From the NCBI GenBank assembly GCA_016787605.1, contig JAEUUE010000140.1, positions 59,592 to 123,591 on the forward strand: a stretch of 64,000 nucleotides of DNA. Reading direction: 5' to 3'. The notes beneath the pieces were generated by a model that had not been told where the DNA came from, made no database searches, and was given only the letters and a program-made list of their open reading frames with translations. The stretch comes from Cyclobacteriaceae bacterium (GTDB lineage: Bacteria; Bacteroidota; Bacteroidia; Cytophagales; Cyclobacteriaceae). Of the stretch, positions 1-64,000 are shown piece by piece. The position numbers were made by a program, and so were the translations under genes. The stretch's first letter is position 1; every line of letters starts with the position of its first letter.

Positions 1-29
1 CACGAATTACACGAATTAGCACGAATTGA
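1..29. repeat. Family A repeat (CACGAATT units)
   Basis: Three near-identical CACGAATT units about 10 bases apart lie immediately before the first gene. The same unit returns as an inverted pair at 31765-31821 and in degenerate form at 50763-50789, so it is a dispersed intergenic repeat. The left edge of the window may cut it. Confidence 0.6.
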
Positions 30-33
30 GAAC

Positions 34-327
34 ATGTTGATACGGATTGTCAGAATGCACTTTACGGAAGCCGGTGTGGAAGAATTTCTACAGATCTTCA
101 ATGCCCATAAGGAAGCCATCCGTCGTTTTCCGGGTTGCACTCACCTGCAATTGCTGAAGGATCCCGACGATCCGCAATGCTATACCACCTTGAGCCATTG
201 GGACCGGTTGGAGGACCTGGAGAACTATCGCAAATCAGAATTGTTTGGAAGCGTGTGGGGACGAGTTAAGACGCTGTTTTCTGAAAGAACCCAGGCGTTT
301 ACGCTGGAGCGGTTTATCGAGGTCTGA
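34..327 (+). CDS. Antibiotic biosynthesis monooxygenase (ABM) domain protein
   Basis: A 97-residue single-domain protein. Its size and pattern (an N-terminal beta strand, a helix with hydrophobic spacing, the SHW motif near residue 54 and a final strand near FTLERF) fit the dimeric alpha-beta-barrel ABM/quinol-monooxygenase fold. Members act on quinones or polyketides or have no known substrate, so no substrate is assigned. The ATG at 34 directly follows the CACGAATT repeat, so no promoter can be seen. A hairpin follows the stop. It is the first gene in the window, so upstream operon partners are unknown. Confidence 0.75.
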   Translation: MLIRIVRMHFTEAGVEEFLQIFNAHKEAIRRFPGCTHLQLLKDPDDPQCYTTLSHWDRLEDLENYRKSELFGSVWGRVKTLFSERTQAFTLERFIEV

Positions 328-330
328 AAA

Positions 331-359
331 GCCAAGGTGACAATGTGGGATACCTTGGC
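331..359 (+). terminator. Hairpin after ABM gene
   Basis: GCCAAGGT (331-338) and ACCTTGGC (352-359) form a perfect 8-bp stem with a 13-base loop, four bases after the stop codon. There is no T-tract, so intrinsic termination is inferred only from position. Confidence 0.45.
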
Positions 360-404
360 CAATTGAAACATTACTGGCTTTCTTGAAACGATAACTCTTG
401 CCTT

Positions 405-1379
405 ATGAAAAGACTTATTCTTTCAATCCTGCTGGTCACTTTTGCGCTCCCCTCCCCTGGACAGAAGGTCAAATCCAAGGATGTAAAGCGGGCCGTCGAA
501 CAGGGAAAAGTCGCCGGAATAACCTTGCTGATCGGCGATCAGTTTACCCCGGACACCAATATGGAATTTGATCTGCAGGTCAAGTTGGATGATGGAATCG
601 TAGTGCTGGCTTCAGACCACCATCTCCTTTGGGACTATGCTACTGTGGATGTAGACAACACACCGTATAAGATCAAGGGTGAATTCCTCGCCAACGGTAA
701 AGGCATCATCAAGCCACGAGATCCTTCAGCCTATTATCCCAACCTCCCAGTCCGTGTAGCTATTGAATTGGCAGGAAAGAAGGTGGAGAAATCACTAACT
801 CCACTTTTCTGCTATCCCAATCTTGTCATTCGACGGTCGGGCTCTAAGGGCACATCCGGGAGCCGGGGTGGTAATGGATCATACGAAGGTGCGCCCGGCG
901 ATCGCGGAGAGCCTGGCGAGAATGGGGAGCGCGGGCCTGATATTTCTTTGGAGATTTCCGAGGAAGAGATTGAAGGTAAAACACACGTCATTGTCTTGCT
1001 CGAAGGAAAGAAGTATCCCATTGATCCCTCGTGCAGTAAAGTAATGATCGTCTCCTCTGGCGGAAATGGAGGCTCGGGTGGCCGTGGGGGTCGCGGGGCA
1101 AACAGCGGTAAGGACAAGGAAGGAGATTACACAAGAATGGGCGGCAACGGCGGCGAGGGAGGTAGAGGCGGCAACGGCGGTGACGGAGGCAACATCACGG
1201 TGTCTGGAATTGCGTACGAAAAATACAAAAGCATCCTGCAGATTGAGTCGTTAGGCGGCAGCGGCGGCGAGGGCGCTTTCGGCGGCGATGGAGGAAACGG
1301 GAAATCCGACGGAAGAAGCGGTAGAACCGGTACCGATGGCAAGGATGGCCGCGCCGGGCAGGTGGTGATCAAGAATTAG
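405..1379 (+). CDS. Secreted glycine-rich protein with collagen-like segment
   Basis: 324 residues. The N-terminus is a signal peptide (Lys-Arg, hydrophobic core, ending near PSPGQ at 20). Residues 21-145 are an ordinary, probably beta-rich domain. A first Gly-rich stretch at about 146-178 contains collagen-like Gly-X-Y triplets (GDR, GEP, GEN, GER). After an interlude there are two strongly Gly-rich stretches at about 219-252 and 274-315 built from GGNGG, GGRGG and GGDGG units. The DNA there is an imperfect GGCGGCAACGGC repeat, which suggests growth by slippage. Function is unknown; an exported structural or adhesive role is inference. No family name can be given, but the signal peptide and long in-frame low-complexity coding make it a real gene. 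Confidence 0.7.
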   Translation: MKRLILSILLVTFALPSPGQKVKSKDVKRAVEQGKVAGITLLIGDQFTPDTNMEFDLQVKLDDGIVVLASDHHLLWDYATVDVDNTPYKIKGEFLANGKGIIKPRDPSAYYPNLPVRVAIELAGKKVEKSLTPLFCYPNLVIRRSGSKGTSGSRGGNGSYEGAPGDRGEPGENGERGPDISLEISEEEIEGKTHVIVLLEGKKYPIDPSCSKVMIVSSGGNGGSGGRGGRGANSGKDKEGDYTRMGGNGGEGGRGGNGGDGGNITVSGIAYEKYKSILQIESLGGSGGEGAFGGDGGNGKSDGRSGRTGTDGKDGRAGQVVIKN

Positions 1380-1404
1380 GCAACAAGCACTTGGTGAATT
1401 TGGA

Positions 1405-1461
1405 TGGGCTAAAGCCCACTGCGTTCTTGATTAATCCTTATCCACGACCTGACGGCCGTGG
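1405..1461. repeat. REP/BIME-like double palindrome
   Basis: Two hairpins in tandem: TGGGC-TAAA-GCCCA (1405-1418), then CCACGACC-TGAC-GGCCGTGG (1442-1461, one mismatch). Position between two gene ends and the paired layout resemble bacterial REP/BIME elements. It could also serve as a bidirectional terminator for the Gly-rich gene and araA. No REP-associated transposase lies in the window. Confidence 0.5.
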
Positions 1462-1511
1462 CAATTAGAGATTACTATTTGCACATTGGCCTATAGAGAA
1501 ATTGAATCCCC

Positions 1512-3002
1512 TTAATCGAAGGAGGCCTCGTTCCACCGGAGTTCATTCTTAATCGAAGTCACCGTCGTTCCCTTCCCTATTCGAATCATCTCCATGTTCG
1601 CCATCCCGGCAAAATCCTCGAGGTGCTCGGCCGTCAGGTTCTGGCTATAGCACGTGTGATGCGCACCCCCGGCATACAGCCAGGCCGCGCAGCCGGTGGC
1701 CATATCGGGCAATGGCTTCCAGAGTACGCGGGCCACCGGCAAATTAGGCAGGGGCTGCTCCGGGGCCACCGCTTCCACTTCATTGACCAGCAACCGGAAA
1801 CGATGGCCCAAATCGATGATCGACGCGTTGAGTGCAGGACCGGCCGCGGCTGTGAAGACTAACCTGACCGGATCAGCTTTGCCACCGATGCTGAGGGGAT
1901 GAATCTCGCACGATGGCTTGCCTTCCGCTATACTCGGGCAGATCTCCAGCATATGCGCACCCAGGACCTGGTGGTTGCCCGGGGCAAAATGATAGGTGTA
2001 GTCTTCCATAAACGAGTTGCCACCTGGCAATCCTGCACCCATCACTTTCATGGCACGAACCAGGGCCGCCGTCTTCCAATCACCCTCGGCGCCAAAGCCA
2101 TAGCCATCGGCCATGAGCCGCTGAACCGCCAGCCCCGGCAGTTGCTTCAATCCATGCAGGTCTTCAAACGTGGTTGTGAATCCCTTGAATCCACCCTTTT
2201 CGAGAAATCGCCGGAGACCAATTTCAAGGGCCGCCGCTTCCACCAGGGATTGGCGACTTGTGCCCTGCTTTTGCAAGCTGGGCGCAAGCGTGTACCGCTG
2301 CTCATATTCCGTAACCAGGGCAGCACAATCTTTCTCGCTCACCTGGTTGACCAAAGCGACCAGGTCGCCGACGCCGTATCCATTTACCGAATATCCCAGC
2401 CTGATCTCCGCTTCGACCTTGTCCCCTTCCGTCACGGCCACCTGGCGCATGTTATCGCCGAAACGGCAGAAGCGCGCACCCTGCCAATCGTGCCAGGCCA
2501 TCGCTGCCCGCGTCCAGGCTTCCACGCGTCCTACCACTTCCGCGTCTTTCCAGTGACCGACGACCACTTTCCGGTTGATCCGCAGCCTCGAGAGGATGTA
2601 CCCGAATTCCCGGTCGCCATGTGCCGACTGGTTGAGATTCATGAAGTTCATGTCAATCTCACCCCAGGGAATGTCGCGGTTGTACTGGGTGTGAAAGTGC
2701 AGCAGGGGCCGCCCAAGCGCCTTAAGTCCGCCGATCCACATCTTGGCCGGTGAGAAGGTGTGCATCCAGGCCACGATGCCGATGCAGTTCCTCTCCAAGT
2801 TGGCCTCCAGGCATAACTGAAGGATCTGGTCGGGTGTGGTCAATACGGGCTTGCAGACTACCGAAATCGGAAGGTGAAGGGCCACCTGCAGGCTGGCGGC
2901 CATCTCGCGGGAATGCTGCTCCACCTGGCGGAGAACCTCGTCACCATAGAGGTGCTGGGAACCGGTAACAAACCAGAGTTGACCCGGCTGTAAATGAATC
3001 AT
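1512..3002 (-). CDS. araA: L-arabinose isomerase
   Basis: 496 residues, matching the usual length of about 500. The enzyme interconverts L-arabinose and L-ribulose in the cytoplasm and needs a divalent metal, usually Mn. The opening [12 protein letters not shown] is the family signature. Metal-binding positions are visible: Glu in GAEGDWK, Glu in SFMEDYTY, His in GAHMLEICP and His in the late GGAHHTCYS. The ATG at 3002 gives a normal N-terminus. No araB, araD, arabinose transporter or AraC/GntR regulator lies beside it, so the gene is isolated and the rest of the pathway must be elsewhere. The next gene upstream on the same strand ends about 75 bases away and is unrelated. Confidence 0.95.
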
Positions 3003-3076
3003 GACAAAACGAACACTAATCGTTGAATACGAAAATACAGGGTAGTCTGTGAGCAGGCACGGCGTTCAGGCAGTAA

Positions 3077-3511
3077 TCACTGCAGGACACCCTTCGATGC
3101 CGCGTTCCTCGAAAAATAGATCAGGTAGGCTCCAAAGGCCAGCACCATCACCGGCATGATCATCCCACCGGGGCCGTAAACCTCGATGGAATTCGACAGG
3201 AAGAACGCATGAGACATCTGGACGACGATACCGGCAAACGAGACGATAAAAACCATGGAGGCCAGCTTCTTTCTCATAAGCAGCAACAAACTGCCAAGCA
3301 GTCCTCCCCAAACAGCCAGGGCAAAAGCACCGGTAGCCCAGGCGGGCGTAGACTGCAGGAGATTGCGCTGTTCCTCCGGCATGGCCTGGAGGGCCTCTTC
3401 GCCCATGGTGACCTGGCCCAGGTAAGCGGCAACGCCCATGCCGTTCCAGATCAATGCGAGGATAGCCACCACCCAAAAGGAGGTAGCCGGTTTGATTTGT
3501 TCGGTTGTCAT
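3077..3511 (-). CDS. Small integral membrane protein
   Basis: 144 residues with four likely membrane segments: about 12-32 (VVAILALIWNGMGVAAYLG), 58-80, 85-105 and 118-136. The short polar loop between segments one and two carries QAMPEEQR. This layout is common in Bacteroidota proteins labelled 'sugar transporter', but no transport signature is visible and that name rests only on resemblance. Upstream is a divergent 112-base gap before the HtrA gene, which probably holds both promoters. Function is not assigned. Confidence 0.65.
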   Translation of the reverse strand: MTTEQIKPATSFWVVAILALIWNGMGVAAYLGQVTMGEEALQAMPEEQRNLLQSTPAWATGAFALAVWGGLLGSLLLLMRKKLASMVFIVSFAGIVVQMSHAFFLSNSIEVYGPGGMIMPVMVLAFGAYLIYFSRNAASKGVLQ

Positions 3512-3623
3512 ACGATAGGGTTATTTGACGAAGCTAATGAATTTAAATGTACCGTTAATCGGCTATTCTTACTCGCTATTCATGGGCGGTTATTTGTAAC
3601 TTTCGGACCCAATTCGGAAAGAA

Positions 3624-5033
3624 ATGCGCCGTTTCCTGCTCCTTGCCCTCGTCCTGGTTTCTGCTCTCATCGGGGCGATCATTGGCGCATACTACACGGT
3701 CCGCTATTACGAGAGTATCCCCGATTATACCTCCATTGCCGACCGCCAGAAGGTGCGGCTTCCCGCAGGCGGTACCCCCGACCTGAATTTCGAAAGCGCG
3801 GCCAGGCAAGTGACTCCCGCGGTCGTGAACATCAATGCCGTCTTCGGCGCCGGCGAATTCAGCCTCACTCCCATGGACCTTAACTTCGATCCCCTGGCAA
3901 GGCCGAGCGGATCGGGTGTCATCATCAGCGACGACGGATACATCGTGACCAACCAGCATGTGGTGGAAGACGCCACCGCGCTGGAGGTCGTGCTCAATGA
4001 CAACCAGCGCTATTATGCCAAGATCGTCGGCCAGGACCCGAGCACCGATCTCGCCCTTCTGAAAATCAAGGCCAAGAACCTTCCCTACCTGAAGTACGGT
4101 AACTCCGACGACGTCGTTCCCGGCGAGTGGGTACTTGCCGTGGGCAACCCTTTTGATCTCAACTCGACTGTCACCGCCGGTATCGTCAGCGCCAAAGCAC
4201 GAAACATCGGCATTCTCCGTGACAAGAATAACCTGCAGGTGGAATCGTTCATCCAGACCGATGCCGCGGTGAACCCGGGAAACAGCGGAGGAGCGCTCGT
4301 CAATCTCAGGGGAGAACTTATCGGCATCAATTCCGCCATCGCTACGGTCACGGGCAGCTACAGCGGCTACTCTTTTGCCATACCTGTTAACCTGGTCAAA
4401 AAGGTAATGGACGACCTGTTGGAATTTGGTTCTGTACAGCGAGGCCTCCTGGGTGTTGAAATCCGGGATGTAACCGCCCGCCTTGCCCAGGACCGAAGCC
4501 TCGATGTGGTGCGCGGCGTCTACATCGTCCGGGTAAACTCGGGCAGCGCGGCGGATCAGTCGGGTATCGAACCCGGGGACGTCATCACCGCCATCGACGG
4601 CCAGGAGGTAGGCAGCGTTTCTGAACTGCAGGAACTTGTCGCCCGCCATCGCCCGGGCCACACCGTCCAGGTTACCTACCGTCGCGATGGGAAGTCAACG
4701 TCCGTGAAGACCACCTTGAAAAACTTTGATGGCCAGGCCGCCATTACCCGCCTGCCGGTCGACTATGTTATTGAGGGGGCAACCCTGGAAGACCTTCCCT
4801 ATTCGGAACTCACCCGACGCAACCTGGAGGGCGGCGTACTTGTCCGGACGCTCACCGACGGGAAATGGAGCCGCGGCGGGCTGAAGAAGAGTTTCATTAT
4901 CACCCATATTGACAAGGTCGCGGTTGATAATGTGGAAGACCTGAACAGGATGCTGGAATACAAGTCGGGTGGAATGCTGGTGGAGGGAGTTTACCTGACC
5001 GGGGAGAAAGCTGTGTACGGGGTGAATTGGTAG
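3624..5033 (+). CDS. HtrA/Deg-family trypsin-like serine protease
   Basis: 469 residues. A membrane anchor or uncleaved signal lies at 4-27, so the protease probably faces the periplasm and degrades or refolds damaged envelope proteins. The S1C catalytic triad is present: His112 (TNQHVVED), Asp142 (DPSTDLALL) and Ser221 (NPGNSGGA). A clear PDZ domain covers about 275-375 (GIEPGDVITAIDG), and a weaker PDZ-like segment follows at about 390-465. Two PDZ domains and the length match DegP/DegQ-type proteins. The ATG at 3624 begins a normal anchor. A TAACTTTC string at 3597-3604 resembles the phylum's -7 box. The stop runs straight into a family B repeat. Confidence 0.92.
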   Translation: MRRFLLLALVLVSALIGAIIGAYYTVRYYESIPDYTSIADRQKVRLPAGGTPDLNFESAARQVTPAVVNINAVFGAGEFSLTPMDLNFDPLARPSGSGVIISDDGYIVTNQHVVEDATALEVVLNDNQRYYAKIVGQDPSTDLALLKIKAKNLPYLKYGNSDDVVPGEWVLAVGNPFDLNSTVTAGIVSAKARNIGILRDKNNLQVESFIQTDAAVNPGNSGGALVNLRGELIGINSAIATVTGSYSGYSFAIPVNLVKKVMDDLLEFGSVQRGLLGVEIRDVTARLAQDRSLDVVRGVYIVRVNSGSAADQSGIEPGDVITAIDGQEVGSVSELQELVARHRPGHTVQVTYRRDGKSTSVKTTLKNFDGQAAITRLPVDYVIEGATLEDLPYSELTRRNLEGGVLVRTLTDGKWSRGGLKKSFIITHIDKVAVDNVEDLNRMLEYKSGGMLVEGVYLTGEKAVYGVNW

Positions 5034-5036
5034 TCC

Positions 5037-5083
5037 AAATACGGAATCCAGAATACAGAATAACGGAATTCAGAATACAGATG
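5037..5083. repeat. Family B repeat (GAATCC/GAATAC/GAATTC units)
   Basis: A run of GGAATCCAGAATACAG-type units fills the gap between the htrA stop and the dehydrogenase start. The same degenerate family recurs after the dehydrogenase gene (6645-6800) and at 48763-48799. The open frame through this repeat adds 26 residues of repeat-like peptide to the dehydrogenase, which is why the later ATG was chosen for that gene. Confidence 0.6.
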
Positions 5084-5104
5084 GTAAGAACTGTGGAAAC
5101 AACT

Positions 5105-6637
5105 ATGGACATCAAGAATGTATTAAAGGAACTCGGAATTAGGAACTCAAATTCCGGCACTTCAACGGGAAGCAAGTGGATAAAGACCAAGGGTCAGCTT
5201 ATCAAGTCCTATTCGCCGGTAGACGGCAAGCTGATTGCAACGGTTCAGGCCACGGATCAGAAATCTTTTGATAAGGTGGTGGAAACGAGCCGGAAGGCTT
5301 TCGAGCAGTGGCGCCTCGTACCCGCACCCAAGCGAGGCGAAGTGGTGCGTCAAATCGGCGAAGCGCTGCGGGCGAGGAAAGAGGCACTGGGAATGCTGGT
5401 ATCCTATGAAATGGGCAAATCGTACCAGGAAGGACTGGGAGAAGTCCAGGAAATGATCGACATCTGCGACTTCGCCGTAGGGTTATCCCGGCAATTACAT
5501 GGTCTCACCATGCACAGTGAGCGGCCGTTGCACCGCATGTATGAACAGTACCATCCCCTGGGTCTCGTGGGCATTATTTCAGCGTTCAATTTCCCGGTAG
5601 CGGTGTGGTCGTGGAATGCGGCCATCGCCTGGGTGTGCGGCGACACCTGCGTATGGAAGCCCTCCGAGAAAGTGCCGCTCTGCAGCATCGCCTGCCAGAA
5701 TATCATTAACGAGGTATTCAAGAAGAATGGTGTGCCGGAAGGAGTGTCGTGTATCATTAACGGCGACTACCGCGTAGGTCAGTGGCTTGCCGCCAGCGAA
5801 GATATTCCGCTGGTTTCAGCCACGGGATCAGTCCGGATGGGCAAGGCAGTGGGTACGACGGTGATGCAACGCCTGGGCCGCCCGTTGCTGGAGTTGGGAG
5901 GCAACAACGCCATCATCGTCTCCGAGCATGCCAACCTCGATATCGCGATCCGCGGAGCGCTCTTCGGCGCCGTAGGAACGGCCGGGCAACGTTGCACCAC
6001 CACCCGGAGACTGATTGTGCATGAGAAAGTATACGCCAACGTCAAGGAAAAGCTGCGTAAAGCTTACGGACAGCTCCGCATCGGCAATCCCCTCGATCCG
6101 AAGAACCATGTGGGCCCCCTCATCGACAAGCTGGCCGTGCAAGGTTACCTCAACGCGCTGAAGGCAGTGACGAAACAAGGAGGCAAGATGCTCGTCGAAG
6201 GCGGCGTGTTGAAAGGCAAAGGGTATGAATCGGGCTGCTACGTGAAGCCTGCCATTGCCGAGGTGAAGAATGATTTCCCGATTGTACAGCAGGAAACCTT
6301 TGCTCCTATCCTGTACCTGATCAAATACCGGACGGTCGACGAAGCCATCCGCTATCAGAACGGCGTCAAGCAGGGACTTTCGTCGGCCATGATGACCACC
6401 AACATGATGGAGATGGAAAAATTCTTGTCGGCCGCGGGAAGCGACTGCGGCATTGCCAACGTGAACATTGGCACCTCGGGAGCCGAAATTGGCGGAGCGT
6501 TCGGAGGTGAAAAAGAAACCGGCGGAGGCCGCGAATCCGGGTCGGATTCATGGAAGATCTACATGCGGAGACAGACCAACACGATCAATTACGGAACCAG
6601 TCTGCCGCTTGCCCAAGGAATTAAGTTTGACGTGTAA
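5105..6637 (+). CDS. amaB: L-piperidine-6-carboxylate / alpha-aminoadipate semialdehyde dehydrogenase (ALDH7-like)
   Basis: 510 residues from the ATG at 5105. The frame is open to 5027, but those 26 residues are encoded by a family B repeat and look spurious. NAD-dependent aldehyde dehydrogenase features: catalytic Cys in TAGQRCTTTRR, general-base Glu in LLELGGNN, cofactor-site SATGSVRMGK. The N-terminal part and the GLTMHSERP segment resemble the ALDH7 (antiquitin) branch, which oxidises aminoadipate semialdehyde in lysine breakdown. The branch assignment is from memory of sequence features, not a search. No other lysine-catabolic gene is adjacent. The gene is bracketed by family B repeats on both sides. 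Confidence 0.88.
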   Translation: MDIKNVLKELGIRNSNSGTSTGSKWIKTKGQLIKSYSPVDGKLIATVQATDQKSFDKVVETSRKAFEQWRLVPAPKRGEVVRQIGEALRARKEALGMLVSYEMGKSYQEGLGEVQEMIDICDFAVGLSRQLHGLTMHSERPLHRMYEQYHPLGLVGIISAFNFPVAVWSWNAAIAWVCGDTCVWKPSEKVPLCSIACQNIINEVFKKNGVPEGVSCIINGDYRVGQWLAASEDIPLVSATGSVRMGKAVGTTVMQRLGRPLLELGGNNAIIVSEHANLDIAIRGALFGAVGTAGQRCTTTRRLIVHEKVYANVKEKLRKAYGQLRIGNPLDPKNHVGPLIDKLAVQGYLNALKAVTKQGGKMLVEGGVLKGKGYESGCYVKPAIAEVKNDFPIVQQETFAPILYLIKYRTVDEAIRYQNGVKQGLSSAMMTTNMMEMEKFLSAAGSDCGIANVNIGTSGAEIGGAFGGEKETGGGRESGSDSWKIYMRRQTNTINYGTSLPLAQGIKFDV

Positions 6638-6644
6638 CATGAAT

Positions 6645-6800
6645 CCGGGATCCGGAATTCAGAATCCAGAACCAGGAATTCCGGTACGGGAACGTGAATC
6701 TGGAAACTGCAGGAATCAGGCGCCCGGCTATTCGGGATTCTGAATTCCGAATTCTGTATTCGGTGTTCCGTAATTCCGTATCCTGAAATCCGCTTTCCCG
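6645..6800. repeat. Family B repeat, two arms in inverted orientation
   Basis: Left arm 6645-6682 contains GAATCC, GGAATTC and AGAATCCAG units. Right arm about 6735-6795 holds the complements (GATTCTGAATTCC, CCGTAATTCCG, CCTGAAATCC). About 50 unrelated bases separate them. The arms are imperfectly complementary and could fold as a long stem. No gene is seen in this 227-base gap. Confidence 0.55.
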
Positions 6801-6864
6801 AATCTCACATCTTTCACGCTTGCATTTCGTCAGGCGGGTAACTACATTGTGCCCCATCCAAACC

Positions 6865-7272
6865 ATGGCACCAAAACGCTATCGCTCTGTAATGCTTATC
6901 GATGATAATGAGATTGACAATCTCATTAATCAGAAGATGGTGGAGGCCGCATCCATCACCGATCATATCTATATCCACACGGGCGCCCGCAGCGCCATCG
7001 AATTCCTGCGCAACATTGAAAAGCTGGACCTCGCGGATCAGGTGCTTCCCGATGTTATCTTCCTTGATATTGACATGCCCCTCATGGATGGATTCCAGTT
7101 CCTCGATGAGTTTGAAAAACTGATGGCCAGCACCAAGAAAAAGTGCCGGATTGTGATGCTTACCTCGTCGATCAATCCCCAGGACGTTAACCGGTCGAAG
7201 AAGTACGCCAACGTGAAACTCTACCTCAACAAACCGCTTACCCACGAGAGCATCGTGGATTTGGCCATTTAG
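6865..7272 (+). CDS. Single-domain response regulator (CheY-like receiver)
   Basis: 135 residues from the ATG at 6865; the frame extends upstream only through repeat-adjacent sequence. Receiver hallmarks: acidic pair Asp13-Asp14 (LIDDNE), phospho-acceptor Asp68 (FLDIDMP), a Thr-Ser switch region (MLTSS) and Lys in LNKPL. There is no output domain, so it must act by protein contact, as in stand-alone receivers of hybrid phosphorelays. No histidine kinase is nearby. Its stop overlaps the stop of the convergent helical-protein gene by three bases, so the transcripts probably interfere or share a termination zone. Confidence 0.88.
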   Translation: MAPKRYRSVMLIDDNEIDNLINQKMVEAASITDHIYIHTGARSAIEFLRNIEKLDLADQVLPDVIFLDIDMPLMDGFQFLDEFEKLMASTKKKCRIVMLTSSINPQDVNRSKKYANVKLYLNKPLTHESIVDLAI

Positions 7273-8756
7273 ACCTCGTCGTCGTCAGCCCAGGCGCCGC
7301 CGCCCTGGATTTCGAGGGCAATCAGGCGCCCCACAAACTTCTCGTCCATGCGGATATAGGAGGTCGGTGAAAAGTACCGAACCTTCATTCCCTTGAGTTT
7401 GGGGATGAGCGCTGAGATCTTCTTGTCCTTTTCGCGTTTGGCTTCACTAACGGCGATCTTGAGAATTTTCAGAAAGACCAGCACATTTTCACAGGCGTCC
7501 TTGCCGAGGATCCGGATGTTGCGCTGGACGCTGTTGGAGAGCTGATTGAACAAGTCAATATCCTTCAGCATGCAGTACTGCAGGCACAGCAAGGCCTTGA
7601 TTTCGGTCTGCGCGAGCGGGTATCTTTTCAGGCTGACCTCGTTAATGAGGTTGTTCAGCAACTTCGCCGACTCTTCGTACCGCCCTGCATAATAACTGCA
7701 GAGGGCGTTGTAAACCGTGTAGATGACATGCTGAGGCACATTGTTCGGGTCCGGCTCGAAGTCAGCAAACATCTCCTTGTTTTCCGCATGGAGTTCCGAT
7801 TCGGTACCCATCCGCAGCGCCCGCTCCAGCTTGGAGATCAGGAATCGGATGGAAAAGGTGTAATACGGGTAATTGACCAGCAGGTTGGAGGCCGCGTCGT
7901 TGACCTCCTCATAGTAACGCTCGGCCTGCTTGAACACCTTGTAGTGATTGTAGTATTCCAGCTTGAGGAATTCAAAAAGCAGGTTGAGGTGGTAATAGAC
8001 CGGGTCGAGGTTGTACCGGTCAAAAATATCCTGGACCCGGCCAAAGATATCTTCGATGCTCTCCTCATCCGGGTTGATGCTCTCCTCTCCTTCCACGAAG
8101 AGACGGTGGAACACCATCATGCATGACTTGTATACGTAGAGGCGGTGTGATTCGTAGAGGTTGGCAATGCTCTGAATTTCCCGGACGAGCAAGTCCAGGC
8201 TCATCTTCTCTGTCGGGTCTGCCGTGAGGTAATAGTTGCCGTATTTCTTAAAATAATCCGCCAGCACATCCTCGGCCTTGTCGACCGCCAGCATGTAGGC
8301 CACGTGCCGGTTGTAAAGCTGGGAGAATTGGAAGTATTCGGGCGAATGAAGGTGCAGCTTCTTCAATAACTTATAGATCGTCGGCAACTCGTGCACCAGG
8401 TCGGCCTCGATAAGTTCCTTCTCCAGTTTTCGGAGGGTGGCTATGGCTATGGTCTTCTTGTTGGTGAAGAACACCTCGTTGATGTTAGCCACCTTCCGCA
8501 GCAGGTCGGTGCGGGGGCTTTCCATCTGCTGGATGAGGTATTCCTCGATCTTCTGCGCCAGGCGGGAACGCATGGTATAGTAAGCGTTTGCGTTGACCTC
8601 CAGCTCGACCATCACTTTGCTTTCCGACAATTGTCGCTCACGCATGGCCTTCAGCAGGTAGGCCGACTTTTCGGCATTACCGGCAATCAGCGAATCGTAA
8701 ACTGCCTGGTAGTCCTTGTCCGACAACTGCTTGATGATATTCTTAAGCTTAGCCAT
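7269..8756 (-). CDS. Large all-helical protein of unknown function (TPR-like)
   Basis: 495 residues, almost entirely predicted helix and rich in Leu, Tyr, Lys and Glu, with no signal peptide or membrane segment. Paired-helix spacing, for example around YAGRYEESAKLLNNLI, resembles tetratricopeptide-type solenoid repeats, but no consensus TPR can be counted with confidence. The acidic C-terminus ends WADDDEV. A cytoplasmic scaffold role is inference. It is transcribed convergently with the single-domain response regulator and overlaps it by the stop codons, a physical link but no proof of a functional one. A real gene, judged by length and uniform codon usage. Confidence 0.75.
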   Translation of the reverse strand: MAKLKNIIKQLSDKDYQAVYDSLIAGNAEKSAYLLKAMRERQLSESKVMVELEVNANAYYTMRSRLAQKIEEYLIQQMESPRTDLLRKVANINEVFFTNKKTIAIATLRKLEKELIEADLVHELPTIYKLLKKLHLHSPEYFQFSQLYNRHVAYMLAVDKAEDVLADYFKKYGNYYLTADPTEKMSLDLLVREIQSIANLYESHRLYVYKSCMMVFHRLFVEGEESINPDEESIEDIFGRVQDIFDRYNLDPVYYHLNLLFEFLKLEYYNHYKVFKQAERYYEEVNDAASNLLVNYPYYTFSIRFLISKLERALRMGTESELHAENKEMFADFEPDPNNVPQHVIYTVYNALCSYYAGRYEESAKLLNNLINEVSLKRYPLAQTEIKALLCLQYCMLKDIDLFNQLSNSVQRNIRILGKDACENVLVFLKILKIAVSEAKREKDKKISALIPKLKGMKVRYFSPTSYIRMDEKFVGRLIALEIQGGGAWADDDEV

Positions 8757-8893
8757 GACTCAATGGAAGCGAAAAAATACAAAATAGTGCATTAATACGA
8801 GCCTCCCCGGTTTGTTTTTCGCGTTAAAGAGCCAAGACCGGAATTGTGCTCGGGTTCTGCAGCGGGCGGCTACCGTACGGTAATTAGGATCCT

Positions 8894-8914
8894 ATCAGGC
8901 AAGACCTGCCTGAT
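8894..8914 (-). terminator. Hairpin downstream of the DEAD-box helicase gene
   Basis: ATCAGGCA (8894-8901) and TGCCTGAT (8907-8914) form a perfect 8-bp stem with a 5-base loop, 24 bases beyond the helicase stop and upstream of the helical-protein gene. No clear T-tract. A terminator is the likeliest reading; an operator for the downstream gene is the alternative. Confidence 0.5.
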
Positions 8915-8938
8915 GCCCCTTGGACGTATCCTTTCATG

Positions 8939-10624
8939 TCATTTCCACTTCTTCTTAAAGCCCTTTTTGAAGCTCTTCTTGAACGACTTCCCGTTCTCCC
9001 GCTCCTTGGGCTTTCGATCCGTGGCCTCCGGGCCAGCGATATCGACGCGAAGGGGGCGCCCCATGTATTCCATCCCGCGGAAACTCCGCAGGATATGGTC
9101 TTCCTTGCCCTTCTCCACCTCGAAGAAACTATAGGCCCCTTTCAGGTCAATCTTGCCGATGTCCTTCTTTTCCAGCCCGGCCATTTCGTCGAGTACCTCC
9201 AGCATCTTCGATTTGTCGAGCCCATCCATCTTGCCCAGGTTGATGAAGAAACGGGTCCCGGTGAGATAGCGTCCGCCCTTCCCGTCCCCTTTCGTCTCCA
9301 CGTCGTTGAGGTCGGGTGCATTGCGGTAATAGTCGAGGAAGCGATTGAACTCCAGCGAGGCAAAGCGCTTGATGATTTCCTGTTTCGTGAGATGGTTGAG
9401 TTCCTCGTAGACCGAAGGCAGCAAGGCCTCCATTTCCTCCTCGTTGATTTTCACCTCACGCACTTTGTGCATCAGCGCCAGCAACTGCTTCTGGCATACC
9501 TCCGCGCCCGTGGGGACCATCATCCGCTTGATGGGCGTACGCAGTGACTTCTCCACCTGCTTTATGCGTCCCTGTTCGCTCCGGCTGACCAGGGCAATGG
9601 AAATTCCCTTCTTACCGGCCCGCGCCGTGCGACCCGAACGATGGGTGTAGAATTCCATCTCGTCGGGCATATTCATGTGGATCACATGGGTAATATCCTC
9701 CACATCAATACCGCGTGCCGCCACATCGGTGGCCACAAGAATCTGCAACGCCCGGTTTCTGAATTTCATCATCACCCGGTCGCGCTGTTGCTGGGTGAGG
9801 TCGCCGTGGAGGGAGTCGGCGTTATACCCGTCCTTGATCAGCATTTCCGCCACGCGCTGGGTGTCAATTCGTGTGCGGCAAAAGATGAGGCCGAAGATTT
9901 CCGGCGTAAAGTCAAGGATCCGCTTGAGGGCGGCATACTTCTCCCGCTCGGGCACCAGCACATACCGGTGCTCAATGTTTACGTTACCCTTGTTCTGTTC
10001 GCCTACGGTAAGTTCATACGGATTCGTCATGTAGTTCTTCATGATCGAACGAACTTCACGGGGCATGGTGGCCGAGAACAGCCACGTGATTTTGGTCTCT
10101 GGGGTGTAGGAAAGAATCTTGTCAAGATCTTCCTTGAAGCCCATGTTAAGCATTTCATCGGCCTCGTCAAGGACCACAAACCGGATGGTCTCCAGGCGAA
10201 CTGCCTTTCGGTCGATAAGGTCGATGAGTCGCCCCGGCGTAGCCACGATGATCTGCGCTCCTCGTTTCACCTTGCGGATCTGCTCGCCGATACTGGCGCC
10301 ACCGTACACGGCGACGATGTTAAAGGCCTTGAACTTTTCAGAGAAGTTCTCAAGGTCATTGGTGATTTGCAGCGTGAGTTCCCTTGTAGGGGCCAGGACC
10401 AGCGCCTGGGTGTCGCGTTGGGCGTCGTCGACAAGCTCGAGCAAGGGCAACCCGAAGGCGGCCGTTTTGCCGGTTCCCGTCTGGGCCAGGCCGACAAAAT
10501 CTTCAGTTCCTTTCAACAGTACGGGGATAGCCTTCTCCTGGATGGGGGTTGGGGTTTCAAAGCCCAGGAGCTCCACCGACTCGACCAGGCCCGGGGACAA
10601 GCCCAGCGATTCAAATTTTTTCAT
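8939..10624 (-). CDS. deaD: DEAD-box ATP-dependent RNA helicase (DeaD/CsdA-DbpA type)
   Basis: 561 residues from the ATG at 10624; the open frame runs 28 codons further but passes through the promoter-like box at 10630-10637. Helicase motifs: Q-motif near TPTPIQEKA, Walker A AQTGTGKT (47-54), PTREL, TPGR, DEAD at 153-156, SAT at 184-186, then ARGIDVEDI and HRSGRTARAG in the second RecA domain. Residues about 470-540 form a DbpA-type RNA-binding domain, followed by a strongly basic Lys/Phe tail (KKSFKKGFKKK). Such proteins unwind structured RNA in ribosome assembly, mRNA decay and cold adaptation. Single-gene unit, with a hairpin after the stop. Confidence 0.93.
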   Translation of the reverse strand: MKKFESLGLSPGLVESVELLGFETPTPIQEKAIPVLLKGTEDFVGLAQTGTGKTAAFGLPLLELVDDAQRDTQALVLAPTRELTLQITNDLENFSEKFKAFNIVAVYGGASIGEQIRKVKRGAQIIVATPGRLIDLIDRKAVRLETIRFVVLDEADEMLNMGFKEDLDKILSYTPETKITWLFSATMPREVRSIMKNYMTNPYELTVGEQNKGNVNIEHRYVLVPEREKYAALKRILDFTPEIFGLIFCRTRIDTQRVAEMLIKDGYNADSLHGDLTQQQRDRVMMKFRNRALQILVATDVAARGIDVEDITHVIHMNMPDEMEFYTHRSGRTARAGKKGISIALVSRSEQGRIKQVEKSLRTPIKRMMVPTGAEVCQKQLLALMHKVREVKINEEEMEALLPSVYEELNHLTKQEIIKRFASLEFNRFLDYYRNAPDLNDVETKGDGKGGRYLTGTRFFINLGKMDGLDKSKMLEVLDEMAGLEKKDIGKIDLKGAYSFFEVEKGKEDHILRSFRGMEYMGRPLRVDIAGPEATDRKPKERENGKSFKKSFKKGFKKKWK

Positions 10625-10629
10625 TCCCG

Positions 10630-10637
10630 CAAAGGTA
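10630..10637 (-). promoter_or_regulatory. Candidate -7 box TACCTTTG for deaD
   Basis: On the minus strand TACCTTTG fits the Bacteroidota -7 consensus TAnnTTTG and ends five bases before the ATG, implying a very short or absent leader. No good -33 TTG is seen at the right distance, so the call rests on the -7 match and position. Confidence 0.35.
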
Positions 10638-10941
10638 CGGCTTATCGGACGGTATGGCCGGAAAAACAAATAATCGAGGCCAATCAGGCACCCAAGCGAT
10701 CTGAACAAAATAAATCACCGTCAATCAAGGCTCCGACAGAACAAACCGGGTCTGCCGGTCTCCCTTCTCAAGGTTCGCCGTTCACGGAATTCCATCGTCC
10801 CGGGCATGGCCTAAAGGCTACCTTTGCGCCACTTTGCCTAAAAACAGGTCAAACGGCCACCCTTTTATGTGTATGGGCCAACTTTTACGGCTGGAATCTG
10901 TTTTAAAGCTCTGGACTAAACGGAATATGCATTCGATACCT
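10638..10941. other. Non-coding gap between divergent genes
   Basis: This stretch, with the adjacent -7 box, is the only gap over 300 bases. It has no credible coding frame, tRNA or clear hairpin. On the plus strand a second TACCTTTG at 10819-10826 could be the promoter of the outer-membrane protein gene, giving it a leader of roughly 110 bases. Otherwise I see nothing. Confidence 0.5.
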
Positions 10942-13857
10942 ATGAAGAAAGGAATTTGGGTCGGTTTTCTCCTTACCCTGGCCCTGGCTGCCACGGCGCA
11001 AACCCAGGAAGGCAAAGGGAAGATCACCGGCGTGGTGCTCGATGCCTCCAACCAGGCCCCCGTGGAATTTGCCACGGTAGCCCTTACCCTTCCGAATTCA
11101 GACAAGCCTGTAAACGGAGCTATTTGTGATGACAAGGGACGGTTTACCATCACTAAAGTTCCCAACGGAACGTACCGCCTGGTCATCTCCTTCATTGGCT
11201 ATGAGAATACCGTTGTCAATAACATCACCATTTCCGATCGCAGGTCAAGCGTGGAAGCTGGTTCCATCAAACTGGCCACCGGCTCGAAAGAACTGGAGGC
11301 CGTAACCGTGGAAGGTCAGCGCGCCGTTGTGGAAGAGAAAGTGGACCGGACCGTATACAATGCAGAAAATGACGCCACCGCACGGGGCGGCGACGCGACA
11401 GATGTCCTTAAGCGAGTGCCTCTCCTCACGGTCGACATGGACGGCAACGTATCGCTCCGCGGAAATTCCAACATCCGGGTACTCATCAACAACAAGCCGT
11501 CCACGATCACCGCCAGCAGCGTGGCCGATGCCCTCAAGCAGATTCCCGCCGACCAGATCAAGACAGTCGAGGTAATTACCTCTCCCTCCGCCAAGTACGA
11601 TGCCGAAGGATCCGCTGGGATCATCAACATCATTACCAAAAAGAATACGCTTCAGGGCCTTACCCTGAACATCGACGGAAGCGCCGGGTACCGGGGCTCC
11701 AACCTCGGGCTCAATGGAAACTACCGACGCAAGAACATGGGCTTTTCCCTCGGGGGATTCGGCCGCAGCAGCTACAATGTGGATGGCAAGTTCTCCAACA
11801 GCCAGAAGACCATTTCCGGAGCCAACGAATCGCTCACGCTCCAGAGCGCAGATACCCGCCGCAATGACTTGTTCGGCAACGTCAACTTCGGATGGGATTG
11901 GGACATCAATGCCACCAACTCCCTGGCCGCCAGCGTGCGTTACGGCGCTCGGAACGGCTACAACTACCAGGACAACCTGCTCTCCCAGAATTACCAGAAC
12001 AACGTGCTGGTCACCAGCAGCCTTCGCCAGGTGGAAGTGGATGACCGGTCGGGCAACGTCGATGCCAGCCTGACATATACCCACCTCTTCAAGAAACCCC
12101 AGCGCGAGTTCAGCCTGTTGGGCCAGTACAGCCGCAATAACCGGAACAACGACTTCTACAACTACATCCTCAATGAGTCGGATCTGTCCGTCACCCAGCG
12201 GCTGCGGAATGACAACATTAGTTTCAACGAAGAGGTAACCGTACAAGCCGATTATCAGACGCCCATCAGCACCAACCAACTGCTCGAATTTGGCGGGAAG
12301 GCCATCCTCCGGAAAGTATCCAGCGACTATACCTCTTTCCAGGCTACCGGTCCTACGGATCCCTATACGCCCGTGCCTAACAGCAACCTCTCCAATGTGT
12401 TTACCTACAACCAGGACATCGGAGCCACCTATGTTTCCTACCTCTACAGCTCCAAGTCGGGGTATAGCTTCAAGGCCGGCACGCGGTATGAATACACTAC
12501 CATTACCGCCAACTTCGCCACCGAGAAGGGACCTGTAGATATTCCGTCATACAATGTGCTGGTGCCCAGCGCGAACGTCTCAAAGCGGCTGAAAAACGGA
12601 AGCACGGTGAAAGTAGCCTACAACCGCCGCATCCAGCGCCCCAGCATCCAGTTCCTCAACCCGAACATCCAGTTCAGCAACCCGTACAATATTTCAACGG
12701 GCAACCCGAACCTGGAGCCCGAATTCACCAACAACTACGAGTTGTCCTACAGCACTTCGGTGAAGAGTGTCAACCTGAACTTCTCCACCTTCGTGCGCAA
12801 TACCGATAACGCCATTCAAAGCATCCGCACCGTGCTGGGCAACAACCCCGCTGATCCGGACACGCTCACCACCAACTACCAGAACATCGGCCGGGAAGAT
12901 GCCTACGGGGGCAGTGTCTTTGCCAACATAAACCTCTCGAGCAAGCTCATGCTCAACTTCGGCACCGACGTGTACTATGCCGTGCTGAAGAACAATGACC
13001 CCAATCCGCTTTACAACGCCAGCAACACCGGCTGGGTGGCCAACCTGAGGCTCTTTGGAAGCTACACCATCAAGAACGGCTGGGGCCTTCAATTCTTCAG
13101 CTTCTACCGCGGACCGCAGGTGACCCTGCAGGGCCAGCAGGGCAACTTCTACGTCTACAGCCTCGCGGTCAGGAAAGAGTTCGCCAACAAGAAAGGCAGC
13201 ATCGGCATCGGCGCCGAGCAGTTCCTCACGTCCGCCATGCGGATTGAAAATACCACCAAGTCACCGATCATCGATCAGCGGAGCGTAACCGATCTCTACA
13301 ACATGAACTTCAAGATCACGTTCGGGTATCGCATCGGCAAGATGAGTTTCGACGGCAACCGCCGCCGTAAGCGCTCCATCAACAACGACGACCTGAAAGA
13401 CGGCGGTGAGATGGGAGGCGAGGGCGGAGGCCAGGGCATGGCCCAGGGTGGCGCGCCGATGGGTGGTGGCCAGCGTCCCGCCGTGGCCGCACCGGCTGGC
13501 GCCGCAGCTGCACGTCCCGCGCAGACGCCGCCCGCCAACCCGGCTGCCGTGGTCAACGCTGCCGGAACGTGGACTTACACGATTGAATCCCCCCGAGGCG
13601 GCGGCGGAACCCTCACCCTCCGGAAGGAGGGAGATAAGTACTCCGGCGTGATTGTCAGCAGCACGACCAATCGCGAAGTTCCCCTTACCTCGGTGTCGGT
13701 CAACGGCAATGAACTAACCTACACCTACGACATGACGTTCGGGCCAAACACGACTACGATCCAGGTGAAGTCTATCATCACCGGGGACGAAATGACCGGC
13801 ACGATGTCGCTGGGGCAGTTCGGAACATACCCGGTTAAGGCCAAGCGCAATCCGTAG
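10942..13857 (+). CDS. Outer-membrane beta-barrel protein, TonB-receptor-like, with extra C-terminal domain
   Basis: 971 residues from the ATG at 10942, which begins a clean signal peptide (MKKG, hydrophobic core, ending ATAQ); ATG 10927 is an alternative. Residues about 22-115 are a carboxypeptidase-regulatory-like beta-sandwich (GKITGVVLDASNQAPVEFAT). A TonB plug-like domain follows to about 230 (DVLKRVPLLTVDMDGNVSLR). An Asn/Tyr-rich barrel extends to about 815. This matches Bacteroidota 'outer membrane beta-barrel family' proteins related to TonB-dependent receptors. Unusually, the barrel is followed by a Gly/Met/Gln linker, an Ala/Pro linker and a beta-rich domain at about 873-968 (GTWTYTIESPRGGGGTLTL). 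No SusD partner is adjacent, so the substrate is unknown. Confidence 0.88.
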   Translation: MKKGIWVGFLLTLALAATAQTQEGKGKITGVVLDASNQAPVEFATVALTLPNSDKPVNGAICDDKGRFTITKVPNGTYRLVISFIGYENTVVNNITISDRRSSVEAGSIKLATGSKELEAVTVEGQRAVVEEKVDRTVYNAENDATARGGDATDVLKRVPLLTVDMDGNVSLRGNSNIRVLINNKPSTITASSVADALKQIPADQIKTVEVITSPSAKYDAEGSAGIINIITKKNTLQGLTLNIDGSAGYRGSNLGLNGNYRRKNMGFSLGGFGRSSYNVDGKFSNSQKTISGANESLTLQSADTRRNDLFGNVNFGWDWDINATNSLAASVRYGARNGYNYQDNLLSQNYQNNVLVTSSLRQVEVDDRSGNVDASLTYTHLFKKPQREFSLLGQYSRNNRNNDFYNYILNESDLSVTQRLRNDNISFNEEVTVQADYQTPISTNQLLEFGGKAILRKVSSDYTSFQATGPTDPYTPVPNSNLSNVFTYNQDIGATYVSYLYSSKSGYSFKAGTRYEYTTITANFATEKGPVDIPSYNVLVPSANVSKRLKNGSTVKVAYNRRIQRPSIQFLNPNIQFSNPYNISTGNPNLEPEFTNNYELSYSTSVKSVNLNFSTFVRNTDNAIQSIRTVLGNNPADPDTLTTNYQNIGREDAYGGSVFANINLSSKLMLNFGTDVYYAVLKNNDPNPLYNASNTGWVANLRLFGSYTIKNGWGLQFFSFYRGPQVTLQGQQGNFYVYSLAVRKEFANKKGSIGIGAEQFLTSAMRIENTTKSPIIDQRSVTDLYNMNFKITFGYRIGKMSFDGNRRRKRSINNDDLKDGGEMGGEGGGQGMAQGGAPMGGGQRPAVAAPAGAAAARPAQTPPANPAAVVNAAGTWTYTIESPRGGGGTLTLRKEGDKYSGVIVSSTTNREVPLTSVSVNGNELTYTYDMTFGPNTTTIQVKSIITGDEMTGTMSLGQFGTYPVKAKRNP

Positions 13858-13877
13858 AGCAAGCTTCCCACCCTAAT

Positions 13878-13909
13878 CCTTAGCACCGGGATAAATCCCG
13901 GTGCTAAGG
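13878..13909. repeat. Perfect intergenic palindrome (REP-like or terminator)
   Basis: CCTTAGCACCGGG (13878-13890) and CCCGGTGCTAAGG (13897-13909) are perfectly complementary; with the flanking A and T the stem reaches 14 bp around a TAAA loop. It lies 20 bases after the barrel-protein stop and is followed by GAATTTTCC. It can act as a terminator; its form also resembles dispersed palindromic repeats. Confidence 0.65.
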
Positions 13910-13940
13910 GAATTTTCCTATCTTGGTCCATTGCACGTCT

Positions 13941-16226
13941 ATGGCCAAGCTCTCCCGGTTCGCCGAAGCTTTCTTCTATTCCTTTCCCGTCCAGCTGCTG
14001 CTGAATAACCTTCGGCGCAACCATGTGCTGGTGCTGTGCTGGGTGATCCTGTTTGCCATGATCACGGGGAACTTCGGCAAATACCTGGGTATTCCCTACC
14101 TGTTCCTTGACCCGGAGTACCTCAACGAGGTAAACTTTACGAGTTTCCTGATCATCGGGGTGATGGTATCCGGATTTACGGCCGCCTTCAATATCACGTG
14201 CTACATCACCGACGGGCATCGCTTCAGTTTCATCGCAGCGCTGCCCAACCCGTTCAACAAGTTCAGCTTGAACAACAGCATCATCCCTGTCGCCTTCTTC
14301 ATGACCTACCTCTACCAGATGGTCAGCTTCCAGGTCAGCAACGAGTTTACCACGGGGATGGAACTGGTACTCGCCATCACCGGCTTCCTGTCGGGAATGG
14401 CCCTGATGGCGGGCATTCTTCAGGTCTACTTCATTTTCACGCAGAAGGACATCTTCAAGTACATGGTCTGCCGGCTGGATGAAGTGGGAAAGAAGACCGT
14501 GAACATCACCCGGGCCAGCCTGATGAAGAAAACCGACCTGGCACGGAGAAACCAGATACGGGTTGACAATTATCTCACCCACAGTCTTCGCTTCAAGAAG
14601 GTGAAGGACGAGAAGGATTTCTACGACAAGGAAATGCTTCAGAAAGTATTCGACCAGAACCAGTTCAACCTGGTCCTCATCGAATTGCTGATCTTTGGCA
14701 TGGTTCTCGTTCTGGGGATATTCAAAGATTACCCTTCCTTTCAACTTCCGGCCGCGGCCAGCGCCATGATCTTCCTGACCATTTTCGTCATGCTGTCGGG
14801 AGCATTCACGTACTGGTTTGGCGGGTGGTCCACGACAACGGCCCTGGTGCTTTTCCTGCTTTTCAACCACCTCGTCGGGGAAGGGCTGCTTACCAAGAAA
14901 TATCCCGCCTTCGGCCTGGACTATTCCAGCCCCCCGGTTGCCTATACCATCGACAACCTGCGGAAGCACTCCGACAGCGTTCACATTGCCCAGGCCAGGA
15001 GGCATACCCTGGAAATCCTGGAAAACTGGAAGAGTAAATTTGGCCCCGATGAAAAGCCCAAAATGGTTTTCATCTGTGCCAGCGGTGGAGGCAAACGGGC
15101 CGCGTTGTGGACCCTCACCGCGCTGCAAACGGCCGACAGTCTGACCGGGGGCCGCCTGATGAACCAGAGCATCCTGATCACCGGCGCTTCGGGTGGCCTG
15201 ATCGGCGCCAGCTATTTTCGCGAGGCAGTCTTGCGTCAGAAACTGGGGCAACCTGTTCATCCACACAGCCCTGTTCACCGGGAGAAAATCGCCACCGACA
15301 ACCTCAATCCCCTGATCTTCAGTTTGCTCGCGAACGACCTTTTTGTCGGATTTACGCGATTTGAGTACGAGGGACACAGCTATCTCCGCGACCGGGGATA
15401 CACGTTTGAAGAGCAACTCAACCTGGATACGGAGTTGATGATGGACAAGACCATTTCCGATTACCACGAGGCAGAAACCAACGCACTGATCCCGATGATG
15501 ATCCTGTCTCCCACCATCGTCAACGACGGGAGAAAGCTCTATATCTCCGCCCAGCCTGTAGCCTACATGAATGCTGAAATCCTGAATTTCCCCACCTATG
15601 GCAACCACAAACTCAGCGGGGTGGACTTCCAGCTCCTCTTTGAAGATCATGGCGGCCCGAGCCTGAGGTTTCTGTCCGCTTTGCGGATGAATGCCACCTT
15701 TCCCTATATCACCCCCAACACTACCCTGCCCACGCAGCCTCCCATCCGGATCATGGATGCCGGCATCTCGGACAATTTTGGAATCACTGACGCGGTGAGG
15801 TTCCTCTATTCGTTCCGTGATTGGATCGCCGCCAATACGTCGGGGATTGTGATTCTGTCCATCCGCGACTCCCCGAAGGTCACACCCGTCACCGAAGAGA
15901 AAGACAACACCATCATCGACGACTTTACCCAACCGATCGCCAGCGTGTACAATAACTTCGAGAACTTCCAGGACATCACCAACGACAACCTGGTGGGGTA
16001 TGCACGCACATGGTTTCAAGGACCTATCGATCGGATCGATATCCAATACACACCGATGTCCTACGTGCCCATCCTGCAAAACATGGACAGTATCCGGCAG
16101 CACAGCACCAGGGCGTCGCTTAGCTGGAGGCTGACTACGCGGGAAAAAATCAATGTCATCGAGACCATGAACCTCGAAGCCAATCAACAGAGTCTGAAAA
16201 GGCTTAAGGTACTCCTGAAAGACTAA
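13941..16226 (+). CDS. Membrane-anchored patatin-like phospholipase-domain protein
   Basis: 761 residues from the ATG at 13941; a TTG six codons earlier is less likely. The N-terminal half has about seven hydrophobic segments (near 27-43, 63-84, 108-130, 140-162, 245-260, 270-292 and 298-310). The C-terminal half carries patatin features: a glycine-rich oxyanion-hole segment ASGGGKR near 380-386, nucleophile Ser417 in GASGG and the aspartate of MDAGISDN near 600. Patatin domains are lipid acyl hydrolases using a Ser-Asp dyad. Fusion to a multi-pass membrane domain suggests action on inner-membrane lipids, but the substrate is unknown. The preceding palindrome separates it from the barrel-protein gene; the CbiX-like gene follows with its own operator-like site. 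Confidence 0.8.
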   Translation: MAKLSRFAEAFFYSFPVQLLLNNLRRNHVLVLCWVILFAMITGNFGKYLGIPYLFLDPEYLNEVNFTSFLIIGVMVSGFTAAFNITCYITDGHRFSFIAALPNPFNKFSLNNSIIPVAFFMTYLYQMVSFQVSNEFTTGMELVLAITGFLSGMALMAGILQVYFIFTQKDIFKYMVCRLDEVGKKTVNITRASLMKKTDLARRNQIRVDNYLTHSLRFKKVKDEKDFYDKEMLQKVFDQNQFNLVLIELLIFGMVLVLGIFKDYPSFQLPAAASAMIFLTIFVMLSGAFTYWFGGWSTTTALVLFLLFNHLVGEGLLTKKYPAFGLDYSSPPVAYTIDNLRKHSDSVHIAQARRHTLEILENWKSKFGPDEKPKMVFICASGGGKRAALWTLTALQTADSLTGGRLMNQSILITGASGGLIGASYFREAVLRQKLGQPVHPHSPVHREKIATDNLNPLIFSLLANDLFVGFTRFEYEGHSYLRDRGYTFEEQLNLDTELMMDKTISDYHEAETNALIPMMILSPTIVNDGRKLYISAQPVAYMNAEILNFPTYGNHKLSGVDFQLLFEDHGGPSLRFLSALRMNATFPYITPNTTLPTQPPIRIMDAGISDNFGITDAVRFLYSFRDWIAANTSGIVILSIRDSPKVTPVTEEKDNTIIDDFTQPIASVYNNFENFQDITNDNLVGYARTWFQGPIDRIDIQYTPMSYVPILQNMDSIRQHSTRASLSWRLTTREKINVIETMNLEANQQSLKRLKVLLKD

Positions 16227-16302
16227 TACGGGGTCGGAAAAGCCCTCGGAAGGGGAATTATTCCAGGCTATTGCCTAATTCCAAACCAAACGCTTAATTT
16301 GT

Positions 16303-16323
16303 TATTTAGAATTTGTCTAAATA
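16303..16323 (+). promoter_or_regulatory. Operator-like palindrome upstream of the CbiX-like gene
   Basis: TATTTAGA (16303-16310) and TCTAAATA (16316-16323) are perfect inverted repeats around ATTTG, ending eight bases before the ATG at 16332. The 8-5-8 layout and TTTAGA/TCTAAA half-sites resemble binding sites of DtxR/MntR-type metal-responsive repressors. Regulator identity is inferred from shape and from the metal-related gene downstream. Confidence 0.5.
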
Positions 16324-16331
16324 TAAATACT

Positions 16332-17315
16332 ATGCGTTTGATCCTGATTTCAGCTCTATTGGGGGTTTTTCACCTTTCATTCGGCCAGCAAAGCCCCCGC
16401 GTTGGTGTCCTGGTACTTGCCCACGGGGCCGGGCAAACATGGAACCAACAGGTTATAGATGCCACCAAATCCGTTGCGGCCAAATACCCGACAGAGGTGG
16501 CCTTTGGTATGGCCCTGCCGCGTACCATGCAGGAAGGGATTGATAAGCTGGAGGCTAAGGGGGTGAAGGAAATTGTTGTCGTTCCTCTCTTCATCTCTTC
16601 CCATAGTTTCATCATTCGCCAATCGGAGTACCTGCTCGGGCTACGCGAAAAGCTGGCGGATCCTCCAATGGTTATGGACCACAGCAACGATGCCCCTGCC
16701 GGGACCTCATCGCACGGTGGCCATGACTCCGGGCATGCGGGTAGCCATGGCAGCAATCATTCCATGAATCATACCGGAACCACCCATGGCAATGAACCCA
16801 CCTCGCTGCCCCGGCTGACTGTTCACTCCCAAATCAAGTTCGCCCGACCCCTTGATGATCACCCGTTGGTTGCCCAGATTCTTGCCGATCGAATTGCCTC
16901 GCTCAGCAAGGATCCCGCCCGGGAAACCGTCATCCTCGTGGGGCACGGACCCAACCCTGAAGACGACAACCGAAACTGGGTGCGTGATATGGAGAGTCTG
17001 GCATCACAGGTACGCCAGCTGCAGGAAACGTCTGGCAAGTCTTCCAGGATGATACTCTGCGCCACCGTGCGTGACGACGCGGATCCTGCCCTGTACAACC
17101 AGGCCAAAGAAAACTTGCGCAGTCTCGTTCGGCAGGGAAGTCAACAAGGCGATGTAATCGTCGTACCGGTATTCCTCTCCAGTGGTTCCGTTGAGCAGAA
17201 AGTGGCCAGCCGCCTGGAAGGCCTTCGCTTTGCCTGGGAGGGGAAAACGCTGTTGCCTGACCCCCGGATCTCAGCGTTCATCATGGACTCGGTTGAAAAA
17301 CAACTCAAACCCTGA
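16332..17315 (+). CDS. Secreted CbiX/sirohydrochlorin-chelatase-like protein with His-rich insert
   Basis: 327 residues from the ATG at 16332, which starts a signal peptide (MRLILISALLGVFHLSFGQ). Two CbiX-like halves follow. The first (about 23-115) has LVLAHGAG (His31) and PLFISSHSF (His91), the pair expected for metal binding in class II chelatases. The second (about 160-325) has LVGHGPNPE (His205), but its other position reads FLSSGSVEQ, so the second His is absent. Between them, residues 116-152 contain eight histidines among Gly, Ser and Asn. Family members insert Co, Fe or Ni into tetrapyrroles in the cytoplasm; an exported form suggests periplasmic metal or haem handling instead (inference). 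The operator-like palindrome upstream supports metal regulation. It ends three bases from the convergent menA stop. Confidence 0.8.
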   Translation: MRLILISALLGVFHLSFGQQSPRVGVLVLAHGAGQTWNQQVIDATKSVAAKYPTEVAFGMALPRTMQEGIDKLEAKGVKEIVVVPLFISSHSFIIRQSEYLLGLREKLADPPMVMDHSNDAPAGTSSHGGHDSGHAGSHGSNHSMNHTGTTHGNEPTSLPRLTVHSQIKFARPLDDHPLVAQILADRIASLSKDPARETVILVGHGPNPEDDNRNWVRDMESLASQVRQLQETSGKSSRMILCATVRDDADPALYNQAKENLRSLVRQGSQQGDVIVVPVFLSSGSVEQKVASRLEGLRFAWEGKTLLPDPRISAFIMDSVEKQLKP

Positions 17316-17317
17316 GC

Positions 17318-18217
17318 TCAGCCCGCCAACCACTGGCCGGCACCAAAAAGCACCACAAACAGCAAGGTGCTCAGTGCCATCCGCTTTAAGTAAGGATCCA
17401 GTTCGGACGACGGCTTTTCGTTGACGCCCTTGCCGATCAGGAAGAACAGGGGAACAGAAAGAAGAAACAGAAACTGGATGGGCGACCGGTATGTCTGCCA
17501 CGTATAGAAGACGGCGGAGACCAACCCACCACCCAGCAAAAACCAATGATAGATTCCGGCCTTAGTCTTGCCTAACCGCACCGGGATGGAATATTTGCCC
17601 GCCTGCCGGTCTGACTCAATGTCACGCATGTTGTTGATGTTGAGGACACCCACAGAAAACAAGCCGATTGCCAGGGCCATCCACAGGCTTGTCCAGGACA
17701 CCGCTTGTGTGAACAGGAACATCGTGCCGGCTACTCCTACCCCTCCGAAAAAAATAAGGACCGACAAATCCCCGAGGCCTGCATACCCATAGGGCCTCCT
17801 GCCCACAGTATAGAGGATAGCCGCCGCAATGCAGAGCAAGCCCAACCCAAGGAAGGTCAGGAGAAGTTGGTAGTCATAGCCAAAGGCAACCCACAACAAG
17901 CTGATGCCACTTCCAAGGCAAAGCAGCACGAAAACAACTATGGCCGCCCGCATGCGTTCGGCGGAAATGATTCCCGTCTGCACGGCCCGGCCAGGGCCGG
18001 TACGACCGGCATGGTCCGCCCCGTTTACGGAGTCACCATAGTCGTTGGCCAGGTTGGAGAGAATCTGCAAAAGAACCGTGGTCAGGCAGCAGAGCCCGAA
18101 AATCAGCCCATTGAATTTGCCCTCTGAAGCCGCCAAAATCCCCCCCATCGTCACCGAGGACAGCGCCAGGGGTAGCGTCCTGAGCCGGAAAGCACTAATC
18201 CATGCCGACACGTTCAT
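17318..18217 (-). CDS. menA: 1,4-dihydroxy-2-naphthoate polyprenyltransferase
   Basis: 299 residues with eight or nine membrane segments, typical of UbiA-superfamily MenA. The first aspartate-rich motif NDYGDSVNGAD near residue 62 binds the prenyl diphosphate through Mg; the second, DIESDRQAGK, lies near 195. MenA joins a polyprenyl chain to 1,4-dihydroxy-2-naphthoate, giving demethylmenaquinone at the inner membrane. Last gene of an apparent four-gene minus-strand operon (two glutathione peroxidases, doxX, menA), 60 bases after doxX. The company of peroxidases and DoxX suggests a redox or quinone-protection theme. No other men genes are in view. Confidence 0.93.
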   Translation of the reverse strand: MNVSAWISAFRLRTLPLALSSVTMGGILAASEGKFNGLIFGLCCLTTVLLQILSNLANDYGDSVNGADHAGRTGPGRAVQTGIISAERMRAAIVVFVLLCLGSGISLLWVAFGYDYQLLLTFLGLGLLCIAAAILYTVGRRPYGYAGLGDLSVLIFFGGVGVAGTMFLFTQAVSWTSLWMALAIGLFSVGVLNINNMRDIESDRQAGKYSIPVRLGKTKAGIYHWFLLGGGLVSAVFYTWQTYRSPIQFLFLLSVPLFFLIGKGVNEKPSSELDPYLKRMALSTLLFVVLFGAGQWLAG

Positions 18218-18277
18218 ACCGCGTGAAGTTCTGATTTCTTGGCTGACTGATCAAATGAATGCCCGTCCAGGATATCG

Positions 18278-18682
18278 TTACCGCTTAAGCAAGCCGTCGA
18301 CGGAGATCTTCCCGGGGCCCGTGAAGAACAATCCGAGGTAACCCAACAAATAGAGAAGCGCCTTTTCACGGTCGCCGAATGGGTCGCCGGCATGGACAAT
18401 AAATGCAGCGGTGGCCATCGTGATAATCAGGGGCACCAGGGCGAATCTCGTCAACAGGCCAAGGCCGAGGAGGATGCTGCAAAAGAATTCTGCGAAGATG
18501 GCGAGGGCCAGGGAGGCCGGGGAGCCGATGCCGAAAGGATCGGAAAATTTATCCATCCGCTCGGTATAGTAAAGAAGCTTGGGAAGGCCATGCGGAAGCA
18601 TGAATACCGCCAACGACAAACGAATCACAAGCAGGCCCAGGTCCGGCAATAGGGGCCGGGCACTCCACAGTCGATTAAACAT
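18278..18682 (-). CDS. DoxX-family membrane protein
   Basis: 134 residues with four membrane segments and the family pattern LLVIRLSLAVFMLPHGLPKL at the N-terminus, then ALAIFAEFFCSILLGLGLLTR. DoxX/DoxD-like proteins are small quinone-associated membrane proteins, some partnering sulfur-oxidising or oxidoreductase systems; the role of this one is unknown. It starts three bases after the stop of the second glutathione peroxidase gene, so it is co-transcribed and probably translationally coupled. The pairing with peroxidases fits a stress-related quinone or thiol redox function, which is inference. Confidence 0.82.
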   Translation of the reverse strand: MFNRLWSARPLLPDLGLLVIRLSLAVFMLPHGLPKLLYYTERMDKFSDPFGIGSPASLALAIFAEFFCSILLGLGLLTRFALVPLIITMATAAFIVHAGDPFGDREKALLYLLGYLGLFFTGPGKISVDGLLKR

Positions 18683-18685
18683 GAA

Positions 18686-19243
18686 TCAGAGAATTTTGTC
18701 CAGGATCTGCTTGTCCAGGGGTTGTACTCCCGACTTGAAGAAGGTGACCGTGGTGCCGTCCTCACTGACCAAATACTTGGCAAAATTCCAGTCCGGCTTA
18801 TGGCCGGTCTTGCTTTGCAGCCACTGGTACAGCGGGTGCTGGTCGCCGCCCTTCACAGAAATCTTCTCAAACATTTGAAACTTCACCCCGTAGTTGCGCT
18901 GGCAGAACTCCGCGATTTCGGCATTGCTGCCCGGTTCCTGCCAGAGAAAGTTGTTGGCGGGAAACCCCAGGATAGTCACTTTATCGCCATACTGCTCATG
19001 AAGCTTTTCAAGGCCAGCGTACTGCGGGGTCTTGCCGCACTTGGAAGCGGTGTTCACAATCAGCAGCTTCTTGCCCCGGTACTGTGAAAAATCGATCTCC
19101 TTGCCGTCGAGCGACTTGATCTTGAAGTCATAGATCGAAGCCGCCACCGGGCCCTTGGGTGAGGAAAACGTGTCGGAAAAGAATGCGCCAATACCCATAA
19201 TGAGTGCGAGTGGAATGAAAAGAAGGCTTCGTTTAAATTTCAT
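18686..19243 (-). CDS. Glutathione peroxidase-family protein, membrane-anchored or exported
   Basis: 185 residues. A hydrophobic segment at 7-25 acts as signal or anchor, so the enzyme probably works in the periplasm. The thioredoxin-fold peroxidase core shows active-site Cys in NTASKCGKTPQY, Gln in FLWQEPG and Trp-Asn in DWNFAKYL. Cys replaces selenocysteine, and such enzymes usually use thioredoxin. It reduces hydrogen peroxide or lipid hydroperoxides. It overlaps the upstream paralogue by 11 bases, and doxX begins three bases after its stop. The two peroxidases are alike throughout, pointing to tandem duplication. Confidence 0.9.
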   Translation of the reverse strand: MKFKRSLLFIPLALIMGIGAFFSDTFSSPKGPVAASIYDFKIKSLDGKEIDFSQYRGKKLLIVNTASKCGKTPQYAGLEKLHEQYGDKVTILGFPANNFLWQEPGSNAEIAEFCQRNYGVKFQMFEKISVKGGDQHPLYQWLQSKTGHKPDWNFAKYLVSEDGTTVTFFKSGVQPLDKQILDKIL

Positions 19244-19730
19244 CGAGAATTTCTTTCGCCATCGGGCTCACTTTCTGGTTGAAGAATTTCACCGTGCCAT
19301 CGGGTTTCACGATGTACTTGCAGAAATTCCACGACGGTTCCTGGCCGGTCTTCTCTTTCAGCCAGGCATAGAGCGGGTGCTGGTCGTCGCCGATCACCGA
19401 GATCTTTTCAAACATCGAGAACGTGACGCCGTATTCCTTCGAGCAGAATTCCGCAATCTCGGCGTTGGTGCCTGGCTCCTGGCCGCGGAAGTTGTTGGCC
19501 GGGAAACCCAGGATAGTCACTTTTTTGCCATACATCTCGTGCAGCTTCTGCAGGTCGGCATACTGGGGCGTATAGCCGCATTTGGAGGCTACGTTCACAA
19601 TCAACAACGTCTTGCCCTTGTATTGGGCCAGGTCTACGAGCTTGCCATCAATGGAATTAACCTTGAGGTCATACATCGAGCCCGCATCGATGATCCAGGC
19701 AGCGAACAGGGCAAAAAGCAGCGTTTTCAT
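19233..19730 (-). CDS. Glutathione peroxidase-family protein (tandem paralogue)
   Basis: 165 residues. A short signal-like N-terminus (MKTLLFALFAAWIIDAGS) is followed at once by the core YDLKVNSIDGKLVDL. Active-site Cys is in NVASKCGYTPQY, Gln in FRGQEPG and Trp-Asn in SWNFCKYI; an extra Cys sits beside the last motif. Periplasmic peroxide reduction is the likely role. First gene of the gpx-gpx-doxX-menA operon. Its last 11 bases overlap the start of the second copy, an arrangement favouring coupled translation. The two copies differ mainly at the N-terminus, where only the second carries an extended anchor. Confidence 0.9.
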   Translation of the reverse strand: MKTLLFALFAAWIIDAGSMYDLKVNSIDGKLVDLAQYKGKTLLIVNVASKCGYTPQYADLQKLHEMYGKKVTILGFPANNFRGQEPGTNAEIAEFCSKEYGVTFSMFEKISVIGDDQHPLYAWLKEKTGQEPSWNFCKYIVKPDGTVKFFNQKVSPMAKEILDEI

Positions 19731-19853
19731 AGTTAGCGATTTAGAGGTCTAACAAAGGTCCAAAAATAATGTTCAAAAGTCAGGGGATTTATGCCAACGG
19801 TCCTGTCCCTAACGGATGCACATCAGCCCGAAATCAGGGCCTTCCGCCCAGGC

Positions 19854-20867
19854 TCAATTCAACACAGACTGATATCCCCGAGGGTTGGTCAGTACCTTGG
19901 ATAGTCCTTTACTGACGGACAACAGCGGTGTGGCATCGAGGTGCACGGTCAGCCCGGTGGTCAGGCTCAGTCGTTGGGCCATCCCCCTCACCAGGGCACT
20001 GCCTCCCGTGAGGTGAATACCGTTGTTGTAGATATCCGCCGAGAGTTCCGGGGGTGCACTATCAAGCGTCTGGAGCAGGGTTTCTTCGATGGCCCTGACG
20101 GGGGTGTCCAGCGCATGGACGATTTCGTCGTGCGTCAGCTTAACGGGTACCGGCAGGCCGTCGGAGAGATGCTTGCCTTTGACCACCAACTGGTCAGGAC
20201 CGTCGGTCGTGATCATCGCCCCGCCTATCTTCATCTTCACTTGCTCGGCCGTCTTCCAACCCAGTACTACCCGGTGTTCATGCCGGACATGGTCGATCAC
20301 CGTCTGCGTAAAGGAATCGCCGGCGACTTTCAGGGACTGGAACACGGCTACTCCCGATAGGGAAATAATTACGATCTCGGTGATGCCTCCCCCGATGTCC
20401 ATGATCAGGCGGCCAGATGCCTCGCGGATATCAATACCCATTCCGATGGCAGCGGCGATGGGCTCCGACACCAGGTTCACCTGGCTGGAATGGAACTGTT
20501 CCATGACGTCCCTGAGGGCCATTCGCTCTACATCCGTGGCACAGTACGGCACGCCGGATACGATGCGGTCAAAACGAGAAAACAGGCGGTTGCGGTAGAC
20601 TTGCCGGACCAGGCGGTCGAGCATCAGGGTCGTAGACTCGTAATCGGCAATAACACCCCAGCGCAGCGGCCGAACCGGCCGGAGCTGGTCGTGGTTCTTT
20701 TCGAAAATCTCGTACGCTTCATCGCCCACAGCCCTCACCGACCGGTCACCGGGATTGAATACGATATACGATGGCTGCGCCAGCAGAATCTGTCGGTTAT
20801 CGGTCAGGAGGGTATTGTTGTTACCCAAGTCGACGGCGAAACTCTGTTTCGAAAATGGCGACAACAT
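19854..20867 (-). CDS. MreB-like bacterial actin (lone paralogue)
   Basis: 337 residues from the ATG at 20867; an upstream TTG adds nine residues without similarity. Actin-fold phosphate loops: FAVDLGNNNTLL at the N-terminus, MDIGGGITEIVI near 155 and LTGGSALVRGM near 295. The EPIAAAIGMG connection is typical of MreB. MreB filaments guide lateral cell-wall synthesis. No mreC, mreD, pbp2 or rodA follows, unlike the standard mreBCD operon, so this may be a second copy with its own role rather than the housekeeping one. The usual membrane-binding amphipathic N-helix is not obvious, although LSPFSKQ is short and partly hydrophobic. Confidence 0.82.
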   Translation of the reverse strand: MLSPFSKQSFAVDLGNNNTLLTDNRQILLAQPSYIVFNPGDRSVRAVGDEAYEIFEKNHDQLRPVRPLRWGVIADYESTTLMLDRLVRQVYRNRLFSRFDRIVSGVPYCATDVERMALRDVMEQFHSSQVNLVSEPIAAAIGMGIDIREASGRLIMDIGGGITEIVIISLSGVAVFQSLKVAGDSFTQTVIDHVRHEHRVVLGWKTAEQVKMKIGGAMITTDGPDQLVVKGKHLSDGLPVPVKLTHDEIVHALDTPVRAIEETLLQTLDSAPPELSADIYNNGIHLTGGSALVRGMAQRLSLTTGLTVHLDATPLLSVSKGLSKVLTNPRGYQSVLN

Positions 20868-20966
20868 AGGAGATGGACTTGAACCTACCTGCAAGTAAGG
20901 ATTATTCCCCCAGAGAATACTTCTCAGAATCCAAAAAATCTTGGCGGTGGCTCTGAATCCGGGGCA

Positions 20967-21344
20967 CTACTCCATAATCAATGACGTGCAGGTACATCGC
21001 CCGGTCAGCCGGCCAACCGGAGTCCCCTGGTTAACCAGCAGGCAATCGAACTCGACATCACCTTGATAAAGAATGGCGCAATTGTCGGAACTGGTGAAGT
21101 AGTCTGGGCCCTCTCCGGGATAGAACTTTACCTGCGTCCCCAAGGAGTCCTTTCCAATCACCAGTTTGAAGGCGGTACCATTGGCTAAAACGGCACCACT
21201 GAAATAGTATCCATGGCTGCAATCAACAGAGGTTGCCCTGTACCTGACTTTGTTGAAGGTGAACGTGCAGGCAACGTCGTCATCACTGCACGAAAGCCAG
21301 AACGGGATACTGGCGAGAAGGACTAGAAGCCTGGCCCTTAGCAT
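20967..21344 (-). CDS. Putative small lipoprotein
   Basis: 125 residues from the ATG at 21344. The N-terminus MLRARLLVLLASIPFWLSC has positive charges, a hydrophobic core and a Cys in a lipobox-like setting (FWLSC), followed by SDDD. The mature part has several cysteines (for example DCSHGYY, DNCAIL, FDCLL and CTC near the end) and alternating hydrophobic residues suggesting a beta fold with disulfides. No family is recognised. It stands alone between the MreB-like gene and argS. Function unknown. Confidence 0.6.
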   Translation of the reverse strand: MLRARLLVLLASIPFWLSCSDDDVACTFTFNKVRYRATSVDCSHGYYFSGAVLANGTAFKLVIGKDSLGTQVKFYPGEGPDYFTSSDNCAILYQGDVEFDCLLVNQGTPVGRLTGRCTCTSLIME

Positions 21345-21421
21345 GACCAAAACTACGATTACTTCATCCGGTGCGTATTATACCGGAGAAACTATTTGTA
21401 CGGAAATTCGCAACGCCAGAC

Positions 21422-23203
21422 TCACATCCTGTCCGGAACGCCGATGCCCAACACGCGCATCCCGCTCCGGATGACGTCGGCGGTGGCTTTGGAGAAGGCG
21501 AGCCGCATTCCCCGCTTACCCGCATCGGTTTCCTGCAGCACCGGGATGGACTGGTAGAACTGGTTGTAGTCCTGGGCGAGTGCATACACATAGTTGGCAA
21601 CTATAGCCGGAGAATACTCACGGGCTGCCTCCTCCAGCTTGGATGGATATTGACTCAACCGGATAATCACATTTCGTTCTAATTCGTGAAGACCAGACGG
21701 GTAATCGGTAACCGTTAACCGGTCACCGGTATTGAGGTTGGCCTTCCGAAGCATCCCTCTTATCCGCGCATGGGTGTATTGAATGAAAGGACCGGTGTGG
21801 CCTTGCAGCGAAATGCTCTCATTAGGATCAAAGAGCATCCGCTTTTTCGGGTCCACTTTCAGCAGGAAGTACTTTAGCGCTCCCAATCCGATCATCTCGG
21901 TGAGTGACGCAATCTCCTCGTTGGACATGCCTTCGGTCTTGCCTAACTCGGCCGTTTGTGCCGCGGCATCGGTCACCATTTCTTCCATCAGGTCGTCGGC
22001 ATCCACTACGGTACCTTCCCGGCTTTTCATTTTGCCGCTGGGCAAATCCACCATGCCATACGACAGGTGATAGCACTTCTTCGCCCAGGCATAGCCCAGC
22101 TTGCCCAGGATAAGAAACAGCACCTTGAAATGATACTCCTGCTCATTGCCGACCGTATACACCTGTCCTTCGATCCTGGGGAAGTCCCGGAAGCGAAGAA
22201 TGGCTGTGCCGATGTCCTGCGTCATGTACACGCTGGTGCCATCGGCCCGCAACAGCACCTTTTGATCCAGCCCATCGCCGGTGAGGTCTACCCACACGGA
22301 GCCGTCCTCCTTACGGAAGAAGACCCCGGAGGCCAGGCCCTTCATCACCTCCTCTTTCCCGAGCAGGTAGGTATCAGACTCATAGTACAGTTTCTCGAAG
22401 TCGACGCCCATGCGCCGGTAGGTGGCGTCGAAGCCGGAATAGACCCAGCCGTTCATCGTCTTCCACAGGTCCACGGTATCCTTATCCTTGGCTTCCCACT
22501 TCTGGAGAAGGTCCACGGCCATGCGCATGATCGGAGCCTCTTTCTCCGCCTGCTCTTCGGTGCGACCGGCAGCCACCAATTCCTTTACCTGTGACTTGTA
22601 GGCCTTGTCAAATTCCACATAATACTTGCCCACCAGCTTGTCGCCCTTCATTCCGCTCGACTCCGGCGTCTCTCCATTGCCAAACAGTTGCCAGGCGGCC
22701 ATGCTTTTGCAAATATGAATCCCGCGGTCATTGATGATCTGCACTTTGTGAACCGTGTACCCGGTCGCCTTGTAAATCTCGGCTACCGCGTATCCCAGGA
22801 AGTTGTTCCGAAGGTGACCCAGGTGCAGGGGCTTGTTCGTATTCGGTGAACTGTACTCCACCATCAACTCCTTCCCGGTTGACGGTTGACGGCCATAGTC
22901 GGGATTTGCAACCAATTCCTGAAGGACCTTCAGCCAGGCCTCATCGGAGATGGAGAGATTGAGAAACCCTTTTACGACGTTGAACTTCGATACCAGTTTT
23001 CCGGTCGACAATTTTTCCCCGATCATCCGGGCCGTCTCCTCCGGACCTTTTTTCGAAAGCTTGGTTAAGGGAAAACAGACCAGCGTATGGGACCCTTCAA
23101 ACTCCTGGTTAGTGGGCTGGATTTGAATAGCCTGTGCAGGCTGTCCGAACAACGCGACGACAGCTGCTTCAATTTCTGACCGGAGTTGGTGATCGATGTT
23201 CAT
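21422..23203 (-). CDS. argS: Arginyl-tRNA synthetase
   Basis: 593 residues from the ATG at 23203. Class I synthetase that charges tRNA-Arg. It has the N-terminal Add-1 domain, the HIGH-like HLGH in NKPLHLGHLRNNFLG near 120-130, the MKSREGT segment in the place of the KMSKS loop, and the C-terminal anticodon-binding DALR domain ending in GMRVLGIGVP. Length is normal. The upstream neighbour on the same strand (deoxyhypusine-synthase-like) ends 45 bases before the start; both proteins touch arginine-derived metabolism only indirectly, so the adjacency may be chance. The upstream GTG-rich extension of the frame was not used. Confidence 0.96.
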   Translation of the reverse strand: MNIDHQLRSEIEAAVVALFGQPAQAIQIQPTNQEFEGSHTLVCFPLTKLSKKGPEETARMIGEKLSTGKLVSKFNVVKGFLNLSISDEAWLKVLQELVANPDYGRQPSTGKELMVEYSSPNTNKPLHLGHLRNNFLGYAVAEIYKATGYTVHKVQIINDRGIHICKSMAAWQLFGNGETPESSGMKGDKLVGKYYVEFDKAYKSQVKELVAAGRTEEQAEKEAPIMRMAVDLLQKWEAKDKDTVDLWKTMNGWVYSGFDATYRRMGVDFEKLYYESDTYLLGKEEVMKGLASGVFFRKEDGSVWVDLTGDGLDQKVLLRADGTSVYMTQDIGTAILRFRDFPRIEGQVYTVGNEQEYHFKVLFLILGKLGYAWAKKCYHLSYGMVDLPSGKMKSREGTVVDADDLMEEMVTDAAAQTAELGKTEGMSNEEIASLTEMIGLGALKYFLLKVDPKKRMLFDPNESISLQGHTGPFIQYTHARIRGMLRKANLNTGDRLTVTDYPSGLHELERNVIIRLSQYPSKLEEAAREYSPAIVANYVYALAQDYNQFYQSIPVLQETDAGKRGMRLAFSKATADVIRSGMRVLGIGVPDRM

Positions 23204-23248
23204 AGTGCATCCCTTCCCCGACATCAATGCCGGGGCAACTGGAAACCC

Positions 23249-24226
23249 TTACATGTCAAGGATGTAAGCAAACATCAGTGGCGCCACGATGGTCGCGTCG
23301 CTTTCGACAATAAACTTAGGCGTGTCGATGCTGAGTTTTCCCCAGGTGATCTTCTCGTTGGGAACGGCGCCGGAATAGGAACCGTAGCTCGTCGTGCTGT
23401 CGCTGATCTGGCAGAAATAACTCCAGAACGGTACGTTATCACGCTCGAGATCCTGGTGGAGCATGGGCACCACGCAAATGGGGAAGTCGCCCGCAATGCC
23501 GCCGCCGATCTGAAAGAACCCGATGCCTTCGGTACCGGAGTTTTTGGTGTACCAGTCGGCCAGCCACACCATATACTCGATACCTGACTTCATGGTGGAA
23601 GCCTTGAGTTCGCCCGTGACGACATACGAAGCGAAGATGTTACCCATGGTGGAATCTTCCCAGCCCGGAACGACCATCGGCATATTCTTTTCTGCGGCGG
23701 CGATCATCCAGGAGTTTTTCGGGTCGATCTCGTAGTACTGTTTCAGGTCTCCGCTGTTGAGCATGCGGAACATGAATTCGTGGGGAAAGAGGCGCTCGCC
23801 CTTATCCTCGGCATCCTTCCACACCTTGAAGAGGTGCTTTTGCAGGCGGCGGAAGGCCTCTTCTTCCGGGATGCAGGTATCGGTAACGCGGTTGAGGTGA
23901 TTCTGCAGCAGGTCCCACTCCTGCTCCGGGGTAAGATCCCGGTAGTTAGGAATACGGCGGTAGTGGCTGTGGGCCACCAGGTTCATGATGTCCTCCTCCA
24001 GGTTGGCCCCGGTACAGGAAATGATATGCACCTTGTTCTGCCGGATCATTTCGGCGAAACTGATACCCAGCTCGCCTGTGCTCATGGCCCCGGCCAGGGT
24101 GACCATCATCTTCTTGCCGTCGGCGATGTGCTTCTTGTAGGCCTTGGCGGCGTCCACGAGGGCGGCGGCATTGAAATGGAGGTAGTTCTTCTCGATGAAG
24201 GCGGAGATGGGACGATTCTGGCTCAT
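23249..24226 (-). CDS. Deoxyhypusine synthase family protein
   Basis: 325 residues from the ATG at 24226. Eukaryotic and archaeal deoxyhypusine synthase moves the aminobutyl group of spermidine to eIF5A using NAD; bacteria lack eIF5A, and some bacterial relatives act in homospermidine formation. Visible features: LAGAMSTGELG near residue 45, ISCTGANLEEDIMNL near 70-85, GGGIAGDFPI near 235 and the terminal WGK with Lys297 matching the lysine that forms the enzyme-imine intermediate. The family's usual histidine after the GGG segment is not obvious. Located 1.8 kb from an arginase/agmatinase-family gene and 2.9 kb from arginine decarboxylase, which supports a polyamine role. True substrate unknown. 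Confidence 0.82.
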   Translation of the reverse strand: MSQNRPISAFIEKNYLHFNAAALVDAAKAYKKHIADGKKMMVTLAGAMSTGELGISFAEMIRQNKVHIISCTGANLEEDIMNLVAHSHYRRIPNYRDLTPEQEWDLLQNHLNRVTDTCIPEEEAFRRLQKHLFKVWKDAEDKGERLFPHEFMFRMLNSGDLKQYYEIDPKNSWMIAAAEKNMPMVVPGWEDSTMGNIFASYVVTGELKASTMKSGIEYMVWLADWYTKNSGTEGIGFFQIGGGIAGDFPICVVPMLHQDLERDNVPFWSYFCQISDSTTSYGSYSGAVPNEKITWGKLSIDTPKFIVESDATIVAPLMFAYILDM

Positions 24227-24354
24227 GCGGGGTAAATTTGGGGGCGAAGATAGGAAGTCAATTTGAGAATAAGCCAATTTGTCCGCCTGCAGAACAAAAA
24301 CTAAGCAGCGTGCACCGGGTCACCGGGAAACACTGAAAATTGCGATCTTCAGGC

Positions 24355-25971
24355 ATGAGAATAATCCTGCTCTCCGTCGTCCTGTTGCTGCCTGGCGCTT
24401 CCTCGTGGGCCCAGCTGTCCGCCGATAGTGTTCAACGCATTGACCAGCTCTTCAGTCGCTGGAATAATGCCACCCCCGGAGTTTCTGTCGCCATAGAACG
24501 GAACGGAAAAATGATCTACCACAAGGCCTTTGGTCTTGCCGACCTGGAGCACGCAGTGCCCAACACCACCGAGACCATTTTCGAAGCTGGCTCCGTCTCC
24601 AAGCAGTTCACGGCCGCCGCCATACTCCTGCTAGCCTCCGAAGGCAAACTGTCGCTGGACGATGACGTGCGCAAATACGTTCCCGAACTTCCCGTTTACG
24701 ACAAACCCATCACTATCCGGCACCTGATGAACCATACGAGCGGGCTGAAAGATTGGGGATCCGTAGGTGCCCTGTCGGGCTGGCCCCGGACGACAAGGGT
24801 GTACACGCAGGACCTGGCCCTGCAGATCATCTGCCGGCAGAAGTCCCTGAATTTTTCACCGGGAAGCGAATACTCCTACAGCAACAGTGGCTATACCCTG
24901 ATGGTGACCATCGTTGAACGGGTCTCAAAACTGACGCTCGCCGAATTCACCCGTACCCGCTTGTTTGAACCCGCGGGCATGAAACACACCCAATGGCGCG
25001 ACAACTTCCGCGAAGTTGTCCCCGGACGGGCGGTCGCCTACCGCAGTCGGGAAGGAGCCTATGAACAAGAGATGCCCTTCGAGCACATCCACGGTCACGG
25101 TGGCCTGCTGACGACCACCGAGGATCTGGTCGTTTGGAATCACCAACTGGGAAAGCCAACGCTTTGGGGCACCGAAATGGCCCGGCTCCGCGAACAGCAA
25201 GGCAGGCTCACCAACGGGCAGACGATATCGTATGCCGGAGGACTGTTTGTCGCTGCGCACAATGGCTTCCGCGAAGTTTCGCACACCGGGGCCACAGCCG
25301 GCTACCGTGCTTACCTGGGTTGGTTTCCGGACAAGAAACTTTCCATTGCCCTGCTGAGCAACGACGCCTCGTTCAATCCCGGCAGATTCGGATCACTGGT
25401 CGCGGACATCTTCCTGGGCCAGGCGCCTTCACCCACGGCGCTGAGCCGCCCGAGCCTGAATGTTCCGGAGTCTGAGCTAAAGCGCTATGAAGGCACCTAC
25501 CGCAGTGTTCGCATGTTTGACGTTTTCAAGCTGACCGTGAAAGATGGGAAGGTGTGGTCGAACGATCATGCGTTGACTGTTCTGCATCCCGATACCCTGT
25601 ACCTGGACCGGTTGCACTGGATTTGGAAGAAAGGCGGCCAGATTCTCCTCAAGACCCCCGCGGACACGGGCACCTACGCGAAGGTCAAAGAGCCGGCGGT
25701 AAAAGCAAGTTACCTCCAGGAGTTGGCGGGTACCTATGGTTCCGATGAAGCCGATGCCACTTGGCGAATCGAAGTGCGCGATGGGGTACTTTGGGTAAAC
25801 CATGTTCCGCCCGGTGCCTGGAAATTGGAGCCCGCTTTCTTCGACGGATTTACGGCGGATGGAGACCTTTATGAATTCAAGCGCAACAAGAAGGGGCAAG
25901 TAGTATCACTGGAAGTCAGCGTAAGCCGTGCGGAGCGGGTGGTCTTCTGGAAACAGCAGGCCACCAAGTAA
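24355..25971 (+). CDS. Secreted serine hydrolase, class C beta-lactamase/D,D-peptidase family
   Basis: 538 residues from the ATG at 24355, the start of a signal peptide ending SSWAQ. Catalytic features: Ser80-Val-Ser-Lys83 (SxxK in AGSVSKQF), the YSN triad in YSYSNSGY near 175 and HTG in SHTGATAGY near 310. After the catalytic domain, residues about 370-538 form a beta-rich C-terminal part often seen in Bacteroidota members. Family members hydrolyse beta-lactams, D-amino-acid peptides or esters; no resistance role can be claimed. It lies between polyamine genes on the opposite strand and is probably its own unit. Confidence 0.88.
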   Translation: MRIILLSVVLLLPGASSWAQLSADSVQRIDQLFSRWNNATPGVSVAIERNGKMIYHKAFGLADLEHAVPNTTETIFEAGSVSKQFTAAAILLLASEGKLSLDDDVRKYVPELPVYDKPITIRHLMNHTSGLKDWGSVGALSGWPRTTRVYTQDLALQIICRQKSLNFSPGSEYSYSNSGYTLMVTIVERVSKLTLAEFTRTRLFEPAGMKHTQWRDNFREVVPGRAVAYRSREGAYEQEMPFEHIHGHGGLLTTTEDLVVWNHQLGKPTLWGTEMARLREQQGRLTNGQTISYAGGLFVAAHNGFREVSHTGATAGYRAYLGWFPDKKLSIALLSNDASFNPGRFGSLVADIFLGQAPSPTALSRPSLNVPESELKRYEGTYRSVRMFDVFKLTVKDGKVWSNDHALTVLHPDTLYLDRLHWIWKKGGQILLKTPADTGTYAKVKEPAVKASYLQELAGTYGSDEADATWRIEVRDGVLWVNHVPPGAWKLEPAFFDGFTADGDLYEFKRNKKGQVVSLEVSVSRAERVVFWKQQATK

Positions 25972-25980
25972 GTCCGTGGA

Positions 25981-26955
25981 TCAGGCATCCTGCGCCACCG
26001 GCGCTGTCTTGCTGAGAATCACTTTGGCGGTAGCCTCCATAATCTCAAAGGCGCTTTCCGCCATGCTGTTCTGTGTGTCCAGCGTCGGGTTCACTTCGGC
26101 AATCTCCCAGGCGCAGAGCTTCGGGCTCCTGGCCAGCTCGACATTCAGCGTCTTGGCCTCTTCCACGGTTAGCCCATTCGGAACGGGGGTTCCCGTGCCC
26201 AACGAGATACGGCTGTCCATGCTGTCCACATCAAAGGACACGTAAAGCAGGTCACAATGGTCCAGGTATTTCAGCGCCTCTTGTGCCACGGCAGCAGGCC
26301 CGAGTCGCTTGACCTCTTCGGCGGTGAAGTTGGGAATGCCGTACTTATTGATGAGGTAGTTCTCCGGTTTCTCCATGTCGCGCATGGAGATGAACACCAG
26401 GTCTTCCGGGTAGATCTTGGCTCCGGGGATGCCGACATTCATGATCTGCTCCCAATATTCGATGGTCTCCCCTTTCGGGTCGTTGATCTTGCACTCCAGG
26501 TTATCGATGTCGCACGCCATGGCGAGCGTCATGCCGTGCATGTTTCCTGATGGCGTGGTGTAGGGGGAATGCAGGTCGGCATGGGCGTCGATCCAGATGA
26601 CCCCGAGGCGTTTCTTGGGGAAAGCCTTCTTGATCCCGGCGATGGTGCCATAGGCCGTGCTGTGGTCGCCGGCCATGATCATGGGAAAGAAATCATCGAA
26701 AAGCTGTTCATAGACCTCCAGGCATACCCGCTCCTCCATGATCAGGACCCCGTCGATGAATTTGGCGTAGGCGTGCTCGGCGCTGTTGAACAGGAGTTCG
26801 TTGACGTTCTCCACCTCGATGGCCTCGTGCTTCCGGAAGAAGTCCGACTTGAGGTCCAGGCTGGCTATTTTCATGGCCTCCACGCCGAGGCTGGCCCCCC
26901 GGGTGCCGGCGCCGATTTCCGACTTGACCTGGATGATTTTGATTTTCTCGCTCAC
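25981..26955 (-). CDS. Arginase/agmatinase (ureohydrolase) family protein
   Basis: 324 residues with a GTG start at 26955. Two-Mn ureohydrolase ligand motifs are present: GDHST, DAHADLH, SGNMHGM and SFDVDSMD. The Glu of EVNPTLD completes the set. SGNMHGM looks more like arginase, while the divergent arginine decarboxylase gene 204 bases away would make agmatine a sensible substrate. Either way the product feeds polyamine or ornithine metabolism with release of urea. The deoxyhypusine-synthase-like gene lies downstream on the same strand beyond the serine hydrolase. Substrate left open. Confidence 0.88.
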   Translation of the reverse strand: MSEKIKIIQVKSEIGAGTRGASLGVEAMKIASLDLKSDFFRKHEAIEVENVNELLFNSAEHAYAKFIDGVLIMEERVCLEVYEQLFDDFFPMIMAGDHSTAYGTIAGIKKAFPKKRLGVIWIDAHADLHSPYTTPSGNMHGMTLAMACDIDNLECKINDPKGETIEYWEQIMNVGIPGAKIYPEDLVFISMRDMEKPENYLINKYGIPNFTAEEVKRLGPAAVAQEALKYLDHCDLLYVSFDVDSMDSRISLGTGTPVPNGLTVEEAKTLNVELARSPKLCAWEIAEVNPTLDTQNSMAESAFEIMEATAKVILSKTAPVAQDA

Positions 26956-26999
26956 TGAAAAGGAAACTTAGATACCTGTAATGGACCACCTGACTGCTT

Positions 27000-27027
27000 G
27001 CCCGCCGAAGCCTCGGCGAAGGCGGGC
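27000..27027. repeat. GCCCGCC...GGCGGGC intergenic palindrome
   Basis: GCCCGCC (27000-27006) and GGCGGGC (27021-27027) form a GC-rich stem, with a secondary GCCGAAGCCTCGGC palindrome near its start. It lies in the gap between the divergent arginase-family and arginine decarboxylase genes and probably belongs to a dispersed palindrome family. A structured-leader role cannot be excluded. Confidence 0.5.
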
Positions 27028-27159
27028 CTCAGAGGTCGGGCAGGGCATGCAGGGAGGCGAGACGGGGCAGAAATTGGAGGCCTTGCATACCGATCGTGTA
27101 TTGCAAAGATGGCAAATTTATTCCAATATTGCCCCCTTTATGAATCTCCGGCCCGAACG

Positions 27160-28602
27160 ATGAAGAGCTACCGCGAACTCATTGAACAGACTTTCGAGTT
27201 TCCTCAGGAAGAGTTCAAAGTGTGGGAACACGAACTGTTGTTCAATGATGTGCCTTTGATGGACATCATCAAAGAATACGGCACCCCGCTCAAGCTCACC
27301 TACCTCCCCCGCATCAGCGAAAATATCCGGTTTGTCCAGGCGACGTTCAACAACGCCATGGAACGGTTCAAGTACAACGCCAAGTACACGTATTGCTACT
27401 GCACCAAGTCCTCCCATTTTTCCTTTGTGCTCGAAGAAGCCCTGAAGAACAACGTGCATATCGAGACCAGTTCGGGCTTTGATATCAATATCGTTCGTTC
27501 CCTCTATGAGCGCGGCCGCATCACCAAGGACACCTTCGTGGTCTGCAACGGGTTCAAGATGCCGGCTTATACCGACAACATTTCCAGCCTGATCAACGAC
27601 GGGTTTCACAACTGCATCCCCCTGCTGGACACGCTCGGCGAGATTGATGTCTACGAGGCTAAAGTGAACGTTCCCTACAACGTCGGGATCCGGGTAGCTT
27701 CGGACGAAGAACCCAAGTTCGAGTTTTACACCTCCCGCCTGGGGATCCGGTACAGCGACATCGTCCCACTCTACAAGGAGAAGATTGCCACCAGCCCCAA
27801 GGCGCGGCTCAAGATGCTCCACTTTTTCATCAACACCGGGATTAAAGACACCGCCTACTACTGGAGTGAACTGAGCCGGTTTATATTTAAGTATTGTGAG
27901 CTGCGAAAGATCTGCGACACCCTCGATTCCATCGACATTGGCGGAGGGTTTCCGATCAAGACCTCCCTCACTTTCTCCTACGACTACAAGTACATGATCG
28001 AGCAGATCGTGGAAAACATCAAGTGGATCTGCGACAAGAACAACGTTCCGGTGCCGAACATCTTTACCGAGTTTGGAAGTTTCACCGTCGGCGAGAGCGG
28101 CGCCATCCTCTATTCGGTGGTCGACCAGAAGCTGCAGAACGACAAGGAACTCTGGTACATGATCGACGGGTCGTTCATCACCCAGATGCCCGATGCCTGG
28201 GGGCTCAATCAGAAGTACATCCTGCTCGCCCTCAACAAATGGGACGATCCGTATCACAAAGTCAATCTTGGCGGGCTCACCTGCGACAGCATGGACTACT
28301 ACAACTCAGAAGCCCATATCGGCGAGGTGTTCCTGCCCATGATCAACGATGAAGAGCGCCTCTACATCGGGTTCTTCCATACCGGCGCCTACCAGGAGTC
28401 GCTCGGCGGCTACGGCGGCATCCAGCATTGCCTGGTTCCGGCTCCAAAGCATGTGCTGGTTTCCCGTAATGAAGACGGAGAAATCACTACGAGGCTGTTC
28501 GCCCCCGAACAGAGTTCCGAGAGCATGATGCGCGTCCTGGGCTATTCCAACGGAACCCCCGTGGAAGAAGCCAAAGTCGAAAGCCTGAAGAATAAACTAT
28601 AG
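27160..28602 (+). CDS. speA: Arginine decarboxylase, alanine-racemase-fold type
   Basis: 480 residues from the ATG at 27160; the frame extends 54 codons upstream through the palindrome at 27000, which is clearly non-coding. PLP-dependent fold-III decarboxylase with Lys83 in YCYCTKSSHF as the likely Schiff-base lysine, SIDIGGGFP for phosphate binding and FTEFGSF. Known enzymes convert arginine to agmatine. It is shorter than the roughly 630-residue E. coli SpeA, as I recall for Bacteroidota homologues, so substrate identity is a family inference. The divergent ureohydrolase-family gene and the deoxyhypusine-synthase-like gene make a polyamine locus. A short hairpin follows the stop. Confidence 0.85.
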   Translation: MKSYRELIEQTFEFPQEEFKVWEHELLFNDVPLMDIIKEYGTPLKLTYLPRISENIRFVQATFNNAMERFKYNAKYTYCYCTKSSHFSFVLEEALKNNVHIETSSGFDINIVRSLYERGRITKDTFVVCNGFKMPAYTDNISSLINDGFHNCIPLLDTLGEIDVYEAKVNVPYNVGIRVASDEEPKFEFYTSRLGIRYSDIVPLYKEKIATSPKARLKMLHFFINTGIKDTAYYWSELSRFIFKYCELRKICDTLDSIDIGGGFPIKTSLTFSYDYKYMIEQIVENIKWICDKNNVPVPNIFTEFGSFTVGESGAILYSVVDQKLQNDKELWYMIDGSFITQMPDAWGLNQKYILLALNKWDDPYHKVNLGGLTCDSMDYYNSEAHIGEVFLPMINDEERLYIGFFHTGAYQESLGGYGGIQHCLVPAPKHVLVSRNEDGEITTRLFAPEQSSESMMRVLGYSNGTPVEEAKVESLKNKL

Positions 28603-28619
28603 ACTGACTTCACTCAGTC
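28602..28619. terminator. Short hairpin between convergent genes
   Basis: GACTGA (28602-28607) and TCAGTC (28614-28619) pair around CTTCAC, beginning in the decarboxylase stop codon. The 6-bp stem is weak. Its place between two convergent genes suggests a bidirectional terminator. Confidence 0.3.
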
Positions 28620-28631
28620 CGTACCACTGAC

Positions 28632-29453
28632 TCAATAGGGAGAGAATTTGGTCTCCTTGAATCCGGCCGGGATCTTGAAATCGGCGTCGTTCAGTTTTTC
28701 CCGCTTCATCTCCGCCACTTCCATCACCATGTTTCCCTGGGGGGAAGCCACTTCGATCTTCAGCGGAACGCCCTGGACCTTTTCAGAAAACATGGGCTGA
28801 CCCTGCGCCGAACGCTGGCGGGAAAGAGCCTTCATGTCCAGGTCCTTGATCTCGGTGGTTGTCCACATCACTTGTTTCATGGTCTGGCCCTGGCTTGTCA
28901 TCTCTACGATGTACTTCTGACAGGTATAGCCAAGGATCTTTGCGGTTTCAGGGGCCCGGGTAACACTCACTTCGGGGGTCTCTCCCGAGGAGCCTTCCGG
29001 CATTTTGGAAAAGGTCTTGGCTTCCCGGTTGATACGCATCGGCGGCTGGCCTTCCGCAAAAAGCATTTCCATGCCATTGGCCATTCCTCCCTCCATAATC
29101 GTGATCATGTTTGCACCCTTTACTTTCAGGATCATGCCCTTCGGCATCATGTCATTCGTGCCCGCCGCGCTGCCACCCCGGGCTGACTTCATGGCCTGTT
29201 CCATGGCTGCCTTCATCTGCGGATTTTGCTCCATCATCTTCTTCATCTGCGGGTCATTCATCTTCTCCTCCATCTCTTTGATCTGCGCTTGGGTCTCCGG
29301 GTCATTGAGCTGCTGTTGCGCCTGAGCCATTTGCGCCTTCATCTGCGGGTCGGTGATTTCCATAGACATCGTCCAACGGACGGTACCTTCAAAGGATTGT
29401 GCCTGGGCACCCAGGGAGACCAGGGCCACAAAAAGGGTGATTAATTTTTTCAT
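28632..29453 (-). CDS. Secreted DUF4412-like protein, Met/Gln-rich
   Basis: 273 residues with a signal peptide ending GAQAQ. The segment SFEGTVRWTMSM, a central strand-rich part and the ending DADFKIPAGFKE fit DUF4412-type exported proteins of Bacteroidota. Residues about 35-95 are an unusual helical insert with repeated DPQMK, NPQMK and MEQAM units containing many methionines and glutamines, probably a coiled coil or Met-rich metal-contact region (inference). No catalytic residues are seen. It is convergent with arginine decarboxylase and divergent from the EF-G-like gene. Function unknown. Confidence 0.7.
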   Translation of the reverse strand: MKKLITLFVALVSLGAQAQSFEGTVRWTMSMEITDPQMKAQMAQAQQQLNDPETQAQIKEMEEKMNDPQMKKMMEQNPQMKAAMEQAMKSARGGSAAGTNDMMPKGMILKVKGANMITIMEGGMANGMEMLFAEGQPPMRINREAKTFSKMPEGSSGETPEVSVTRAPETAKILGYTCQKYIVEMTSQGQTMKQVMWTTTEIKDLDMKALSRQRSAQGQPMFSEKVQGVPLKIEVASPQGNMVMEVAEMKREKLNDADFKIPAGFKETKFSPY

Positions 29454-29622
29454 GGATTAGGGCGCCGGGGAATAGAAAAACCGGCTTACCAATGTCAAAT
29501 ATCTTCTTTTTGACCGGCCGGAGCAAGATTAGTTCCAGCCCTGTCTTTTCTCACTTTGACATGTCGCGACTTTTCTTAACTTCATTTCATACAAATTTTC
29601 ATCCCGTCAAAACCCTACCATT

Positions 29623-31755
29623 ATGAAGATATACGACGACAAGCACATCAAGAACATTGCGCTGCTTGGCGCACCCAAGTCGGGAAAGACCCTCCTGGCG
29701 GAGGATATGCTGTTTGAAGCAGGCATCATCCACCGCCGGGGCACCATCGAAGGCAAAAACACCGTGTCTGACTACCATGAAATCGAGCAGGAACGCGGCA
29801 ACTCCGTTTTCGCCACCAGCCTCCACACCGAATGGAGGGACTACAAAATCAACATCATCGATACGCCGGGATTTGACGACTTCGCCGGGGAAATGATCTC
29901 CTCCCTGCGCGTGGCCGACACCTGCGTGATGGTGATCAACGCCCAGCACGGTGTCGAAGTGGGCACCGAACTGACCTGGAATTACGCGGACCAATTCCGG
30001 AAGCCCGTCATCTTCGCCATTAACCAGGTCGATCATCCGAAATCGGACTTTGATCAAGCCCTGGCCTCCCTGAAAGAAAGGTTCGGCGCCGCCGTTACCC
30101 AGATGCAATACCCGCTCAACCAGGGTGAAGGATTCAACGCCATCATCGATCTGCTCAAGATGGTGATGTACAAGTTTCCGGCCGAAGGCGGCAAACCTGA
30201 AAAACTGCCCATACCCGATTCTGAAAAAGATAAAGCCAACCAACTGCACAACGCCCTGGTAGAAAAGGCCGCTGAAAACGACGAGAAACTCATGGAGCGC
30301 TATTTCGCCAATGGTACGCTCGACGAAGACGAAATGCGCGAGGGACTGAAGCTCGGGATGATTCACCATGACGTCTTCCCCGTCTTCTGCATGAGCGCAA
30401 AAAAGAACATGGGCAGCGGCCGCATGATGGGATTCATCGACAACGTGGCTCCCATGCCGAGGGAAGCCAAGCCGGAGGTTACCACCGAAGGCAAGGAAGT
30501 CGCTTACGACCCGAACGGTCCCACGATCCTCTTCATCTTCAAATCCCACCTCGAGCCCAACCTGGGAAAAATCTCCTTCTTTAAGGTGATCTCGGGTACG
30601 GTAACCCAGGCCAGCGAACTGGTCAATACCAACACCGGCGCATCCGAACGATTCAACCAGCTGTTCATCATGGACGGCAAGACAAGACAACCGGTGGAAA
30701 AACTCGTGGCCGGCGACATCGGTGCCACGCTGAAACTGAAAAATACCTTCACCAACCAGACGCTTGCCGAGAAAGGCAAGGAAGTGACCATTCAGCCCAT
30801 CGCCTACCCGGAACCCCGGATCCGTACGGCGGTGGTGGCCAAGAGCAAAAACGACGATGAAAAAATCGGAGAAGTACTGGGCAAGATTCACCAGGAAGAC
30901 CCGACGCTTGACGTCGCCTACTCACGCGAATTGAAACAACTGATTATTTCCGGGCAGGGTGAACTTCACCTGATGGTCTGCAAGTGGTTCCTGGAAAAGA
31001 TGTACAACCTGCATGTCGATTTCGTAACGCCCAAGATCTCTTACCGCGAAACCATCCGCAAGGCGGCGACGGCCAGCTACCGGCACAAGAAGCAATCGGG
31101 CGGCGCCGGACAGTTCGGCGAAGTGCATCTCAAGGTGGAACCCTATCACGAAGGGATGCCGGAACCTACGGAATACAGCGTCCGCGGGAAGGAATTCATC
31201 GACCTCGAATGGGGCGGCAAACTGGCCTTCTACAACTGCATCGTCGGCGGCGTAATCGACACCCGCTTTATCCCGTCCATCCTCAAAGGGGTGATGGCCA
31301 AGATGGAAGAAGGACCCATCACCGGTTCGTACGTGCGCGACGTTCGCGTGTGCGTTTACGACGGCAAGATGCACCCTGTCGACAGCAACGACATCTCGTT
31401 CAAGATCGCGGGCATGATGGCCTTCAAAGACGCCTTCATGCAGGCTCAACCCCAGCTGCTTGAACCCATCTACGACCTGGAGGTGATGGTTCCCGAAGAG
31501 GTCGTGGGCGACGTGATGGGCGATCTGCAAACCCGACGCTCCCTCATCATGGGTATCGACACGAAAGGACATTACCAGGTGATCAAGGCCCGCACCCCGC
31601 TGGCCGAACTTGACCGGTACTCCACCACCCTTCGCTCCATCAGCCAGGGTCGAGGCTCATTCTCGCAGAAATTTGCCGAGTTTGTGCCTGTGCCCATGGA
31701 ACTCCAGAACAAGCTGGCGAAGGAGACGAAGGTTAGTGAACTGGAATTGGCTTAG
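29623..31755 (+). CDS. EF-G paralogue (EF-G2 type) with altered GTPase motifs
   Basis: 710 residues with all EF-G domains I-V. The P-loop GAPKSGKT (16-23) is kept. The switch-I position that is RGIT in EF-G reads RGNS (58-61). The G3 motif reads DTPGFDDF instead of DTPGHVDF, so catalytic His is Phe84. The G4 motif is NQVD (134-137) instead of NKxD. These changes match the Bacteroides EF-G2 paralogue, reported to support translocation without GTP hydrolysis and to matter under nutrient limitation. It acts on the ribosome. It is not near str-operon genes, so it is not the housekeeping fusA. A family A inverted repeat follows the stop. Confidence 0.88.
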   Translation: MKIYDDKHIKNIALLGAPKSGKTLLAEDMLFEAGIIHRRGTIEGKNTVSDYHEIEQERGNSVFATSLHTEWRDYKINIIDTPGFDDFAGEMISSLRVADTCVMVINAQHGVEVGTELTWNYADQFRKPVIFAINQVDHPKSDFDQALASLKERFGAAVTQMQYPLNQGEGFNAIIDLLKMVMYKFPAEGGKPEKLPIPDSEKDKANQLHNALVEKAAENDEKLMERYFANGTLDEDEMREGLKLGMIHHDVFPVFCMSAKKNMGSGRMMGFIDNVAPMPREAKPEVTTEGKEVAYDPNGPTILFIFKSHLEPNLGKISFFKVISGTVTQASELVNTNTGASERFNQLFIMDGKTRQPVEKLVAGDIGATLKLKNTFTNQTLAEKGKEVTIQPIAYPEPRIRTAVVAKSKNDDEKIGEVLGKIHQEDPTLDVAYSRELKQLIISGQGELHLMVCKWFLEKMYNLHVDFVTPKISYRETIRKAATASYRHKKQSGGAGQFGEVHLKVEPYHEGMPEPTEYSVRGKEFIDLEWGGKLAFYNCIVGGVIDTRFIPSILKGVMAKMEEGPITGSYVRDVRVCVYDGKMHPVDSNDISFKIAGMMAFKDAFMQAQPQLLEPIYDLEVMVPEEVVGDVMGDLQTRRSLIMGIDTKGHYQVIKARTPLAELDRYSTTLRSISQGRGSFSQKFAEFVPVPMELQNKLAKETKVSELELA

Positions 31756-31764
31756 TGGTTGTTG

Positions 31765-31821
31765 CCACGAATTGCACGAATTCACACGAATCAATTAGTG
31801 GTCCATTCGTGTAATTCGTGG
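31765..31821. repeat. Family A inverted repeat (CACGAATT arms)
   Basis: The left arm 31765-31791 has CACGAATT/CACGAAT units; the right arm 31805-31821 is its complement (ATTCGTGTAATTCGTGG), around a short spacer. About 17 bp can pair with one mismatch. It separates the convergent EF-G2 and HAD phosphatase genes and may serve as their shared terminator. Same family as bases 1-29. Confidence 0.65.
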
Positions 31822-32337
31822 CTACTTGTATTTCAGCATGAGTTGTGCCGCCTCCAGCAGGCTGTGCACTTTAAAATCACCCCGGTGCTCTTCCTCCACC
31901 TCGTCGCCGATCTGAATGGTGCGGATGCCTAACGACCTTGCGGGGATCAGGTCGCGGCTGCGGTCGCCTACCATCCAGGACTGATCGGCGTCAATACCAA
32001 ACCGGGCGATAGCCTTCTCAAACATCAGGGTGCCCGGTTTCGTCAGGAGTGACGCATGAAGGGTACGGTGGTAGGGTGAGAAATAGAAGTGATCGATGGC
32101 TCCGTCGCAAACCTGCTGCAGGTACGCGTGACACTCCTTCATCTGGTCGATGGTGTAAATACCCTTGTCGATTCCCGATTGGTTGGTCACGACCACGAGC
32201 AGGTAGCCCGCCTTTTTGAGCATCGACAACGCCTCGACAACCCCGGGAAGAATTTCAAAATTTTCAATGGTGTACGTGTAGTTTGGATTGTCCTTGTTGA
32301 GGACACCGTCCCGGTCGAGAAAAACGCATCGGCTCAT
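31822..32337 (-). CDS. HAD-IIIA phosphatase, GmhB-like
   Basis: 171 residues. HAD motifs: FLDRDGVLN (nucleophile and acid Asp), VVTNQSG, Lys in TKPGTLM and MVGDRSRD. This matches D-glycero-D-manno-heptose-1,7-bisphosphate 7-phosphatase and histidinol-phosphate phosphatase relatives. The zinc-binding cysteines common in GmhB are absent: the loop reads FSPYHRTLHAS with no Cys. The substrate is therefore open; a sugar bisphosphate for envelope glycans is likely. Divergent from the glycosyltransferase gene with a 51-base gap. Confidence 0.82.
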   Translation of the reverse strand: MSRCVFLDRDGVLNKDNPNYTYTIENFEILPGVVEALSMLKKAGYLLVVVTNQSGIDKGIYTIDQMKECHAYLQQVCDGAIDHFYFSPYHRTLHASLLTKPGTLMFEKAIARFGIDADQSWMVGDRSRDLIPARSLGIRTIQIGDEVEEEHRGDFKVHSLLEAAQLMLKYK

Positions 32338-32362
32338 GCCCCAAATATCACCCCTTTTTCGC

Positions 32363-32370
32363 TAAGTTTG
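32363..32370 (+). promoter_or_regulatory. Candidate -7 box TAAGTTTG
   Basis: TAAGTTTG matches TAnnTTTG and ends 18 bases before the GTG start of the glycosyltransferase, inside the 51-base divergent gap. It makes the in-frame TTG at 32368 an unlikely start. No good -33 element is seen. Confidence 0.35.
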
Positions 32371-32388
32371 TTTTTCCGCCACACGTCC

Positions 32389-33129
32389 GTGACCCGCGCG
32401 CTTGTCATCACCCCCACCTACAACGAGATCGAGAACATCGACGCGATCATCGAAGCGGTTTTTGCGCAGCCGACACCCTTCCACATGCTCATCGTGGACG
32501 ACGGTTCACCGGACGGGACGGCCGAGGCAGTCAAACGCCACCAGGCCCGTTACAACCAGGGGGAAACGCGCCTCCACCTCCTCGAACGAAAAGGCAAACT
32601 TGGCTTGGGCACGGCCTATATCGAAGGCTTTCGCTTCGGGCTCCGGGAAGGCTATGATTTCTTCCTTGAAATGGATGCGGACTTCTCCCATGATCCGAAA
32701 GATTTAAACCGTCTCCTGGCCGCCTGTGTCACCGACGGCGCCGACCTCTCCATCGGCTCCCGCTACGTCACCGGCGTCAACGTCGTCAACTGGCCCATGG
32801 GCCGTGTACTGATGTCCTACTGCGCCAGCATGTATGTACGGTTTATCACCGGGATGAAGATCCAGGACACCACGGCCGGCTTCGTATGCTACCGCCGCAC
32901 AGTACTGGAGACCATCAACCTGGACAAGATTCACTTCGTCGGCTATGCCTTCCAGATCGAAATGAAGTTTACGGCCTGGAAGTTCGGCTTCAAGCTGGTC
33001 GAGGTCCCCATCATCTTCACCGACCGGACACGGGGGCAGTCAAAGATGTCCACGCGCATTTTTCGGGAAGCTTTTCTGGGCGTGATTCAAATGAAGGTGT
33101 GGAGCTGGTTTCGCACGTATAGCCGTTGA
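32389..33129 (+). CDS. Polyprenol-phosphate mannosyltransferase-like GT2 (DPM1-like)
   Basis: 246 residues with a GTG start at 32389; the frame is open 300 bases upstream but overlaps the divergent HAD gene. GT-A glycosyltransferase features: ITPTYNEIENI, VDDGSPDGTA, EMDADFSHDP (the DxD metal site) and late DRTRGQSKMS. This pattern is that of dolichyl/polyprenyl-phosphate mannose synthase without a C-terminal membrane region. It likely transfers a hexose from a nucleotide sugar to a polyprenyl phosphate at the inner membrane for envelope glycan assembly. Followed by a perfect 27-base palindrome. Confidence 0.86.
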   Translation: MTRALVITPTYNEIENIDAIIEAVFAQPTPFHMLIVDDGSPDGTAEAVKRHQARYNQGETRLHLLERKGKLGLGTAYIEGFRFGLREGYDFFLEMDADFSHDPKDLNRLLAACVTDGADLSIGSRYVTGVNVVNWPMGRVLMSYCASMYVRFITGMKIQDTTAGFVCYRRTVLETINLDKIHFVGYAFQIEMKFTAWKFGFKLVEVPIIFTDRTRGQSKMSTRIFREAFLGVIQMKVWSWFRTYSR

Positions 33130-33159
33130 AATTTCCCCTCCGAACCAACATCGCCATAT

Positions 33160-33186
33160 TGTCCTACACCTGTCAGGTGTAGGACA
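33160..33186. repeat. 27-base perfect palindrome (terminator or REP-like)
   Basis: GTCCTACACCTG (33161-33172) and CAGGTGTAGGAC (33174-33185) flank a single central T; with the outer T and A the arms are 13 bp. It lies 30 bases after the glycosyltransferase stop in a convergent gap, where it could terminate transcription. No coding or tRNA is seen in the rest of 33130-33259. Confidence 0.6.
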
Positions 33187-33259
33187 CCGAAAGGGACGCA
33201 TCTGGGAAACCAGAATCACTTTATCATGAAAACCATCAGGCCGGCCATTTTGACTTTTT

Positions 33260-34480
33260 TTAGTCAAACCGTATCGCCTTGATGGGAGCGATCCGGGAAA
33301 TGATAGCAGTAGGCACCCAGAGGACGAGCGTGACGACAACAAAGATCAGGACGTTCAACGAGAGAACCATCGTCCAATCCCAGGCGATGGGTACGTAGCT
33401 CATGTAGTAGTCGCGGGGATTCAGGCCGATGATCTTGAAGCGATCCTGCAGGAAGCACAATCCAAGACCCAGCGCATTGCCCAGGAGAAGACCGCGGACA
33501 ATCAGGTTAACACCCTGGTAGACGAAGATGGAACGGATGGTTCGCTCCGTACTACCCATAGCCTTCAGCATACCGATCATAGTAGTCCGCTCCATCACCA
33601 GGATCAGCACCACCGAGATCATATTCACGCACACGACGATGAGGATAACGCCCAGCAGGATATTGACCTGCCGGCTCACAAGACCCAGCCACTCGAAGAC
33701 CTGGATATACTTGTCGCTGACTTTCTCCACCAGCAAATCAAAATCCATGGATTCGCCGATCTGGTTATAGGTTTCGTCGACGCGATTCAAATCGTTGACA
33801 AAGACTTCCAGGCCCCCGGCGATACTGTCCGGCCAGTCGTTCAGTCGCTGGATCAACCGCAAATCGCCCAGGATAAACTTATTGTCGAAATAGTCGGACA
33901 GGTTCGTTTCATAGATGCCCGAAACCGTCAGGCGCCGGAAGCGGGGCGGGTCCTGGAAGAAGTGTACCGTGATCTGGTCACCCGTTTTGATCCTCAGTTT
34001 GTTGGCGATCACCTTGCTCACCACGACCTCGCGGGAGTACCCGCTGTCAGGGAAGGACAAGAAGCGACCTTCGATGAGATTCTGAGCAAAGGCCTGCTGG
34101 TCGAACGTGCGGCCCACGCCCTTGATGACGATACCCAGCACGTCACCCTCGCCTTTGATAAGTCCGGTCTTGTGGCTGAATTCCTGCACATGCCGCACAT
34201 TGGGATAACCGGAAGGGTCGCGGAAGAGCGGCACGTTGATGTCGATGGGCTGCTCCTCCATCGAATTGCTCAACGTGAGCTTGGTGACGAGGATATTGGC
34301 ACTAAAACTGTAGACCCTGTTCTTGACGGTTGACTGGAACCCTTCCATGATCAGGAAGGCCACGATCGACGCCGCCAGCCCGATCGAAAGTGTGGCGATG
34401 GCAATGGTGTAGATCGCCGAGGCCAGACCCGACCGGTGGCCGGTGCTGATTCGCTTCGCGAGGAAGTAGGAAAGGTTCAA
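33260..34480 (-). CDS. LolC/LolE-like FtsX-family ABC transporter permease
   Basis: 406 residues from a TTG start at 34480 (MNLSYFLAKRIS), the family-typical N-terminus. The longer frame to 34591 overlaps the divergent NamZ gene, and no ATG or GTG suits. One membrane segment lies near 25-45 and a periplasmic domain follows to about 270. Three more membrane segments lie in the last third, with the FtsX signature EWLGLVSRQVNILLG and TMIGMLKAMGSTE. Such permeases work with a LolD-type ATPase to extract lipoproteins from the inner membrane. No lolD is adjacent. TTG is an uncommon start; expression may be modest. Confidence 0.85.
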   Translation of the reverse strand: MNLSYFLAKRISTGHRSGLASAIYTIAIATLSIGLAASIVAFLIMEGFQSTVKNRVYSFSANILVTKLTLSNSMEEQPIDINVPLFRDPSGYPNVRHVQEFSHKTGLIKGEGDVLGIVIKGVGRTFDQQAFAQNLIEGRFLSFPDSGYSREVVVSKVIANKLRIKTGDQITVHFFQDPPRFRRLTVSGIYETNLSDYFDNKFILGDLRLIQRLNDWPDSIAGGLEVFVNDLNRVDETYNQIGESMDFDLLVEKVSDKYIQVFEWLGLVSRQVNILLGVILIVVCVNMISVVLILVMERTTMIGMLKAMGSTERTIRSIFVYQGVNLIVRGLLLGNALGLGLCFLQDRFKIIGLNPRDYYMSYVPIAWDWTMVLSLNVLIFVVVTLVLWVPTAIISRIAPIKAIRFD

Positions 34481-34520
34481 GATTGCCGTAATTTTGACGT
34501 GGCCCCGTAAAGAACGTAAA

Positions 34521-35666
34521 ATGAAAAGACTTTTTCTCCTCGTCGTCCTTCTGTCGAGCAGCGCCTGCGGACAAGTCGATCGCCTCGTCATCGGGGCCGA
34601 TCAACTGGATGTCCTTTTGCCCAAACTGGCCGGCAAGCGGGTGGCGCTCATGGTCAACCACACGGCCCTGGTGGGAAAGCGTCATCTCGCCGATACCCTG
34701 AAAGCCCGGGGGGTAAACCTGGTCAAGATTTTCGGCCCTGAACATGGCTTCCGGGGCACCGCGGATGCCGGTGAAGAAATCAAGGACGGCATCGATACGC
34801 GCACCGGGATACCGGTCGTGTCGCTTTATGGAAAAAATTACAAGGCCACACCCGAGCAAATTACCGATGTGGACATCGTCGTTTTCGACATCCAGGATGT
34901 CGGCGCCAGGTTCTTCACCTACATCAGTTCGCTGCACTACCTGATGGAAACCTGTGCGGAAAACAGCAAGAAACTGATCGTGCTCGATCGGCCTAATCCC
35001 AATGGCGGGTACGTGGATGGTCCTGTCCGCACCCCGGAACAAAAATCATTCGTAGGCATGCATCCCATCCCCATAGCGCACGGCATGACCATCGGCGAAT
35101 ATGCCCGGATGATCAACGGCGAAGGCTGGCTCGCCGACCGTCGGACCTGCGACCTGGAAGTCATTGCCATGAAGGGATGGAAGCACGGCGATCGGCTTCC
35201 GGTAGGCGCGAAGCCGTCCCCCAACCTCCCCAACGATCACGCCATCGGGATGTACCCTTCCACCTGCCTTTTCGAAGGAACGGCACTCAGCATCGGGCGC
35301 GGTACCCAAAATCCTTTTGAAGTCACCGGCCATCCCGATCTCAAGGGTCAGCCCTATGCATTCACACCGGTAGCTATCGATGGCATGGATAAGAATCCCA
35401 AACTGAAGGATCAGCTATGCTTCGGACTGGACATGCGGAAGGAGCCCATTCCGGAGGGCGTAACCTTGAAATACCTGATCGCGATGTACCAGGCTTTCCC
35501 TGACAAGGACAAATTCTTCATTCCGTATTTTGACAAATTGGCCGGGACCACCAAGCTGAAGGAACAAATTCGCAGCGGGTTATCGGAAGAGGAGATCAAG
35601 AAGAGCTGGAAACCTGAGCTGGAGGCCTTCAAGGCGATCCGCGGCAAGTACCTGTTGTACCCCTAG
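34521..35666 (+). CDS. namZ: Exo-beta-N-acetylmuramidase NamZ-like (DUF1343) lipoprotein
   Basis: 381 residues from the ATG at 34521. The signal peptide ends SSSAC, so Cys at about 19 is probably lipidated. The DUF1343 pattern is clear: GKRVALMVNHTAL, FGPEHGFRG, VSLYGKNYKAT, DIQDVGARFFTY, LDRPNPNGG and GRGTQNPFE. Characterised members, called NamZ, remove terminal N-acetylmuramic acid from peptidoglycan fragments, so a wall-recycling role outside the inner membrane is likely. Seven bases separate it from nth, giving a probable two-gene unit. Divergent from the permease gene, with a shared short upstream region. Confidence 0.88.
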   Translation: MKRLFLLVVLLSSSACGQVDRLVIGADQLDVLLPKLAGKRVALMVNHTALVGKRHLADTLKARGVNLVKIFGPEHGFRGTADAGEEIKDGIDTRTGIPVVSLYGKNYKATPEQITDVDIVVFDIQDVGARFFTYISSLHYLMETCAENSKKLIVLDRPNPNGGYVDGPVRTPEQKSFVGMHPIPIAHGMTIGEYARMINGEGWLADRRTCDLEVIAMKGWKHGDRLPVGAKPSPNLPNDHAIGMYPSTCLFEGTALSIGRGTQNPFEVTGHPDLKGQPYAFTPVAIDGMDKNPKLKDQLCFGLDMRKEPIPEGVTLKYLIAMYQAFPDKDKFFIPYFDKLAGTTKLKEQIRSGLSEEEIKKSWKPELEAFKAIRGKYLLYP

Positions 35667-35672
35667 GTTGCC

Positions 35673-36314
35673 ATGACCAAGTCAGAGAAGGTCCAGGACA
35701 TCCTGGCGATCCTCGACAAGCACTACCCCAGGGTGGAAGCACCCCTTCATCACAAGGATGCCTACACGCTCCTGATTTCAGTCCTCCTCTCGGCGCAGTG
35801 CACCGACGAGCGGGTCAACAAGGCGACACCCATTCTCTTTGCGCGGGCCGACAATCCCTACGACATGGCGAAGCTTTCGGTGGAAGAGATCCGCGAGATC
35901 ATCAAGCCGTGCGGGCTGTCGCCGATGAAGTCGAAGGGGATCCATGGCTTATCCAAAATTCTCATTGAAAAGTACAACGGAAAGGTACCGGATTCCTTTG
36001 AGGCACTCGAAGAGTTACCCGCTGTGGGTCACAAGACCGCTTCGGTAGTCATGACCCAATGGTTCGGGAGGCCCGCCTTTCCGGTCGATACGCACATCCA
36101 CCGGCTGGCCTACCGGTGGGGGTTATCGAGCGGCAAGAGCGTGGAGCAAACCGAGAAAGACCTCAAACGCCTGATTCCTGAGAACAAGTGGAGCAAAGCT
36201 CACCTTCAGATCATCTACTTCGGCAGGCAATTTTGTCCGGCGCGCGGGCATGATTGGAAAAAGTGCCCCATTTGCTCAAAACATATGAGAAAAGAGCTTA
36301 GGGGTGAGCGGTAA
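35673..36314 (+). CDS. nth: Endonuclease III, iron-sulfur site incomplete
   Basis: 213 residues. DNA glycosylase/AP lyase for oxidised pyrimidines. The helix-hairpin-helix LPAVGHKTASV carries the catalytic Lys, and VDTHIHR has the catalytic Asp. E. coli Nth ends in a C-x6-C-x2-C-x5-C cluster loop; here CPARGHDWKKCPIC gives three Cys with longer first spacing, and no fourth Cys occurs before the stop. Either the [4Fe-4S] cluster is lost, as in some Bacteroidota homologues, or the end was altered. The last codons (ELRGER, stop) are read from GTGAGCGGTAAG, a 12-mer identical to one at the end of asnB. Confidence 0.9.
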   Translation: MTKSEKVQDILAILDKHYPRVEAPLHHKDAYTLLISVLLSAQCTDERVNKATPILFARADNPYDMAKLSVEEIREIIKPCGLSPMKSKGIHGLSKILIEKYNGKVPDSFEALEELPAVGHKTASVVMTQWFGRPAFPVDTHIHRLAYRWGLSSGKSVEQTEKDLKRLIPENKWSKAHLQIIYFGRQFCPARGHDWKKCPICSKHMRKELRGER

Positions 36315-36346
36315 GCCACCTCAACACCTTAGCACCTCAACACCTC
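36304..36346. repeat. Family C' string plus family D repeat (CACCTCAACAC units)
   Basis: GTGAGCGGTAAG (36304-36315) supplies the end of nth. Then come CACCTCAACAC, CACCTTAG and CACCTCAACAC units (36317-36346), ending at the stop codon of the convergent membrane-protein gene. Family D recurs at 43831-43857. Confidence 0.55.
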
Positions 36347-36957
36347 TAAGAGACTGACTTTTTATATAGTCCAAAGAACAAGAAGGGAAGGAATCCAAAG
36401 ACAAAAACCACCGAGGCGGAGATCAAAAAGAAGGTAGGTAGCAACGACAAGTGGAGCAACTTGAAGACCAAGGAGGCGCCCATGAGGAGACCGCTCGATA
36501 ATCCCAGTATGAACTTCCATTTTTCTGACAACGCTCGGTGAATGCGTGTCTTGTAATAGTTCATGGCATAAAGCGGCATGAAGAGAAACGAGAAGCCGAG
36601 GAACCCGTAGACGGAAAGCTCAAAGGCGCCTGGGAGGTGAAGGATCCCGAATGCCCACCCGGCAACGAACGACATTGATGACAAAGCGCCGATGGAATAC
36701 ATTAACTTCTTCATAAGGATTATTTTGTCTGAGTTAAGCAGAAATAAGGTTTCATTTTGAATCTCATCCAGTCCGTCCGGCGCGAGCTCGTCAACCGCCT
36801 CCTTCAACGCGTCTTCAAAGGTTCGCCCGCGATCCAGTTTCACCTCCACTACGCAGCAGATATGATCCACCACATCCTCCCGCAGTGTGTCGATGGAGAT
36901 CTTCGACGACCCCACGCGGCTCCGAATCAAGCGGACTTGTTCCTCACTGAGTTTCAC
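36346..36957 (-). CDS. Membrane protein paired with PadR regulator (HAAS-like)
   Basis: 203 residues with a GTG start at 36957. The soluble N-terminus, about 1-70 (SEEQVRLIRSRVGSSKIS, then DVVDHICCVVE), resembles the helical HAAS-type sensor region that commonly follows PadR genes. Four membrane segments follow at about 85-105, 112-130, 146-165 and 170-195. Start and PadR stop overlap by four bases, so the two are translationally coupled. A membrane sensor or antagonist of the PadR repressor is the likely role, by analogy with other PadR pairs. The stop abuts the family D repeat. Confidence 0.7.
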   Translation of the reverse strand: MKLSEEQVRLIRSRVGSSKISIDTLREDVVDHICCVVEVKLDRGRTFEDALKEAVDELAPDGLDEIQNETLFLLNSDKIILMKKLMYSIGALSSMSFVAGWAFGILHLPGAFELSVYGFLGFSFLFMPLYAMNYYKTRIHRALSEKWKFILGLSSGLLMGASLVFKLLHLSLLPTFFLISASVVFVFGFLPFLFFGLYKKSVS

Positions 36958-37304
36958 GCCGCTTGAAAAGAGGTTTGGTAAGTATTGAACACCAGGCGGT
37001 TCAATGTTTCAATGAAGTCCTTTAGCTCCGCGACGTGAGCGATCCGCTCTTTATTTCCTTGCTTCGTCAGGGAATAGTACTTCCGGATGCGACCGCCCAC
37101 TTCCTCCTCCTTAAATGTCAATAATCCGTCGGCCGTCATCTTTTGCAGGGCAGGGTAAAGCGACCCGTCCTTCAACTGAATCTTGCCATCCGACAATTCC
37201 TTAACCCGCTGCGAAATCTCGTAGCCATACATCCGGTCCTGTTTCGACAACAATTCCAGGACAATAGCTGAAATCGTGCCTTTGAGTAGCTCTTTCGAAT
37301 ACAT
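36954..37304 (-). CDS. PadR-family transcriptional repressor
   Basis: 116 residues. The winged-helix domain has the typical opening KGTISAIVLELLSKQDRMYGYEISQRV and the wing EEEVGGRIRKYYSLTKQG, then a short C-terminal dimerisation helix. PadR proteins repress their own operon and nearby transport or stress genes until a ligand or partner relieves them. An 8-5-8 palindrome at 37314-37334 lies ten bases upstream, a likely self-operator. First gene of a two-gene unit with the HAAS-like membrane protein; divergent from fmt with an 80-base gap. Confidence 0.9.
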   Translation of the reverse strand: MYSKELLKGTISAIVLELLSKQDRMYGYEISQRVKELSDGKIQLKDGSLYPALQKMTADGLLTFKEEEVGGRIRKYYSLTKQGNKERIAHVAELKDFIETLNRLVFNTYQTSFQAA

Positions 37305-37313
37305 GGATCAAAT

Positions 37314-37334
37314 ATATATCGTGTAACGATATAT
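37314..37334 (-). promoter_or_regulatory. Likely PadR operator
   Basis: ATATATCG (37314-37321) and CGATATAT (37327-37334) are perfect inverted repeats around TGTAA. The position, ten bases upstream of padR, and the A/T-rich half-sites with a CG step fit a PadR autoregulatory site. It may also affect the divergent fmt operon. Confidence 0.55.
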
Positions 37335-37383
37335 CAATATATGAGGTATAAATAAATTTCTAATTAGCCTAATTTGCCTCAAA

Positions 37384-38301
37384 ATGAGCTCCCTCCGTAT
37401 CATCTTCATGGGCACGCCCGAATTTGCGGTCTCCAGTTTGGAGTCCCTGGTCCATGGGGGTTGTGCCGTCGTGGCGGTCATTACAGCACCCGACAAACCG
37501 CAAGGCCGGGGGCTTGAACTCAAACCATCGCCGGTCAAGGAATGCGCGCTGAAGCTGGGCCTACCCGTCTTGCAGCCCACCAACCTCAAGTCGCCGGAGT
37601 TTCAGGAGGAACTCCGCAGTTACAAGGCTGATTTGCAGGTGGTCGTGGCCTTCCGAATGTTGCCTGAAGCAGTCTGGTCCATGCCGCGGCTGGGAACGTT
37701 CAACCTGCATGCATCGCTTCTCCCTCAATACCGCGGAGCGGCGCCCATCAACTGGGCGATCATCAACGGAGAGAACGAAACCGGGGTAACTACCTTTTTC
37801 CTTCGTCACGAGATTGACACCGGCGCAGTCATTTACCAGGAGAAAGAACCCATTCTTGACGATGACGACGCCGGCTCACTGTACGATCGACTGCGGCTGA
37901 AAGGTGCTCAGCTGGTGCTTAAAACGGTGCAGGCCATTGAATCCGGAAACTATCCATCGATAGAGCAGCCCATGACGGGAGAGTTGAAATCCGCCCCGAA
38001 AATCTTCAAGGAGACCTGCGCCATCAACTGGCATCACTCGTCGGAGCAAATCCGGAATTTTGTCCGGGGTCTGAGCCCCTACCCGGCAGCGTGGACACGC
38101 CTACAGGAGAAAGTTTTTAAGATTTATAGGGTCGACCTTCTGCCGGGTCATTCTGAAGACAGAGCGCACGCGTGGGTTACCGATAATAAAACTTACCTTC
38201 GGTTTCGGACGGGTGACGGTTGGGTGGAGGTGAGGGAATTCCAGCCGGAAGGCAGGCGACGGATGACCGTATCCGATTATTTCAAGGGAAACCGGATTTG
38301 A
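37384..38301 (+). CDS. fmt: Methionyl-tRNA formyltransferase
   Basis: 305 residues. It formylates Met-tRNA-fMet with 10-formyltetrahydrofolate before initiation. Motifs: MGTPEFAVSSL at the start, HASLLPQYRGAAPINWAI with the active-site His, HEIDTGAVI with the catalytic Asp, and a C-terminal OB-like domain (LSPYPAAWTR). It begins a tight plus-strand run (M48 peptidase 7 bases on, then hypothetical, folA, membrane protein, SDR, TauE). Dihydrofolate reductase in the same run is notable because Fmt consumes a folate cofactor. Confidence 0.95.
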   Translation: MSSLRIIFMGTPEFAVSSLESLVHGGCAVVAVITAPDKPQGRGLELKPSPVKECALKLGLPVLQPTNLKSPEFQEELRSYKADLQVVVAFRMLPEAVWSMPRLGTFNLHASLLPQYRGAAPINWAIINGENETGVTTFFLRHEIDTGAVIYQEKEPILDDDDAGSLYDRLRLKGAQLVLKTVQAIESGNYPSIEQPMTGELKSAPKIFKETCAINWHHSSEQIRNFVRGLSPYPAAWTRLQEKVFKIYRVDLLPGHSEDRAHAWVTDNKTYLRFRTGDGWVEVREFQPEGRRRMTVSDYFKGNRI

Positions 38302-38308
38302 CCAAGGT

Positions 38309-39808
38309 ATGGTAGTGCTTCCTGGGGATGCAAATAAAGTGAATCGGGTTACATCCTCGTTTCGGCTATGGGTTCTTGCCGCGTCAATAACTATCCTTCC
38401 CCTGGCGGCCCAAGCGCAATTTGACAAGGACTATACTCCGGCCGCCTTTCTCGATACTATTCCTGCTGACCTCCTGCAAACACTGACCAAGCGGGCGGAG
38501 GCAGAAAAGTCCTCTCTTTCCCTTGAACGGGGCAAGGTTGAAGGCTATGCCAGTGAATTGCTGGACGACCGCCTGAAGTTCCTGGTGGACTACTTCAACA
38601 AGGACTACTTCATCCTCGAATCCGACCTGACCATCTATATGGATAAGGTGCTCCAGCGCATACAGGCGGCCAATCCGGAGCTGCCTGACTCCCTGATGGT
38701 GCTGCCGTTCAGAAGTGCGTCGGTGAATGCCGTGAATTTCGGAAACGGGGTCATTGCCTTCATGCTAGGACTCATGGCCCGCATGGAAAATGAAGACCAG
38801 GTTGCCTTTGTCATCTGTCACGAATTGGCGCATAGTTATGCCCGCCACGGAGAAAAGAAGATTGTGGCCTATGCGAAGCTGAACTATGACAAAGACCTCA
38901 AGAAAAGGGTGAATGAAGCCAAGCGAAGCACCTATCTGCAATACTCACAGCTCATGAAGATCATGAAGGAACTCCACTTCTCCATGAATCGCCACAGCCG
39001 GGAGAATGAGTTGGAAGCAGATTCCCTGGCCCTCGTCTTCTACCTTCGGGCAGGTTACCGTCCGGAAGGAAGCCTGGAAACCATGGACATCCTGAACCGA
39101 GCCGACAGTGACCTGTACGCAAGTCCGCCCGATCTGCGCAAGCGATTTCAATCCAGCCGGTATCCGTTTAAGGAGTCCTGGCTAACGTACACCCCGCCTA
39201 CTGCATGGATCCGGCGCAGCATGGACCCTGAGCTGGACACGAGTCGCACGCACCCGGATTGCCCCCTGAGAAAGGACGCATTGCGACGACAACTTGGGTC
39301 CGCCGCCAAGCCGGAGACACCGGCGCCTGCTCCTTGGGTGTTTGGCCCCCAAGCTCAATTCGAGGTAGTGGAGTCGTCCTTTCATTTCAAAAAATATGGC
39401 TATGCCCTCTATGCTTCGCTACAGCTGATTGAACGCTATCCGAGGAACGGATACCTTCATGCCATGATCATCAAGTGCCTCTTTTACATCTATCTTTCCC
39501 AAAAGAACCATGAACTTGGCAAAGTGGTCGAACTTCCTGACTCCCGTTTTTCAGACAGCTACAACCGGTTTCTCTCATTTATTCATCAACTCCGCCTTTC
39601 CGAACTGTCCGCCCTGAGTTATCACTACGCGATATCGCAAGATGAGCAAACCTTCACCAATGAGCACTTCCTGTATGCCCTGTGGCTGAGCTCCCAGCTA
39701 CCCGTTAGTGAACTTGACCCGCTTACGATCCATGAGGATTATGTCTCCCGCTATCCCAAGGGTCGTTACCAAGGACTTATGAAAAAACCATTAACTCCAA
39801 AACCATGA
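38309..39808 (+). CDS. Secreted M48-family zinc metalloprotease
   Basis: 499 residues from the ATG at 38309; GTG 38339 would give a cleaner signal peptide (ending AAQAQ) and is an alternative. The zinc motif HELAH lies in FVICHELAHSYARHGEK near 175, and the third ligand Glu is in ENELEADSLALVF near 235. The peptidase domain is followed by a long helical C-terminal half that may hold TPR-like repeats. M48 proteins of this class (BepA/Oma1-like) act in periplasmic protein quality control. Coupled to the following gene by a four-base overlap, so the two probably act together. Confidence 0.85.
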   Translation: MVVLPGDANKVNRVTSSFRLWVLAASITILPLAAQAQFDKDYTPAAFLDTIPADLLQTLTKRAEAEKSSLSLERGKVEGYASELLDDRLKFLVDYFNKDYFILESDLTIYMDKVLQRIQAANPELPDSLMVLPFRSASVNAVNFGNGVIAFMLGLMARMENEDQVAFVICHELAHSYARHGEKKIVAYAKLNYDKDLKKRVNEAKRSTYLQYSQLMKIMKELHFSMNRHSRENELEADSLALVFYLRAGYRPEGSLETMDILNRADSDLYASPPDLRKRFQSSRYPFKESWLTYTPPTAWIRRSMDPELDTSRTHPDCPLRKDALRRQLGSAAKPETPAPAPWVFGPQAQFEVVESSFHFKKYGYALYASLQLIERYPRNGYLHAMIIKCLFYIYLSQKNHELGKVVELPDSRFSDSYNRFLSFIHQLRLSELSALSYHYAISQDEQTFTNEHFLYALWLSSQLPVSELDPLTIHEDYVSRYPKGRYQGLMKKPLTPKP

Positions 39809-41373
39809 ACAAACTGCCGCTCCTCCTGTTCCTCGTTCTTGCCTTAGTTACCCAGGCCCAGGTGCTCACGAAGGAAAACGTACTTAATGTTCGTTTGACA
39901 AGTTCCGGGCCTGTCATTCAGAATGAACAGGTAACTGGCTATTATTTCTTCTACAATATGGAAATGAAGAACAGGAACTATTCCAACTACCTGCTGACCA
40001 TCGCCGATGAAAACCTGCGGGAAATTGCCTCCGTGACCCTTACGCGTCCCAAGACCTACATCCTGATCGAGGGCGCTTTCAACGGTGAAGCCTTCGGGTT
40101 CCTCGGATACGACTCCTATTCCCGGTCCATCGAGTTGACTTCTTTCGACAAGACCCTTAAGCAACTGGGTTCAAGTGTTCGAAAACTGGAAAACAAGCTG
40201 GAGAGACAGGCCTACAGTAACGTGGTGGGTGGAGGCGCACCCGACCAGGACCGCCTGGTTCCCATTCCCAACAAAGGATTCATCTACTATGGCGGAAAAG
40301 ACGATGAGGATGAACAATTCAAAATCGAGTGTTTCAACAACAACATGATTACGCTGTGGAAGGAAGTTTCGAGTGACAAGGCAGACTTTGAAATAGCCTC
40401 GGAGGGCTTTCACGACGAGGAATATGTCGGCTCGCTGATTGCCAGAAAGAAGTCCAAAAACTCCAATGACATCGAATTTGACCTCATGGTGCAGCGTGTG
40501 GACGATGGCACGCGTCTCTTCCGCAGACCGGCAGTGACTCCCGCCTATTCCGCTACCATTTCAGACGTTTACCACGACAAAGCAAACAACCGGTTTGTTG
40601 TTTTCGGGGAGTATTTTGACCGGAGCGACAAAGCCTTGAAGGATCAGAGCAAAGGGTTCCTTACCCTGGTCTACAACATGGAGGGAGCTGTTGTCATGGA
40701 AAAGATCAATTCCTGGGAGGAAATCTCAAAAGTAACCCCCATGGATGCCAAGGGCCGGCTCGAGGGCAAGCGGGCGAACGTCCTTTTCCAGGACGCCATT
40801 CGCACGGCCGACGGCCAAATATTCCTGGTTGGGGAACTCTATAAAAAAGCAGCCAGCGCAGCAGGCATCGCTTCCAATCTCCTGAGCATCGGATTGGGCG
40901 TCGCTACGGGCTACTACGGGGTGAGCGAGACCGGAATGACTCAACTTGAGGTGATGGACCTGGCCATTTTTGAATTCAACCCTGACTTCACTATTCAGAA
41001 ACTTCATCTCTTCGAGAAGAGCAAGAACGTGACCCTATTGCCCGCCGGAGCGGGCTACTCCTCCCCCAAGACGCTCTCCTACTATGCGCGATCCATGGGC
41101 GGATTTGATTATGTCTTCAGCCAGGTGGCACCGGACCGAAGCACTTTTATTGTGAACTACATCAACTACGACCGCACCCAGGAAGGAGCCAAGAATATCC
41201 TGGGGTCGGTGATCTATACACCCGAAAAGACGTTTGCCACGGATAAGATGGAACTGACCCGGAAGTCAACCCAATATTCCATTCACCGCGCAAAGCCGGG
41301 CTATGTGTTGGTCACGGAGTTCAACAAGAAAGAAAAGAAAGTAGAAAGCCGTTTGGAAAAGGTAAATTATTGA
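39805..41373 (+). CDS. Secreted protein of unknown function coupled to M48 protease
   Basis: 522 residues with a signal peptide (LLLFLVLALVTQAQ). The rest is rich in beta-strand patterns such as RFVVFGEYFD and GKRANVLFQDAIRTADGQIFLVGE, spaced like repeated blades; a beta-propeller-like fold is possible but unproven. A hydrophobic stretch near 355-375 (AAGIASNLLSIGLGVATGYYG) could be a membrane or buried helix. No known family can be named with confidence. It overlaps the M48 gene by four bases (ATGA) and lies 15 bases before folA. Confidence 0.7.
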   Translation: MNKLPLLLFLVLALVTQAQVLTKENVLNVRLTSSGPVIQNEQVTGYYFFYNMEMKNRNYSNYLLTIADENLREIASVTLTRPKTYILIEGAFNGEAFGFLGYDSYSRSIELTSFDKTLKQLGSSVRKLENKLERQAYSNVVGGGAPDQDRLVPIPNKGFIYYGGKDDEDEQFKIECFNNNMITLWKEVSSDKADFEIASEGFHDEEYVGSLIARKKSKNSNDIEFDLMVQRVDDGTRLFRRPAVTPAYSATISDVYHDKANNRFVVFGEYFDRSDKALKDQSKGFLTLVYNMEGAVVMEKINSWEEISKVTPMDAKGRLEGKRANVLFQDAIRTADGQIFLVGELYKKAASAAGIASNLLSIGLGVATGYYGVSETGMTQLEVMDLAIFEFNPDFTIQKLHLFEKSKNVTLLPAGAGYSSPKTLSYYARSMGGFDYVFSQVAPDRSTFIVNYINYDRTQEGAKNILGSVIYTPEKTFATDKMELTRKSTQYSIHRAKPGYVLVTEFNKKEKKVESRLEKVNY

Positions 41374-41388
41374 GGCCTCGATTCACCC

Positions 41389-41889
41389 ATGACCATTTCC
41401 CTCATCGCCGCCCTTTCCCGCAACCATGTCATCGGTCGTAACAACGACCTGCCGTGGCACCTGCCCGACGACATGAAGTATTTCATGCAGACCACCAAGG
41501 GTCATCATGTCATCATGGGGCGCAAGAACTACGATTCCATCCCGGAAAAATTCCGGCCCCTGCCCAACCGCACCAACATCGTGGTGACGCGGCAGGCCGG
41601 GCTGAAATTGCCGCACTGCACGGTGGTGCATTCCCTGGAAGAAGGTGTGGCGATCGCCCGCCAGGCCGGGGAACCTGAGCTGTTTATCATCGGCGGCGCC
41701 GCTATCTATCAATTAGGCATGCCTCTGGCCAACCGCCTGTACCTCACCGAAATTGACGCCACGCTTGCCGGAGACACCTATTTTCCTCCTTTTGAGAAAA
41801 GGGAATGGAAGGAAGTCTCCCGGAAGCATCATCCCGCCGACGAACGCCATGCTTTTCCCTTCGACTTCGTAATTTACGAACGCAACTAA
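41389..41889 (+). CDS. folA: Dihydrofolate reductase
   Basis: 166 residues, normal length. It reduces dihydrofolate to tetrahydrofolate with NADPH. Motifs: [24 protein letters not shown], quoted here as [14 protein letters not shown] with the substrate-binding acidic residue, [14 protein letters not shown], and FIIGGAAIY for NADPH. It sits mid-way in the fmt-to-TauE run, 15 bases after the secreted-protein gene and 7 bases before a small membrane-protein gene. Sharing a transcript with fmt ties cofactor supply to initiator-tRNA formylation, an inference from layout. Confidence 0.95.
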
Positions 41890-41896
41890 CCCCGCC

Positions 41897-42277
41897 ATGG
41901 AATCACACAAACGCATCCTGGGAATCATCTACATTGTTACCGGCATCCTCCTGCTATTCGGGATGATGATCGCGTCTTTCTTCATTTCGCTCATTATTCC
42001 CTGGCTCGCCGATGCCGCCGGAGATGAACAATGGGTGTTCACCTGGCTCGTGCCGTTGTTCCGAACCGTCGCCATTTTCATTTGTGTTTTCATCGCCTTG
42101 CCCTCCCTGATTGCCGGGTGGGGACTGCTTAATGGCCGCACCTGGGCCATGACCCTGGCCCTGATCGTGGGGTGCCTTCGCCTGTTTTCCTTCCCGATCG
42201 GTACAGCCATCGGGATTTATACCATCTGGGTGTATGTGGAAGACAGCCGCCAGAAGCAAAACACGTCCCCGGCATGA
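41897..42277 (+). CDS. Small four-segment membrane protein
   Basis: 126 residues with hydrophobic segments at about 9-35, 52-70 (TVAIFICVFIALPSLIAGWGL) and 80-105; the first may be two short helices. No known signature is seen. The charged tail EDSRQKQNTSPA ends in a stop that overlaps the SDR start by four bases. Seven bases separate it from folA. Function unknown; its place inside a continuous run and coupled overlap support a real gene. Confidence 0.65.
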   Translation: MESHKRILGIIYIVTGILLLFGMMIASFFISLIIPWLADAAGDEQWVFTWLVPLFRTVAIFICVFIALPSLIAGWGLLNGRTWAMTLALIVGCLRLFSFPIGTAIGIYTIWVYVEDSRQKQNTSPA

Positions 42278-43080
42278 GTCTCCAGGGAAAAGTGATCTGG
42301 CTTACCGGAGCCTCTTCGGGGATAGGCGAAGCGCTGGCCTATGAACTGGCGAAGAAGAAAGTCAAACTCATTCTGTCGGCGCGCCGCAAGGAGGAACTGG
42401 AACGCGTGAAGGGCAACTGTCACCCCCTGGCCCAGCCCGATATCAAGCTGCTTCCTTTTGACCTCGCCGAGGCCGCCAACCTCCAGCTCATCGCCGAGGC
42501 CGCCATTCACCTGTTCGGTCACATCGACATCCTGATCAACAACGGCGGCATCAGCCAGCGCAGCCTGGCCAAGGACACACTGATCAACGTGGACCGGAAG
42601 ATCATGGAGGTCGATTATTTCGGCACCCTTTCCATCACCAAGTACCTGCTGCCTCACTTTCTCAAACGGAAGAGCGGGCATTACGTGGTTGTCACCAGCG
42701 CCATGGGGTTGATCGGTACCCCCTACCGGTCGGGTTATGCGGCCGCCAAGCATGCCTTGCACGGATTCTTCGATTCCCTGCGGGCAGAACTCTGGAAAGA
42801 GAGCCGTAACATCCATGTGACCCTCGTTTGCCCGGGTTGGGTGCACACCAGCATCTCCATCAACGCGATGGTCGGCGACGGCTCGAAGCTGAACAAGATG
42901 GACTCGACCACCCACCAGGGTCTGAACCCGAAGGATTTTGCCAAAAAGATGATCCGCGCGATCGAACGCAAGAAGAATGAGGTGTACATCGGCGGATGGA
43001 AGGAAGTTTCGGCCATCTACCTGAAGCGGTTCTTCCCTGACTTGTTTGCCCGCGTTGTGCGGACTGCGAAAGTGCGCTGA
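42274..43080 (+). CDS. Short-chain dehydrogenase/reductase (SDR)
   Basis: 268 residues from the ATG at 42274; the longer frame from 42172 overlaps the membrane-protein gene. Classical SDR: cofactor loop TGASSGIGEAL near 11-21, NNGG near 88, catalytic Ser in TSAMGLIG, and Tyr and Lys in SGYAAAKHAL. The C-terminal part (KDFAKKMIRAIERKKNEVYI) resembles the DHRS7-like branch that acts on steroid or lipid carbonyls; the substrate is unknown. The start overlaps the previous stop (ATGA) and the stop overlaps the TauE start (TGATG), so translation is probably coupled. Confidence 0.9.
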   Translation: MSLQGKVIWLTGASSGIGEALAYELAKKKVKLILSARRKEELERVKGNCHPLAQPDIKLLPFDLAEAANLQLIAEAAIHLFGHIDILINNGGISQRSLAKDTLINVDRKIMEVDYFGTLSITKYLLPHFLKRKSGHYVVVTSAMGLIGTPYRSGYAAAKHALHGFFDSLRAELWKESRNIHVTLVCPGWVHTSISINAMVGDGSKLNKMDSTTHQGLNPKDFAKKMIRAIERKKNEVYIGGWKEVSAIYLKRFFPDLFARVVRTAKVR

Positions 43081-43829
43081 TGGACTGGTACGAGTATATC
43101 CTGATCACATTTGTCGGTTTCCTCGCCGCGTTCATGAATACGGTCGGCGGCGGCGGCTCGCTCTTTTCCGTTCCCATTCTCACCTTTCTCGGCCTCCCCA
43201 TTACCATGGCCAATGCCACGAGCCGCGTAGCCATCCTCTTTCAGAACGTCTTTGCCGTCATCGGGTTCAAGAGCATGGGCATCAAACTGCCATGGCCTTA
43301 CAGCATCTACCTGGGGCTGGCTTCCCTGGGCGGCGGCGTTCTGGGGTCGCTGCTTGCCTCGCGCATTTCTGATGCCATCTTCTCGAAGATCTTCGTGGGG
43401 ATCATGTTTCTCTCCGTTTTCCTGATCCTCTACGACCCCTTCAAGTCCAACGGCGAAGAGAAGCTGGATACGCAAAGCCAGATCATCGGCGCCATCTGTT
43501 TTCTTTTTCTCGGCGTGTACGGCGGCTTCGTGCAGGCCGGTATCGGCTTCATGGTGATCGCCGTACTCAGCCTGGTCAACCGGTTGAGCCTGGTGAAAAG
43601 CAATTATGTAAAAGTCTTTGCCGCTATCGTATACACCGGCGTTTCAGTTATCGTGTTTGCCCTGGAAGACAAGATCATGTGGAAGACAGGACTCGTGCTC
43701 GCCGTGGGTCACGCCCTGGGCGGATGGTATGCCAGCCGCTGGTCGGTCAAAGCCGGCGAAGTCTGGATCAAGCGCGTTATGATTGTTTCCATCATTGCGA
43801 TGGCCATCAAACTATGGTTCTGGGGCTAA
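43080..43829 (+). CDS. TauE/SafE-family anion exporter
   Basis: 249 residues with seven or eight membrane segments and the two family repeats: [20 protein letters not shown] at the N-terminus and [19 protein letters not shown] in the second half. TauE/SafE proteins export sulfite, sulfoacetate or similar organic anions; substrate not predictable. The start shares a base with the SDR stop. Last member of the uninterrupted fmt run; msrB follows 29 bases later after a family D repeat. Confidence 0.87.
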
Positions 43830-43830
43830 C

Positions 43831-43857
43831 CTCAACACTTCAACACTTCAGCACCTC
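43831..43857. repeat. Family D repeat (CAACACTT units)
   Basis: CTCAACACTTCAACACTTCA followed by GCACCTC fills the gap between the TauE stop and the msrB start. Same family as 36317-36346. It leaves no room for an independent msrB promoter, which suggests read-through from the upstream run. Confidence 0.55.
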
Positions 43858-43858
43858 G

Positions 43859-44302
43859 ATGATTAAATGGCTTGATATCCTCAACTACGCCCGCAACGGC
43901 AACCCAACGCCTCCCACGCGGGTTAAAAAGACGGACGCCGAATGGAAGCACCTCCTTCCATCCGATGTGTTTGCCATCGCCCGTCTCAAAGGCACCGAGC
44001 GCGCGTTCACGGGAGAATATTGCGAGGCCCACGAACCGGGGCGCTATGCCTGCCGCTGCTGCGGTACCCCGCTTTTTGACTCTACGTTGAAGTTTGAGTC
44101 CGGTACAGGTTGGCCGAGTTTCACCCAACCCATTTCCGAAAATGTGGTCGCTTATCACAAGGATACGAGCTATGGTATGGTGCGGATCGAAGTAACGTGC
44201 AACGTATGTGACTGTCATCTTGGGCACGTCTTCCCGGATGGGCCGGAACCGAGTGGGCTGAGGTATTGTATAAATTCAGCCTCGATCAAATTGCTTGCTT
44301 AA
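43859..44302 (+). CDS. msrB: Peptide methionine-(R)-S-oxide reductase
   Basis: 147 residues from the ATG at 43859. It repairs methionine-R-sulfoxide in proteins. Zinc cysteines are in [10 protein letters not shown] and VTCNVCDC, the substrate loop is GTGWPSF, and the catalytic Cys is in [20 protein letters not shown] is the family hallmark. No signal peptide, so cytoplasmic. The ATG directly follows a family D repeat and the TauE gene is 29 bases upstream, so the enzyme is probably expressed as the last gene of that run. Confidence 0.95.
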
Positions 44303-44330
44303 GCTCCTTTCCTGGAAGGAATGACCAGCC

Positions 44331-44379
44331 GGTAGTAAATAGTAAGTGGTGAATGGTAAATAGTGAGTGGCGAAATAGT
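44331..44379. repeat. Family C repeat, left copy (TAGTAAGTGGT units)
   Basis: GGTAGTAAATAGTAAGTGGT with further GAATGGTAAATAG and TGAGTGG units lies between msrB and the four-helix-bundle gene. Its complement appears on the other side of that gene (44881-44942), so the gene is bracketed by imperfect inverted copies. Confidence 0.65.
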
Positions 44380-44493
44380 GTGAGCAACCCATCACCACTC
44401 TGAATTCCAGCAACAAATTTGTCAGGATTTCCGGCAAGCATTCCCTTTTCTCAATTTATCCATGAGAGGAAATTTGATAAAAAGGAACAACCC

Positions 44494-44868
44494 ATGGCTT
44501 TCGCAAAGTCCTTCAATGATCTGGAAGTTTACAAACATGCACAGGCACTTGCGCAGAACCTCTTTGAACTGTCTCTCAGGTTTCCAAAAGAGGAACGCTA
44601 CTCTCTCACCGACCAGGTACGAAGATCTTCACGCTCAGTAGGCGCGCAAATCGCCGAAGCTTGGGGAAAAACAAGGTACCCAAAACACTTCGTGAGCAAA
44701 TTGACAGATGCCGATGGTGAGATTTTTGAAACCCAACATTGGACAGAAACAACAGTCAACTGCCGCTATATTTCTACTGAAACAGCTGAGGATCTTACGG
44801 GGAGATACCAAACGCTTAGCAGGATGATTAATACAATGATCAATAAGTCAGACGGATTTTGCAGCTGA
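44494..44868 (+). CDS. Four-helix-bundle protein (23S rRNA-intervening-sequence / bAvd-like)
   Basis: 124 residues from the ATG at 44494. The opening SFNDLEVYKHAQALAQ, then FPKEERYSLTDQVRRSSRSV and GAQIAEAWG, are signature elements of the family first found inside 23S rRNA intervening sequences and related to the Avd accessory protein of diversity-generating retroelements. It forms homopentamers that bind nucleic acid in known cases. No reverse transcriptase, variable repeat or rRNA gene is nearby, so this is a stand-alone copy. It is flanked by imperfect inverted family C repeats. Biological role unknown. Confidence 0.9.
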   Translation: MAFAKSFNDLEVYKHAQALAQNLFELSLRFPKEERYSLTDQVRRSSRSVGAQIAEAWGKTRYPKHFVSKLTDADGEIFETQHWTETTVNCRYISTETAEDLTGRYQTLSRMINTMINKSDGFCS

Positions 44869-44880
44869 GTCAACCTCAAA

Positions 44881-44942
44881 TCATTTCTTACTTCTTACCA
44901 CCTACCACTCACTACTTACTACTTACTACTTACTACTTACTG
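44881..44942. repeat. Family C repeat, right copy (TACTTACTAC units)
   Basis: ACTTACTACTTACTACTTAC-type units plus CACCTACCACTCAC, the reverse complement of the left copy type. It overlaps the end of cutC, encoding that protein's last residues (AVSSK) and its TAG stop. Individual units are 7-10 bases and degenerate. Confidence 0.7.
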
Positions 44943-45675
44943 CCTCAGCCAACCCCCTCATCTTCTTCACCCTCTCCACGTCAACTGTACGCAGCAGAAA
45001 CTCCGAACTCCCCTGCTCGCCCATCGCCGCGATCGCTTCGTTGCGAAACGCCATTGGGCTTTCTCGCTGCGCGTTGGACGAGAAGTGAATTTCCCGGGCA
45101 CCAGTAATCGAGACAATCTGTTGAACCGTTTGTTCATTGACACCCGAGCCCGGCATGATCTTGATCCGGTCACCGGCTTTTTCGATCAGCTGTTTGATCA
45201 GCCCTGCCCCTTCGAGGGCTTTGGGTCGCTGGCCGGCGGTGAGGATCCGTTCGAAGCCCACTTCGATGCAGTCTTCGAGGGCCTGGAACGGGTCGCGGGT
45301 CATGTCAAAGGCGCGATGACAGGTGCACCTCAGCGGCCTGGCTTTGTCGATGAGTTCCTTGCAGCGGGCCTTGTCCAGCGTGCCGTCGGGATTCAGGATA
45401 CCAAAAACGAACCCGTCGACGCCCAATTTCTGGAACTGGAAAATGTCGCGCTTCATCGCATGAAACTCGTAGCGGCTGTAGCAGAAGTCGCCCCCTCGGG
45501 GACGAATCATCACGTACACGTCCATGGTCACGTTCTGGCGCACCACCTCCACGATACCGGGTGAAGGTGTGGTGCCCCCTTCCGCCGGGTTATCGCACAA
45601 CTCAATTCGGTCGGCGCCGCCCTCCTGGGCTTTCAGGGCGGATTCAATGTTGTAGACAACAACTTCGCAGGTCAC
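44926..45675 (-). CDS. cutC: CutC-family protein
   Basis: 249 residues with a GTG start at 45675; an in-frame stop lies five codons upstream, so no ATG is possible. TIM-barrel CutC: CEVVVYNIESALKAQEGGAD, RIELCDN, MIRPRGGDFCYS, CHRAFDMTRDP, ILTAGQRPKALEG, IMPGSGVN and EIHFSS are all conserved. CutC was linked to copper tolerance in E. coli, but the mechanism remains doubtful. The last five residues and the stop come from the family C repeat at 44881-44942, and another family C copy lies immediately upstream of the start. A case of repeat invasion at both gene borders. Confidence 0.92.
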   Translation of the reverse strand: MTCEVVVYNIESALKAQEGGADRIELCDNPAEGGTTPSPGIVEVVRQNVTMDVYVMIRPRGGDFCYSRYEFHAMKRDIFQFQKLGVDGFVFGILNPDGTLDKARCKELIDKARPLRCTCHRAFDMTRDPFQALEDCIEVGFERILTAGQRPKALEGAGLIKQLIEKAGDRIKIMPGSGVNEQTVQQIVSITGAREIHFSSNAQRESPMAFRNEAIAAMGEQGSSEFLLRTVDVERVKKMRGLAEAVSSK

Positions 45676-45678
45676 GGG

Positions 45679-45718
45679 GAGTAGTGGTTAGTGGGCAGTG
45701 GTCAGTGGTTAGTAGTAG
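45679..45718. repeat. Family C repeat (AGTGGTTAGT units)
   Basis: AGTAGTGGTTAGTGGGCAGT, then GGTCAGTGGTTAGTAGTAG, lies between cutC and the asparaginase-family gene. It supplies the latter's last codons (Tyr-Tyr) and its TAA stop at 45709-45711. Confidence 0.65.
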
Positions 45719-46677
45719 CTGGGTGCTTTGAAGATGGTGTTGGGAACTTCATTGGAGTAAACCGCATAGGTGAATCCCGGCTGGAGGGCATAGGCGCCAT
45801 ATTCACCGTTCTTTCCCAGCGCCAGGAAGCCCACCTGGATTTCCTTCGACTTTTTCGGCTGGTTCTTGACGATCCGCTTGACGGCAATTTCACAAGCCTC
45901 TTGGGGGAAGTTTCCCTGTCGCATGAGTTCCACCACCAGGTGCGAACCGCAGATGCGGATCACTTCTTCGCCCACCCCGGTGGAAGTCGCTGCCCCCACC
46001 TCGTTGTCGACGAATAATCCCGCACCGATGATCGGCGAGTCGCCTACCCTGCCGCGCATCTTGTAGGCCATGCCGCTCGTGGTGCAGGCACCGGAGAGGT
46101 TGGACGAAGCATCGAGTGCCAGCATGCCGATGGTGTCATGGTTTTCGATGTTGGCCACCGGCTTGTACTTCGCCTCTTTCAGCCAGGCTTTCCACGCCTT
46201 CTCGGATTCCGGCGTGAGCAGGTTCTCTTTTTTGAATCCGTTGGCGAGGGCAAACTGCAGGGCGCCGTCGCCGGCGAGGATCACGTGCGGGGTTTTCTCC
46301 ATCACCTTGCGGGCAACAGAGATCGGGTGGACAATATGCTCGAGGCAGAGTACGGAGCCACAATTGGCATTCTCGTCCATGATGCAGGCGTCGAGGGTTA
46401 CCCTGCCTTCACGGTCGGGAGCGCCGCCGAGGCCTACCGTTGTTTCTTTCGGATCGCCTTCCGGAACCCAGACTCCCTGCTCCACGGCATCTAACGCCCT
46501 TCCTTTGGCCGAGAGGACTTTCCACGCCGCCTCGTTCGCTCCTTTCCCGAAATCCCAGGTGGAGATAACGGTCGGTGCCGAGCCTGCAGGTTGCGACCGG
46601 GCGGCCAGCGATTTGAGTGACAACAGCGAAGCCAGCGCAGCAGTGGTCTTGATGAAACGACGACGAGTGGAATCCAT
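45709..46677 (-). CDS. Exported glycosylasparaginase / isoaspartyl peptidase family protein
   Basis: 322 residues with a twin-arginine-type signal (DSTRRRFIKTTAALASLLSL). N-terminal-nucleophile hydrolase: the precursor is cut before Thr in NHDTIGMLALD near 185, exposing the nucleophile; SGACTTSGMAYK and GRVGDSPIIGAG form the substrate pocket. Glycosylasparaginases split GlcNAc-Asn bonds; isoaspartyl peptidases cut beta-aspartyl peptides. The GDS-P loop favours the former, without proof. Tat export of the unprocessed protein fits folding before export. The final residues and stop are encoded in a family C repeat. Confidence 0.87.
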   Translation of the reverse strand: MDSTRRRFIKTTAALASLLSLKSLAARSQPAGSAPTVISTWDFGKGANEAAWKVLSAKGRALDAVEQGVWVPEGDPKETTVGLGGAPDREGRVTLDACIMDENANCGSVLCLEHIVHPISVARKVMEKTPHVILAGDGALQFALANGFKKENLLTPESEKAWKAWLKEAKYKPVANIENHDTIGMLALDASSNLSGACTTSGMAYKMRGRVGDSPIIGAGLFVDNEVGAATSTGVGEEVIRICGSHLVVELMRQGNFPQEACEIAVKRIVKNQPKKSKEIQVGFLALGKNGEYGAYALQPGFTYAVYSNEVPNTIFKAPSYY

Positions 46678-46734
46678 GGCTGAAACTTTTGGTAATCGAA
46701 AGGTAAGAAAGAAGAGACAAATCCCTCCTTCCCG

Positions 46735-46759
46735 CCTCTGCGTCTCCGCGCCTCCGCGG
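46735..46759. repeat. Family E repeat (CTCTGCGTCTCCGCG)
   Basis: CCTCTGCGTCTCCGCGCCTC and CGCGG between the NlpC/P60 stop and the asparaginase start. The simple CTCTGCG/CTCCGCG units resemble a dispersed repeat seen in many environmental genomes. Only one copy is in the window, so family status is inference. Confidence 0.35.
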
Positions 46760-46765
46760 TTTCAC

Positions 46766-47284
46766 TTACGGCTCTTTCACCACCCGCCTCGCCGTGCGGA
46801 ACCGCTTGATGTAGTAATCGGAGTAGAGGTTGGTCTCCACCACGCCCAGCGACGTGGACGCATGGATGAATTTGATGTTGTCCTTCCGTGACTTGACGTC
46901 GGTGACGATACCTACGTGGGTGATCTCCCGCTTCTTCTTGCCGGTGGCAAAGAACACCAGGTCCCCTTCCTTCACGTCCTTGAGCTTCTTGACTTTGTCC
47001 CCCACCTTTACTTGCTCCGTGGTTTGCCGGGGGAGTTTCACATCAATGGCACGGTAGGCATTGGACGTCAGGGCGGAGCAGTCCATCCCGCTGCGGGTGG
47101 TACCGCCCCATTTGTACGGGGTGCCGTAATACGAGCGTGCCGCCTGGATCACCTCATTGATCTTCTTTTCGTGGGCACGGGCTTTCCGTGTGCTGCTGCA
47201 CGAAGCGATTACCGACCCCAAAAGCACCAGGGAAAGGACGGTATATAAAAATCGGTTTTGCGTACCTTTGCTCGCCAACCGCAT
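46766..47284 (-). CDS. NlpC/P60 peptidoglycan endopeptidase lipoprotein
   Basis: 172 residues from the ATG at 47284; the longer frame overlaps glcD on the other strand. The signal peptide ends at the lipobox VIASC, so Cys29 is lipidated. Catalytic Cys69 lies in GMDCSAL, His in ITHVGIV near 123 and the third polar residue in IHAS. These enzymes cut D-Glu to meso-DAP bonds in wall peptides at the periplasmic face. Divergent from glcD with only 39 bases between starts, so promoters overlap. Confidence 0.92.
47263..47270 (+). promoter_or_regulatory. Candidate -7 box TACCTTTG for glcD
   Basis: TACCTTTG on the plus strand matches TAnnTTTG, about 53 bases upstream of the glcD ATG, and lies inside the 5' end of the divergent NlpC/P60 gene. 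No convincing -33 element. Confidence 0.3.
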
Positions 47285-47323
47285 GTCCGGGAAGTTTAAA
47301 AAGTAAGTAAAACTAACGTATTC

Positions 47324-48763
47324 ATGGCAGAAACGAAAACGGCGGAGGTCAAGACCTCGCGGGTCCCCGCCGGGGTGATCGATCAGTTCCGCAACATTGT
47401 CGGTGATGCTCATATCCTGCTCGACGCCGAGCGCAAGGAAGATTACGGTCATGACAAGACCGAAGACTACTTCTTTGCCCCCGACGTGGTCCTCAAGCCG
47501 GGTACACCGCAAGAAATAAGCCAGATCCTGAAACTCTGCACCCAGCACGAAATACCGGTCACTCCCCGCGGGGCAGGAACCGGGTTGAGCGGCGGAGCCC
47601 TGCCGGTAAAAAACGGGGTAGTCCTGTCAATGGAGCGTTTTAATAAGATCCTCCACATCGACGAACTCAACCTGCAAGCCACGGTAGAGCCCGGCGTGAT
47701 CACCGAAGTATTCCAGAATGCCGTGAAGGAAAAGGGGCTGTTCTACCCGCCCGACCCCGCCAGCCGCGGCAGCTGCTTCCTCGGCGGAAACCTGGCCAAC
47801 AACTCCGGAGGCCCCAAGGCCGTCAAGTATGGCGTCACCCGCGACTATGTCATCAACATGGAAGTCGTACTGCCGACCGGTGAGATCATCTGGACGGCAG
47901 CCAACGTGCTGAAGAATTCAACGGGCTACAACCTCACGCAGCTCATGTGCGGCAGCGAAGGGACGCTCGGCGTGATTACCAAAATCGTATTCAAACTCCG
48001 CGGTTACCCGCAGAAGAACGTCCTGATGATGATCCCCTTCGTGACCAACGAGGAAGCCTGCGAAGCGATCGCGGCGATCTTTGTCGCGGGGATCAACCCC
48101 TCGGGCATGGAGTTCTTCGAGCGCGAGGCAGCCGCCAAAACCTTCGAGTACTGCGAGAAAGTGCTCAACAGCCCCGTCACCACCCGCCTCGTCGATGGGA
48201 TGAACGCTTACCTCCTCTGCGAGCTGGATGGCAACGACGAAGAAGTCCTCATGCGCGATGCAGAACGCGTGATGGGCGTGGTCGAGAAGTTCCACAGCGG
48301 CGAAGTGCTGTTTGCCGACAGCGCCGCCCAGAAAGAAGAACTGTGGAAAATCCGGAAAAACATCTCGCCGGCGGTCAACTGGTACACGCTGACCAAGAGC
48401 GATGACGTAGTCGTACCGCGTGGCAACCTTCCCAAGCTGATCAAGGGCATCAAGGAAATCGGAAAGACCTACGGATTCAACACCGTTTGCTTTGGTCACC
48501 TCGGCGACGGCAACCTGCATGTAAATATTTTAAAAGAAAGCATCTCTGAAACCGACTGGGAGAGCAAGATTCCCGAGGGTATTGGCGAGATCTTCAAGCT
48601 GACCGTCTCCCTGGGCGGCACGCTCTCGGGCGAGCACGGTATTGGTATCGCCAAGCGACCGTACATGCCTATTGCGATGAGCGAAGTTAATCTGAATTTG
48701 ATGCGGGGGATTAAGAAGGTGTTTGATCCGAAGGGCGTTCTTAACCCTGGAAAGATATTCTGA
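47324..48763 (+). CDS. glcD: FAD-linked 2-hydroxyacid oxidase (GlcD/D-lactate dehydrogenase-like)
   Basis: 479 residues. A VAO-type FAD domain occupies about 45-225 with [13 protein letters not shown] for FAD binding and the conserved [17 protein letters not shown]. The cap domain continues to the end, with [15 protein letters not shown] and [11 protein letters not shown] at the active site. It oxidises glycolate or D-lactate to the keto acid. The GlcE and GlcF partners are not adjacent, so it may be a single-subunit D-lactate dehydrogenase. The stop runs into a family B repeat. Confidence 0.9.
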
Positions 48764-48799
48764 TTCTAGAAGCCAGAATCCAGAAGCTAGAATCCGGGA
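48763..48799. repeat. Family B repeat (AGAATCC/AGCTAG units)
   Basis: GATTCTAGAAGCCAGAATCC followed by AGAAGCTAGAATCCGG starts at the last base of the glcD stop codon and ends six bases before the asnB -7 box. Same family as 5037-5083 and 6645-6800. Confidence 0.55.
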
Positions 48800-48805
48800 G
48801 TGGCC

Positions 48806-48813
48806 TATCTTTG
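48806..48813 (+). promoter_or_regulatory. Candidate -7 box TATCTTTG for asnB
   Basis: TATCTTTG ends five bases before the asnB ATG at 48819, again implying a very short leader. Upstream is family B repeat, and no -33 TTG is evident. Confidence 0.4.
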
Positions 48814-48818
48814 AGTAA

Positions 48819-50717
48819 ATGTGTGGAATAACCGGAGTCTTTGCCTTTAACCTGGTCGGGAAGTTCAGCAAGATCAACGTGGCTGCCGCTACGGCTTCCC
48901 TCGCCCATCGCGGGCCGGACTTTCACGATGTGTATGTCGACGAGATGGTCTGCCTCGGCCACCGGCGCCTGAGCGTCATCGACACCCGTGAGGTGGCTCA
49001 CCAACCCATGTGGGACCCTACTGGCCGCTGGGGCATCGTCTTCAACGGGGAGATCTTCAACTTCAAAGAATTGCGCGAAAGCCTTAAGGCCCGCGACATC
49101 GTCTTCCGCACCGAGTCCGATACGGAAGTGCTGCTCCACCTCTTCATCCACTACGGTGAGGCGTGCCTGAGCCTCCTCAACGGGTTCTTCGCGTTTTGCA
49201 TCTACGACAAGCAGGATCAGTCTTTCTTTCTTGCCCGCGACCGCTATGGCGTGAAGCCGCTCTATTACCTCCACGATGACGATAGGTTTCTCTTCGGCAG
49301 CGAACTGCAGTCCATCGTGGCCTACGGCATTAAGAAAGACATCGACTACGACTCGCTCTACACCTACCTGCAACTCAACTACATTCCCGGTCCCCACACC
49401 ATCTTCTCAGCTGTCAAGAAACTGATGCCGGGCCACTGGATGCGGGTAAAGGGCAGGGAACTCACCCTGCAGTCCTACTATGACATTCCCTACGACAGGA
49501 GTAAGCTGAGTTCGATCTCGTATGCGGATGCCCTGGCTCGCTTACGGGCACTCCTCGAAGACGCTGTTCAGCGCCGCTTGGTTGCCGATGTACCCCTTGG
49601 GACATTCCTGAGTGGAGGAATCGATTCCTCTGTGATTACGGCCCTGGCGAAGAAACACAAGCCGGACCTGCACACCTTCTCCATCGGATTCAAAGACGAA
49701 AAATTCTTTGACGAAACAGCTTATTCGCAATTGGTGGCCAAGCACGTGGGTACGAAGCATACCGCCTTCATGCTGGGCAACGCCGAGATGTCGGCCCACC
49801 TGCACCACATTCTCGACAGCATCGACGAGCCATTTGCCGACAGCTCGGCCATCGCCGTCTACCTGCTGAGCCGGGAAACCCGAAAGCACGTGACCGTCGC
49901 TCTTTCCGGCGACGGTGCCGACGAGCTGCTGGGCGGGTACAATAAACACGCGGCCTTCTACCGGGCACTTCATCCGGGCTTTTCGGAGAAGGCGGCGACG
50001 GCCCTGCGACCGCTCTGGTGGCTGCTTCCCAAGTCGCGGCACGCACCTTTCTCCAACACCGTGCGGCAACTGAACCGGTATGCAGGAGGAGCTGGACTTT
50101 CTTCCGACCAACGCTACTGGAGATGGGCTTCCTTCGCCACCGCGAGCCAGGCCGGACGAATGCTGCGGCCCGGGCTGCTCACCGACAGCCGGTTTAATGA
50201 AAGGCAAAGAGAATTGCTGAGCACGATCCCTTCATCCGAAACCATTAATGACATTCTTCTCACGGATATGCGGCTGGTGCTGCCCAACGACATGCTCACC
50301 AAGGTCGACCGCATGAGCATGGCCCACGGGCTGGAGATCCGGAATCCTTTCCTGGATGTCAACGTGGTGGACTTTCTCTTCACGCTTCCTGACCCCTTCA
50401 AGATCGACGGGCGCCAGCGCAAGAAGCTGCTGCAGGATGCCTTCCGCGACCAGTTGCCGGCCGAGCTCTACAACCGTCCGAAAAAAGGATTCGAGGTCCC
50501 CTTGCTGAAATGGATGAGGAAGGACCTGAAAGGCATTATACGCGATGAACTGCTGTCCAAGTCATTTATCGAGGAGCAAGGCATTTTCAATTACCCGGAG
50601 ATTCGCAAGCTAAAGAACCAGTTGTTCTCCATTAGCCCCGGCGACATCCACGCACGGATGTGGGGATTGGTGGCGTTCCAGTGGTGGTGGAGAAAAACCG
50701 TGAGCGGTAAGCGGTGA
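48819..50717 (+). CDS. asnB: Asparagine synthetase (glutamine-hydrolysing)
   Basis: 632 residues. The N-terminal Ntn glutaminase begins MCGITGVF, with Cys2 as nucleophile, and has RGPDF and FNGEIFN. The synthetase domain has the PP-loop FLSGGIDSS near 268, VALSGDGADELLGGY near 355 and MSMAHGLEIRNPFLD. It makes asparagine from aspartate using glutamine and ATP; close relatives act in glycan or lasso-peptide pathways, but no such genes are adjacent. The last residues (VSGKR) and TGA stop come from GTGAGCGGTAAGCGGTGA, a repeat-like string partly identical to the end of nth. Confidence 0.92.
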   Translation: MCGITGVFAFNLVGKFSKINVAAATASLAHRGPDFHDVYVDEMVCLGHRRLSVIDTREVAHQPMWDPTGRWGIVFNGEIFNFKELRESLKARDIVFRTESDTEVLLHLFIHYGEACLSLLNGFFAFCIYDKQDQSFFLARDRYGVKPLYYLHDDDRFLFGSELQSIVAYGIKKDIDYDSLYTYLQLNYIPGPHTIFSAVKKLMPGHWMRVKGRELTLQSYYDIPYDRSKLSSISYADALARLRALLEDAVQRRLVADVPLGTFLSGGIDSSVITALAKKHKPDLHTFSIGFKDEKFFDETAYSQLVAKHVGTKHTAFMLGNAEMSAHLHHILDSIDEPFADSSAIAVYLLSRETRKHVTVALSGDGADELLGGYNKHAAFYRALHPGFSEKAATALRPLWWLLPKSRHAPFSNTVRQLNRYAGGAGLSSDQRYWRWASFATASQAGRMLRPGLLTDSRFNERQRELLSTIPSSETINDILLTDMRLVLPNDMLTKVDRMSMAHGLEIRNPFLDVNVVDFLFTLPDPFKIDGRQRKKLLQDAFRDQLPAELYNRPKKGFEVPLLKWMRKDLKGIIRDELLSKSFIEEQGIFNYPEIRKLKNQLFSISPGDIHARMWGLVAFQWWWRKTVSGKR

Positions 50718-50789
50718 TCAGTAAACGGTGGTTCGCAGTTGGCCTCAACTGCTGGGACTACACTCGTGGTATTTCGTGAAATTCGTGGC
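50700..50789. repeat. Family C' and degenerate family A repeats
   Basis: GTGAGCGGTAAGCGG and GATCAGTAAACGGTGG units (50700-50733) overlap the asnB end. Then CTCGTGGTATTTCGTGAAAT and TCGTGGC (50763-50789) resemble family A. The 79-base gap to the next convergent gene holds nothing else. Confidence 0.5.
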
Positions 50790-50795
50790 AGAAAC

Positions 50796-51377
50796 TCACT
50801 TCTTGAACCGGAAGTGATAAGCCCCTACCACCTGCAAGGAGTAGCCGTAATCCTCCGTCTTACCGAAGTTGAGAAACTTCACTTCGCCTCCGAGGTCGAA
50901 ACGGTCGGAGATCTTCTTGCGATACATTGCTGACACATGGAGGTTTGCCATCGAGAGAAAGCTGCTCTCTGCGGTGTTGCCGCGGGCCGTTACCTCGGAA
51001 TACATGATGGCCAGTCCTGGTCCGCCGCTCAGGTAGAGATCAGGAAGGACGCGGATGCGGAAGGAAAGCAGCAAGGGAATGGTCGTGAGTTTCGCATTTC
51101 CCCCGGGCGACGGCCCCGAAGCAGGGCGCTCCATGGAATACAGCGTATAATAACCCGACTCCAGGCCCAGGGACAACCGGTGCTCCGGTTCCCACATAAA
51201 CCGGAATGTGAACCCTACTTGGTTGGTCTTGGCCAGGTCAGCGCCAATATCAAGCGTGTTGATGTAATGGAACCATCCCAGGCCTCCACCCACCGACCAA
51301 TTGTACGGCTTCTGCTCCTGTCCATAAGAGGTCAGGGAAGCGAAAAGCAGGGCGGAAAGTGTTATCGCCAGGCGCAT
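50796..51377 (-). CDS. Outer-membrane beta-barrel protein
   Basis: 193 residues from the ATG at 51377, which starts a signal peptide ending SYGQ. The mature part alternates aromatic and hydrophobic residues in about eight strands (NWSVGGGLGWFHY, RLSLGLESGYYTLY, VGAYHFRFKK) and ends in a Phe-Lys-Lys strand, typical of small OmpA/OmpX-like or 'PorT-like' barrels. No enzyme motif. It starts one base after the stop of the GDPD gene and is the last gene of a three-gene unit (barrel, GDPD lipoprotein, barrel). Confidence 0.75.
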   Translation of the reverse strand: MRLAITLSALLFASLTSYGQEQKPYNWSVGGGLGWFHYINTLDIGADLAKTNQVGFTFRFMWEPEHRLSLGLESGYYTLYSMERPASGPSPGGNAKLTTIPLLLSFRIRVLPDLYLSGGPGLAIMYSEVTARGNTAESSFLSMANLHVSAMYRKKISDRFDLGGEVKFLNFGKTEDYGYSLQVVGAYHFRFKK

Positions 51378-51378
51378 G

Positions 51379-52620
51379 CTACGGTTGGATATAATGGTAA
51401 TACGCCACATACGAGGGGTAATTGGTCAACAGGCCGTCAAAGCGTCCTTGGGTGATATACTGGTTGATGTAAGCCGGCACGTCGATCGTCCAGCAGATTG
51501 CGATGCGTCCTTCTGCCTGTACGGAGGCCACCAGGTCATTCTGGGTACCCAGCGTCCACCGGGGACCCCAGGCGCGGGAGTTGAGCGCCCTGGCTTCCTC
51601 AGGGCTGATCTCGCAAAGGGAAGGGATGCTGGTGTAGTTCGACTGTGCCTTCAGCGCCTCCAGCACATCATCTGCCGGAACGCCCATCAGGATCTCGATG
51701 TCCCTGCCTTTGGACGCAGCGTAGTCCAGCGCATCCTGCTGAATGTAGCGGATCGCCGCCACCACATTAGGATCCTTGATATCGAGCCAGACAAAATCTA
51801 GTTGAGTGTGGTCGATGGCTGCCTCAAGGGCCTGTTCCAGGGTAGGTATTTTCTCTCCGCGAATCAGCCAGACAAATGCCTCCAATTGGTCCCAGGTAAA
51901 GTTTTCAATGGGACCGTTCAACGGACTCTTTTGGGTAAGTCGGATATTGATGTCGCCATCGTGGTAAAGTATAGGAACACCATCTTTGGTGAGCCGGACA
52001 TCGATTTCAATGCCAGTAGCCCCAAGGCGTCCGGCGTATTTGATCATTTCGACACTGTTCTCGGAAATTTCCAGGCGATCGGAAGTGCGGCCGCCCCCGC
52101 GGTGACCCACAATGCGAAATTTCTTGCCGGTAACTTTGGAGCTGAAGTAGCGCTCATACTGGAGGGTGATCGGAGTAGCGGCCGTCTGATTGCCCCCTCC
52201 ATATACCCCTTTGATGATCAGTGTCGCGGGCATGACACCCTTCAGCAGGCTGGCGGCCCCGTCTTCTTTGGCAATCATCAGGTCGATCAACCCATAATCA
52301 TCGCTGGTAGGCACGCGCCAATAGCCACGGAAATAGATAATCGAATCCCTGGTGCCTGTTTCAAACGTCAGGTAGCTGCTTCGGGTGAACAGCGTCATGT
52401 GTGTACCCGCCCATTTGAGTGCCGCATCCGACCCGAATCGCTGATTGGAGTTTGTGATCGTATAGACCCCCTCCATCAGCGGTTTTACCGCATCAGGGAT
52501 AGGAACAGAACCGGCAGGCAGGTCTGGAATAGGATTGGGCACGTCAATAGGAAACTCCGTTTGGCATGTCCAGCACAAACCTGCCGCGAGTAGAATAACC
52601 AGGCTCTTTAACCGCATCAT
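51379..52620 (-). CDS. Glycerophosphodiester phosphodiesterase-family lipoprotein
   Basis: 413 residues; a second ATG at 52617 is equally possible. Lipobox LCWTC near 17-20. Residues about 25-170 form an extra N-terminal beta-rich domain. The GDPD TIM barrel starts at RIVGHRGGGR with SENS, GIEIDVRLTKDGVPILYHD carrying the Glu-Asp metal ligands and the second catalytic His. It cleaves glycerophosphodiesters to glycerol-3-phosphate plus alcohol, outside the cytoplasm. Sits between two outer-membrane barrel genes, overlapping the first by four bases, so it may use a dedicated outer-membrane partner (inference). Confidence 0.88.
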   Translation of the reverse strand: MMRLKSLVILLAAGLCWTCQTEFPIDVPNPIPDLPAGSVPIPDAVKPLMEGVYTITNSNQRFGSDAALKWAGTHMTLFTRSSYLTFETGTRDSIIYFRGYWRVPTSDDYGLIDLMIAKEDGAASLLKGVMPATLIIKGVYGGGNQTAATPITLQYERYFSSKVTGKKFRIVGHRGGGRTSDRLEISENSVEMIKYAGRLGATGIEIDVRLTKDGVPILYHDGDINIRLTQKSPLNGPIENFTWDQLEAFVWLIRGEKIPTLEQALEAAIDHTQLDFVWLDIKDPNVVAAIRYIQQDALDYAASKGRDIEILMGVPADDVLEALKAQSNYTSIPSLCEISPEEARALNSRAWGPRWTLGTQNDLVASVQAEGRIAICWTIDVPAYINQYITQGRFDGLLTNYPSYVAYYHYIQP

Positions 52621-53342
52621 AAGATCAGCCCCACGTAGAATTCCGGGATGTTGTAAAACCGATTGAACGTCGAGAACGCCGGCCAGGCCATGAAATGGTA
52701 TTTGGCATAGGAGTTCTTCAGTCCGATTACTAGTACCTTGTTTTTATGAATCCGCTGCTCCATGTAGATAGCCAGCGATCCCCCATTGGAAAAGTTCTTC
52801 TCCGTGGAAATTTCATTATCGCCCTGCTTGGTACTGAAGGCCGTGATCACCATCAACTCTCCCTTGAGCGTGAAGGCTACATCCTTGAACCGGAACCCAA
52901 ACGACGCATTCGGATAATTGATCCACGACTGGGCGCTGCTGGCAAAGCCAAACTGGTTGAGGTAGCCGAACGTATAGCCCACATCGTACCCAACATTAAA
53001 CGAGATCTTGTTCTTCTGATAACTCCAGTGCGGCCCCAGGGCAATCTGGTTGGAGACGAACAGCGAGGAAAACCGCCCGTCGATCGAAAATCCACGGGGC
53101 AGGCCATACAAAGCATGGAAATGAAAGAGGGGCGCCTGGATCGCCGTTTCCAGCCAGTCGAAGGGCAGTTTCACCTGCGACATGGCCACTTCCATGGAAA
53201 AATCGCCGGGCACCATACGATGCGGGTAATACATCGAAGCGGAACTGATATCGAAGGTGTCTGCCTCCTGGGCGACGGTCTCCGCAGAGACGCCTGCCAT
53301 AACAAGCAGGATGATTAACTTTGCAACGAAATATCTCGGCAT
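52617..53342 (-). CDS. Outer-membrane beta-barrel-like protein of unknown family
   Basis: 241 residues with a signal peptide ending ETVAQ. The mature sequence is dominated by alternating strands with many Phe, Tyr and Ser residues (SFNVGYDVGYTFGY, ASFGFRFKDVAFTLKG) and ends in a hydrophobic strand (YVGLIL), pointing to an outer-membrane barrel of about 12 strands. No family name. First gene of the unit with the GDPD lipoprotein, whose start overlaps its stop by four bases. Divergent from the metallophosphoesterase gene. Confidence 0.72.
   Translation of the reverse strand: MPRYFVAKLIILLVMAGVSAETVAQEADTFDISSASMYYPHRMVPGDFSMEVAMSQVKLPFDWLETAIQAPLFHFHALYGLPRGFSIDGRFSSLFVSNQIALGPHWSYQKNKISFNVGYDVGYTFGYLNQFGFASSAQSWINYPNASFGFRFKDVAFTLKGELMVITAFSTKQGDNEISTEKNFSNGGSLAIYMEQRIHKNKVLVIGLKNSYAKYHFMAWPAFSTFNRFYNIPEFYVGLIL
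53316..53323 (+). promoter_or_regulatory. Candidate -7 box TAACTTTG
   Basis: TAACTTTG fits TAnnTTTG and lies 57 bases upstream of the metallophosphoesterase ATG at 53381. It overlaps the TTG that opens the longer frame at 53321, so that earlier start is improbable. The box lies inside the divergent barrel gene's 5' end. Confidence 0.35.
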
Positions 53343-53380
53343 ACGCCTTGTTTACAACCCTGAAAAGAACGCTAAAGGTA

Positions 53381-54310
53381 ATGTTTTTGGCAGCCCGGCC
53401 ATATTTTGTCATGATGATTTATATCATCACCTCGATGGATCGGGTGTGTTTTGGTCAATCCCAGGAGGTGGTCTTTGTAAGCGATACCCAGGCGCCGATG
53501 TGGGTTGAAAAGCTGGTCTTGGGCTCAAACAATAACGTCGAAGCTACCCAACTGGTACTCAACGACATCCTCCTGCGCAAGCCGTCATCGGTGTTTATCC
53601 TGGGCGATGTGGTGACGTTGGGTTACAAACAAAAGAAGTGGGAACGCATGGACCGTTTCCTGGACAGTTGCCGGAAGGCGGGGATTCCCGTCAGGGCATT
53701 GCTGGGCAATCACGACGTCATGACGCGAAGCCGGAAAGGCGAATCGCAATTCCAGCGGCGCTTCCCCGACCACAACCGAACCGGTTATTACCAGGTGGTG
53801 GATTCCGTGGCCGTAATATTTCTGAACTCCAACTTCTCCAAATTGTCTGAGCCCGATATGCTCCACCAGCAGTCGTGGCTGGAGTCCACCCTCAAGGCCC
53901 TGGATTCAGATCCGGCGGTTGTAGCCAGCATCGTCGCCTGTCATCATGCCCCTTTTTCGAACAGCAAAATTGTGGGCTCGTCGAAAAACGTCCAGGAACA
54001 CTTCGTGCCCGCCTACCTTGCCTCATCGAAAGCCAGACTCTTTATCACCGGTCACTCGCACAACTACGAGTTGTTCAACCATGAGGGCAAGGATTTTCTC
54101 ATCATCGGGGGAGGTGGCGGGCTTTCGCAGCCCTTATCGGAGAAAGAGGAGCGACTGAACGATGTGTCGACCACTTACAAGCCGCAATTTCATTACCTGG
54201 TTATGCAACGGAGCGGGGGCCAGTTGTGCCTGACATCCAGGTATCTGAAAGAGGACTTCTCCGGCTTTACCGAAGGTCTCTCCATTTCCATCCCTTATCC
54301 CAGAAACTGA
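53381..54310 (+). CDS. Calcineurin-like metallophosphoesterase, exported
   Basis: 309 residues from the ATG at 53381. A hydrophobic stretch at 9-20 (YFVMMIYIITSM) before CFGQ acts as signal or anchor. Binuclear metal motifs: VFVSDTQAP, ILGDVVTLG, LLGNHDVMT, VACHHAPF and ITGHSHNYE. It hydrolyses phosphomono- or diesters; substrate unknown. A START-like gene overlaps its stop by one base (TGATG), so both are translated together. The divergent GDPD unit suggests a local theme of phosphoester scavenging. Confidence 0.85.
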   Translation: MFLAARPYFVMMIYIITSMDRVCFGQSQEVVFVSDTQAPMWVEKLVLGSNNNVEATQLVLNDILLRKPSSVFILGDVVTLGYKQKKWERMDRFLDSCRKAGIPVRALLGNHDVMTRSRKGESQFQRRFPDHNRTGYYQVVDSVAVIFLNSNFSKLSEPDMLHQQSWLESTLKALDSDPAVVASIVACHHAPFSNSKIVGSSKNVQEHFVPAYLASSKARLFITGHSHNYELFNHEGKDFLIIGGGGGLSQPLSEKEERLNDVSTTYKPQFHYLVMQRSGGQLCLTSRYLKEDFSGFTEGLSISIPYPRN

Positions 54311-54939
54311 TGCGTACGTTGCTGATTTTGTTCCTGCTGATGCCCCTGAGGGCGCTGCCGCAATCCGGCTGCCAGCTCGAATTGGATAAGGACAGCATTT
54401 CCGTTTATACCTGTCCCCGTCCCGACTCGAGGTATAAGACCATCAAGTCGGTCTTCCAGGTAAAAGGAACGCTTTCGGAATTAGCCGCCGCAGTGCTCGA
54501 TATCAACGGGTACAAGGCCTGGCAATATAAGACTTCAAGTGTCCGTGTACTGAACCGCATCAGCGACCGCGAAGTGGTGTATCATACGGAAGTGGAAGCA
54601 CCCGTCCTCACCAGCAACCGTGACTTTGTGATCCGGCTCACGGTTGATCCTGATCCGATGACCAAAGGCATGATCATCGAGGCGGTGAGCATTCCCGACT
54701 ACATTCCCGCCAAAGAAAATGTCATCCGGGTTCCTTACTCCCGCGCGCGCTGGTCGGTCACCCCGGCCGGGCCGGGCCGGCTGGCCGTGCAGTACGTGAT
54801 CGATATCGACCTCGGAGGAGCCGTTCCGCCCTGGATCGTCAACCTCTTTGCCGCCAAAGCGCCCTATGAGACGTTCAAGTCCTTGCGTGACGTAATTGGA
54901 AACTACCGCGGGCAGCGCGTATCGTTTCTCGGCAACTAA
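54310..54939 (+). CDS. START-like lipid-binding domain protein, secreted
   Basis: 209 residues from the ATG at 54310, which follows the previous stop by overlap; signal peptide ending RALPQ. The remainder matches the START/SRPBCC helix-grip fold: YKTIKSVFQVKGTLSELAAA, YKAWQYKTSS, VVYHTEVEAPVLTSNRDFV and a final long helix PYETFKSLRDVIG. Such domains bind lipids or sterols in a cavity. Coupled to a metallophosphoesterase, which suggests a shared lipid-related role (inference). Its stop overlaps the convergent glnS stop by a few bases. Confidence 0.78.
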   Translation: MRTLLILFLLMPLRALPQSGCQLELDKDSISVYTCPRPDSRYKTIKSVFQVKGTLSELAAAVLDINGYKAWQYKTSSVRVLNRISDREVVYHTEVEAPVLTSNRDFVIRLTVDPDPMTKGMIIEAVSIPDYIPAKENVIRVPYSRARWSVTPAGPGRLAVQYVIDIDLGGAVPPWIVNLFAAKAPYETFKSLRDVIGNYRGQRVSFLGN

Positions 54940-56594
54940 CCCTTCTTTACTTCCTTCGCCCACATATCCCGAAGGGTAACAGTCTGGTTAAATACCAGTT
55001 TTGCTGGTGTCGAGTCCTCATCGAGGCAATAGTAGCCCATGCGCAGGAACTGGAACCGGTCACCGGCCGTGGCTTTCGCCAGCGAAGGTTCTGCAAATAC
55101 CTTCTTCACCACCAGTGACTGGGGGTTGAGGTATTGCCGAAAATCACCTTCGATGGATCCCAGGTCTTCCACGGTAAACAACCGGTCATAGATGCGCACC
55201 TCCACCGGGATCGTGTGTGCGGCGCTGACCCAATGAAGGGTACCTTTCACCTGGATTCCGGAGGTATCGGAACCGCTCTTGCTTTCCGGCAAGTAGGTGC
55301 AGCGCACTTCCGTCACCGTTCCGGCCGCATCTTTGATCACCTCTTCACATTTGATGATGTAAGCACTCTTGAGCCTGACCATCTGACCCGGTGCGAGCCG
55401 GAAGTATTTTTTGGGGGGATGCTCCATGAAGTCATCCCGCTCAATGTACAGTTCACGGGAGAACGGCATCTCCCGGTAGGTCACCGGTTCATCTCCCGGG
55501 TTATTTTCGCTCGGCAGGTTCTCTGATTGGCCTTCCGGGTAATTGATGAGAACGATCTTCAACGGATCAAAGACCACCATGCGTCGCTGGGCCACTTTGT
55601 TGAGGTGCTCGCGCACACAGAACTCAAGCAGGCTGATGTCGATGAGATTATCCCGTTTTGCCACCCCTACCCGGTCGCAAAAGTCGCGGATGGCCTCCGG
55701 GGTATAGCCACGGCGGCGTACCCCGCTCAACGTGGGCATGCGGGGATCGTCCCACCCTGACACGTGATTCTCATTCACCAGCTGCAGGAGTTTGCGCTTG
55801 CTCATGAGCGTATGCGTCATGTTGAGGCGGGCGAACTCATACTGCCGCGACGGAAAAATTTCGAGCTTCTCGATAAACCAATCGTACAACTCGCGGTGGG
55901 GCACGAATTCCAGCGTGCAAATGCTGTGAGTGACCTTCTCGATCGAGTCACTTTGTCCGTGGGCAAAATCGTACATCGGGTAGATGCACCACGCATCGCC
56001 GGTCCGGTGATGATGGGCGTGCTTGATCCGGTAAAGGATGGGATCGCGCATGTGCATGTTCGTGTGCGCCATGTCGATCTTCGCGCGGAGCACCCGCTCG
56101 CCGTCCTTAAAGCGGCCTTCCTTCATCTGCTGAAACAAGGACAGGTTTTCTTCCACGGAACGACCGCGGAAGGGGGAATCTTTCCCCGGGCTCGTCGGAG
56201 TTCCCTTTCCAGCGGCGATTTCGTCGCTGGTGCTGTCATCCACATAGGCCAGCCCTTTGCGGATCAGCGTTAGCGCAAACTCATAGAGCTGGGGGAAGTA
56301 GTCGGAAGCGTAGAGTTCATTTTTCCAATCGAAACCCAGCCATCGCACGTCGTCTTTGATGCTATCAACATACTCCGTCTCTTCAGTCACCGGGTTGGTA
56401 TCGTCGAAACGAAGGTTGGTATAGCCCCCATACTTGAGGGAAAGTCCAAAGTTCAGGCAGATGCTCTTGGCATGGCCGAGGTGCAGGTACCCGTTCGGTT
56501 CGGGCGGAAAGCGGGTGATGATGCCTTTCTGTCCGGCAGCCAGGTCCCTCTCGACAATCTCTTCGATAAAATTCAGACTCTTTTCTTCAGGCAT
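54936..56594 (-). CDS. glnS: Glutaminyl-tRNA synthetase
   Basis: 552 residues. Class Ib synthetase that charges tRNA-Gln. HIGH-like HLGH lies in PEPNGYLHLGHAKSIC near 37-45, LRFDDTNP near 61, and the KMSKS-like loop in LMSKRKLL near 265; the C-terminal anticodon-binding beta barrels follow to the end. Its presence means this organism can charge tRNA-Gln directly. The start is a normal ATG. Convergent with the START-like gene, overlapping by four bases. Single-gene unit. Confidence 0.96.
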   Translation of the reverse strand: MPEEKSLNFIEEIVERDLAAGQKGIITRFPPEPNGYLHLGHAKSICLNFGLSLKYGGYTNLRFDDTNPVTEETEYVDSIKDDVRWLGFDWKNELYASDYFPQLYEFALTLIRKGLAYVDDSTSDEIAAGKGTPTSPGKDSPFRGRSVEENLSLFQQMKEGRFKDGERVLRAKIDMAHTNMHMRDPILYRIKHAHHHRTGDAWCIYPMYDFAHGQSDSIEKVTHSICTLEFVPHRELYDWFIEKLEIFPSRQYEFARLNMTHTLMSKRKLLQLVNENHVSGWDDPRMPTLSGVRRRGYTPEAIRDFCDRVGVAKRDNLIDISLLEFCVREHLNKVAQRRMVVFDPLKIVLINYPEGQSENLPSENNPGDEPVTYREMPFSRELYIERDDFMEHPPKKYFRLAPGQMVRLKSAYIIKCEEVIKDAAGTVTEVRCTYLPESKSGSDTSGIQVKGTLHWVSAAHTIPVEVRIYDRLFTVEDLGSIEGDFRQYLNPQSLVVKKVFAEPSLAKATAGDRFQFLRMGYYCLDEDSTPAKLVFNQTVTLRDMWAKEVKKG

Positions 56595-56722
56595 AAGTGC
56601 GGTAAAAAACGGGCGTAAAGGTAGGGAAAAGTGGCTAGTATGGGCGGAAGACGTTCGTAAAATCGGCCGTTGAAACTATTTTGGTGAACCCGAAGTTATA
56701 ACACCTAAAACCTGAGGCTGAA

Positions 56723-56929
56723 ATGAAGAAAACCTACACGATAACCGGAATGACCTGCGACGGTTGCGCCAATACCGTAAAACGTTTGTTGTCCAAAGTA
56801 GCCGGTGTAAAGGAGGCCAACGTATCCCTTGCCGAGAAGACCGCCGAAGTCACCCATGACGATGTGCCGCTGAGCGCCCTGAAGATTGCCTTGCGTGGGT
56901 TCCCCTATGAAATCGTAGACAGGGAATAA
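56723..56929 (+). CDS. Heavy-metal-associated domain protein (CopZ-like)
   Basis: 68 residues, one ferredoxin-like HMA domain. The metal motif GMTCDGC at 9-15 binds Cu(I) through two cysteines; helices KRLLSKVAGV and LSALKIALRG complete the fold. CopZ-type chaperones carry copper to P1B-ATPases, none of which is in view. It stands alone with 128 bases upstream and 30 downstream, so it is probably its own unit. Confidence 0.9.
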   Translation: MKKTYTITGMTCDGCANTVKRLLSKVAGVKEANVSLAEKTAEVTHDDVPLSALKIALRGFPYEIVDRE

Positions 56930-56959
56930 GGACCCGGCTCTGCGGGCCTTTGAGCGCTC

Positions 56960-57721
56960 TTACTTCCCGTAGATCTGATTCAGCACCCCGGCGAGCCGGA
57001 TGCCGGCCTGAAGCATGCGTTGCTTCGCGTACGAGAAATACCGGTAGGAATACTGATAGCCGAGGTTTCCATTTCCGATATCGTAGACTTGCGGGCGCAG
57101 CGTCATCGACTCATGGGCCCAGTCGCGCACCGAGGCCGCCTGCCACTTCTTCACCGTGGCCTTGTCGGGCTGACCCAGGGAGGCGGCCAGCTCGGTATAG
57201 CTGAGTTTGGTGTCATCAATCATCTCGGTGTCCCACACCCGGTGCAGGTTGGACTCATTGCGAAACCATTTTACTTTCACGTCGTTGCCGCCCCGGTCGC
57301 CGGGCCTCCCCACATGCAGCGGCTGGTGGATATCACCGACGAGGTGCACCAGCATTTTCAATGTCTCCAATTCCTGCTTTTTACTTAGTTTCCTGCTCTT
57401 CAGATCGGTGATGAATTTTTCAATCATGGCGACGACTTGCCCATCCGGTTTGGAGGCCACATCCTCGTACTTCTTACCATCGGGTATCGTGGTATAATGC
57501 CAGGTGATGGCATAATCATAGGTGGAGTCTGACCGGATTTCATCCATCCACGTGCTTACCATAGCCAGCGACTCCTGCCCCAATACAGAAGCGATTTTTT
57601 TTCTTGCTTTTGACGTCAGGTACTGGTCGGCAATATGGCCTGTCGCCCGGTGACCCGTGGCACCCCAGCCGAAGGCGTCCGCCGTCATCGCCAGGAAAAA
57701 GAGGATAGTCAGGTATCTCAT
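56960..57721 (-). CDS. S1/P1-type nuclease, secreted
   Basis: 253 residues from the ATG at 57721. The signal peptide ends DAFG, so the mature protein begins with Trp19 (WGATGHR), whose amino and carbonyl groups bind zinc in this family. Other zinc ligands are visible in TGHIADQYL, TWMDEIRSD, HLVGDIHQPLHVG, GGNDVKV and the helix with NLHRVWDTEMI. These enzymes cut single-stranded DNA and RNA and act as 3'-nucleotidases outside the cell membrane. Likely phosphate or nucleotide scavenging. Single-gene unit. Confidence 0.92.
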   Translation of the reverse strand: MRYLTILFFLAMTADAFGWGATGHRATGHIADQYLTSKARKKIASVLGQESLAMVSTWMDEIRSDSTYDYAITWHYTTIPDGKKYEDVASKPDGQVVAMIEKFITDLKSRKLSKKQELETLKMLVHLVGDIHQPLHVGRPGDRGGNDVKVKWFRNESNLHRVWDTEMIDDTKLSYTELAASLGQPDKATVKKWQAASVRDWAHESMTLRPQVYDIGNGNLGYQYSYRYFSYAKQRMLQAGIRLAGVLNQIYGK

Positions 57722-57786
57722 AGGTTCGAATTCCGCCGCAAAATAACGCTTTATCGCGATGGAACTTAGGCCAGCACCCGCGATCA

Positions 57787-57817
57787 TTGGACAGTCTGTT
57801 GTCCGACCCTATCTTTG
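57787..57817 (+). promoter_or_regulatory. Candidate promoter TTG-N20-TATCTTTG for the ligase cluster
   Basis: TTG (57787-57789) and TATCTTTG (57810-57817) are 20 bases apart, fitting the Bacteroidota -33/-7 pattern, and the -7 box ends eight bases before the ATG of the DUF155 gene. Best promoter candidate in the window; probably drives the four-gene run to 62044. Confidence 0.45.
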
Positions 57818-57825
57818 ATTAACCC

Positions 57826-58599
57826 ATGAAACTGTCTGCCATCCGCGTCGCCAACCAACTCGATCTGAAGGGAATCAAATCCTTCCTGGAGGCCAGGCCC
57901 ATTGCCGACACGTCGTCCGAGCTATTCTATTCGATGGCACCGGACCGGTACCAGTATTTTTTCAATTACGGCGTTATCGTATTTACCGGCTACTCGGAGG
58001 AAGAGATCAAATTGACGGTAAAGTCGATTCACCCCTTTCTAAAGAGCCCGAACGGGTGGCTTCGCGATGATCATGATATCACCGTCAGGGATGGCGCGGG
58101 CATGGAGTTCCTTTTTGACCAGATGATCGTCGACCATATCGACGACAAAGTGGTGCGCATCGGGATGTTCAACCTGGCGCAGTCTGTCGCCCTTGACCAC
58201 TACCACCATACCTCCGAGCACCTGCTTACGGAAATCCGGGGCTTTACCAATCACCTGGAGGCCACGGGAAAGCTGAAGATCAGCCGGAGGAACATGATGA
58301 AATTCATCGGCCGCGCCCTGAACACGCAAAATGACATAGCCGACAACATTTACATTTTCGACGCACCGGACCTGGTATGGGACAATGAATACCTCGACAA
58401 CCTTCACAAAGGCCTGATGAAACACTACGACCTGCGTGTTCGTTTCAGCGAAGTCGAGTACACCCTGCGAATCATTGAAGACAACTTGCATGTATTTCGG
58501 GAAATCTATTCCCAGCGGGAGAGCAGCTACCTGGAGTGGATCATTATTCTTCTGATTCTGGTGGAGGTGGTTAACCTGTTTCTCTCCAAATTGCTCTGA
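57826..58599 (+). CDS. DUF155 / RMND1-family membrane protein
   Basis: 257 residues. The pattern YQYFFNYGVIVFTGYSEEEI, then GRALNTQNDIADNIYIFDAPDLVWDN, abbreviated here as NDIADNIYIFDAPDLVWDN, and a single C-terminal membrane helix (about 238-255) match the DUF155 family, which includes yeast RMD1 and mitochondrial RMND1. RMND1 supports mitochondrial translation; bacterial members have no known role. The soluble part faces the cytoplasm if the C-tail inserts. First gene of the run with a C39-like peptidase (2-base gap), RLAN-RimK and GCS2 proteins, suggesting it anchors or localises that system. Confidence 0.82.
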   Translation: MKLSAIRVANQLDLKGIKSFLEARPIADTSSELFYSMAPDRYQYFFNYGVIVFTGYSEEEIKLTVKSIHPFLKSPNGWLRDDHDITVRDGAGMEFLFDQMIVDHIDDKVVRIGMFNLAQSVALDHYHHTSEHLLTEIRGFTNHLEATGKLKISRRNMMKFIGRALNTQNDIADNIYIFDAPDLVWDNEYLDNLHKGLMKHYDLRVRFSEVEYTLRIIEDNLHVFREIYSQRESSYLEWIIILLILVEVVNLFLSKLL

Positions 58600-58601
58600 C
58601 C

Positions 58602-59315
58602 ATGTCCCACCAGAAGGCCCTCTTCCTGGATTTTGATATCAAGGCACAACCCGACGAGGTGACTTGCGGCCCGACGTGCCTCCATGCGCTATATAACTAT
58701 TACGGCGACGGGATCGGCCTGAAACAGGTGATCAAAGAAGTGAAGCAGCTGAAGAACGGCGGGACGCTGGCGGTGATGATGGGAAACCATGCGTTGAAAC
58801 GCGGGTACAAAGCCACCATCTTTACCTACAACCTGCACGTGATGGATCCTACCTGGGCCAATCTCTCCACGCCTAAGGTGATCGAGAATCTCGGGCGGCA
58901 AATGCGCTACAAGCACAAACGCCGGAAACTCGTGGTAGCCAGCAAGGCGTACATCAATTTTCTCAAGTCTGGTGGACGGCTCGAATACGCCGAACTGGAC
59001 GAGCACCTCATCAAGGGCTACCTGAAGAAATCGATACCTGTGATTGCCGGGCTGAGCGCGACGTACCTGTATGGCACTCCCCGCGAAGTGCCGACAACCA
59101 ACAAATTTGACAGCATCCGCGGGGAGCCGGTCGGCCATTTTGCCATCATCAATGGGTTCACCAATGAGGGGGGCCGCGTTTTCCTGGCCGACCCCATGAA
59201 TCCCAACCCGCTCAAGTCTCAATATTATAGCGTAACCTTCGACCGGTTACTAAACAGCATCATGTTGGGGATTGTAACCTATGATGCTAACTTACTGATT
59301 ATCGAGCCGAAGTAA
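58602..59315 (+). CDS. C39-like (papain-fold) cysteine peptidase
   Basis: 237 residues without signal peptide. The active-site segment PDEVTCGPTCLHALYNYYG near 17-35 has the oxyanion Gln-like position replaced by Asp-Glu context and the nucleophile Cys in TCGPTC. The catalytic His lies in VGHFAIINGF near 186 and the Asp in LADPMNPNP near 203. C39 domains cut leader peptides after double-Gly motifs in bacteriocin exporters, but no ABC or membrane domain is attached here. In this cluster it may trim, transfer or hydrolyse amide products of the two ligases (inference). It lies two bases after DUF155 and 39 before the RimK gene. Confidence 0.78.
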   Translation: MSHQKALFLDFDIKAQPDEVTCGPTCLHALYNYYGDGIGLKQVIKEVKQLKNGGTLAVMMGNHALKRGYKATIFTYNLHVMDPTWANLSTPKVIENLGRQMRYKHKRRKLVVASKAYINFLKSGGRLEYAELDEHLIKGYLKKSIPVIAGLSATYLYGTPREVPTTNKFDSIRGEPVGHFAIINGFTNEGGRVFLADPMNPNPLKSQYYSVTFDRLLNSIMLGIVTYDANLLIIEPK

Positions 59316-59354
59316 CCCCCACCCGACTCCCCCCGCACGTTTCGTGCTTCCCCC

Positions 59355-60803
59355 ATGCTTAAACTGATTGTTGTAGATAAGCCCAAACACTGGAACCTGC
59401 GGCTCGACGACGTGGAGGTGATCACCCCAGGACAATACATCACCCAGGAAGCCTACCAATCCGGCAAGAATCTCAAGGTCCTCAATCTGTGTAAATCGTA
59501 CCAGTACCAGAGCGAAGGGTATTATGTCTCCCTGCTTGCCGAGGCACGCGGCCACAAGGTACTGCCAGAGGTCTCCACGATCCAGGACTTCAGGTATCCC
59601 TCCATCCTTCGCGACGACTCGCTGGAGTTTGACGATCTCATCCAGGCCACCTTCCGGAATGAACCTTATGACAAGGTGGAATTCAACGTTTACTTCGGGC
59701 AGACGCAATCCGAACACCTCAACAAACTAGCCCTCCAGCTTTTTCAACTCATCCAGGCTCCCCTCGTGCGGGCCAGCTTCTCCAAGAAGACCAAGTGGGT
59801 GCTCCAGGGAATCCGGCCCGTGAGCCTGAACGAAATGCCGGATTCGGATCAACCCCTGCTCGAAAGTGCGCTGGAAAAATACCTCTTGCGAAAACGCGAC
59901 TACCGGACCGACAAGAAGAAATACGACCTGGCTATTCTCATTAACCCGGAGGATCCCAACCCTCCCTCCGACGACCGCGCGTTGAAACGTTTCTACAAAG
60001 CCTCCCTTGAAGCGGGATTCAATACGGAATTCATCACCAAAAACGACTTCGACAAGCTCATCCAGTACGATGCACTGCTCATCCGCGAAACCACGAATGT
60101 GAACCATCACACCTTCCGTTTCGCGAAGAAAGCCGAGGCCCTTGGACTGGCCGTTATCGACGACCCGGAGTCCATTTCCAAGTGCTCCAACAAGGTCTAC
60201 CTCCACGAACTGCTGAACGCAAACAAGATATTGACCCCTCACTCCCTGGTGCTCACCGAAGAGAACTGCAGCCAGGTTCCCGGAAAGCTCAACTTCCCCT
60301 TCATCCTGAAGCAGCCCGACGGGGCCTTTTCCAAGGGTGTCGTCAAAATCCATACGGCCGAGGAATTTGAGAAAGTGCGGGAAAGCATGTTCGAGAAATC
60401 CGACCTCATCATCGCCCAGGAATTCCTGCCCACACCCTTCGACTGGCGCGTGGGGATTATCGACGGCCAGGTGATTTTCGTATGCAAATACTTCATGGCC
60501 ACCAAGCACTGGCAGATTGTGAACTGGAGCGCCAAAAAGGAAACCTCCCGCGACGGCTCTGTGGAATGCGTGGCCGTTGACCAGGCTCCTGCCGGTTTGC
60601 TGAAAACGGCGCTAAAGGCCGCTTCGCTGATTGGTAAGGGGCTCTATGGCGTGGACATGAAAGAGGTGGAAGGAAAATTCTACGTGATCGAAGTCAATGA
60701 CAACCCCAACATCGATGCCGGCATCGAAGACAAGATTCTCAAAGACAAACTCTACGATCAAATCATGGAAGTGATGATGACCAAAATCCGATCGGCCAAA
60801 TGA
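59355..60803 (+). CDS. RimK-family ATP-grasp ligase with RLAN N-terminal domain
   Basis: 482 residues. The N-terminal 200 residues (MLKLIVVDKPKHWNLRL, YQYQSEGYYVSLLAEARGHK) match the RLAN domain known only next to RimK-type ATP-grasp domains. The C-terminal 280 residues are ATP-grasp: CSNKVYLHELL, FPFILKQPDGAFSKGVVKI with the ATP lysines, EFLPTPFDWRVGIIDG, and the metal ligands in YVIEVNDNPNI. RimK enzymes ligate glutamate or other amino acids to carboxyl groups through acyl phosphate. The substrate is unknown. The stop overlaps the GCS2 start by four bases, so the two ligases are made together. Confidence 0.88.
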   Translation: MLKLIVVDKPKHWNLRLDDVEVITPGQYITQEAYQSGKNLKVLNLCKSYQYQSEGYYVSLLAEARGHKVLPEVSTIQDFRYPSILRDDSLEFDDLIQATFRNEPYDKVEFNVYFGQTQSEHLNKLALQLFQLIQAPLVRASFSKKTKWVLQGIRPVSLNEMPDSDQPLLESALEKYLLRKRDYRTDKKKYDLAILINPEDPNPPSDDRALKRFYKASLEAGFNTEFITKNDFDKLIQYDALLIRETTNVNHHTFRFAKKAEALGLAVIDDPESISKCSNKVYLHELLNANKILTPHSLVLTEENCSQVPGKLNFPFILKQPDGAFSKGVVKIHTAEEFEKVRESMFEKSDLIIAQEFLPTPFDWRVGIIDGQVIFVCKYFMATKHWQIVNWSAKKETSRDGSVECVAVDQAPAGLLKTALKAASLIGKGLYGVDMKEVEGKFYVIEVNDNPNIDAGIEDKILKDKLYDQIMEVMMTKIRSAK

Positions 60804-62044
60804 CCGCACCCGGAAGACTTCACCTTTTCCAGGCCTTCGGTGTCGAATTGGAGTACATGATCGTCGATCGTGACTCGCTCCAGGTGCGCCCCATTGCCGA
60901 CGAGCTCCTGAAAGCCAAGCTGGGCGAATACGGGGGCGACTTTGAGAACGGGATGGTCACCTGGTCGAATGAACTGGTGACTCACGTCATTGAACTGAAG
61001 TCGACAAAGCCGGAACCCGACCTGCCCGCCTTGTCCAGGGAGTTTGCTGAAAACGTAAAAGAGATCAACCAGGTGCTTGAATCCTGGAATGCCATGTTGT
61101 TGCCCACAGCGGCGCATCCATGGATGGACCCGCTCACCGAATCACGGCTATGGCCTCACGATAACAACGAGGTCTATGAAGCGTACAACCGCATATTCGA
61201 CTGTCGGGGTCACGGCTGGTCAAACCTCCAGAGTACGCATCTTAACCTGCCCTTTTACGACGACGAGGAGTTCGCCCGGTTGCATGCCGCCATACGCGCC
61301 ATCCTCCCCCTGCTCCCTGCCTTGTGTGCCAGTTCACCCATCCTCGGAGGTCAGCCCACCGGCCTGCTCGACACCCGGCTGCACTACTACCGGACGAACC
61401 AGCGCGCCATCCCCTCCATTACGGGCAAGGTGATACCGGAAGCTGTCTTTTCGAAACGCCAGTACTTCAACACCATCTACGAGCGGATCAAGGCGGACAT
61501 TGCTCCCTTTGACAGCGACAGCATCCTCGATCCCATCTGGGTTAATTCTCGCGGCGCTATTCCCCGCTTCGACCGAGGGTCGATAGAAATCCGGATCATG
61601 GACGTCCAGGAGTGTCCATCGGTCGATCTTGCCATCCAGGCGCTGGTCATTGAAACCATCCGCGCCCTCGCCCAGGAAAAGTTCTCAACCACCCAGGATC
61701 AAATGCAGCTTTGGACGGAAAATCTCGCCGCGCTCCTGGAAGAAGTGGGGCGGGGAGGCCCTGAGGTTCCCATTAACGAACCGGACTACCTGGCTGTCTT
61801 CGGGCTTGGAACGGGAGCAACCGCAGGCCAGGTTTGGGAGCACATTCATCAACAGCTCACCAAACAGACTGGCAAACTCGATACCTGGAACTCCACCATT
61901 CTTGCCTTACTGAACAAAGGTCCTTTGGCCCGAAGAATCCTGAACGCGCTGGCGGGCAGTTCGGATCCGGATCCTATGACCAGTGTTTACAGGAGCCTGG
62001 CAGATTGCCTGGCCACCGACCGCATGTTTTCCGGCAAAATTTAG
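60800..62044 (+). CDS. Glutamate-cysteine ligase family 2 (GCS2/YbdK-like) protein
   Basis: 414 residues. The carboxylate-amine ligase fold of the glutamine-synthetase type: FGVELEYMIVD at the N-terminus with metal-binding Glu residues, MVTWSNELVTHVIELKS, HGWSNLQSTHLNLPF and RFDRGSIEIRIMDVQE. YbdK-type members join glutamate to cysteine or other amines using ATP. Here it is coupled (ATGA overlap) to an RLAN-RimK ligase and follows a C39-like peptidase, so it probably makes part of a small peptide or an isopeptide tag rather than glutathione; no gshB is present. Product unknown. Confidence 0.85.
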   Translation: MTAPGRLHLFQAFGVELEYMIVDRDSLQVRPIADELLKAKLGEYGGDFENGMVTWSNELVTHVIELKSTKPEPDLPALSREFAENVKEINQVLESWNAMLLPTAAHPWMDPLTESRLWPHDNNEVYEAYNRIFDCRGHGWSNLQSTHLNLPFYDDEEFARLHAAIRAILPLLPALCASSPILGGQPTGLLDTRLHYYRTNQRAIPSITGKVIPEAVFSKRQYFNTIYERIKADIAPFDSDSILDPIWVNSRGAIPRFDRGSIEIRIMDVQECPSVDLAIQALVIETIRALAQEKFSTTQDQMQLWTENLAALLEEVGRGGPEVPINEPDYLAVFGLGTGATAGQVWEHIHQQLTKQTGKLDTWNSTILALLNKGPLARRILNALAGSSDPDPMTSVYRSLADCLATDRMFSGKI

Positions 62045-62104
62045 TCTGGTTTTCCGTCAACGGCTTGCGTCTTTTGCTCCCGGACGCTCGCCTACCTTCG
62101 CCCC

Positions 62105-62986
62105 ATGAGGCGGATACAACTTTGGGTTCGCGCATTCTTCGGCTTCTCCCGAATGGAGACCAATGGCTTTCTCCTGTTTATTCCGCTGGTCTTTCTCATA
62201 CTCTTCAGCGAGCCGGCTTACCGGGCCTGGAAGGGGCCGCCGCCTGTCCTGGATATTGACAAGACAGACAGCCTGCTGGCCTGGATGGCTGCTCGCCAAA
62301 CGGTTACAGAAATCAAACCCAAAGAACCTGTTGCATTTCATCAATTTGATCCCAACCACATCGCCAGGAAGGAACTCATCGAATTGGGTCTTGATTCCGG
62401 TATTGCCAGGCGCATCATCCGCTACCGCGAAAAGGGAGGTCGCTTTCGCCGCAAGGAGGACTTAGCCAGGATTTATGGTATGGACTCCGTCTGGTTCCGC
62501 ACGGCGGCAAACTGGATGACCTTTGCCCCGCAGGATCCGCTGCCCTCCAAAGCCAAATCCATTCAGAAGAGTCGGAAGAAAGAGGACATCAACCTTGCCG
62601 ATACCCTGCAACTGCAGGATGTCTATGGTATTGGCCCCACCCTGGCCAGAAGGATCGCGACCTTTCGCGACCGGCTGGGGGGATTTGTGTCTATGGAGCA
62701 ACTCCGCGAGGTATACGGGCTAGACTCAGCGGTGGTGGGCCGCGTCAAGCGTCAGTTTGAAATAGCTCCCGGCTTCGAGCCCAGGAAAATCAATCTCCTG
62801 CAAGCCACCCTGGAGGAGATCAGTCGTCATCCCTACATTAGCCGGAAGCAAGCCCAGGCCATACTCGCCTACCGCGCCCAGCATTCGCTGGAGACTCCGG
62901 AACAGCTGCTCTCACTGCCGCAACTTGACCAGCATTGGCTTACCAAGATGAGGCCTTATCTATTGCTGACTCCCTGGCCGCGTTGA
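62105..62986 (+). CDS. Helix-hairpin-helix protein, ComEA-like, membrane-anchored
   Basis: 293 residues. One membrane segment at about 20-38 (GFLLFIPLVFLILFS), then three helix-hairpin-helix units: around ELIELGLDSGIARRIIRYRE, DVYGIGPTLARRIATFRDR and PYISRKQAQAILAYRAQ. ComEA-type HhH domains bind DNA without sequence preference during uptake; in Bacteroidota such proteins are widespread and their part in transformation is untested here. Sixty bases after the GCS2 gene, with a TACCTTCG box four bases before the ATG, so it probably has its own promoter. Confidence 0.85.
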   Translation: MRRIQLWVRAFFGFSRMETNGFLLFIPLVFLILFSEPAYRAWKGPPPVLDIDKTDSLLAWMAARQTVTEIKPKEPVAFHQFDPNHIARKELIELGLDSGIARRIIRYREKGGRFRRKEDLARIYGMDSVWFRTAANWMTFAPQDPLPSKAKSIQKSRKKEDINLADTLQLQDVYGIGPTLARRIATFRDRLGGFVSMEQLREVYGLDSAVVGRVKRQFEIAPGFEPRKINLLQATLEEISRHPYISRKQAQAILAYRAQHSLETPEQLLSLPQLDQHWLTKMRPYLLLTPWPR

Positions 62987-63018
62987 AGCGTGGTACGGTA
63001 TTGTTGCGGATGCGGGCT

Positions 63019-63354
63019 CTAGCGATTGGTTGATGAGTCCGGATGCTTCCAGCCCCGGAGTTTGTAATACTTCTCCTTCGGCTCGGCCGTCCAGCCGTTG
63101 ATCCCCTTGGAGGGGAGCCATACGGCGTGGATATACACGACGGCCAGGAGGAGCGCACCGAGGAATCCAAATGCCCACGCCCGACCCAATGTGGTCGAGA
63201 TCAGCACGATCAGTCCCATGCTAATGAAGAATTTCAGTACCCGTTTCCATCGCGGCTTGCCGGTTTCAAAGTGACCCAGCACGATGTTGCCCACCGCGGT
63301 GAGCGCACTGACCACGGAGACTTCCAGCCACAAACTTTCAGTTGACCAATTCAT
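63019..63354 (-). CDS. Small membrane protein of unknown function
   Basis: 111 residues with membrane segments at about 9-27 (WLEVSVVSALTAVGNIVLG), 40-56 and 60-82. The C-terminal 30 residues are soluble and charged. No family recognised. It starts four bases after the stop of the cyclase-family gene upstream, so the two are co-transcribed. Convergent with the HhH gene. Confidence 0.6.
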   Translation of the reverse strand: MNWSTESLWLEVSVVSALTAVGNIVLGHFETGKPRWKRVLKFFISMGLIVLISTTLGRAWAFGFLGALLLAVVYIHAVWLPSKGINGWTAEPKEKYYKLRGWKHPDSSTNR

Positions 63355-63358
63355 AAGC

Positions 63359-64000
63359 TCAATTAAAAATGGCTACCGCCCTCACCGGGGAACCAGTTCC
63401 TCCCCGGATCCTGAGCGGGAAGCCGACAAATCGAAAACGGCCCCGACCCACGAGGAGTTGCAGATTGACCAGGTTTTCGTAGTGAGTAAATCCCAATTCA
63501 CCGCAAATCGCATGCACCTGCCGGTTACTGACGCCTGAAATACCCGGGCTCATGGTCTCGACGCCAAATGCAGCAATCTTTTTCAGGCCCAGCCAACGGG
63601 CAGCCTCCTCCGAGAGCCCTGGACCGTTAATCCAATCCTTATCCAGGAAGTGTTTGCGGTAGTGGTCCGTGTAGAGCAGCACCGTATCACGCTCGCGTAT
63701 TTGCTCTCCTGCCTTATCGCAGGCCCGTTGGAGGTCCCCCGCTTCTATCAGTTCCCCCAGTCCCTTGTCAGACAAGTCGAGGCAAATGCCCTCCGTGTAG
63801 AATAGAGACAGCGGCATGGTCTCGATCGTTTGGCCGGCATTGTCCGGGGACATATGACTCAACGCATCAACATGAGTTCCTGTGTGCTCGGCCAGCTGCA
63901 GGTAGTTGACCATTGGCACACCGACTCCAGCCTTGGCGGGGATTCCCTCCGTCCCTTCATGGGTCCGGTGAACGGTAACGGATACCGGAGGCATTCCTTT
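63359..64000 (-). CDS. Cyclase-family (kynurenine formamidase-like) metal hydrolase, 5' end outside window
   Basis: At least 213 residues; the frame stays open to the right edge and the Met at 63994 is internal (the family has about 12-15 more residues before GMPPVSV), so the start lies beyond 64000. The metal motif HTGTHVDALSH is the HxGTHxDxPxH-type signature of the cyclase/formamidase family, with Ala in place of Pro. FGVETMSPG carries the later conserved acidic residue. Members hydrolyse N-formylkynurenine, isatin and similar amides; substrate not predictable from this context. Confidence 0.85.
   Translation of the reverse strand, partial: KGMPPVSVTVHRTHEGTEGIPAKAGVGVPMVNYLQLAEHTGTHVDALSHMSPDNAGQTIETMPLSLFYTEGICLDLSDKGLGELIEAGDLQRACDKAGEQIRERDTVLLYTDHYRKHFLDKDWINGPGLSEEAARWLGLKKIAAFGVETMSPGISGVSNRQVHAICGELGFTHYENLVNLQLLVGRGRFRFVGFPLRIRGGTGSPVRAVAIFN

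Follow-up and report, generated by a model that had tools for sequence, protein, structure and literature searches.

A C39, RLAN-RimK and GCS2 gene cassette in a Cyclobacteriaceae genome and its probable passenger gene DUF155

ATP-grasp ligases of the RimK and LysX/ArgX types act on protein carboxylates, and the NAGGN osmolyte system comprises a GNAT-ATP-grasp protein, an amidotransferase and an M42 peptidase. Neighbourhoods that bring RLAN-RimK genes together with genes for GCS2 ligases and papain-like peptidases have reportedly been proposed, by Iyer et al. in 2009. In the open-licence PMC literature we found no paper on the RLAN domain (PF14401), and none treating the cassette described here, in which genes for a C39-like protein, an RLAN-RimK ligase, a GCS2-family ligase and, in many relatives, an N-formylglutamate amidohydrolase (FGase) follow one another. 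Passages of PMC12239564 describe RimB as an aspartic retropepsin-like peptidase and state that it can cleave the glutamates added by RimK. The locus studied here lies near the end of the window, by which we mean the whole stretch of 64,000 nucleotides of Cyclobacteriaceae DNA that was analysed.

The locus and its relatives

Four plus-strand genes make up the locus, with two domains marked within the third:

57826-58599, plus strand: DUF155 gene (open reading frame call; PF02582, 7.8e-31; product of 257 aa)
58602-59315, plus strand: C39-like gene (open reading frame call; PF13529, Peptidase_C39_2, 2.9e-10; product of 237 aa)
59355-60803, plus strand: RLAN-RimK ATP-grasp ligase gene (PF14401, 3.7e-45; PF08443, 1.4e-10; product of 482 aa)
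59433-59867, plus strand: RLAN domain, residues 27-171 (PF14401)
60186-60719, plus strand: RimK-type ATP-grasp core, residues 278-455 (Pfam and alignment)
60800-62044, plus strand: GCS2-family carboxylate-amine ligase gene (PF04107, 1.4e-26; product of 414 aa)

The DUF155, Peptidase_C39_2, RLAN, RimK and GCS2 domains each score above the Pfam gathering score, and the open reading frame positions and Pfam matches agree with the initial annotation, which had described four plus-strand genes separated, from DUF155 to GCS2, by 2 bases, 39 bases and then a 4-base overlap. This tight spacing is beyond chance, since the same pairs lie at near-zero distances in related loci: the median gap is 5 for C39-RLAN (n = 107 loci fetched), -1 for RLAN-GCS2 (n = 126) and 4 for DUF155-C39 (n = 29), some genomes being counted twice in these figures. 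Profile searches of the window's genome gave one RLAN, one DUF155 and two GCS2 proteins, and no FGase (PF05013) anywhere. With C39, RLAN-RimK and GCS2 contiguous on one strand and FGase missing beside GCS2, where it is common rather than constant, the window locus is a reduced form of the cassette. A defence-system identity was rejected, as none of the four proteins matched any family of the PADLOC defence models at E<=1.

An RLAN profile matched 44 of 395 genomes of the phylum, the window's own (G000) included, and up to 12.5 kb was fetched around each of the 43 other loci. Twenty-nine of these encode an RLAN-RimK protein of 400-600 aa, 12 a longer one (642-718 aa) and one a short one; G370, whose RLAN match falls below the Pfam cut-off, yielded no gene model. 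Within the same-strand run of the 29 standard-length loci, GCS2 follows in 29/29, C39 precedes in 26/29, FGase follows in 19/29 and DUF155 precedes in 3/29. None of C39, GCS2 or FGase occurs in the run of any of the 12 long forms of the phylum sample, and the three of these that were scanned (L139, L144 and L149) are GNAT-RLAN-RimK fusions. In the window's family RLAN is present in 25 of 78 genomes, and a further 21 family loci, several of them apparently from the same genomes as named loci in the set of 80 considered below, have C39 in 20, GCS2 in 20, FGase in 18 and DUF155 in 3. Because gene picking was greedy and overlapping genes can drop out (e.g., the C39 gene of L095), these linkage counts are lower bounds. 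They bear out, together with the conserved active-site patterns described below, the initial view of C39, RLAN-RimK and GCS2 as one unit. The neighbourhood survey that the initial annotation had called for found C39 beside most standard-length RLAN-RimK genes and DUF155 beside few, and FGase, directly after GCS2 in most phylum loci and in 18/21 family loci, had been overlooked.

The cassette extends well beyond this family. Among the best 80 of 167 loci, a selection biased toward the window's kin, the closest named RLAN relative is that of a Cyclobacteriaceae MAG (L031, 86% identity), and the full C39-RLAN-GCS2-FGase order is found in Fibrobacter intestinalis (L077), Ignavibacteriales (L094), Leptospiraceae (L098), a PVC bacterium (L099), Balneolaceae (L108), a record named "Proteobacteria bacterium" (L110) and Desulfobulbaceae (L109, and L107 with C39 split over two frames). 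C39 is absent from 15 of 19 Fibrobacter loci. When 12 of these 15 genomes were searched with a C39 profile that recovered the gene in two linked controls (L077 and L082), a full cassette-type C39 was found elsewhere in 7 (E 7.8e-94 or better) and none in 5, as assembled. That an unlinked C39 tends to be retained in Fibrobacter supports a shared function; neither hydrolase is obligatory, since 10/29 phylum loci have no adjacent FGase, 3/29 have no C39, and the same is true of C39 in those 5 Fibrobacter genomes. On an RLAN tree of 107 rows (FastTree support; 21 near-identical rows left out; long branches at L111 and L195), the fewest changes needed are 11 for DUF155, 13 for FGase and 5 for C39.

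Ligases, hydrolases and a proposed chemistry

The RLAN-RimK protein matches PF14401 with 153.7 bits (cut-off 25) and PF08443 with 41.5 (cut-off 21), and its K280, K319, D434, E446 and N448 are invariant across 32 aligned sequences. The nearest folds to its ATP-grasp part, in fold tables covering residues 187-481 only, are LysX, ArgX and RimK; its score against the RimK S6 glutamate ligase family NF007764 is 19.9 bits, as compared to an equivalog cut-off of 331. A Pfam scan of the window's RLAN protein showed no acetyltransferase domain, and the GNAT domain carried by the ATP-grasp protein of NAGGN is missing from it. The GCS2 protein has E16, E18, E263 and R265 among the residues invariant in 35 aligned sequences, and scores 28 bits against the cyanobacterial-type glutamate-cysteine ligase TIGR02048 (equivalog cut-off 249.05) and 60.5 bits against the YbdK carboxylate-amine ligase TIGR02050 (subfamily cut-off 176.4); a GCS2 profile had no match among PDB sequences at E<=0.01. 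Since no curated NCBIfam cut-off was reached by RLAN-RimK (in the 25 listed of 28 families) or GCS2 (11/11), a known activity is not assignable to either ligase.

The window's C39-like protein is predicted to be a papain-fold cysteine peptidase or transpeptidase. It matches PF13529 with 41.3 bits (cut-off 24), and Q16, C22, H179 and D197 are invariant in 34/34 aligned sequences, a Gln, Cys, His and Asp pattern that presumably represents the catalytic residues. Fold matches to its predicted structure (pLDDT 89.5) end in a tie between phytochelatin synthase and C39 peptidases; by Foldseek alone, C39 domains and PeiR rank above phytochelatin synthase, and the phytochelatin synthase family PF05023 is matched at E<=1 by 2 of the 34 aligned sequences, the window's protein not being one of them. 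By hydropathy it has no N-terminal hydrophobic stretch. Its homologues also match PF09778 (33/34, best 4e-7) and PF11814 (26/34).

In many relatives GCS2 is followed by a gene for a PF05013 protein (N-formylglutamate amidohydrolase); the five that were scanned match this family at 2.9e-18 to 1.6e-23. Across 52 aligned copies E10, H11, H34, D38, H122 and N171 never vary, and H118, E198 and E200 are conserved in 51 (L045 numbering), a pattern compatible with a predicted metal site. Against the HutG N-formylglutamate deformylase TIGR02017, with its cut-off of 278.75 bits, L045 scored 17.6 and L094 15.5, and L117 gave no match. PF05013 proteins in the window's family include one type scoring 193-230 bits, and the cassette-adjacent proteins, like some encoded away from the cassette, reach about 66-82 bits.

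From the gene set, its order and distribution, the residue patterns and the folds, we infer substrates, reaction order, product and cell location as follows, and on balance we lean towards reading the widespread C39-RLAN/RimK-GCS2(-FGase) cassette as a cytoplasmic system that makes and breaks a small glutamyl peptide assembled without the ribosome, or else a glutamyl tag. GCS2 would activate the gamma-carboxylate of glutamate and form a gamma-glutamyl amide with either an amine or an amino acid; RLAN-RimK, with ATP, would then activate a carboxylate, either on this product or on a glutamyl side chain, and attach another amino acid. The C39/papain-fold enzyme would form an acyl-enzyme on the product, followed by hydrolysis or transfer, and FGase, where present, would be the second hydrolase, an amidohydrolase that probably depends on a metal and serves to recycle the glutamyl part. 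DUF155 would be a co-transcribed neighbour in one lineage and not required. Were this reading to hold, a glutamyl-peptide pathway would exist in many environmental bacteria, with its gene set now fixed as two ligases and two hydrolases. A more specific version is possible, if somewhat doubtful: an undescribed, widespread pathway to a gamma-glutamyl peptide, present in Bacteroidota, Fibrobacter, Desulfobulbaceae, Leptospiraceae and further groups, that would run alongside glutathione and phytochelatin chemistry without being thiol-based, and in which the LysX/RimK-like ligase and GCS2 would build an oligopeptide (an osmolyte, cofactor tail or signal) and the phytochelatin-synthase-like enzyme and metal amidohydrolase would trim or recycle it.

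Alternatively, RLAN-RimK, perhaps primed by GCS2, might glutamylate a host protein from which C39 and FGase would remove the glutamyls, much as RimK and RimB act on ribosomal protein S6; the likeness of the ATP-grasp core to RimK and LysX/ArgX would suit such a scheme, as would the cleavage of RimK-added glutamates by RimB (in the passages of PMC12239564 mentioned above). However, no conserved acceptor gene is seen beside the cassette. To our knowledge, moreover, GCS2 enzymes all act on free glutamate, and we regard protein tagging as unlikely.

DUF155 and its upstream region

DUF155 is a relative of mitochondrial RMND1, and in the initial annotation it was inferred to tether the whole system to the membrane. 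Under such a scheme DUF155 would anchor or serve the three enzymes, and several observations are in its favour: the protein ends in a C-terminal hydrophobic helix (KD 2.54, residues 239-257), its gene lies 2 bp upstream of C39, and in the family 11 of 14 genomes with DUF155 also have RLAN, where 4.5 would be expected (Fisher p 1e-4, with no correction for kinship), three of them (G401, G420 and G453) with the two on different contigs. The region upstream of the gene contains one further feature:

57787..57817, plus strand: putative Bacteroidota-type promoter (TTG at 57787-57789, 20 bp, then TATCTTTG at 57810-57817)

The TATCTTTG box begins 16 bases and ends 8 bp upstream of the DUF155 ATG, and TTG-N20-TATCTTTG is, by its consensus, a putative promoter of the Bacteroidota type. 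The promoter claimed earlier for this place survives in part: a sigma-70 scan gave 3 sites in 8 kb vs 4.5 +/- 2.1 in shuffles, so that a sigma-70 match carries no weight and was dropped as evidence, but the Bacteroidota-type box at that place recurs in related loci. Of the 29 loci with DUF155 directly before C39, 24 were scanned, and 12 of these carry the motif TAnnTTTG in the 100 bp upstream of DUF155, vs 1.9 expected from mononucleotide shuffles; the same scan gave 3/24 upstream of C39 (1.7 expected) and 0 upstream of RLAN (0.9 expected). It also occurs before GCS2 in 10/24 loci (0.6 expected), inside the end of the RLAN coding sequence, where its position is exactly -28 in nine loci and -31 in the tenth; the motif there was rejected as a promoter and most likely reflects coding conservation. 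By eye, a locus in which C39 comes first (L032) has, directly before C39, a box resembling that before DUF155 in L033, and the bases flanking the two look alike. An inverted repeat at 57787-57806, within the promoter spacer, was rejected as an operator, being absent by eye from the 14 relatives inspected. The short DUF155-C39 gap and the promoter-like box together make it likely that DUF155, where directly upstream of C39, is co-transcribed with it.

DUF155 as a core component was rejected. It precedes the cassette in few of the standard-length loci (the 3/29 and 3/21 given above), and on the 107-row tree the rows with DUF155 beside the cassette all fall in a single clade of 36, except for L074, where it lies further off. 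A search of 10 genomes recovered DUF155 in two positive controls and in none of 8 genomes, as assembled, with a DUF155-less cassette, that of the nearest relative (L031) among them. Conversely, G426, G437 and G465 have DUF155 and no RLAN. Two of these show an S1/P1 nuclease gene followed by DUF155 and FGase (G426, L214) or by DUF155 (G437, L215), and the next two genes are those found after the full cassette of L185 (43-48% and 75-80% identity), suggesting that the ligase genes have been lost from that syntenic place. Across the phylum sample RLAN is present in 5 of the 18 genomes that have DUF155, vs 2.0 expected (p 0.04), and outside the family in 1 of 14 (p 1), the latter being no co-occurrence beyond chance; neither value is corrected for kinship. 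The same type of helix ends all 11 solo DUF155 proteins inspected, and among 14 solo loci (L200-L213; maps for all, first residues of neighbours for six) no common partner was apparent by eye. A membrane-linked system is thus improbable. DUF155 in the window looks like a dispensable local neighbour outside the conserved core; given its company with RLAN in the family, it may be a lineage-specific accessory to the cassette. A false lead is thereby weakened: a function for DUF155 should not be assigned from this neighbourhood alone.

Comparison with described systems

That the cassette yields a low-molecular-weight thiol akin to glutathione or phytochelatin is very improbable. Its fold set does resemble that of a gamma-Glu-Cys ligase and an ATP-grasp synthetase combined with phytochelatin synthase, but the window's genome encodes BshC (437.9 bits, cut-off 265.8), so that the organism probably makes bacillithiol, and GCS2 reaches no glutamate-cysteine ligase cut-off. 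The likeness to glutathione synthesis with phytochelatin synthase is therefore one of folds (a GCS2 ligase, an ATP-grasp enzyme and a papain-fold enzyme of gamma-glutamyl peptides), whereas the cassette misses the curated cut-offs and its relatives add FGase. RimK-RimB of Pseudomonas likewise pairs an ATP-grasp ligase of the same superfamily with a peptidase, but the cassette has a C39/papain fold in its place, together with GCS2 and RLAN. LysX/ArgX-LysW offers the closest fold to the ATP-grasp part; unlike it, the cassette has an extra RLAN domain and no carrier-protein gene was seen in it. The long RLAN-RimK proteins have the RLAN-RimK core in common with the cassette ligase but, in all 12 of the phylum sample, stand apart from C39, GCS2 and FGase. 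The nearest counterpart is the set of neighbourhoods ascribed to Iyer et al. (2009), which reportedly bring the same ligase families together and for which the linkage of each gene has now been counted. The window cassette probably belongs to this uncharacterised RLAN-RimK/GCS2/peptidase kind, with DUF155 as its probable passenger.

Neighbours and putative promoter of the window's cassette

56960-57787, minus strand: S1/P1 nuclease, divergent, adjoining the cassette locus
57810-57826: putative promoter box TATCTTTG and gap to the DUF155 ATG (from sequence)

Because TATCTTTG stops 8 bases 5' of the DUF155 ATG, the DUF155 transcript would be nearly leaderless, provided that this box is the promoter. 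A divergent S1/P1 nuclease lies beside the cassette in 34 of 120 loci and is a steady neighbour in the window's clade, where it is also found at loci without DUF155.

Family genomes without RLAN

L214:5224-6683, minus strand: S1/P1 nuclease-DUF155 with FGase
L215:5840-6622, plus strand: S1/P1 nuclease-DUF155 without FGase

Both stretches, from Cyclobacteriaceae genomes without RLAN, share their flanks with the full cassette of locus L185, and they apparently represent partial (L214) and complete (L215) loss between these flanks.

Long RLAN proteins and unlinked C39

L139:5440-7401, plus strand: long RLAN protein, GNAT-RLAN-RimK (domain scan)

All three long RLAN proteins scanned (L139, L144 and L149, from 12 long loci) have this architecture, and C39, GCS2 or FGase adjoined none of the 12; the GNAT domain may stand in for a partner enzyme. 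In Fibrobacter, the genome search placed a cassette-type C39 gene apart from the RLAN-GCS2 locus (G484, G486, G487 and G489-G492).

FGase variants

G397:C242:8569-11055: two PF05013 matches, close together, adjoining a cassette
L094:10705-11964, plus strand: cassette FGase fused to an HD domain

The HD domain of the latter, from Ignavibacteriales, resembles the RelA/SpoT hydrolase (TIGR00691, 7e-9).
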